Below, piece by piece: positions 1-32,389 of a stretch of 32,389 bases of DNA. The notes below the pieces were generated by a model that was not told the DNA's origin, did no database searches, and saw nothing but the letters and a program-made list of their open reading frames with translations. A program made the position numbers and the translations under genes. Position 1 is the first letter of the stretch; each line of letters opens with the position of its first letter. Origin of the DNA: Deltaproteobacteria bacterium (GTDB taxonomy: Bacteria > Desulfobacterota > Dissulfuribacteria > Dissulfuribacterales > QOAL01). The DNA lies in NCBI GenBank assembly GCA_027025395.1, contig JALVQQ010000206.1:1-32389 (forward strand), given 5' to 3'.

Positions 1-1
1 G

Positions 2-346
2 AGAAGGGGGCTCGGGCTTCCGGGCCCTGAACCTACATATGTTTTGAGGCTCGATGTGGAGCGCAACCAGCTGGTGGTAGGGAGCAAGAAGGAGCTTTTT
101 GCAAACTCTCTTGAAGTGCGTAATGTAAACTGGCTGGTTGATGTTCCCGGGCTTGACCAGGTTCCCGGGATTGAGTGCATGGTAAAGATACGTTACCGCC
201 ATGAGGCGGTGCGTGCCGTGGCAACTCTTTCCGGAAAACGGGTGAGGGTCGAGCTTTCAGAGCCCCAGAGGGCAGTGACACCGGGGCAGTTTGCGGTATT
301 TTACCAGGATGAAATCGTTATGGGTGGCGGTGAGATATGCGGGTAG
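2..346 (+). CDS. mnmA: tRNA-specific 2-thiouridylase MnmA, C-terminal fragment (5' end outside window)
   Basis: Open frame from the window edge to TAG at 344-346. The translation (...VLRLDVERNQLVVGSKKELFANSLEVRNVNWL...KIRYRHEAVRAVATLSGKRVRVELSEPQRAVTPGQFAVFYQDEIVMGGGEI) matches the MnmA C-terminal domain pattern (PGQ.AVFY....V.GGG.I). Confidence 0.85.
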   Translation, partial: RRGLGLPGPEPTYVLRLDVERNQLVVGSKKELFANSLEVRNVNWLVDVPGLDQVPGIECMVKIRYRHEAVRAVATLSGKRVRVELSEPQRAVTPGQFAVFYQDEIVMGGGEICG

Positions 347-1641
347 CTGTCTATACCCTCGGATGCAAGGTAAACCAGTTTGAATCCCAGGCTGTATCCG
401 GCAAGTTTGAAGAGCTCGGCCACGAGGTTGTGCCCTGGCGTGGTGGCGCGGATCTGTTTGTAGTTAATACCTGTGCCGTAACCGCAAGGGCGGCTTCCCA
501 GAGCAGGCAGATGGTCAGGCGTTTCCGGAGGGATTATCCTGATGCCAGGGTGATAGCCACTGGCTGTCATGTGCAGACCGGAGCCGGAGAGCTTATGAAG
601 GCCGCAGGCGGCAGGCTGTGCCTTGTGGGCAATGACCAGAAACGGAGCCTGGTTGAGCTTGCCCTTGCCTCCGCCGGTTGCCTCGAGATGTATGTAGGCG
701 ATATCTTCAGGGTAAAGGAGATAGCGCCTTTCATGATTCGTGCGCCCTTTGATCGAACCCGGGCCTTTGTCAGGATACAGGACGGCTGTGACTCCTTCTG
801 TTCGTACTGCATCGTGCCTTATGCCCGCGGAAGAAGCAGGAGCATGCCTCCGGAAATGGTTCACCGCCAGATAGCGCTTCTTGAGTTGGAAGGTATCAGG
901 GAGGTGGTAATTACCGGCATCCATGTGGGGTTTTATGGCCAGGACCTTGCTGACAAAAGCGACCTTCTGGCGCTGCTGCGTTCTCTCTGTGGTGCTTTCC
1001 CGGCCATGCGTTTCCGCTTGAGTTCCATAGACCCTTCTGAAATCTCCGATGAAATGATTGAATGGGCGGCCTCTTGTCCCAATTTCTGCCCTCACTGGCA
1101 TCTGCCCCTTCAGAGCGGGTCGGAAAAGATTCTGAAGGCAATGAACAGAAAGTACACAGGCGCGGAGTTCAGGGGCGTGGTTGACAGATTGCTCGATGCC
1201 ATGCCTGATGCAGCAATAGGAATGGATGTCATGACCGGTTTCCCCGGGGAGGGGGACGACGAGTTTTTCGCCACTCTTCAGCTCCTCCAGGCGGTACCGC
1301 TGGCCTACCTTCACGTCTTTCCATACTCTCCACGGCCCCATACGGTTGCCGCCGCTCTTGACGGGCATGTGGCCAGGAAAAAAAAGATTGAACGCTCCGC
1401 CCTTTTGAGACGGCTTGGCGCCATCCGCAAACAGGAGTTTTATGAAAGAAACAGGGGCACGGTGCATCAGCTCCTGGTTGAGCGGCGGGATAAAAAGACC
1501 GGACTGTGGCAGGGGATGACAGAAAATTATATCAGCACGCTGGTTGAAGCCCGTGAGCCTGGTGAGGAAATGAAAAACAGCATGATCAGGGTAAGAATAA
1601 AAGAGGTGCGGGACAGACTCGCGGTGGCAGAGCCCGTTTGA
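337..1641 (+). CDS. mtaB: MiaB/MtaB-family tRNA methylthiotransferase (MtaB-like, t6A37)
   Basis: RVAVYTLGCKVNQFESQA start, radical-SAM CxxxCxxC (CDSFCSYCIVPYARGRSRS), TGIHVGFYG, HLPLQSGSEKILKAMNRKYT, and a TRAM-like tail. Overlaps the end of mnmA by 10 bp. Confidence 0.9.
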   Translation: MRVAVYTLGCKVNQFESQAVSGKFEELGHEVVPWRGGADLFVVNTCAVTARAASQSRQMVRRFRRDYPDARVIATGCHVQTGAGELMKAAGGRLCLVGNDQKRSLVELALASAGCLEMYVGDIFRVKEIAPFMIRAPFDRTRAFVRIQDGCDSFCSYCIVPYARGRSRSMPPEMVHRQIALLELEGIREVVITGIHVGFYGQDLADKSDLLALLRSLCGAFPAMRFRLSSIDPSEISDEMIEWAASCPNFCPHWHLPLQSGSEKILKAMNRKYTGAEFRGVVDRLLDAMPDAAIGMDVMTGFPGEGDDEFFATLQLLQAVPLAYLHVFPYSPRPHTVAAALDGHVARKKKIERSALLRRLGAIRKQEFYERNRGTVHQLLVERRDKKTGLWQGMTENYISTLVEAREPGEEMKNSMIRVRIKEVRDRLAVAEPV

Positions 1642-1732
1642 GCAGGTCAGCCTCTCTTTTTGGCCGCATGGCCGTTGGGGCAGCAATGCCAACAGATCAA
1701 ACCAGTCAATCAGAGTAGAGGAATGTAGCGGC

Positions 1733-4700
1733 ATGACAGAAGAAGTTCTTGAAAAATCCAAGGCCCTGAAAGTTAATCTTGAGGAAACAGCAGTCGGAAG
1801 GCTCAAGTTCGAGCCCAGGTTTGATGTATTGAGAGAGGCTGTTGCGGAGTACCGCGGCATAAGCCGGCAGTTGAACCAGCTTCTTTTTGAACTTCATCAT
1901 CCATACCGCAACTGGGACCTGGTAATTGGTGAACTGCGCTCTTTCGCCCTGAAAAATCTTGCCACCTACAGCCGTAATGAAAAGGGCGTTGAGTCAATAG
2001 GGGTGCTGCTTGAAACCATGCTGGAACTGGTGCGTGATGCCCCGCGTCAGCAGCAGAAGGTTGCCGCGGCGGACGCCCTGCTGGCCTATCTTGAAAAGCT
2101 GGTGAACTACTGCGATGACCAGATGCTTGAAAGGGTGCTTCCCAAAATGACAGGCGTCTTCAGAGGGATGTGTGATGTTGACCAGTCCATCATGCGCGCC
2201 CTTGCCAACAGTTTTCATCCACTGGCCAGGGTGGCCCGCAGGCTCGCCGCCAGGGTTGACGATCAGGCCTGTCCCGGGGAGATGTGGAAGCTCCTCTGCC
2301 AGGTGCTGATCAATGTCAGGAAGTCTTCCTATCTCTACTGGCTCTCGATGGAGGGGCCCCTGCAGTGGCTGCACCGTGTTGTGGAGCAGTATTCCATAAT
2401 TGTATCTCCTTCGGAGCTTGGCGCCATAGAAGATGTGCTCCGCCCTGTTTCAAGGCCGGAGATAAAGAAGTGGCTTGTGAAAATCGAGGAACTTGAAAAG
2501 GGAGAGCTTGACAGGCAGACCGTGGAGACTGTTGCCGATCTCCCGGGTCATCTTGACATCGTACGCATGTACAAGGAGATTGCCGGGAAGCTGACGGGTT
2601 TTTCGTGTCCGCTTCCCTCTGAACGCATGGAGCCCGGCACCCGGGAGCAGGAGGTGGGAATACACCTGCTGTTTCTTTTTCATATGGTGGAGATGGAGGG
2701 GCTCAACAAGATTCATGAGGACATCCTGCGTCAGATCAACCGCAACCTGGTATGCCTTATCAAGACCGCCGACGTAGGGCAGCTTAAAGAGGTGCTGCCC
2801 AGGGCATTTGACCTTCTCAAACAACAGGTAGGGAATTTCCCGAGGACAGCGCTTCAGTGCATTGAGACCATCGGAACTGAAATATTCAAGCGCAACAACT
2901 TCAGGCTGGTGGAACTTTTTCTTGAGCAGGTGGTTGATTTCGGTTTCCAGCCGCCCAGGGTCCAGGGGGTTGACAGTGAATGGCACGTACTCAGCAATCC
3001 GGCACATCTGCAGAATATCCGGGTATGGATGAAACTGATCGGGCAGAAGCCCAAGTACTGCGGCACCCTGCTATCTGGCCTTATAGTGAATCTCGGCCTT
3101 GCAGGTACCTGTATCAAGGATACCGATCTGTTCCAGCGGGATGTGACCAGCCTTCTGAACTGCGAAATAGAGCCTGTTTATAACCTGGTCAAGCAGTTTG
3201 CAAGGATCCTGCCGGTCTATTTCAACGAGATAGGCGCCGAGGGCCTTTTGCGTGACGTAACCACCGAGCTTGATGAAATTTCCAGGAGAAAGGACAGGCT
3301 CATCCATTTTCTGCGCAAGCAGAGTCATGTCGAGAGCAATAATCTCATTGTTTACTTTATTGAAGCAATACTCTGTTTCTGGTTCAGCAGGGAGAAGGAC
3401 TGCCTGAAACCCTATCTTGCTCCGCAGATACTGGAGGATATTCCGGTGCATGGCCAATATATTGACCATGTCAACCACCTGCTGCATCACCTTGCGAGAA
3501 GGTTGGAGCTTGAGCCATTTGCCGGCAACCTTGACAGGCTGCTCAGGATTGATGATGAAACCCTGCATTCCATCCTTGAAGAGGTCTCTGACGTGCCTCC
3601 TCATGAGCGCAGGAGGCTCGAGCTGCTGATCCAGATGTACAAGCTCGAGAACCAGAAGTACAAGCTTGGCACCCAGGAGATAGAGGCCCATCTCAGGGAG
3701 GCCAGGAAATACGGTTTTGACACCCTTGACCGGGTTATAGAGATACTTGGAAGCGACGATGCCGAAAGGAATCTGGATGTGATTCTCACCGAGCTTGAGA
3801 ATCTCAAGGAGATAATACTGAGCCCGGAAAAGTTTGAGCCGCAGGAGGAGATATATCTCAAACGCCATATCGCAGCGGACATACCGTCCATGTACGGCCG
3901 CTACCATGAAAAGAAGTTCGATGCGCTGGGACTGACTTTCAGGCTCGAAAATCTGGCAAATATCTACTTTGAGCGCCTGATGCTCGAGATGGAAGTGCCC
4001 TTCATTACCCGCGCCACCTTTGTCCACATACTGAAGGCGCTGAAGCTTTTCTGGAGGGCCATCAGGCTGAATGGAGTAAACTCAAAGAAATTTTCAACCT
4101 ATCTGACTCTTCTCGAGACTTCCCTGGAGGTAAGGCGTTTTTCCTTTACCCAGTATCTCGATATTGTCAAGGGACTTTCCGAGGGCGTCAAGGACATGAT
4201 CTATGTCTATTACCTCAGCCCTCACCAGGATAACATAGCGCGCATCATCAGGCAGCTTGGCCCTGACCAGCTCCTTCCCAAATACAGGGTTTCGCGCCGT
4301 GCGGAAGCGGCATCCGGTGATGATTCCTTTATGATAAGCCGCATTACCGAGAGATTCATGCGGGAGCTCATAGCGTCCACTTTCGGTCTTCAGAATCTGG
4401 ATAATTTCATAGGCAGGGTTTACCAGGTGCTTATGGAGCAGAAGAAGGTGCTCAGCTCCAGGGAAGTTGACATGCTCCTGAGTTATGATCCGGGCCAGGA
4501 TATATGCTCCATCTATATGCCCAGTCTCAAGACCCGCAATCTCATTCAGCTGGGCAACAAGGGCTACAACCTTGTTCTGCTGGCAAGGGATGGAATAAGG
4601 GTGCCTCCCGGCGTGATAATTACAACAGAGGTCTTCCGCTACTACAGCCTGTTTCAGAAACTGCCGGGTGCTTACAGGAATTTCTGTTCCCAGCTCAGGG

Positions 4701-6028
4701 AGGGCATCAAGGAAATTGAGCAGAGAACCGGGGCCAGGTTTGGCGACCCTTCCAATCCTCTGCTTCTGTCCGTAAGGAGCGGGGCGGCCATCTCCATGCC
4801 CGGAATGATGTCAACCATTATTAACGTGGGCAGCAACATTGAAACCACGGAAGGCATGGCTGAAATGACTGGTAACCAGTGGTTCGCCTGGGACAATTAC
4901 AGGAGGTTTGTGCAGTCCTGGTCCATGTCCTTCGGAATTTCAAGAGACGTGTTTACAGAGCTTATGCTGGCCCACAAGAAACGCTGTGGCGTGGAGAAAA
5001 AACGTGATTTTACCGGCGCCCAGATGAAAGATCTTGCCCTGCGCTACAGGAAGGCCGTTCTTGATCTTGGTGTTGATATAGAGGACGATCCCTTTGAACA
5101 GCTCATGATGTCGGTGAGGATGGTGCTCCATTCATGGGATTCGGAAAAGGCCCGAGCCTACCGCAAGATAATGGAAGTTTCAGATTACTGGGGCACTGCT
5201 GTAATAGTCCAGAGCATGAGTTACGGAAATCTGTCAAGCCAGGCCGGGACCGGCGTGGTCTTTACGGCAAATCCGCACAGAAAGCTTGACCGGGTAAGCC
5301 TTTGGGGTGACTATACCCTTGGCAATCAGGGTGAGGATATTGTAAGCGGCCTGGTTTCCACCAACCCAATATCAATCGAGCAGAAGGAGGCGATGGACCT
5401 GCCTGATGCGGTAAGCCTGGAGGAGTCGTCGCCGGAGATTTACGACGAGCTGCTTTCCCAGGCAAAGCGCATGATCTATGACAGGAAGTGGACGCCTCAG
5501 GAGATAGAGTTCACATTTGAGGGGCCGCACCGCGATGAACTGTACATACTCCAGAGCAGGGACATGACAACCAAGAAGAGGGGCTCGGTCAAGGTGTTTG
5601 TGCCTGGCCCTGATCTTGATGCGGCGTATCTTGGCCGCGGCATTGGCGTGGGAGGTGGCGCATTGTCGGGCAGGGCGGTTTTCAGCCTTGACGAGATAAA
5701 GCAGATGAGGGATAAAGAATCAGAAACCAGCCTTATTCTTATAAGGTCTGCCACGGTGCCTGATGATATCGTTGAAATTTCCGCGGCTGACGGACTGCTC
5801 ACCGCAAAGGGCGGCCAGACCTCCCATGCCGCAATAGTTGCCTTCAGGCTTGACAAGGCATGTGTGGTGGGCTGTGAACAGTTGATGGTGTTTGAGCAGA
5901 AGGGCATCGCCACCATACAGGATGTAACCATCCATTCAGGGGACTGGGTAAGCATTGACGGCAGGAACGGATCTGTCTATCTGGGTAAACATCCGGTGAG
6001 GGTGGAGCAGGAAAGCTCTTTGATATAA
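1733..6028 (+). CDS. PPDK/PEP-synthase-related protein: ~930-aa unassigned helical N-terminus + PPDK-type ATP-grasp + phosphohistidine swivel domain, no PEP/pyruvate TIM barrel
   Basis: 1431 aa. PPDK-type nucleotide-binding segment from about residue 936 (LIQLGNKGYNLVLLARDGIRVPPGVIITT; LLSVRSGAAISMPGMMSTIINVG; QSMSYGNLSSQAGTGVVFTANP; GNQGEDIVSGL; EIEFTFEG...LYILQSRDM). C-terminal swivel has catalytic-type GGQTSHAAIVA (His codon at 5825-5827, residue 1365). The protein ends about 65 residues later, without the C-terminal PEP-utilizer barrel. Confidence 0.85.
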   Translation: MTEEVLEKSKALKVNLEETAVGRLKFEPRFDVLREAVAEYRGISRQLNQLLFELHHPYRNWDLVIGELRSFALKNLATYSRNEKGVESIGVLLETMLELVRDAPRQQQKVAAADALLAYLEKLVNYCDDQMLERVLPKMTGVFRGMCDVDQSIMRALANSFHPLARVARRLAARVDDQACPGEMWKLLCQVLINVRKSSYLYWLSMEGPLQWLHRVVEQYSIIVSPSELGAIEDVLRPVSRPEIKKWLVKIEELEKGELDRQTVETVADLPGHLDIVRMYKEIAGKLTGFSCPLPSERMEPGTREQEVGIHLLFLFHMVEMEGLNKIHEDILRQINRNLVCLIKTADVGQLKEVLPRAFDLLKQQVGNFPRTALQCIETIGTEIFKRNNFRLVELFLEQVVDFGFQPPRVQGVDSEWHVLSNPAHLQNIRVWMKLIGQKPKYCGTLLSGLIVNLGLAGTCIKDTDLFQRDVTSLLNCEIEPVYNLVKQFARILPVYFNEIGAEGLLRDVTTELDEISRRKDRLIHFLRKQSHVESNNLIVYFIEAILCFWFSREKDCLKPYLAPQILEDIPVHGQYIDHVNHLLHHLARRLELEPFAGNLDRLLRIDDETLHSILEEVSDVPPHERRRLELLIQMYKLENQKYKLGTQEIEAHLREARKYGFDTLDRVIEILGSDDAERNLDVILTELENLKEIILSPEKFEPQEEIYLKRHIAADIPSMYGRYHEKKFDALGLTFRLENLANIYFERLMLEMEVPFITRATFVHILKALKLFWRAIRLNGVNSKKFSTYLTLLETSLEVRRFSFTQYLDIVKGLSEGVKDMIYVYYLSPHQDNIARIIRQLGPDQLLPKYRVSRRAEAASGDDSFMISRITERFMRELIASTFGLQNLDNFIGRVYQVLMEQKKVLSSREVDMLLSYDPGQDICSIYMPSLKTRNLIQLGNKGYNLVLLARDGIRVPPGVIITTEVFRYYSLFQKLPGAYRNFCSQLREGIKEIEQRTGARFGDPSNPLLLSVRSGAAISMPGMMSTIINVGSNIETTEGMAEMTGNQWFAWDNYRRFVQSWSMSFGISRDVFTELMLAHKKRCGVEKKRDFTGAQMKDLALRYRKAVLDLGVDIEDDPFEQLMMSVRMVLHSWDSEKARAYRKIMEVSDYWGTAVIVQSMSYGNLSSQAGTGVVFTANPHRKLDRVSLWGDYTLGNQGEDIVSGLVSTNPISIEQKEAMDLPDAVSLEESSPEIYDELLSQAKRMIYDRKWTPQEIEFTFEGPHRDELYILQSRDMTTKKRGSVKVFVPGPDLDAAYLGRGIGVGGGALSGRAVFSLDEIKQMRDKESETSLILIRSATVPDDIVEISAADGLLTAKGGQTSHAAIVAFRLDKACVVGCEQLMVFEQKGIATIQDVTIHSGDWVSIDGRNGSVYLGKHPVRVEQESSLI

Positions 6029-6181
6029 AGGAGTAAAATTTCATATCAACAAATTGGCGCAGGTCGGCCTTGAGTTGCATTTCAGGTGCGGCAAGGCAGG
6101 TCAGGTTGCAGGCTGATTTTTACTTTTTTAACCCTGGTGTATTACGCACCGCCATCTTTAATCCAGAGGAGTTTATTGTTT

Positions 6182-7438
6182 ATGGACAATGGAGCATCTC
6201 CCATGAAGCTTGGAATCAACGGACTTGGAAGGATAGGCAAACTCAGCTTATGGCATCATGTGGGCAGAAAGTTTTTTTCTGAAATCGTGGTTAATGTGGG
6301 TCGCGAAATCGGGCAGGGGCTTGAGGACATAGCGGCAGCCATTGACCGGGACAGCACATACGGTCGTCTTGGAGCCTATTTGTACGGGCATAAATGTCCA
6401 AGGGTCATTGAAAATCTCAATGACAGGGACGGCACAATGACCATTGACGGCGTGCCTGTAAGGATTCTCAGGGAGAGCAGGGACCCGCGAGGAATAGACT
6501 GGTCAGGCAATGATGTCAGGATCGTTGTGGACACTACCGGAGTGTTTCGTGATCCTACGGCGCCTGCCGATGCCGCCAGGGGAAGCCTCAGGGGACATCT
6601 TGAGGCAGGAGCGGACAAGGTTATACTTTCCGCCCCTTTCAAGATCGCCGACAAGGCGGCGGAGATGCCTGATGACGCTGTAACTACCGTTATGGGCATA
6701 AATGAAGACGACTACATACCGGACAGGCATGTCCTTGTTTCATCCGCAAGCTGCACCACCACGTGCCTTGCCTACATGGTCAAGCCCGTACTGGACTATT
6801 TTGGAGCCAACCGTATTCTGTCTGCTTCAATGGTAACGGTTCATGCCGCAACAGGAAGCCAGGTAGTGCTTGACCGGCTCCCAAAGGCAGGTGCCAGGGA
6901 CCTTCGCAAGAACCGGAGCATATTCAATAACATAATCCTTACTACCACGGGAGCCGCAAAGGCCCTGGGGCTGGTTATTCCCGAGATGAAGGGAATAGGA
7001 TTTCTTGCAGAGTCCGTAAGGGTTCCCACAAATACCGGTTCTCTCATCATACTTAACCTGACCATTCAGGATGAGAGCATGGAGAATCCGATAAACCGCG
7101 CGCTTGTGAACGACATATACAGAAAGGCCGCTGAAGGCCCCATGTCCGAACATCTCATCTACAGCGAGGAGCAGAACGTATCCGGGGACATTATCGGCAT
7201 GCCGGAGGCCGCTGCGATTATTGAGGGCACGGAGACTCACACCAGGACATCAGCCATACGCGTTGATCCCACGCTGGCGTGCAAGGCGCTGGGAGAGTCC
7301 CCCGACAGCATCACCTGTTCAGAGATTAATGTCCCGGTTACTAACGTCGTGGTATATGGCTGGTATGACAACGAACTCGGAAGCTATACGGTGATGCTGG
7401 GTGACAGGCTTGTCTCCATTGCAAAGTCCATGTTTTAG
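6182..7438 (+). CDS. glyceraldehyde-3-phosphate dehydrogenase-like protein (divergent)
   Basis: GINGLGRIGK Rossmann start, VVDTTGVF, ADKVILSAPFK, SSASCTTTCLA, VTVHAATGSQVVLD, GAAKALGLVIPEMKG, VRVPTNTGSL, WYDNELGSY. Preferred ATG at 6182 with upstream GAGGAG; the ORF track's 6086 start is less likely. Confidence 0.85.
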   Translation: MDNGASPMKLGINGLGRIGKLSLWHHVGRKFFSEIVVNVGREIGQGLEDIAAAIDRDSTYGRLGAYLYGHKCPRVIENLNDRDGTMTIDGVPVRILRESRDPRGIDWSGNDVRIVVDTTGVFRDPTAPADAARGSLRGHLEAGADKVILSAPFKIADKAAEMPDDAVTTVMGINEDDYIPDRHVLVSSASCTTTCLAYMVKPVLDYFGANRILSASMVTVHAATGSQVVLDRLPKAGARDLRKNRSIFNNIILTTTGAAKALGLVIPEMKGIGFLAESVRVPTNTGSLIILNLTIQDESMENPINRALVNDIYRKAAEGPMSEHLIYSEEQNVSGDIIGMPEAAAIIEGTETHTRTSAIRVDPTLACKALGESPDSITCSEINVPVTNVVVYGWYDNELGSYTVMLGDRLVSIAKSMF

Positions 7439-7530
7439 TAATGTTGTATCAACGGAGTTGGCGCCTTCTGTTGCGCATGGAACCGGCTCTGTCTTAACAG
7501 TTGAAGAATTGTGCAGTTCGGAGAGCGCAG

Positions 7531-8724
7531 ATGATAAGATTCATTGATGAACTCGACCTGAAAGCGCGCAGGGTAATCATGCGCGTTGACTTCAATGTTC
7601 CTCTTGATGCTGAGTGCCGTATTACAGACGATAACCGTATCCAGGCCGCCATGCCCACCATAAGGCATGCGCTTGAAAATGGTTCAAGGCTGCTTATCTG
7701 TTCACACCTTGGAAGGCCCAAGGGCAAGAGGGTTGAAAAGTACAGCCTTGCTCCCGTTGCCGCAAGGCTCGGTGAAATTCTTGGCTTTGAGGTGCCGCTC
7801 GCCCCTGACTGCATAGGTCCGGAAACCGCAGGGATGGCAGCCCGGGTACAGGAGGGCAGGGCGCTGATGCTTGAAAATCTCCGTTACCATGCAGGGGAAA
7901 CCGCCAATGATCCGGAATTCGCTTCAGCGCTTGCCGGTCTTGCGGATGTGTATGTTAATGACGCTTTTGCTGTTTCACATAGGGCGCATGCGTCAGTTGT
8001 AGGCGTGCCTGCCGTGATGAAGGAGTGCGGCGGCGGATTCCTCATGAAATCCGAAATCACCTATTTCAACAGGGCCATGAGGGAACCGGCCAGGCCCATG
8101 ATTGCAATCCTTGGCGGGGCCAAGGTTTCAAGCAAGCTTGGGGCAATCGAGAATATCCTTCCAAGGGTAGATGTTTTGATTATCGGCGGGGCAATGGCCA
8201 ATACATTTCTTGTTGCCCGCGGAATTTCAGTTGGAAGGTCGCTTGTTGAATCCGAACTTGTTGACGTGGCGGCCAGGCTTATGGATGATGCTGCTGAAAG
8301 GGGGGTGAAGCTCCTTCTCCCGTCTGACGCGGTGGTGGCCGCTGAAATGACAGAGGGTGCCGCCACAGAGACAGTCGATATTCACTCTGTACCTGAAGAC
8401 AGGATGATTCTTGATATTGGGCCTGCTACCGTAAAGGCGTACAGTGAAGCCCTTGAAGGCGCCGGCACCATAGTCTGGAACGGTCCAATGGGCGCTTTTG
8501 AGATCAAACCCTTCAGCAGCGGCACCATGGAGCTTGCCCATGCGGTTGGCCGGAGTTCGGCCCTCAGCATTATCGGCGGTGGAGATACTGATCTTGCAAT
8601 CCACATGGCAGGGGAAAAGGACAATGTTTCCTACATGTCCACCGGAGGCGGTGCATTTCTGAGTCTCCTTGAAGGCAAGACTCTTCCCGGTTTTGAAGCC
8701 CTTGAGAAGTGCGGCGGGCGGTAA
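7531..8724 (+). CDS. pgk: phosphoglycerate kinase
   Basis: RVIMRVDFNVPLD, SRLLICSHLGRPKG, VYVNDAFAVSHRAHAS, AILGGAKVSSKL, IIGGAMANTFL, VWNGPMGAFE, IIGGGDTD, STGGGAFLSLLEGK. ATG at 7531 is preferred over the TTG at 7501. Confidence 0.96.
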   Translation: MIRFIDELDLKARRVIMRVDFNVPLDAECRITDDNRIQAAMPTIRHALENGSRLLICSHLGRPKGKRVEKYSLAPVAARLGEILGFEVPLAPDCIGPETAGMAARVQEGRALMLENLRYHAGETANDPEFASALAGLADVYVNDAFAVSHRAHASVVGVPAVMKECGGGFLMKSEITYFNRAMREPARPMIAILGGAKVSSKLGAIENILPRVDVLIIGGAMANTFLVARGISVGRSLVESELVDVAARLMDDAAERGVKLLLPSDAVVAAEMTEGAATETVDIHSVPEDRMILDIGPATVKAYSEALEGAGTIVWNGPMGAFEIKPFSSGTMELAHAVGRSSALSIIGGGDTDLAIHMAGEKDNVSYMSTGGGAFLSLLEGKTLPGFEALEKCGGR

Positions 8725-8831
8725 TCGCGTCCATTTGCGGCAAAATGGCGGCAGGCCGGTTCCGGGCCGTCATTCTCACCGCTCTTTCATTGAAGATGTG
8801 CTGAAATTGTACGAGAAGAGGAGGCATCACC

Positions 8832-9605
8832 ATGAGAATTCCCTTGATGGCTGCTAACTGGAAGATGCACAAGACCATTCCGGCGATAATATCTTTCCTG
8901 GACAGTTTCATTCCGCTGATGAGGGAGCTCGGCTCTGATCGTGAGGTGGTTATTGCCCCTCCGTTTATCGGCCTTGAGACGGTGTGCAGGGCATTGCGCG
9001 GCAGAAAAGGCATGGGGGTAGCGGCCCAGAATATGCATTTTGAGGAGCAGGGTGCGTTTACAGGCGAAATTTCGCCCCTGATGCTGTCGGATCTGGGGGT
9101 CGGTCATGTAATTCTGGGCCATTCGGAACGGCGCCACGTCTTTGGAGAAACCGATGGGTTTATAGCCAAAAAAGTAGTGTCCGCGCTGGAGCACGATTTG
9201 AAGCCGATCCTGTGCATTGGCGAAAAACTTGAGCAGCGCGAGGCAGGTGAAACCAATGCAGTGCTGGAAGCGCAGTTGAGAAAGGGGCTTTCAGGCGTTA
9301 CCGCTGAACAGGCGCAGGATGTAGTCATAGCGTATGAGCCGGTATGGGCAATCGGAACCGGTAAAACCGCCACTCCCGAACAGGCCCAGGAGGCGCATAT
9401 CTTTGCAAGAAAATGGATGGCAGAACATTTCAATTCAGGTATTGCGGACCAAATCCGAATATTGTATGGTGGCTCCGTCAAACCGGCCAATGCGGCGGAG
9501 CTTATGGCCCTGCCCGATGTTGACGGCGCGCTCGTGGGTGGAGCGGCGCTTGATGCGGAAAGCTTTGCTGAAATAGCCCTTTGCCCGTTGACGCCCCGTG
9601 CATGA
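8832..9605 (+). CDS. tpiA: triosephosphate isomerase
   Basis: MAANWKMHKT, GVAAQNMHFEEQGAFTGEISPLML, VILGHSERR, VIAYEPVWAIGTGKTATPEQAQE, ILYGGSVKPANA. AGGAGG upstream of the start. Confidence 0.97.
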   Translation: MRIPLMAANWKMHKTIPAIISFLDSFIPLMRELGSDREVVIAPPFIGLETVCRALRGRKGMGVAAQNMHFEEQGAFTGEISPLMLSDLGVGHVILGHSERRHVFGETDGFIAKKVVSALEHDLKPILCIGEKLEQREAGETNAVLEAQLRKGLSGVTAEQAQDVVIAYEPVWAIGTGKTATPEQAQEAHIFARKWMAEHFNSGIADQIRILYGGSVKPANAAELMALPDVDGALVGGAALDAESFAEIALCPLTPRA

Positions 9606-9642
9606 AGCAGGGCGGGAAAAATAAAAAGTCAGAGAAAATTAA

Positions 9643-10074
9643 ATGTACACACTGGTTGTTACCATACATATAATAGTTTGCATTATTCTGGTGCTGACTG
9701 TTTTGCTGCAGCAGGGTAAGGGAGCAGAGGTTGGTGCGGTTTTCGGGTCCAGCGAGGCCATGTTTGGCAGTGCCGGTCCGGCGTCGGCACTTAACAAGCT
9801 TACCACCGTGGTTGCAATTATCTTTATGATAACCTCGCTGGGGCTGACCTATCTTGCGGCTCATCGCACCGGCAGTTCCGTCATGGAGAGTGTGAAGGTC
9901 CAGGCGCCCGCAACGCTGCCTGCGGAAGAGGCACCGGCGGAAGTGCCTCCCTTGCAGCATCCAGGGGCTGAAAAGGCGGAACCTGCTGCAAAAGATGTTC
10001 AGCAGCCAGCTGCCGGCAGCAGCGGGGCCGAAAAAGCAGAACCACAGCAAACATCAGTTCCTGCAAAAAAATAA
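9643..10074 (+). CDS. secG: preprotein translocase subunit SecG with Ala/Pro/Glu-rich C-terminal tail
   Basis: VLTVLLQQGKGAEVGAVFGSSEAMFGSAGPASALNKLTTVVAIIFMITSLGLTYLA is typical SecG. The low-complexity tail contains GAEKAEP twice. Confidence 0.92.
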   Translation: MYTLVVTIHIIVCIILVLTVLLQQGKGAEVGAVFGSSEAMFGSAGPASALNKLTTVVAIIFMITSLGLTYLAAHRTGSSVMESVKVQAPATLPAEEAPAEVPPLQHPGAEKAEPAAKDVQQPAAGSSGAEKAEPQQTSVPAKK

Positions 10075-10080
10075 AAACAG

Positions 10081-10167
10081 GCCGAGGTGGTGGAATTGGT
10101 AGACACGCTATCTTGAGGGGGTAGTGGGCAACCGCCCGTGGGGGTTCGAATCCCCCCCTCGGCACCA
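10081..10167 (+). tRNA. tRNA-Leu (anticodon GAG), CCA encoded
   Basis: Acceptor arms GCCGAGG/CCTCGGC, anticodon arm CTATC-TTGAGGG-GGTAG (anticodon GAG), long variable arm, T-arm GGGGTTCGAATCCCC, 3' ACCA. Confidence 0.96.
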
Positions 10168-10180
10168 GTCGGAAATAATG

Positions 10181-10211
10181 CCCGTAATCTTCGTAGGTTA
10201 CGGGCTTTTTT
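10181..10211 (+). terminator. Rho-independent terminator after tRNA-Leu
   Basis: CCCGTAA-TCTTCGTAGG-TTACGGG followed by CTTTTTT. Confidence 0.85.
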
Positions 10212-10287
10212 AGTATCTGCTTTACAGGAAGAAGAGTTCCTCATAGTGTGAACTCTTTACTCTTCGAAAGGTCAGGAGGGTTTTGGG

Positions 10288-10614
10288 GTGAGACAGTATT
10301 CCATAGATGAACTTGGTCCGGCCAAGGTAAGGGAAGTCAGGGAGTATCTGGATTCCCATTGTGAAAAGTCTGGTCTTGAGAATATATATTGGTTGCGCAT
10401 CCCTGACGACATGCTCTCTCCCGACCAGTATTCCCACAAGCAATGTCAGCCCCATTGTGCTGGCATTGAGGTAGGAGAAAGACAAGTGGTGTTTGAAATG
10501 CTGGTCAGGAGCCGTAACAGCCTGAAGTGCAGTTGCATATCCTATGCGACTGCCCAGCAGAGACAGTTTATCCTTGCGTTTGCTGACAGGATGTGCCAGG
10601 AGTTGGGATTATGA
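10288..10614 (+). CDS. small conserved-looking hypothetical protein, Cys-containing
   Basis: 108-aa ORF; its stop overlaps the next start (ATGA, 10611-10614). Contains KQCQPHC and SLKCSC Cys pairs. No family recognised. Confidence 0.7.
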   Translation: MRQYSIDELGPAKVREVREYLDSHCEKSGLENIYWLRIPDDMLSPDQYSHKQCQPHCAGIEVGERQVVFEMLVRSRNSLKCSCISYATAQQRQFILAFADRMCQELGL

Positions 10615-11714
10615 TTCAGGTTAATCTGGACTGCGAGGGACCGCTCACACAGAATGACAATGCGTATGAACTGTGTGAAAAGTTTATTCCTCGGGGCGGA
10701 ATTTTTTTTGCCAATGTCAGCAGGTACGATGATTATCTGGCGGATGTCGTCAGGAGACCTGGCTACAAGGCCGGGGATACCCTGAAGCTTGTACTTCCAT
10801 TCCTTAAGGCAAGCGGTGTTACATCAGCGGCAATGAGGGAGTTTTCCGCTGCCACTCTAAGGCTGCTTCCCGGCACAAGGCAGATGCTTCCCCGGATGGC
10901 GGCCCGGTTTCCGGTCTTTATCATAAGCACCAGTTACCGCCCCTACCTAGATGCACTTTGTGATGTTACGGGGTTCCCGCCGGATAATATCTACTGCACC
11001 GAGTGTGATATTGATGCGTACACCATTCCAGATTCGGAAAGAAAGCTGCTAATGGAACTGGCTGGTGAAATTGCCGCACAGCCCATGATGTCCTGGCCCC
11101 ATGATGCCGCGGGAGTCGAAGACCTTGACCGTGAGACAGCCTGCGTCCTTGAACGCCTTGAAGAGATATTCTGGCGTATTATTCCAGGCATGAAGGCTGG
11201 CAGGATGCTTGACGAGATAAATCCGGTAGGCGGAACGGAAAAGGCAGTGGCAGTGAGTGAAAGCCTTGAGCGTACCGGCCTTCGGCCTTCGGATGTCTTT
11301 TATGCGGGAGATAGCATAACAGATGTGCAGGCCCTTGAACTTGTAAGGGAGGGAGGGGGAGCCGCGCTCTCATTCAATGGCAACTCCTATGCGGTCCGTT
11401 CGGCCTCCTGGGCCTGTCTTTCTCCTGCAACGGCGGTTATCGGGGCGTTGGCGGAGGCAATGGGGAATTCAGGCGTTGCATCACTTGCAACAATGAGTTT
11501 TGACAGCAGCGGCATGGCGGATGCGGATGCCGTGTGTGACTTTCTGAGGAGAAACGGGGTGGAAGACGATATGTTCGAACTGCTGGCACAGGGGCGGCAT
11601 GAGGAAGAACCAAGAATTTATGATCTTGGTTTGGCGGATATCCCGGCGGTAATTACAGAAAGTGAGGCATTCAGAAAGGGTGTTCGTGGTATTTCAGTGG
11701 GAAATCTTGGTTGA
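10611..11714 (+). CDS. HAD-superfamily protein of the COG4030/EhaR-like type
   Basis: N-terminal motif IQVNLDCEGPLTQNDNAYELCEKFIP resembles archaeal COG4030-type HAD proteins (DCEGP..xNDNA). Late HAD motif VFYAGDSITDVQAL. ATG at 10611 is coupled to the upstream stop. Confidence 0.7.
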   Translation: MIQVNLDCEGPLTQNDNAYELCEKFIPRGGIFFANVSRYDDYLADVVRRPGYKAGDTLKLVLPFLKASGVTSAAMREFSAATLRLLPGTRQMLPRMAARFPVFIISTSYRPYLDALCDVTGFPPDNIYCTECDIDAYTIPDSERKLLMELAGEIAAQPMMSWPHDAAGVEDLDRETACVLERLEEIFWRIIPGMKAGRMLDEINPVGGTEKAVAVSESLERTGLRPSDVFYAGDSITDVQALELVREGGGAALSFNGNSYAVRSASWACLSPATAVIGALAEAMGNSGVASLATMSFDSSGMADADAVCDFLRRNGVEDDMFELLAQGRHEEEPRIYDLGLADIPAVITESEAFRKGVRGISVGNLG

Positions 11715-11831
11715 GGTCGGCAAGGGGCTGGTAAATTGCCCTTAACCGGGCCGGGGCATCGTCTGAGCTGGGCTGGAAATACCGCTGAAAACCCATGGAT
11801 TTGGTGCAAAGTGAGGTCTTTTCAAAAAAAC

Positions 11832-11861
11832 TTGATTGAGTATGTATGGTCTTGCTACAAT
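11832..11861 (+). promoter_or_regulatory. candidate sigma-70-type promoter
   Basis: TTGATT - 18 nt - TACAAT, about 100 bp upstream of the 11963 start. Confidence 0.4.
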
Positions 11862-11962
11862 GAAACAGTTATACAGTGATGTGCGGCATCTGTTTCTTTA
11901 ATGCCAACGCCTTGGCGATTTCTTTTATGTTGATATGATGTTTGAGTATCAGGAGCTGCATA

Positions 11963-12259
11963 ATGGCCAAAATATTAACTATTCACGGCAGGAGCCGAAC
12001 CGGACTCGGGCGGGCGAGGAAGCTGGAACACATAAAGGATGAGCTGGCAAGATACCACGGCATTGATCTTGATGAACTTATGGCCTCCGGCCCGGCCAGC
12101 GGCCTTACAATCGACCAGTTTGAAGAGCTGTCAGAGAGCATCCTGCACGCAATAGATGATTTCTGCGAGAATCATCCACGGGTGACGGTGCATGATGTGC
12201 TTTACACGCTTGAAAATGTGAAGGATATCATAAAAGACAACCCGGTTGATGGTGAGTAG
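11963..12259 (+). CDS. small hypothetical protein
   Basis: MAKILTIHGRSRTGLGRARKLEHIKDELARYHGIDLDELMAS...; ATG at 11963 with AGGAG 5-8 nt upstream. No family recognised. Confidence 0.65.
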   Translation: MAKILTIHGRSRTGLGRARKLEHIKDELARYHGIDLDELMASGPASGLTIDQFEELSESILHAIDDFCENHPRVTVHDVLYTLENVKDIIKDNPVDGE

Positions 12260-12352
12260 TTGCCCACACGGATTTATGCTTCATGGACAGGCGCGGATCT
12301 GGCAAGTCATGTCCCGTTTTTCATTATCTCTCAATGGTCCTGTACAACCTCA

Positions 12353-12580
12353 CTAATCTATTTTTTTGATTTCAATCTGTTGAGCCTCTTCGTGCCTGAG
12401 GCTTACATGATATCCTTTTAATTCATATTCTACAGGGTCTTTAAGTGGCGCGTATTTAATGACTTTGACCGTGGCCCCTGTTATAAATCCCATTTCAAGC
12501 AGCCGTTTTTTGAATGGGCCCTTGGCATTCACCTTTATTACTTTGCCCTGTTCGCCCTTGTGCAGCTCATCAAGATTCAT
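12353..12580 (-). CDS. FeoA-domain protein (stand-alone)
   Basis: MNLDELHKGEQGKVIKVNAKGPFKKRLLEMGFITGATVKVIKYAPLKDPVEYELKGYHVSLRHEEAQQIEI has the FeoA SH3-like pattern (RLLEMGF..G..V.V...APL.DP.....G...SLR..EA..I). Start reassigned to the ATG at 12580. Confidence 0.88.
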   Translation of the reverse strand: MNLDELHKGEQGKVIKVNAKGPFKKRLLEMGFITGATVKVIKYAPLKDPVEYELKGYHVSLRHEEAQQIEIKKID

Positions 12581-12640
12581 GATTTTCTTAATAATTATAT
12601 CCTGTTGAAAGTTATGAACAGACCCTTTGCCTGCCCTTGA

Positions 12641-12673
12641 AGTATTGGTATGCCTTCCGGCATACCGGATACT
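12641..12673. repeat. inverted repeat upstream of feoA
   Basis: AGTAT-T-GGTATGCC-TTCC-GGCATACC-GG-ATACT: 8-bp perfect inner stem plus 5-bp outer stem separated by a small internal loop. Confidence 0.75.
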
Positions 12674-12892
12674 CTTCGTAACCGTAACACCTGCCAGCAG
12701 GATGTGCAATCATAAGGAAGTCAAGCCGGATACTGGCATTACGCCCATGCCGTCTTTCAAAAAAAAAGATTTGCTGTTATCCTTGGGAAGAAACATGGGA
12801 AAAGGTTCCCTTGTCAAAAACATATATATATTCCAGGCAATTAATCTCAATGTTTCTGGGATCATAAGGAAAGTGCAAGGAGTGAGATTCTT

Positions 12893-13279
12893 ATGGCAAA
12901 GGTAGCAGTCGGTGGTTCAAGAAGTTTTGATTCCTACGAGCTTGTCAGGGACGTTCTTGACATGCTTCTTGTAAGCGATGACATATTGTATTCGGGAAAT
13001 GCTCCTGGCGCTGACAGGCTCGGGGAGCGTTATGCAGAAGAAAACGAGATGGAATGGAAAATCATTCCCTCTGAATGGGAAAAGCATGGCCTGAAGGCAA
13101 CCATGATGAGAAATGAAGTGCTGTTAAGGGCCTCGGATTGCGCCATAATATTCTGGGATCGAAAGTCTGAAGGTTCAAAACATATGATAGATATAGCCCT
13201 GAGGGCAAAAAAACTACTGGCCGTGGTTTATCCCGATGGCAACCTGAAACTCCATCTGAATCCCAGAAAATTGGCATGA
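12893..13279 (+). CDS. DUF2493/YspA-like SLOG-superfamily protein
   Basis: MAKVAVGGSRSFDSYELVRDVLD...ILYSGNAPGADRLGERYAEEN...HGLKATMMRNEVLLRASDCAIIFWDRKSEGSKHMIDIA: GGSR..., SG.A.GAD..., RN..., W...S.G... pattern of DUF2493. Confidence 0.8.
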   Translation: MAKVAVGGSRSFDSYELVRDVLDMLLVSDDILYSGNAPGADRLGERYAEENEMEWKIIPSEWEKHGLKATMMRNEVLLRASDCAIIFWDRKSEGSKHMIDIALRAKKLLAVVYPDGNLKLHLNPRKLA

Positions 13280-13452
13280 AGTCCGTCGGCCCCTTTTTTT
13301 ATGGTTCCTTTTTGTTATTGGTCCGGCTCGTATGAACCCGGATTGTACAGCCGTCCTTCTATTCCATGGATGCCGAGGGGAGGGACTATGGCAGACAGAG
13401 GCGATGTCAGGATGATGTATATGCTCCTGACTCGTCGGCGCCCTTCAGTTTA

Positions 13453-13480
13453 ATCATGAGAATTTGATCATGAGAATTTG
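13453..13480. repeat. perfect tandem duplication of a 14-mer
   Basis: ATCATGAGAATTTG at 13453-13466 repeated at 13467-13480. Confidence 0.95.
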
Positions 13481-13500
13481 AGCGTATTTTTTTGTTAAGC

Positions 13501-13530
13501 AAAAAAGGCAGGTTGTGGTTTCAACCTGCC
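13501..13530 (-). terminator. Rho-independent terminator of the minus-strand MCP operon
   Basis: Minus strand: GGCAGGTTG-AAACCA-CAACCTGCC-TTTTTT. Confidence 0.85.
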
Positions 13531-13589
13531 CCGGTGGCGCGCGGCGCGCACTGTCTTCAAAGCTTACTATTTGATTTATCTTAAAGATA

Positions 13590-15353
13590 TCAGAACTTGA
13601 ACTCCTGCAGGAGCCTGTCGAGTTTCAGGTAAAGTTCCTTGAGTTCTTCGGCAGACTGTTTTACACGCTGGGCACCTGCATCAGAATCGTTGCTTGCCTC
13701 GGTAATCTGACCGATCATCCGCTCCATCTGCTCCACGGTTTCACCTGTTGACTGCGCACTGGAACTCAGTTCATTCGTGGTTGCGGTCTGTTCTTCAACC
13801 GCTACCGCAATGGTATCCGACATTTCGGAGATCTGCCGTATCACCTCGACAATTTCGTTAATTGCCGTTATTGCGCCATCAACTCCACCCTTGAGTCCCT
13901 GGACACTTTCGTTGATGCCCGTCACGGAATCTCCGGTCTGCTTTGCAAGCTCCTTGATTTCATTTGCAACCACGGCAAAGCCCTTGCCTGCTTCGCCAGC
14001 CCTGGCTGCCTCAATGGTCGCATTAAGGGCAAGCAGGTTGGTCTGTTCTGCAATGGAGCCTATAAGCTGGCTGATTTCGCCGATCTTGTCCGAGGCATCA
14101 CTCAGTTCTCCTATAACCGAGGATGCTGTCTCCGCCTTTTCGCTGGCCTCCAGTGCCACATTCCTTGACATGCTGGTATTCTGGGCTATCTCGGCTACAG
14201 TGGCGTTCATCTCTTCCATTGCGTGGATTACGCCGCTGACCATGTCGCTGGTGCTGGCGACAGATGCGGCGACCTCGTGTGCAAGGCTGCTGGTGGAAGA
14301 TGCGGCTTCGCTCATGTTTTTGGCCTCATCCAGCACATGATCCGCCTCCCGGCCAACGTGTCTGGCATTGTTGCTGACCTTTGCCACCAGTTCACGAATC
14401 CTTGCGATGAATGCATTGATGAGCGTGGAAACTTCATCGACTTCGGTGGTGATGGCACCTTGGTAAACCTTGCATTCACTGCAACTGCTATATGTTCCAT
14501 CAAGTATCCTGGGACAGTGAACCTCGGTGGCATAACTTCCAGATTCGTGCCAGCAGTGGGCTTCCTTGCCATAAGAGGGACAGTCCGGCTTGTCGCAGTT
14601 CATCTCCATTGAGCAGTTTGCGGCAGTTACCTCTATCTGCTTCCTGAGATCTGCTTCCCCGGTGGCAAGATCCTTCATCCGGCTGGAAAGCTCCCGTATG
14701 GGGTTTATGGCAGTGCTGTTGAGTATGAAGACAAGTACAGGTATTGCCAGGGCTATAAGCACGGCAACGATTGACAGTATCTGTATCATGCTGCGGTTTT
14801 TGGCAAGAATTACGGCGGAAATGTCGCGTTTTACCAGTATGGCGCCAAGAACCGGATTGGATGAACCGTGACAGTGAAAACATGCGTGTTGATTTTTAAG
14901 TACGTGAAGCCCGTAGAGGGTGCCGGTGTCACCAGCCTTTACTACCTGTATCACAGGTTCTTCAGATGCCCGGGAAACGGCTTCGGTTCCCCTCCGGGCC
15001 ACACTTTCAGGGATTTTTTGCCACAGGTTTGTACCTTCTTCATGCTGATCCGGGGCATAGGTGATTTCTCCCTTGCTGGTAACGATATAGACCTGGATGT
15101 CATTTTTCATGTCTCTGACGATGCGCCTTACTCCCGCGTCGTCTCCAACGGTCATGGGGAACAGTATTGCCTCGTGCACGGCGTCAAGGGCCATTTGGGC
15201 CTGGTTAAGTTCATTTTCCCTGCTGATCTTTTCAACCGAGTCATAGTGCAGGAACAGCATGGTGGCCGTGCCAGCAAGAAAGAAGAATATTACAGGGCCA
15301 AGGATACGAATTTTGATGCCCCTGATGGCGAACAGCCTTGATACCAGTTTCAT
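13590..15353 (-). CDS. methyl-accepting chemotaxis protein with periplasmic c-type heme motif and cytoplasmic Cys-rich insert
   Basis: N-terminal TM ([23 protein letters not shown]), periplasmic domain with HACFHCHG (CxxCH encoded at 14868-14882), second TM, HAMP-like segment, Cys-rich segment [23 protein letters not shown]...[19 protein letters not shown], signalling hairpin [48 protein letters not shown] at 15353. Confidence 0.93.
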
Positions 15354-15367
15354 GAGTATTACCTCCC

Positions 15368-15865
15368 TTAATGAGCACCGCCGTGGAGCAGGGGCTTGAA
15401 GTTGAAGGCCTTTACGCGGTCTTTTGAGTGGCACTTGCTGCACTGCCTTGCGGAAAGGCGGTCGGCGCCTAATATGTCAGCGGGGTCTCCGGATTCCACG
15501 TGTTTTTCTCCGGGGCCGTGGCAGACCTCGCATCCGGCATGGGCCATGTCCGGCGTGGTGTTTTCGTCAATAAAGCCGCCGGGTTTCCCATAGCCTGTGG
15601 TATGGCAGTGATAGCATGTTTTAACCTCCTTGCCGGAGAGATGGTCTCTCATTTTTTTTATGGCGTTGAATGAGTGGGCCTTTTTTGCATATTTTTTGAA
15701 ATTTTTGTAGGGCTCTTCATGACACTCCCTGCATGCCTCGGTTCCGACATACCTGTTTTCAGCAAGCGCTGCTGAAGTTGAAAAAAGCAGCAGGAGTGCC
15801 AGTATGACAGTTGTCAGGCAGTAATGTTTAATATAAAAATATATGTCTGAAAAATTTTTGAACAT
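15368..15865 (-). CDS. secreted tetraheme c-type cytochrome
   Basis: Signal peptide-like N-terminus ([15 protein letters not shown]) and four CxxCH motifs (CRECH, CYHCH, CEVCH, CSKCH). ATG at 15865; ends 14 bp before the MCP start. Confidence 0.9.
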
Positions 15866-15915
15866 AAACTTCCCCTCTGCTTGTATCATTTTGACTTGCC
15901 TGGCAAAAGGAACTG

Positions 15916-15970
15916 CCGGCATGATTCTTTGTAAAGGCTATCCCGAGGTTGTAAGCAGCAAGAATGCCGG
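15916..15970 (-). other. stem-loop in 5' leader of the cytochrome-MCP operon
   Basis: CCGGCAT(GAT)TCTT ... AAGAATGCCGG on the + strand: 7+4 bp complementary arms with a 3-nt bulge. Confidence 0.5.
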
Positions 15971-16063
15971 GTTACGTCTCATGTGCCCTGCACGTCTCAT
16001 CTTCGGCAAATTCGCAGGCTGCATAATCCTTGAGACAGCCGGTATGCTCCCTGAATGTCTATT

Positions 16064-16090
16064 TTATCGGCATGTCTTGAGCAAATATTA
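16064..16090 (-). promoter_or_regulatory. sigma-28 (FliA) promoter candidate for the cytochrome-MCP operon
   Basis: Minus strand TAATATTT-N11-GCCGATAA versus the enterobacterial FliA consensus TAAAGTTT-N11-GCCGATAA: -10 is 8/8, -35 is 6/8, spacer exact. Confidence 0.75.
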
Positions 16091-16185
16091 AGCAAATGTA
16101 GAATAAGGCCTGGAGTTTTTGGGCGAGGTTCCAGGCGGGAGACAGGAGGAGACTGCATGCCGGAGCAGGGCAAAAGCGCATGGGA

Positions 16186-17094
16186 TCAGCGGGATGAAGC
16201 CACCTTTCCGGCGCGGCCGGGGAGTGTGATGGCGGCAAACCGCCTTGTGGGTACAGGCCGTGCCTGGCTCGTTAGCCTGTCTGCCATTTCGCCAAGGGTG
16301 ATGGCGCTGCCATGCCTTTTCAGGAGTTCAGGTATGAGCCTTTTGAAAAAGGCGGCATAGGGACCGCCTTCCACCTCCGCGTGCACCGCAAGCACTGGAT
16401 ATTTTTCCGAAGCAAGCGCATTGCAGAGTACCCTGGCCATTTCCGGTTCGCTTTTGCAGCCCGAAGCCAGCAGCTCCTCGATGCATGGTCCGGTGGTTGG
16501 AATCTGCAGCAGCGGCAGGGTTCTGCCCTTGATTTCAAGGTAGCACGGCGGGCCCTGACGCAGGTCACTTGCCCACCTGAGGCCAAGGCCAGCCTCAACC
16601 TCAAGACTCTGTTCGGTCGCCTGCCAGCCCGGCGCGGCGACTGCATGGGGCCTGGAACCCAGGATTTTTTCATGCGCCCTGAATGCCGCGTCAAATTCGG
16701 CACGGATCTCAGCCCTGGACATCTCATGCAGATGATCCTGCCATTTCCTGTGGTCCCAGGCATGAACAGCGATCTCATGACCTGCCGTGGCAATATTCCT
16801 TACAAGGTCAGGAAAGGCTGTGGCGATTGGCCGGGCCGGAAGGAGTGTTCCTGAAAGAATCGTTCGCCACCCATAAAGGGAAGGGGCGCTGGTGTTCAGC
16901 ATCTTTTTGAGAAATGCCGTGTCCCTGAATAGCCTGAAGATCGCCCTGCCTGCGTTGTCAGGGCCGTAGGAGAGACAGAAAGTAGCCTTTATCCCAAATG
17001 CTTCAAGTGTTTCAAGCAGAACAGGAACACCATCCCGCATTCCGTCATGGGTGTCCACATCAATTTTGAATGCAACCGCGTGTCTTTTGCTCAT
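16186..17094 (-). CDS. arnD: ArnD-like polysaccharide deacetylase/deformylase
   Basis: FKIDVDTHDGMRDGVPVLLETLEAFGIKATFCLSYGPDNAGRAIFR, GHEIAVHAWDHRKWQD, AAPGWQ resemble ArnD deformylases. Confidence 0.8.
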   Translation of the reverse strand: MSKRHAVAFKIDVDTHDGMRDGVPVLLETLEAFGIKATFCLSYGPDNAGRAIFRLFRDTAFLKKMLNTSAPSLYGWRTILSGTLLPARPIATAFPDLVRNIATAGHEIAVHAWDHRKWQDHLHEMSRAEIRAEFDAAFRAHEKILGSRPHAVAAPGWQATEQSLEVEAGLGLRWASDLRQGPPCYLEIKGRTLPLLQIPTTGPCIEELLASGCKSEPEMARVLCNALASEKYPVLAVHAEVEGGPYAAFFKRLIPELLKRHGSAITLGEMADRLTSQARPVPTRRFAAITLPGRAGKVASSR

Positions 17095-17107
17095 GCAAGC
17101 CAGTTAA

Positions 17108-18292
17108 TTATTTCTGCCTGAATCTCACAAGAAGTTTTTCAAGGGCGGCGACAACATCCGCCTGGTCGCTGTGGGTGAGAAGAGGATAGAGTGGAAGGGA
17201 GAAGAGACGGTCACTGTTCCATTCGGCCGCAGGCAACATTCCCAGGTCAAATCCGTATTTGTCCCTGTAGAATTTCTGGGTGTGCACTGCCGGAAAGTGG
17301 AGTCCGACTCCAATGTTTTCGGCCTGAAGCGCGGCTATGAAAGTGTCCCTGTTTACCTGGAGACTGTCTATGTCGAGCCGTACAATATAAAGATGCCAGG
17401 CGTGTTCATGCGGCCATGCCGGGGGAGAAAGGGGGATTATTTCAGGGAGTCCTTCAAGGAGCCTGTTGTAGTTTTCGGCAAGTTCCCTGCGAATCCTGTT
17501 GAATCTGTCCAGGCGTGCAAGCTGGTGGATGCCAATGGCCGCCTGGATGTCAAGCATGTTGTACTTGTAGCCTGGCTCTTCAACCTCATACTGCGGAATG
17601 CCTCCCTGGGCGTAGCGTTTCCACGCATCCCTGGATATGCCGTGAAATCTCAACCGGCGCATGCGTTTGGCCCACTCCACGTTACGGGTAAGTATTACCC
17701 CGCCCTCTCCGGTGGTGATGTTTTTGATTGGATGGAAGCTGAAGACTGCAGCTTCTGAACCAGAGCCCACAAGGCGTCCCTTGTAGGAGGCGCCAGCGGC
17801 ATGGGCCGCGTCTTCAATGAGGTGAATGTCATGGTTTTTACAGAGTGCTTCAAGAGGGTCAAGGTCTGCTGGAGCCCCGGCGAAATGCACCGGAATAATG
17901 GCGCGGGTTCGGGATGTTATTTTTCTGGAGACCTGTTCCGCATCGATCTGCAGGGTGTCCTTTTCAACGTCTGCAAAAACAGGAACAGCGCCTGCGTGAA
18001 CGATGTTGTTCACTGTTGAGGGCCAGGTGATTGGGGTGGTAATGATTTCGTCGCCGGGCCGCAGGTCAAGGCACTCAAGAGCCAGGTGTAGCCCGGCAGT
18101 AGCAGAGTTTACTGTAATGGCCTCGGCGCCGCCGGCCCAATCTGATAATGCCTCTTCAAATCTTGCAACCTTGGGGCCGGTTGTTATCCAGCCGGAGCGA
18201 AGGCTGTCAACTACCTCATCAATCTCCCTGTCGCTTATGGTGGGCCGTGAAAATGGAAGGAATTCACTTCTGACAGGGGCATTGTTCATCAT
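17108..18292 (-). CDS. arnB: DegT/DnrJ/EryC1/StrS (ArnB-like) PLP aminotransferase
   Basis: FLPFSRPTISDREIDEVVDSLRSGWITTGPKVARFEE, AITVNSATAGLHLAL, HLIEDAAHAAGASYKG, FSFHPIKNITTGEGG, GYKYNMLDIQAAIG. Confidence 0.85.
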   Translation of the reverse strand: MMNNAPVRSEFLPFSRPTISDREIDEVVDSLRSGWITTGPKVARFEEALSDWAGGAEAITVNSATAGLHLALECLDLRPGDEIITTPITWPSTVNNIVHAGAVPVFADVEKDTLQIDAEQVSRKITSRTRAIIPVHFAGAPADLDPLEALCKNHDIHLIEDAAHAAGASYKGRLVGSGSEAAVFSFHPIKNITTGEGGVILTRNVEWAKRMRRLRFHGISRDAWKRYAQGGIPQYEVEEPGYKYNMLDIQAAIGIHQLARLDRFNRIRRELAENYNRLLEGLPEIIPLSPPAWPHEHAWHLYIVRLDIDSLQVNRDTFIAALQAENIGVGLHFPAVHTQKFYRDKYGFDLGMLPAAEWNSDRLFSLPLYPLLTHSDQADVVAALEKLLVRFRQK

Positions 18293-18663
18293 GCGGCACT
18301 CCTGGTTATCAGATAGACTCCGATACAGATTACGATTATTCCAACCCAGCGTATCGGGGTGAGGGCTTCATCAAAAAGGTATCTGCCCGCAACCGCTGTA
18401 ACGATGTAACCGACACTCAAAATGGGATAGGCAAAGCTTACCTCCACTCGGGAAAGCACCATCAACCAGACGACAACACTGACAACATAGCACGCCAGGC
18501 CCGCGATTACAAACGGGTTGAGCGCCACCCTGCAGGTGACCGGAATGATATTTTCCATTGAAAATTGAAAGTACCCTATCTGTATCATGCCCTTTTTGAG
18601 GGCAAGCTGGGCTGCCGCATTTAAAAGCACACCGGCAAGTATAAGTGGAATATATCGGTTCAT
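18289..18663 (-). CDS. small EamA/SMR-type membrane protein (ArnE/ArnF-like)
   Basis: MNRYIPLILAGVLLNAAAQLALKKG...; SRVEVSFAYPILSVGYIVTAVAGRYLFDEALTPIRWVGIIVICIGVYLI. 4-bp overlap with the arnB-like gene. Confidence 0.75.
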   Translation of the reverse strand: MNRYIPLILAGVLLNAAAQLALKKGMIQIGYFQFSMENIIPVTCRVALNPFVIAGLACYVVSVVVWLMVLSRVEVSFAYPILSVGYIVTAVAGRYLFDEALTPIRWVGIIVICIGVYLITRSAA

Positions 18664-18744
18664 GAGGTTTTCTCCGGTCAATCAAGGATATGGCCCGATA
18701 CCGGCTGATTTTGCGCCGCAGTCAGGCGGCACGAAGGCCTCTGT

Positions 18745-19971
18745 CTATAAAGCAAGCATTGCAACCGCGCCCCCGGCCAGCACAACCCACAGAATATCAA
18801 TATGCCTCCGCAATGCGATAAGTGAGGCGCCGCATAAAAAGAACGCCGCAGGCGTCCATTGAACAGACAGGCAGAATCGTATTGTCACTGCGGCAAGCAG
18901 GCCGGTGAACGAGCACATTATTCCCCGCATGACCATTTTGAACAGCCTGTTTTCCCTGATGCAATCAAACCAGGGGGTGACAAGCAGCAGCACCACAAAT
19001 GAGGGGGTAAATATGCAGATTGACGCGACCAGGGCGCCGGCTATTCCGTAGAGAAGGTATCCGACAAAGGTGGCGGTAATTACTATGGGGCCAGGTGTAA
19101 CCTGTCCAAGCGCTATTCCGTCCATGAGTGTTTTTTCATCAAGCAGATGCCTGGCCTGAACTGTTTCATGAAGCATCATGGGCAGTGACGCATATCCGCC
19201 GCCGTAGGCGAAGAAATCGATTTTGAGCATCATGAAACCAAGTTGGAAAAGTGGCCGATGGAAAAAAAAGAGTGCGGCAAGCAGCAGCGCCACTGTTAAT
19301 GAAACAATTATTCCAAACCTCATGGTGGAACGCATGAAGTCAGAGTGGCTGTCTGGCCTGCAATGTATCCCGCTGCTGTTTGCGCCTGAATCACCGATAA
19401 CGTTTCTGTAAAGCACCGGGGCAACAGCGGCGGACACGACGATCACAGTGACCGGACTGCCGTTCAGCACGATAAAGGCGGCTCCGGCCAGAGTGAGCAG
19501 GACATCGTGCCATGATGCCAGGGTCTTTTTGCCAAAGTTCCATGCCGCATTTGCAACAATGGCGATTACTATGACCTGGAGCCCTGCAAAGAGCGAAATT
19601 ATATGGGGCAGCTCTCTTCCCTTGGCATAGAGCACGGAAAGAGCAAGCATGAGTATCATGGCAGGCAGGGAGAAGCCAATATATGCGCCAAGGGAGCCGG
19701 CGGGGCCTGCTGCCCGCAGACCGGCATAGGCTGCGGCCTGCATGGCCGTGGCGCCCGGGATGGTCTGAACAAGGGCCACTCCTGCCCTGAAATCACGGTC
19801 GCTGACCCATTGGTGTTTTTTGACAGCAAGGTCCCGGATATAGGCAACCATGGCCGGGCCCCCAAATGCGGTAAGGCCCAGCCTTAAAAATGCAAGAAAA
19901 AGTTCGGCAACCGAAGGTGTCCTGTTTTGCGCGGATTCCTCGTGCTGGTTCATGTTTTCATCCTGTGACAT
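18745..19971 (-). CDS. chrA: chromate transporter ChrA (long-chain, two-domain)
   Basis: LFLAFLRLGLTAFGGPAMVAYIRDLAV, ALVQTIPGATAMQAAAYAGLR; second half FFAYGGGYASLPMMLHETV, DGIALGQVTPGPIVITATFVGYLL. Confidence 0.9.
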   Translation of the reverse strand: MSQDENMNQHEESAQNRTPSVAELFLAFLRLGLTAFGGPAMVAYIRDLAVKKHQWVSDRDFRAGVALVQTIPGATAMQAAAYAGLRAAGPAGSLGAYIGFSLPAMILMLALSVLYAKGRELPHIISLFAGLQVIVIAIVANAAWNFGKKTLASWHDVLLTLAGAAFIVLNGSPVTVIVVSAAVAPVLYRNVIGDSGANSSGIHCRPDSHSDFMRSTMRFGIIVSLTVALLLAALFFFHRPLFQLGFMMLKIDFFAYGGGYASLPMMLHETVQARHLLDEKTLMDGIALGQVTPGPIVITATFVGYLLYGIAGALVASICIFTPSFVVLLLVTPWFDCIRENRLFKMVMRGIMCSFTGLLAAVTIRFCLSVQWTPAAFFLCGASLIALRRHIDILWVVLAGGAVAMLAL

Positions 19972-19992
19972 GATTTGATCCCGGATATGCGG

Positions 19993-20952
19993 TTATTCCT
20001 CTGAGAAGAGTCCGCCGCCGCACTCTTCAGACCATATTTTGCGTATCTCTTCCACCATGGCCAGGTCTTCCTCCACGGCCCTTCCCCTTACCGTCAGGTA
20101 GCCGCCTATCAGCATTGCATCAGCCCCGGCGTTAAATGCCATGCCCTGGAAATCCTTCAGTATGCTGTCCCTCCCGCCTGCAAGCCTTATGGGTATTGAG
20201 GGCATGAGAATCCTGAATATGGCAATGGTGCGGAGAATCTCCGGGATGGAAATACGTGGGGGGCCTTCAAGTGGCGTCCCCTTTATTGGAACCAGTATAT
20301 TTACAGGAACGGAGTCAACGGCGAGTTCGGCAAGGGTTCTCCCCAATGAAAGCCTCTGCTCCCTGCTCTCTCCAAGGCCGATAAGACCGCCTGCGCATAC
20401 CTCAAGCCCTGCTTTCCTTGCAGCCCTTATTGTATTTACCCGCTGGTCGAAGGTATGGGTGGTACAGATAGAAGGGAAAAAATCCCTGCTGGTTTCAAGA
20501 TTGTGGTGGTACCTGGAAAGTCCGGCCTGTTTCAGGATTTCAAGGTGTTCGCATCTTGCGATTCCCAGGGAGGCGCAGACACTTATGCCGGTCTGCTCCC
20601 TTATGGCGGCTATGCGCTCTGCAATCTCTTCCGCCTGTCTCATGCTTTCGATCCCCCGGCCGCTGGTAACCAGACTGAAACGGGTAGCTCCTGTCTTTTG
20701 GGCATTGGATGCCTCCCTGACCAGTTGGTCAACAGGTTTAAGCCCGTATTCAGGTGATCTTGAGGCATGGCGGGCAGACTGCGCGCAGAAGGCACAGTCT
20801 TCAGTGCATTTGCCTGATCTGGCATTTGTTATGGTGCACAGCGAAAAACTGGTATTCCTGTTTACAAGCTTTATCCTCCGTGCAATGCCCATGATATCCG
20901 CCAGGGGCATCAGGGCAAGGCTTTCAATTTCATGCTTTGAAAAGGTTGGCAT
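19993..20952 (-). CDS. bioB: biotin synthase BioB
   Basis: NTSFSLCTITNARSGKCTEDCAFCAQSARH radical-SAM motif, YHHNLETSRDFFPSICTTHTFDQRVNTI, CAGGLIGLGES. Start reassigned to 20952. Confidence 0.95.
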   Translation of the reverse strand: MPTFSKHEIESLALMPLADIMGIARRIKLVNRNTSFSLCTITNARSGKCTEDCAFCAQSARHASRSPEYGLKPVDQLVREASNAQKTGATRFSLVTSGRGIESMRQAEEIAERIAAIREQTGISVCASLGIARCEHLEILKQAGLSRYHHNLETSRDFFPSICTTHTFDQRVNTIRAARKAGLEVCAGGLIGLGESREQRLSLGRTLAELAVDSVPVNILVPIKGTPLEGPPRISIPEILRTIAIFRILMPSIPIRLAGGRDSILKDFQGMAFNAGADAMLIGGYLTVRGRAVEEDLAMVEEIRKIWSEECGGGLFSEE

Positions 20953-20953
20953 G

Positions 20954-22363
20954 TTATGCCTGCCCTTCCATGCTGGCAAGCACTTCTGAAAGGCTTTGCC
21001 TGGTTCTTTCCAGTATATCATCAATCTGTTCCGTGGTTGTGCACAGCGGAGGGAACAGATATATAACGTCACCAAGCGGGCGCAGGATAACGCCTTTGTC
21101 AAGTCCTGCCAGGTAAACCTGCCAGCCGACTCTTCTCGCTGCGGGAAACGGCTCCCTGCTCTCCTTGTCAGCAACAATTTCAAAGGCGGCGGCCATGCCC
21201 GTACCCCTTGTGTCGCCAATGTGCGGAAGGCTTGCCATGCGTTCCTTGCCCTGCTGGAGACAGAGGATTTTTTCCCTGAGATTCCCGATTACATTTTCCC
21301 GCCTGAATACCTCGGCCGAACCCAGCGCGGCGGCGCACCCCAGGGGATTTGCAGTAAAGGTATGACCGTGGAAAAATGTCTTTCCCTCTGAATAGTCAGC
21401 ATAAAATGCCCTGTAGATTTCATCGGTTGTGAGTGTTGCGGCAAGGGGGAGGTAGCCGCCGGTAAGTCCCTTGGAAAGGCAGAGAAAATCCGGAGACACT
21501 GCAGCCTGTTCAAGAGCGAACATGGTGCCGGTCCTTCCAAAGCCAGTGGCAACTTCATCGAATATCAGATGAACTCCGTGACTGCGGCAGAGTGACACCG
21601 CCTCCGAAAGGTATTGCCGGGGATAGACAATAATGCCCCCTGCACCCATCATGAGAGGCTCGAGTATAAAGGCCGCAATGGTGCTTCCTCTTTCCTCCAG
21701 CAGTTTTCTCAGCGGCTCAAGACATTCAAGAGAGCAGTTAAGGGAGGAAAAGGGGCCTTCATCCGGGGTGTTCCATGATGATTTTTCAGGCTCTGGGCAC
21801 CCGGCAGGGCATCTGTAGCAGTAGGGGGCTGGAATGCGGTAGGAATCAAAGGTAAGTGGCCTGAACGGCCCTTCAAAGGCCGGGACGCCGCCAAGGCTGA
21901 TTGTGCCGATTGTGTCTCCGTGATATCCGCGTTCAAGGGATATGAATTTTTCCCTTCGGGGCTGGTTGTTAATCTTCCAGTACTGGAAGGACATCTTCAG
22001 GGCAACTTCGTTGGCAGTGGAGCCGTTATCGGAAAAGAATACCTTGGAAAGGGAAGGGGGGGTTATGGATACGAGGTATTCCGCAAGTTCCACCGCGGTT
22101 TCATGAGAGGTTGCCGCAAAGTGAACCTGTTCCAGGCGGTCAAGCTGATTCTTGACGCGCTGTTTTATAATGGGATGATTGTGGCCGTGCATTACACACC
22201 ACCATGAGGATATGGTGTCGTAATATCTTCTGCCCTTGGTGTCATAGAGGAAGACCCCGTCTGCCCTGTCCACCATGAGCAGGTCTGTGCTTTCGAAATC
22301 CTTCATCTGGGTGTAGGGATGCCAGATGAACCTACGGTCTTTTTCTTGAAGGTTTGCGCTCAT
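20954..22363 (-). CDS. bioA: adenosylmethionine-8-amino-7-oxononanoate aminotransferase BioA
   Basis: FIWHPYTQMKDF, YYDTISSWWCVMHGHNHP, FSDNGSTANEVALKM, YHGDTIG, LIFDEVATGFGRTGTMFA, LSKGLTGGYLPLAAT, FFHGHTFTANPLGCAAAL. Confidence 0.95.
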   Translation of the reverse strand: MSANLQEKDRRFIWHPYTQMKDFESTDLLMVDRADGVFLYDTKGRRYYDTISSWWCVMHGHNHPIIKQRVKNQLDRLEQVHFAATSHETAVELAEYLVSITPPSLSKVFFSDNGSTANEVALKMSFQYWKINNQPRREKFISLERGYHGDTIGTISLGGVPAFEGPFRPLTFDSYRIPAPYCYRCPAGCPEPEKSSWNTPDEGPFSSLNCSLECLEPLRKLLEERGSTIAAFILEPLMMGAGGIIVYPRQYLSEAVSLCRSHGVHLIFDEVATGFGRTGTMFALEQAAVSPDFLCLSKGLTGGYLPLAATLTTDEIYRAFYADYSEGKTFFHGHTFTANPLGCAAALGSAEVFRRENVIGNLREKILCLQQGKERMASLPHIGDTRGTGMAAAFEIVADKESREPFPAARRVGWQVYLAGLDKGVILRPLGDVIYLFPPLCTTTEQIDDILERTRQSLSEVLASMEGQA

Positions 22364-22433
22364 TTCCTGTTGTTTTTTTCTGTATTGCTCCCTGCCAGCG
22401 AATTGTTCAGGTAATGCGCCGGGGCAAATAAAA

Positions 22434-22464
22434 GGCGGGAGACAACTTCCCAATGTCTCCCGCC
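22434..22464 (-). terminator. Rho-independent terminator after the glutamate synthase operon
   Basis: Minus strand GGCGGGAGACA-TTGGGAAGT-TGTCTCCCGCC-TTTTATTT: 11-bp perfect stem. Confidence 0.85.
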
Positions 22465-22513
22465 TGTAGCTTGCATCTTGCAGGTGTGTGCCTGCATTGA
22501 CAAAGGATATTGT

Positions 22514-24841
22514 TTAATACGGCTGCATTACCCATACACCGCTGGGACAGATGTCGGCGCAGAAGCCGCACGCAATGCACTTGTCATCGTCAGAAGTGTA
22601 GGCAAAGCTGCCTGTTTCTTCAAGTTTGATCCGGCTTATGGCCCCTGTGGGACATATTGTTTCACACAGGTGACAGTCACGGCACGCGCCACAGCTCATG
22701 CAGCGTCTGGCCTGGTCCTCGTCATTGTCACACCTGCAGTTGTCAGGGATAAAGAGCCTGTGAGTCAGCTGCTTGCGGTCTATTGCCTCTTTTTCAAAAG
22801 GATGAAATTTTTCGCCCTTTATGCTGCACATAATGGCATGCGCGGCTGTTTTGCCGCGCCCCAGTGCGTTGGTCGCAAGGCCCGGTTTTTCCACATCGCC
22901 GATGGCAAGCACCTTGGGATCAGATGTCCACCCGGCCTCGTCTGTCTTTATCCATGCGCCGTCTCCAACCCTTTCTACCTCAACTGTCTCAGGCAGGAAG
23001 TCCAGGGCGGGGACATCACCAATGGCCATAATCACGGTCTGGGCAGGATAGAGCTTGTCTGCCGCGTCAACAAGGCCTTCATCCGTGACTTTCCTTGGCT
23101 GAACCGGCCAGACGAACCTTGCTCCAAGCGCTTCGGCGGCCTCTTTCTTTTTGCCCACAGCCGCGGGCTTCCTGGTATCAACAAGAGTAACCTCATTGGC
23201 TCCGAGCCTGAACGCCTCGCAAGCAACGTGACAGGCCATGTTGCCGGCCCCGATAATGACAACCTGCTTGCCAATTTCGGGGGGATTGTCGCTCTTGGCC
23301 GCTTTCAGAAAGTCAAGGGTCCGGATTACCCGTTCATGGCCGGGGAAGGAGATCTTTTTGGGTTCGTGTGCTCCCACTGCAACCACAACGTAATCATGCT
23401 CATCCTGAAGTTCACTGAATTTCTGCCTGGTTATCAGGGTGTTGAAATGGACATGGATGTTTCCTGTATGAAGGAACCGGTCAATTTCAGCCTCCCATAC
23501 GGCAAGCGGCAGCCTTTCCCTCGGAATGATCTGTGCGAGCTTCCCGCCAAGCTTGTCATCCTTTTCAAAAATATGGGCCTCAACACCTTCCCTGGCAAGC
23601 TGCCAGGCCGCATTCATGCCAGCCGGGCCTCCCCCTATGACGGCTACCTTCCTGCCTATCGGTTCAGGAACCTTTGGCGGCGGGACATCCTTGCTGTGCT
23701 GTCCCAGAAGCGATATGTCAATGTTGTCGTCCGTAACGTCGCTGGAGCAGTTCTGCATGCAGAGGTTGGGGCAGATCTGCCCGCATACCGAGGCTGGAAG
23801 CGGGGTGTACTCCAGGATCATTTCATAGGCTTCCCTGGTTTTGCCGTCCCTGAGCAGTCTAAGCCGTTCCACAGTGGGGATATGGACCGGGCAGTGGTAT
23901 TCACAGGACGCCGCATTTTCCTTGTTGGCCCAGAATGGACGCCGCCTGCGCAGTTCGCCGGTTTCAATGAGGCCGATGGGAGAACGGTCCAGCCCGGGAG
24001 CCAGGTCGCGGAGCGGATCACCGCCAAACTCCTTGTCCCAGACCCGCCTCCGGAATTCATCCATGGGCATGTCTCCGGAGAATAGCAGCGCCACCTCCCT
24101 CGGGGGAATTGCGACAAGCATCTTCCACTGACTGCGGTCCGAAAGTTCTTCAAGCAGATCCATGCGGTTGATATTTTCCAGGTATGCAGGAAGCCTTTCA
24201 ACAAGCCACTGCCACTGTTCATCGTCCGGGAGTACTGCCCTGACATTGGTGCGGGAGTAGGTCTGGTCGGTCTTTCCGCGATAGTAGATCCAACCGCCCA
24301 CCATTCCCACACAGGGTCTGTAACCCAGTACACTGTTTGGTGTCTTGGGCTCCACGCCGCATATTACAGCAATGCCTCCGCAGTTGAATTCGGCAAAGGC
24401 GTCGCCAACAGACCCCAGCACCCAGAGCTCGGGACGTTCATAATCGGGGTTCCATTTTGTCATGGTAAGGCCCCTGGCGCCAATGGAGCCGCCTATCATG
24501 ACCTTGCCCTGGGCCATTGCATTACATACGCCGTTTGTTGCGTCTCCCAGTACCGTAATCTCAGCGCCGATATTGAGATAGCCAACATCATCGGATGCGG
24601 AACCGTGGCATATAATCCTGGTGCCAGGCGTTCCCATGCATCCCAGGCGCTGTCCGCATGGGCCTTTTACATGCACTTCATGGTCGCCGCCCTGCAGGCG
24701 GCCTCCCACGTTGTGCTGTCCATACGTTTCAAGTATCAGTTTGTCGGATTTTGCAGCCGCCTCCTGCACCAGAGCCTCAAAATCCTTTGAGCTGATGCGC
24801 CGGCCCTGGCTGTCAATACCCTTTACGATTACTTCATTCAC
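22514..24841 (-). CDS. glutamate synthase component: GXGXG (GltB C-terminal) domain fused to GltD-like FAD/NAD(P) oxidoreductase plus C-terminal ferredoxin domain
   Basis: N-term GGDHEVHVKGPCGQRLGCMG...GDATNGVCNAMAQGKVMIGGSIGARG (GXGXG-type repeats); middle CPVHIPT, VCGQICPNLCMQNCSS, KVAVIGGGPAGMNAAWQLA; C-term CRDCHLCETICPTGAI and CIACGFCADICPSGV. Confidence 0.9.
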   Translation of the reverse strand: MNEVIVKGIDSQGRRISSKDFEALVQEAAAKSDKLILETYGQHNVGGRLQGGDHEVHVKGPCGQRLGCMGTPGTRIICHGSASDDVGYLNIGAEITVLGDATNGVCNAMAQGKVMIGGSIGARGLTMTKWNPDYERPELWVLGSVGDAFAEFNCGGIAVICGVEPKTPNSVLGYRPCVGMVGGWIYYRGKTDQTYSRTNVRAVLPDDEQWQWLVERLPAYLENINRMDLLEELSDRSQWKMLVAIPPREVALLFSGDMPMDEFRRRVWDKEFGGDPLRDLAPGLDRSPIGLIETGELRRRRPFWANKENAASCEYHCPVHIPTVERLRLLRDGKTREAYEMILEYTPLPASVCGQICPNLCMQNCSSDVTDDNIDISLLGQHSKDVPPPKVPEPIGRKVAVIGGGPAGMNAAWQLAREGVEAHIFEKDDKLGGKLAQIIPRERLPLAVWEAEIDRFLHTGNIHVHFNTLITRQKFSELQDEHDYVVVAVGAHEPKKISFPGHERVIRTLDFLKAAKSDNPPEIGKQVVIIGAGNMACHVACEAFRLGANEVTLVDTRKPAAVGKKKEAAEALGARFVWPVQPRKVTDEGLVDAADKLYPAQTVIMAIGDVPALDFLPETVEVERVGDGAWIKTDEAGWTSDPKVLAIGDVEKPGLATNALGRGKTAAHAIMCSIKGEKFHPFEKEAIDRKQLTHRLFIPDNCRCDNDEDQARRCMSCGACRDCHLCETICPTGAISRIKLEETGSFAYTSDDDKCIACGFCADICPSGVWVMQPY

Positions 24842-24869
24842 TTTATTTGTCTCCGGTCTCTTTCAGGTA

Positions 24870-26510
24870 TTAACAGATATATTTTATCTGAAGCCTGTCC
24901 GCCACGTCCTTGTCTTCAATGCCTATTGCGTCCGACATGCCTATTGGCAGGCTCTGGGAGCGGCCAAGCGGCGCCATGATCTTTTTCATTTCGGTTTTAA
25001 TGGCCTTGAAGGTGTCAACCACGCGCTCAGCCACCTTGTCGGGGTCAAGACGGCGGTACAGCTTGGGGTTCTGGCTGGTTATTCCCTTGGGGCAGATACC
25101 AATGTTGCAGACATTGCATCTGTTGTTTTCATCGCCCAGGCACCCCGCGGCTGCCTGCATGATATACTTGCCCAGATGCACGCCGCTTGCGCCAAGCATG
25201 ATCAGCGCCATGCCGTTCTGTGTGACGTTGCCGTTTTTGCCTACACCGCCCGCAGCGAATATGGGAATTTCATTCTGTTTGCCCTGCGCGCAGAGGTCCA
25301 GGTAACATTCACGCAGGTTCGATGCAATGGGATGACCCATGGCGTCCATGCTTACATTGTAGGCAGCGCCGGTTCCGCCGTCCACTCCATCTATCAGGAG
25401 ACCGGCTGCGTAGGGATTTCTCACTATATTGTTCAGGACCGCCTTGGCGGATGTGGAACCCGAGATTTTCGGATAAACCGGCACCCTGAAATCCCATGCC
25501 ATCGAGAGTGACTGAATCATCTTCATGATAGACTCTTCGATGGAGTAGAGGGTGTGATGAACCGGAGGAGAGGGAAGATCAACTCCTTCAGGCACACCCC
25601 TGAGCCGAGCAATAAGCTCGCTGACCTTGAACCACATCAGGAGGCCACCGTCTCCTGGCTTGGCACCCTGGCCGTATTTGATCTCAATGGCGGCAGGGTC
25701 GCATTTCATGTCGGGGATGGCCCTTATGATCTCGTCCCATCCAAAGTAGCCCGATGCAATCTGGAGAATGATGTACTTCAGAAACTTGCTCTTGAGTATC
25801 CAGGGGGGGCATCCGCCTTCTCCCGATGCCATGACTACCGGAATCCCGAGCACCTCGTTGCAGTAGGCCACGCCCTGGAGAAGGCCAAGCCACATGTTTG
25901 GTGAAAGTGCGCCAAAGGACATGGAGCCTATCACAAAGGGGAAGATTTCCCTGACCGGCGGTATCCACTCTCCGGAAAGCTTGCGTTTTATGTATTCATC
26001 GGGTGGCAGCACCCTTCCCAGCAGGGTATTAAGTTCAAATTCATGCCTGCCTGCATCCAGCGCCGGGTCGGTAAGCATGGAGATACGGTCAAAAAGAATC
26101 CTGTCCAGCAGGTTCGGGCCCGGGACATTTCGTCTGCCCCCGCGTTTCACCGCATTTCCGCCCTTTGTGCTCTGGTAGCGCAGCCTGTCTATTATCGGGT
26201 TGAAGACCGGCCCAATGGCCTGATTCGGGCAGACATAGGCGCACATGCCGCATCCGATACAGCGGTGATCCACGTCGGTTTTCTGCCGGATGCCGACAAA
26301 TATCTTGAAGGTATTGCTACGCTCGGATGCGTTGAGCACCATCTTTGGCATGCGCTTCCTCATGTACTGCAGTTTTATGGCCCCGGTGGGACATACTGCA
26401 GTGCACCTGCCACATAGCATGCACCTGGATTCGTTGTGTTCAACGATCCAGGGCATGTCCTTGATGCTCAGGCTGCCTGGGGTAGAGGGAATGGATCGAA
26501 TTGAGACCAT
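24870..26510 (-). CDS. glutamate synthase FMN/synthase domain with two N-terminal 4Fe-4S motifs
   Basis: CMLCGRCTAVCPTGAI and CIGCGMCAYVCP; IKYGQGAKPGDGGLL, DGVDGGTGAAYNVSMDAMGHP, AAGGVGKNGNV, CNVCNIGICPKGITSQNP. The start may be 26510 or the internal ATG at 26456. Confidence 0.9.
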   Translation of the reverse strand: MVSIRSIPSTPGSLSIKDMPWIVEHNESRCMLCGRCTAVCPTGAIKLQYMRKRMPKMVLNASERSNTFKIFVGIRQKTDVDHRCIGCGMCAYVCPNQAIGPVFNPIIDRLRYQSTKGGNAVKRGGRRNVPGPNLLDRILFDRISMLTDPALDAGRHEFELNTLLGRVLPPDEYIKRKLSGEWIPPVREIFPFVIGSMSFGALSPNMWLGLLQGVAYCNEVLGIPVVMASGEGGCPPWILKSKFLKYIILQIASGYFGWDEIIRAIPDMKCDPAAIEIKYGQGAKPGDGGLLMWFKVSELIARLRGVPEGVDLPSPPVHHTLYSIEESIMKMIQSLSMAWDFRVPVYPKISGSTSAKAVLNNIVRNPYAAGLLIDGVDGGTGAAYNVSMDAMGHPIASNLRECYLDLCAQGKQNEIPIFAAGGVGKNGNVTQNGMALIMLGASGVHLGKYIMQAAAGCLGDENNRCNVCNIGICPKGITSQNPKLYRRLDPDKVAERVVDTFKAIKTEMKKIMAPLGRSQSLPIGMSDAIGIEDKDVADRLQIKYIC

Positions 26511-27610
26511 ATCTTAAACTCCTGTCGTTCTGGTGGAACAACCACTGTATGTTCACGCATTGGTTGGAAATCAAGGGAACGATCCCTGTCCGGAATCATG
26601 GCGTCAACGCCGCACATTTCGGAAGCCATTGCCCACTCGCCCGGTTTGCCGCCAATGGTGGCCGGCCTCAGCTTCTTGGCGTCCATTACCAGTATGCAGG
26701 TTTCATCAGGCAGGCTTCCCATCACGCAGTTGGGACCGTCAATTATAAGCCTGCGGCAGGCGTTACGGAGCCCAAGAAGGAAATCTCCCTGGGGATGATT
26801 TTGAAGCTCCTCGGTTTTAAGCGGCGTAATTACATGCTTGTAGGCCTCAAGGGGCAGTTTGAGCTGCCTCGTCACATAGTGGAGAATGTGGGTAAATACC
26901 TCACTGTCAGACTGATAACCCATGTAAGCGGGGTAATGCCTGCCGGTCAGCCAGTCCCTTATGGGGACAAAGGCGGTATTTTCCCCGTTTGTCATGGTGC
27001 CGATTCCCTGAATAAAAAACGGGTGGCACGCATAGAGGTTGATGCCGTAGTTGGTGTTCTGTCTCCCCTGGGCCATGCATATGCGGGATTTGATGCGGCC
27101 CGAGTCAAGGCCAAGCGCATTGCCGACCTTCAGGGGCCAGCCTACTTCCTTTATCATTATTACATCAGGCCAGAAAGAGAATACCGTAAGGTCTCCGCCG
27201 TGCTCCTCACCGTCCCTGCGTATCGCCAGCCTGGTGGCTGTGAGTTTGTCCTCTATTTCCTCCTCGGAGTGTACGGCCCATGAATCAGGAAGTTTGTAAA
27301 CCTGTACAAAGTATTTGAATCTGTCCCTGGCTTCGATTTTCGAAAAATCAGCGTCAAATTCATGGTCATACTTGAGTACAAATCCCCGCGCCTCCATGAA
27401 TTTGTTCAGACGCTTCATGGCGTCACGCGTGTGGGCAATGCCAGACAGAATGGGGTGAGTTGCTTCATAGTTGAAGTCGGTGAATTCAACCCCCCTGAGT
27501 AAAAGTCCCAGTCCGCTTCCATCATAGCCCTCCTGCATGGCCTCCATGGCCCGCAGTATCTCGTAAGGTGAAAACGGATTGTTCGCGGTTTTCAGTGCTA
27601 ACCGGCACAT
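26468..27610 (-). CDS. glutamate synthase glutamine amidotransferase (class II) subunit
   Basis: MCRLALKTANNPFSPYEIL (Cys2 nucleophile), GYDGSGLGLLLRG, IAHTRDA, NGENTAFVPIRDWL, SDSEVFTHIL. GGAG 8-11 nt upstream. Confidence 0.85.
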   Translation of the reverse strand: MCRLALKTANNPFSPYEILRAMEAMQEGYDGSGLGLLLRGVEFTDFNYEATHPILSGIAHTRDAMKRLNKFMEARGFVLKYDHEFDADFSKIEARDRFKYFVQVYKLPDSWAVHSEEEIEDKLTATRLAIRRDGEEHGGDLTVFSFWPDVIMIKEVGWPLKVGNALGLDSGRIKSRICMAQGRQNTNYGINLYACHPFFIQGIGTMTNGENTAFVPIRDWLTGRHYPAYMGYQSDSEVFTHILHYVTRQLKLPLEAYKHVITPLKTEELQNHPQGDFLLGLRNACRRLIIDGPNCVMGSLPDETCILVMDAKKLRPATIGGKPGEWAMASEMCGVDAMIPDRDRSLDFQPMREHTVVVPPERQEFKIWSQFDPFPLPQAA

Positions 27611-28138
27611 AGAGTAACTCCTTCAAAACAGAGATAGTAGGTCAGTCCGCCTCTCTGAGGCCGGGATGTGGCCCCTCGGTGGAGGCCAATAAGAGCCGCG
27701 CCTCCGCTCTTTTTGTCCAAAAAGTATCGTTGGGTGAACTGATTTCTGGTAAAAAGGCAGTTTCAGATGACAGTACATCGAAAAGAGCCTGTAATGCCAA
27801 AGGAGGGCCTTGCGGGACCGGAATTGAAATGGCCAGAAACGCCAGAATGGAAAATCTGCTGTTGCTGGTCAAGTTCAGGGCGCAATTCTGCACCGAACCG
27901 GTCTGACCCGTAAATATATGGCAAACAGGGTGATTACAATGAAATGCATTAATTGTCAATGGAACATGAGACAGGAGCGGCGTATGGCTCAACATGACCG
28001 GCATCAGGTCCTGTAGGTGTTGTGCGCCCCTTTTCAGACACAAAACGTGATGGAGCATCAAATGAAAACCGGAGTGACATAATTTAATGCTTCACTTTTT
28101 TTTCTTTCATGTTACCCTGAAAAGGCCGTGATCAAGAT

Positions 28139-28179
28139 TCGTGAAAATAGCCTGAATTTTTTCATGTGCCTTTTCACGA
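28139..28179. repeat. 9-bp inverted repeat upstream of the DHH gene
   Basis: TCGTGAAAA ... TTTTCACGA, perfect arms, 23-nt spacer. Confidence 0.6.
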
Positions 28180-28272
28180 CAGAGCAGGTTGCGCTGGCTG
28201 GGCCGTGCCGCATTGAGCCGGGCGGGCCTTTCCAGGGCTTCTGGCAGGCAAACGGCACCATGAAGAGTTATT

Positions 28273-29343
28273 ATGGCTGAGAATGGTCAGACACCCAGAA
28301 AAAAGTCCTCCGGGTCGGGAGACAACGGTAACGAGGTCCAGTCAGCGGAACGAAGCATAAGGGCCTCAAGGCGGCAGACCCATATTGAACGCCTGATGAC
28401 CTTCCTGCAGCTTTTCAGGCGGGACGACCATGTTCTAATCGTTATTGTTGCCGATCCGGATTCCATGTCCAGCGCAATGGCCGTAAAGCGTATCCTTGCG
28501 CGGCGCGTCACCGAGATTACGATTGTTCATCCAAATCAGATAAAAAGGGTGAATAACCTGGCAATGAGGGATTTCCTCAAGATTCCCCTTAAACCCCTGA
28601 GGGGTACCAAGCGTGACGAATATTCAAAATTTGTCCTGCTTGATTCCCAGCCCACGCACCGGCCTGAGCTCTCTTCCATCAAGTTTGATGCCGTTATAGA
28701 CCATCATCCCGTAACCCAGGGCTGGGATGCTCCGTTTGCCGATATACGTCCAGAGTACGGGGCTACGGCATCAATGCTGACCGAGTATCTCAAGGCAGCC
28801 AAGATAAAGCCTGTGGTGGCTCTTGCCACCGCGCTTTTTTATGGCATAAAGGTTGACACCCAGAATTTTACCAAAAAGGCCACTTCGGCCGATGTCCTGT
28901 GTTTTCAGTACCTTTTCAAACGTATTAATCAGCAGCTTCTCAACAAGATAGAAAATTCCGATTTCCGCAAATCCGAGCTAAAGTATTTCAAGCTTGCGAT
29001 TGAGGCGATGAAGACCAGCAAGAACCGCATTTACTGTCATGTGGGCAGGGTGGGCAATCCGGATGTGCTGGTGTTGCTTGCTGATTTTTTCTCTCATGTT
29101 TACGAGATCGGGTGGGTGATTGTTTCCGGGCAGTACGGGGAGAAACTGGTGGTGATCTTCAGGAGTGACGGTTACAAGAAGGATGCCGGTAAACTGGCGG
29201 CAAAGGTATTCGGAAAACTTGGCTCCGCAGGTGGTCACCGCGGGAGCGCCAGGGCAGAGGTGCCGCTTCGCAACATACCTGATAAAGATATGAGCACTTT
29301 CAATACCGTCGGACTTCAGAGGTTTTTCAAGCCACATCTGTAA
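28273..29343 (+). CDS. DHH-family phosphoesterase (NrnA-like)
   Basis: VIVADPDSMSSAMAVKRIL, LLDSQPTHRPEL, FDAVIDHHPVTQGWD (DHH variant), ATALFYGIKVDTQNF, C-terminal GSAGGHRGSARAEVPL (DHHA1 GGH). Confidence 0.85.
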   Translation: MAENGQTPRKKSSGSGDNGNEVQSAERSIRASRRQTHIERLMTFLQLFRRDDHVLIVIVADPDSMSSAMAVKRILARRVTEITIVHPNQIKRVNNLAMRDFLKIPLKPLRGTKRDEYSKFVLLDSQPTHRPELSSIKFDAVIDHHPVTQGWDAPFADIRPEYGATASMLTEYLKAAKIKPVVALATALFYGIKVDTQNFTKKATSADVLCFQYLFKRINQQLLNKIENSDFRKSELKYFKLAIEAMKTSKNRIYCHVGRVGNPDVLVLLADFFSHVYEIGWVIVSGQYGEKLVVIFRSDGYKKDAGKLAAKVFGKLGSAGGHRGSARAEVPLRNIPDKDMSTFNTVGLQRFFKPHL

Positions 29344-29398
29344 TATTTGCCTGCGCGCAACCTGAATTGCGGGCAGCATGAAGTGAGGTGCAATACTA

Positions 29399-30649
29399 AT
29401 GCCCAAGATCCTTGCAATGGTGCTGGCAGGAGGCAGGGTTGATGAGCTGGGCGTTCTTACCCATCTACGCCCAAAGTCAACGGTTCCCTTTGGCGGATTA
29501 TACAGGTTTATCGATTTTACCCTGAGCAACCTTATGCATGCCGGCATTGAGCGGGTCGGGATACTTAGTCAGTACAGGTCATCTTCACTTGTGGAACATA
29601 TCGGTACCGGCGCTGCATGGGACATGATCGGAAGGAATCGCGGGATTACACTTCTGCCCCCGTTCCAGGGCATGCATGATTCCGACTGGTACAAGGGTAC
29701 TGCGGATGCTGTATATCAAAATCTCGACTTTGTCGCGGCGCACAAGCCCGATTTGGTGCTGGTGGTGTCTGGTGACCATGTTCACAACATGAATTACACA
29801 AGCCTTGTGGAATATCATCTTGATTCCGGTGCTGATATAACCGCGGGATTCGTTGAAGTGCCGCTGAGTGGCTCCTCACGGTTCGGGCTTGGCAGGATAG
29901 AAGGAACGGGCAGTGAAGGTGGAAGGCTTGTGGAGTATGTGGAAAAGCCGGAAAAACCTATTTCAAACTGGGCTTCCATGACTACCTATCTCTTCAGGAC
30001 CGATATTCTGCGGGAGGTGCTTGAGCAGAACGCCATGCAGGAATCACATGAGTTCGGAAGAGATATCCTGCCTTCGGTCATGAAGTCGCACAATGTTCAC
30101 GGTTTCAAGTTTTTTGGTTACTGGGCCTACAGCAGGACCCTTGAGGAGTACTGGCGGGCAAATATGGACATAATGGGTGAAAGGCCAAGGATCAGGCTGG
30201 CGGACTGGGGGCTTCGTACAAATCTTGACCACGAAGCCATACGGGACAGGGGGCCGGCGCTGATAAATTCGGTTTCTGGCGGGTTGCTCGACAATGTCAG
30301 GCTCTATAATGGTGTCAGGATTGAGGGACAGGTTGAAAATTCCATACTTTTCCCTGGTGTTCACATAGGGGCAGGGGCAAGGGTAAGGGATTCAATACTC
30401 TTTTTTGATACGCAGGTAGGTCCGGGGGCGTTTTTGGACAGGACCATTTCGGATATAGGGGTAAGCATTGGCAGGGGATGCCGCGTTGGAGAGCCTGGAG
30501 GCGGTCTGGCGGTAATAGGTGCCGGGACCCAGGTGCCACGAGATGTAGTGATCGCGCAGGGATGCAGTGTTTATCCCGGGATGGGGGCGGACGATTTTAC
30601 ACTGATGGAGTATGCCGCCCACAGTGAGATCAAACCGCGGCATGCTTGA
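29399..30649 (+). CDS. glucose-1-phosphate adenylyltransferase family protein (GlgC-like, divergent nucleotide loop)
   Basis: MVLAGGRVDELGVLTHLRPKSTVPFGGLYRFIDFTLSNLMHAGIERVGILSQYRSSSLVEHIG, GTADAVYQNLDF, VVSGDHVHNMNY, left-handed beta-helix-like C-terminus. Confidence 0.88.
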   Translation: MPKILAMVLAGGRVDELGVLTHLRPKSTVPFGGLYRFIDFTLSNLMHAGIERVGILSQYRSSSLVEHIGTGAAWDMIGRNRGITLLPPFQGMHDSDWYKGTADAVYQNLDFVAAHKPDLVLVVSGDHVHNMNYTSLVEYHLDSGADITAGFVEVPLSGSSRFGLGRIEGTGSEGGRLVEYVEKPEKPISNWASMTTYLFRTDILREVLEQNAMQESHEFGRDILPSVMKSHNVHGFKFFGYWAYSRTLEEYWRANMDIMGERPRIRLADWGLRTNLDHEAIRDRGPALINSVSGGLLDNVRLYNGVRIEGQVENSILFPGVHIGAGARVRDSILFFDTQVGPGAFLDRTISDIGVSIGRGCRVGEPGGGLAVIGAGTQVPRDVVIAQGCSVYPGMGADDFTLMEYAAHSEIKPRHA

Positions 30650-30717
30650 GATGATGAACAGCGCCGGGGCCGTTTCCCAGGCAGGTGCTGATTAAGCCGT
30701 CCCGTTCCGGCCTCCGG

Positions 30718-31698
30718 TCATTCAGAGAATATACGGACACAGTTCCTGCCTGATTTTTTGGCGGCAGAGAGAGCCATCTCAGCACGGTCAACCACCTCTT
30801 CAGCAGTCATCGCTGGTTTCCAGCAGGATATCCCGCACGACGTGGTAACCTTTATCCTTGTTTTCCCGCCGTCCGCAATCATCACCGTTTTGGCAAGCTG
30901 GCTCTGAAATGACTCAACATGCCTTAAAGCCTCGTCAATTTGAATCCCGGGCATGATTACGGCAAATTCATCACCGCCATACCTGTAAACTGAACCGCTG
31001 GCGGTAAAGTGATTTTTTGTAAGCAGGCCAAGCTGCCTGAGTATGGCGTCGCCTATGGGGTGTCCATAGGTGTCGTTGATTTGCCTGAAGTTGTCTATGT
31101 CAATCACTGCAAGGCAGAAACCCTTGTTGCTGTCGGCATCACGGTTTGCCGCCTCGGTAATCTCCTGTATGTCATGATGCCAGGTTTGGGCGTTGTATGT
31201 TCCGCTCAGATTGTCCAGGTCTATCTCTTCTGCAAGCAGGCCAAGTTTTTTCCTGTGCTGCCGTATGTCCAGCATTGCGTTGCCGATTTTTCTTGTATAT
31301 TCGTTGCCTGCATCAAGAAATGAATTGATGTTCCGGCCAAGTTTTTCCCCCTGCTTTTCATCAATGGCCTTTATAAAGTCGTTGATGGCTTCAAATTCCT
31401 TTTCAAGGAGCGCGAGGCTTTTGAGGGCATCGGTTTCAAAATCCTTGAGGATCTTTTCTGCTCCATCCAGTGAGTCGCCGGCAGAAGTCATGATGGCCTT
31501 CAGCCTTGCGCGGCATTCAGCCTGATCGGTCATGACTTCCTGGAGAACAGTATCCTTTTTGAGTCTGGTTGCCACCTGCATAAACTCGCGTTCATAGCAC
31601 TGGGGCAGGGGAGGGGTGTTGTCACTGACAAGGTTGTGGAGGGATTGCCTGGCGACCTCGGATATGTCTGTCAAAATTTTGGTCCAGTTGTTGTTCAT
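30718..31698 (-). CDS. diguanylate cyclase (GGDEF) with helical N-terminal region
   Basis: LAVIDIDNFRQINDTYGHPIGDAILRQL, YRYGGDEFAVIMPG. No recognisable PAS/GAF/REC domain. Start reassigned to the ATG at 31698. Confidence 0.9.
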   Translation of the reverse strand: MNNNWTKILTDISEVARQSLHNLVSDNTPPLPQCYEREFMQVATRLKKDTVLQEVMTDQAECRARLKAIMTSAGDSLDGAEKILKDFETDALKSLALLEKEFEAINDFIKAIDEKQGEKLGRNINSFLDAGNEYTRKIGNAMLDIRQHRKKLGLLAEEIDLDNLSGTYNAQTWHHDIQEITEAANRDADSNKGFCLAVIDIDNFRQINDTYGHPIGDAILRQLGLLTKNHFTASGSVYRYGGDEFAVIMPGIQIDEALRHVESFQSQLAKTVMIADGGKTRIKVTTSCGISCWKPAMTAEEVVDRAEMALSAAKKSGRNCVRIFSE

Positions 31699-31993
31699 GT
31701 TTGCTCCCGTCCTGGTTGCATGCCGGATTCTTTTCTCGCAGCGCTGTCTGAAATTACCTGGTGTCCATCCAGAAATGGTTAATTTGATGGCCATTAAGAA
31801 TTGCGGATTTTTTGCAAAAAAGCAAAACAATCAACCCTAGCCCTGCAGCAACCATGATCCACGGGCTGTCCGTGCAATAGGGCACTCCTCAGAGCAAACT
31901 CACTGAAAGCAATGGCAATACGGTTTTCTGGCGCTTTCCGAATATAAATATATCCAATCCAATTGAGCCGAATAGAGCCCAGGCACAAGCATT

Positions 31994-32346
31994 GAAGCGT
32001 TTATTGAAATCCTCGACTCCCAGCCTTCAGGCAGGAAGAGACAATCGGTTAATTCTTTGTGATTCCGGCACATCATATCACCCTCAACGCAACTCTGGAG
32101 GCGTTGAGGGCGGGATGCTTTGTATTCAGTTATCTTTGTGAGGGCTTTTTCAGGGTTCCAATCGTCAAATTCATTCAAGGCTATCTCATCAGGATTGATA
32201 GATTCACACCTATGGCCTCATTGATGCCTGATAAGTTATCCAGTCAAAGTTGTCTTTCCTGAGCAATAAGGGTCAATCATTATGATTAAAACGGGTAAAT
32301 GTGTTGCTCTATCAATCAATCTGGCTATTTTTTCATGGCTATACAT
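31994..32346 (-). pseudogene. decayed P-loop (AAA/kinase-like) ATP-binding protein
   Basis: One continuous minus frame from the ATG at 32344-32346 reads MYSHEKIARLIDRATHLPVLIIMIDPYCSGKTTLTG*LIRHQ*GHRCESINPDEIALNEFDDWNPEKALTKITEYKAS... with Walker A-like PYCSGKTT and stops at 32236-32238 (TAA) and 32218-32220 (TGA). Confidence 0.6.
32081..32110. repeat. 10-bp perfect inverted repeat inside the pseudogene region
   Basis: CCCTCAACGC-AACTCTGGAG-GCGTTGAGGG. Confidence 0.85.
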
Positions 32347-32389
32347 ACTTCATGCCCCAGCCGTGAAATTACTGACCATGCCGCAAACC

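Follow-up and report, generated by a model that had tools for sequence, protein, structure and literature searches.

A PPDK-like phosphotransferase without the PEP/pyruvate barrel accompanies a divergent GAPDH in Desulfobacterota

Some relatives of PPDK keep its ATP-grasp and His-swivel chemistry without keeping its PEP/pyruvate barrel. In rifampin phosphotransferase and the small-molecule dikinases HpeHI the barrel is replaced by another acceptor domain (PMC4844700, PMC12167813), and VadK (Rv1127c) of Mycobacterium tuberculosis, a PPDK-derived His kinase tied to the control of a central carbon pathway, has lost the barrel and autophosphorylates its His (PMC13400623). Here we describe PPDKL, a PPDK-like phosphotransferase that likewise lacks the barrel, encoded in a 32,389-nucleotide stretch of Desulfobacterota DNA (contig JALVQQ010000206.1, hereafter the window). 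It is a widespread, unstudied protein of sulfur-metabolising bacteria.

The PPDKL gene (1733..6028, on the forward strand like every feature below) starts with ATG and encodes 1431 aa, a full length that is kept in relatives. Toward its C-terminus lies a PPDK-type ATP-grasp domain (residues 936-1295; 4538..5617), recognised by Pfam, by alignment with PPDK and by Foldseek matches to PPDK, and then a phosphohistidine swivel domain (residues 1296-1431; 5618..6025; Pfam, and Foldseek to 2fm4 with a target TM of 0.81). The swivel domain carries the motif GGQTSHA (5810..5830), whose TSHA is invariant in 21 divergent sequences and includes the predicted phosphorylated residue, His1365 (5825-5827); the protein ends 66 residues past it. 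Pfam matched PPDKL only twice, with PPDK_N (940-1220, E 5e-30) and the PEP-utilizers mobile domain (1334-1413, E 4e-18), and the best NCBIfam model, PPDK TIGR01828, scored 381 bits, below its cut-off of 843. When PPDKL is aligned with Clostridium symbiosum PPDK, K943, R1276, T1363 and H1365 correspond to K22, R337, T453 and H455, and the ATP-site residues together with His1365 are invariant across relatives at ~35-100% identity. The frame is open in all 41 relatives searched, bar one highly fragmented and one 55%-complete genome, and this conservation indicates that the ORF did not arise by chance. The split frame of one genome (G104), considered as a natural two-gene version, was set aside as a frameshift within the N-terminal part.

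An earlier, sequence-only reading had proposed a PPDK-derived phosphotransferase without the barrel. Pfam bears this out, in that the ATP-grasp and swivel domains are present and PEP-utilizers_C is absent, and His1365, whose variation among orthologs had been set beforehand as a refuting test, does not vary in the 21 divergent sequences. The best reading of these comparisons is that PPDKL is probably a catalytically competent PPDK-family dikinase, its barrel exchanged for a helical solenoid of ~930 residues.

The PEP-utilizers_C barrel (PF02896) was not found in PPDKL by Pfam, and in the whole draft genome it occurs only in an enzyme-I-like ORF of 619-622 aa and in a genuine PEP synthase (1215 bits vs a cut-off of 598), both on other contigs. 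A barrel supplied in trans was rejected, the draft-genome search having revealed neither a PF02896 neighbour nor a free barrel domain; an adjacent gene of this kind had also been named in advance as a refuter. These results bear on the automatic annotation of the homologue in D. hydrothermale, LGS26_08520, as a PEP synthase lying between two GAPDH genes (PMC8780430). That PPDKL is such an ordinary PEP synthase or PPDK, with its barrel in trans, was already disfavoured, and with no barrel nearby or free in the genome and a complete PEP synthase encoded elsewhere we regard it as scarcely credible. The one pathway reconstruction we found that lists PPDKL gives it as PEP synthase, an annotation that the missing barrel makes unlikely. 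In our literature search for a PPDK-like gene together with GAPDH in this phylum, nothing was found beyond the D. hydrothermale genome paper, which lists the genes.

The N-terminal part was modelled as an all-helical, HEAT-like solenoid, in agreement with the apparently helical character noted from the sequence. Its 930 aa matched no Pfam or NCBIfam model and no PDB sequence below E 0.05, and a Pfam scan of the N-termini of 19 relatives gave only scattered matches at E >= 0.02. A known domain in this region, which would have counted against the sequence-only reading, was rejected: what Pfam (19 relatives), the PDB profile search and Foldseek returned were chance matches or generic solenoids. 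Residues 1-399 (1733..2929) form a fast-evolving solenoid, modelled entirely as helices, with 1.8% invariant columns among 21 sequences. Residues 400-545 (2930..3367) form a conserved helical core (24% invariant, including 12 invariant K/R/H/D/E) with the motifs DTDLFQRD, NEIGAEGLLRD and RKD..HFLRKQSHVES. The loop IYxKRHIAxDIPSMYGxYxExKFDALGL (residues 700-745; 3830..3967), of low pLDDT in both models, reaches 39% invariant columns in the 21 sequences and is the most conserved part of PPDKL, above the catalytic domains. Core and loop hold ~20 strictly invariant charged residues and have the look of a ligand or acceptor site. Docking of the loop onto the catalytic half was considered, but in a model of residues 300-1431 the loop itself keeps a low confidence, and no contact can be claimed from it.

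Downstream of PPDKL lies GapX (6086..7438), a divergent GAPDH subtype and obligate genomic partner, identified by Pfam, NCBIfam, motif comparison and co-occurrence. It is followed by pgk (phosphoglycerate kinase; 7501..8724), tpiA (triosephosphate isomerase; 8832..9605) and secG (9643..10074), all assigned by Pfam. The run ends at a terminator-like hairpin (10180..10205; 11 pairs and TTTTTT), a consensus match of a kind at least as frequent in shuffled sequences. Like type I GAPDH (TIGR01534), GapX has Rossmann and catalytic domains and retains the catalytic Cys and His, together with the TTTGAA phosphate site. Unlike it, GapX carries SCTTT in place of SCTTN, HAATGSQ, an NDL cofactor motif without its Asp and several inserts, and scores 323 bits against TIGR01534, short of the cut-off of 367. 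The missing Asp hints that GapX may use NADPH. Among relatives the recurring order is gapC-PPDKL-GapX-pgk-tpiA-secG or subsets of it; in Desulfobulbales, PPDKL adjoins an ordinary gapC (and glgA/aroC), not GapX.

We surveyed 297 genomes sampled across the phylum for the two genes. Both were present in 83, PPDKL only in 1, GapX only in 2 and neither in 211, and all three genomes with just one of them are incomplete. The genes are non-adjacent in 18 of the 83. In the families of mixed presence (f12, f20, f21, f43, f58 and f63) their presence agrees gene for gene, bar the incomplete genome G150. Family f2 has a second PPDKL copy followed by GapX, with a 4-bp gene overlap in one case. The PPDKL and GapX trees place these second copies among the same Desulfobacterales-like sequences (support 0.95-1.0), which suggests that the pair was transferred as one unit. 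By the measure of comparative genomics, PPDKL and GapX are shown to be functional partners. The link to lower glycolysis/gluconeogenesis that had been drawn from gene position alone is strengthened by this near-perfect co-occurrence, but the unusual nature of the partner GAPDH had been missed. GapX is the sole GAPDH of three genomes that are 100% complete (two are closed), and these encode PPDKL too; PPDKL can therefore not simply serve to switch from one GAPDH to another. PPDKL is conserved widely among sulfate reducers, sulfur disproportionators and cable bacteria; the best 80 loci of a collection scan nearly all carry titles of this phylum or just of Deltaproteobacteria, Proteobacteria or bacteria, and no homologues were found on plasmids.

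Genes upstream of PPDKL bear on two further explanations. A glycogen/starch synthase gene occurs in ~31 PPDKL loci, mostly two genes upstream, and the chemistry is common to GWD, as would suit a GWD-like glucan or sugar dikinase of glycogen metabolism. Such a role is nevertheless improbable: Pfam reveals no carbohydrate-binding domain in PPDKL, the 19 relatives included, the domain order of GWD is the reverse of PPDKL's, and the glgA linkage is confined to one lineage group whereas the association with GapX is general. In ~16 loci, of Thermodesulfobacteria-type and order relatives, rpoN-hpf-ptsN-rapZ-EIIA(man), which is a phosphotransfer control cluster, lies directly upstream of gapC-PPDKL, and a PEP-dependent, enzyme-I-like member of PPDKL's superfamily is encoded in the genome. 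PPDKL might then act as an ATP-driven enzyme I that supplies phosphate to PtsN and mannose-type EIIA, the PTS-type phosphorelay whose genes lie upstream of it in many relatives. We consider this very improbable, as a separate enzyme I exists, the linkage is missing in the window and in Desulfobulbales and Desulfobacterales-like loci, and the cluster is often found in bacteria that have no PPDKL.

Of the alternatives to our preferred explanation (given below), a metabolic role is the strongest; it is possible, though rather doubtful. Phospho-His1365 would phosphorylate a small anion in the conserved core, with 3-phosphoglycerate as the first candidate, and 1,3-bisphosphoglycerate would pass to GapX; the conversion of ATP to AMP would push this uphill gluconeogenic step, as PPDK and PEP synthase do one step lower. 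The arrangement is present in D. hydrothermale, an obligate autotroph unable to ferment glucose (PMC8780430). The well-studied relatives with an extra domain all phosphorylate small molecules or glucans, the invariant K710 R711 H712, R528 K529, R507 and R737 would suit a multiply charged ligand, PPDKL is obligately paired with a GapX that keeps its catalytic residues and TTTGAA and lacks the NDL Asp, and the gene order holds both pairs, (gapC, pgk) and (GapX, PPDKL). Transfer from phosphohistidine to a carboxylate occurs in succinyl-CoA synthetase, but no PPDK relative is known to make an acyl phosphate. Moreover, PGK, found in 30/30 genomes checked and often in the same gene run, already covers the 3-phosphoglycerate step, and the solenoid is similar to protein-binding repeats. 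PPDKL as a replacement for PGK was rejected on the same count. An unlikely form of the metabolic role is a two-enzyme complex carrying out a new committed step of gluconeogenesis, in which PPDKL would phosphorylate 3-phosphoglycerate through its His (ATP to AMP) and channel the acyl phosphate to GapX as a dedicated reductive GAPDH, parallel to reversible PGK/GapC.

Our preferred, tentative explanation is that PPDKL is catalytically active as a dikinase and serves GapX alone, probably transferring phosphate in order to regulate or activate it; that the phosphotransfer is regulatory or activating is the uncertain part. The presence of PGK throughout the genomes checked favours control over replacement. 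ATP bound in the ATP-grasp domain would phosphorylate His1365, as the invariant PPDK residues and VadK autophosphorylation suggest, and the solenoid would hold GapX, in keeping with co-occurrence, co-transfer and gene overlap. Core 400-545 and loop 700-745 may build, with GapX, the site at which the swivel then delivers the phosphate. Either the transfer of phosphate or the phosphorylated state itself would activate or control GapX and so tie the gluconeogenic GAPDH step to ATP supply.

The VadK precedent, and the position of the run downstream of the phosphotransfer control cluster in Thermodesulfobacteria-type and order relatives, sit well with the preferred explanation. Sitting less well with it, protein regulation alone leaves the ~20 invariant charged residues of core and loop unexplained, VadK has no comparable extra domain, and the Desulfobulbales PPDKL stands beside an ordinary gapC.

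The PPDKL-GapX pairing points to an as yet undescribed means by which the synthesis of sugars from small carbon compounds may be driven or controlled. If the dikinase is obligately tied to this special GAPDH, either the central GAPDH step would be under a new form of ATP-dependent control, or gluconeogenesis would have a new step coupled to energy in autotrophs that are starved of it.

Among known systems, PPDK (TIGR01828; PDB 1kbl, 5jvl) shares with PPDKL the ATP-grasp and swivel domains, at 30-34% identity over ~530 columns (Foldseek E 1.6e-29), and the equivalents of K22, R337, T453 and H455, but PPDKL lacks the PEP/pyruvate barrel and has the ~930 aa N-terminal solenoid. Glucan water dikinase has starch-binding domains, whereas Pfam finds no CBM in PPDKL. 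Rifampin phosphotransferase places its acceptor domain between ATP-grasp and His domains, which are adjacent in PPDKL; the extra domain of PPDKL is an unrelated N-terminal solenoid compared with those of rifampin phosphotransferase and HpeHI, and its sequence is much more PPDK-like (44 bits against NF041857, the rifampin phosphotransferase model, vs a cut-off of 999). Against NF004531, presumably VadK's family, PPDKL scores 309 bits, below the cut-off of 456, and at 1431 aa it is not the stand-alone ~50 kDa form. VadK itself consists of ATP-grasp and His domains only (~50 kDa), belongs to the methylcitrate cycle and is actinobacterial (PMC13400623). With PPDKL, VadK is joined by another lineage of PPDK relatives that lack the barrel, and in this one the genomic partner is clear.

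The open reading frame at window 1733-6028 (+) is complete and encodes a 1431-residue PPDK-like phosphotransferase (PPDKL), in which Pfam recognises only PPDK_N (residues 940-1220) and the phosphohistidine mobile domain (residues 1334-1413). The C-terminal PEP/pyruvate-binding barrel (PEP-utilizers_C, PF02896) is missing, in agreement with the sequence-only reading of the frame as a genuine PPDK-derived protein lacking it. The best curated model, PPDK, scores 381 bits, far under its cut-off of 843, and the catalytic half resembles PPDK structures (Foldseek, E 1.6e-29). When aligned with C. symbiosum PPDK, K943, R1276, T1363 and H1365 correspond to K22, R337, T453 and H455; titles among the matching PDB entries name the mutants K22A, R337A and T453A. 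All four residues, including the proposed phosphoacceptor His1365, are invariant across 21 divergent relatives. Nor does an adjacent gene supply the barrel: in the draft genome PEP-utilizers_C is confined to an enzyme-I-like ORF and a genuine PEP synthase, both on other contigs, and with the latter PEP formation is already covered without PPDKL.

Residues 1-930, left unexplained by the sequence-only reading and described there as apparently alpha-helical, gave no sequence match (Pfam on relatives, PDB profile search), and AlphaFold2 modelled them as all-helical (mean pLDDT 83, pTM 0.72). Since Foldseek returned HEAT-type solenoids alone (importin beta, exportin), and these weakly (none at E <0.001, TM ~0.18), the modelled N-terminus is a solenoid that has no relative in particular. 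Conservation among 21 sequences is very uneven, with invariant columns making up 1.8% of residues 1-399, 24% of 400-545 and 39% of a loop at 700-745, compared with 20% of the ATP-grasp and 18% of the swivel domain. This loop is of low confidence in the 1-930 model and remains so when residues 300-1431, and with them the catalytic half, are modelled; being invariant yet devoid of predicted structure, it suggests, without proving, contact with a partner or ligand missing from the model.

The gene following PPDKL (window 6086-7438, +) encodes GapX, a divergent GAPDH subtype scoring under the type I GAPDH cut-off. Catalytic Cys and His are both retained in GapX, as is the phosphate-site motif TTTGAA, but SCTTT and HAATGSQ stand where ordinary GAPDH has SCTTN and HAYTNDQ, and GapX and its relatives have several insertions in common. 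The Asp of the NDL cofactor motif is replaced by Gly-Arg, which hints that GapX may use NADP(H).

In the window, PPDKL-GapX-pgk-tpiA-secG form a run with gaps of 37-107 bases and a terminator-like hairpin at its end. The usual order places gapC, the ordinary GAPDH gene, before PPDKL (gapC-PPDKL-GapX-pgk-tpiA-secG). In Desulfobulbales the order is aroK-aroC-glgA-gapC-PPDKL, with GapX elsewhere beside pgk; at such loci (L134, L141 and ~29 more) aroC, glycogen/starch synthase and ordinary GAPDH genes precede PPDKL, suggesting a tie to glycogen metabolism. Upstream of the run, relatives from the window's order and Thermodesulfobacteria-type loci (L081:2331-6721 and ~15 more) carry rpoN-hpf-ptsN-rapZ-EIIA(man)-rimI, a position occupied in the window by mtaB. 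Antisense to mtaB lies a 519-residue open frame (301-1860, -), probably a spurious mirror ORF. Further along the window, an isolated short ORF (12893-13279, +) encodes a YAcAr (SLOG-family) domain; the secG region lies on one side of it and a chemotaxis receptor on the other. At 22514-27610 (-), three ORFs resemble a split glutamate synthase: the first has GXGXG, flavin oxidoreductase and ferredoxin domains, the second a Glu_synthase domain and ferredoxin, and the third, of 380 residues, no Pfam match.

PPDKL is present in essentially all relatives of the window's order, and of 297 genomes from the phylum 84 encode its N-terminal part, with few exceptions within a frame of ~1400 residues or longer; named carriers include Desulfobulbus, Candidatus Electrothrix, Desulfocapsa, Thermosulfurimonas dismutans and Desulfocicer vacuolatum. 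In one single-contig genome (G104, L160:6933-11100) the frame is broken once in its N-terminal half, possibly by sequencing error or gene decay. GapX, called in the same genomes at E < 1e-90 (ordinary GAPDHs score E > 1e-43), occurs in 85, and 83 have both. The three genomes with a single gene are incomplete (G150, 76%; G045, 79%; G116, 62%). Fisher's test gives 2e-70 for this co-occurrence, but relatives are not independent, and other cases therefore weigh more. In six families that mix presence and absence the two genes vary together, bar the incomplete G150; in 18 genomes both are present though non-adjacent; and in three 100%-complete genomes (G260 and the single-contig G068 and G104) PPDKL is still there with GapX as the sole GAPDH. 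A 91%-complete draft (G000) yielded one GAPDH, GapX, where most relatives add an ordinary one just upstream of PPDKL. Single-contig G023 has two GapX-pgk copies with identical scores (C1:505497-507924 and 1777503-1779930), only one adjoining PPDKL.

A second PPDKL, sharing ~42% identity with that of the window, occurs in five genomes of one family (f2). A GapX comes immediately after it, the two genes overlapping by 4 bp in L155, whereas the gene after the native PPDKL is pgk (three loci inspected). The PPDKL and GapX trees agree in grouping the second pair with one set of Desulfobacterales-like sequences (L063, L061, L064, L066): the node joining it to L063 has a support of 0.99 in the PPDKL tree and 0.95 in the GapX tree, and the wider clade one of 1.0 and 0.995, respectively. 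Joint horizontal transfer is the simplest account. The native copies remain with the order in both trees, the GapX clade being weakly supported (0.53). Taken together, co-occurrence, co-transfer and adjacency establish PPDKL and GapX as a functional pair.

PPDKL thus has intact catalytic residues and a genomic partner. In the mechanism we propose, ATP would phosphorylate His1365 and GapX would dock on the solenoid. The phosphate might then go to a metabolite that GapX uses, which we consider less likely than control: a metabolite is favoured by the many closely packed charged residues that are invariant in PPDKL and by the wider family's habit of acting on small molecules (PMC12167813, PMC4844700), whereas the presence of PGK in all 30 genomes checked, the solenoid and the precedent of VadK, an autophosphorylating PPDK without a barrel that binds methylcitrate-cycle enzymes (PMC13400623), favour control. 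We therefore tentatively favour a controlling role, in which the phosphate would go to GapX itself or act allosterically.

Our literature searches found no paper describing the PPDKL-GapX pair. Listed in the paper on the D. hydrothermale genome are a GAPDH (LGS26_08525), a 'PEP synthase' (LGS26_08520), a second GAPDH (LGS26_08515) and PGK (LGS26_08510) (PMC8780430); judging from this locus-tag order and from G023, with its duplicated GapX-pgk pair, the locus would be the PPDKL arrangement under the name of PEP synthase. The chemistry of the PPDKL domains is already known; what is new is their architecture and the partnership with GapX.
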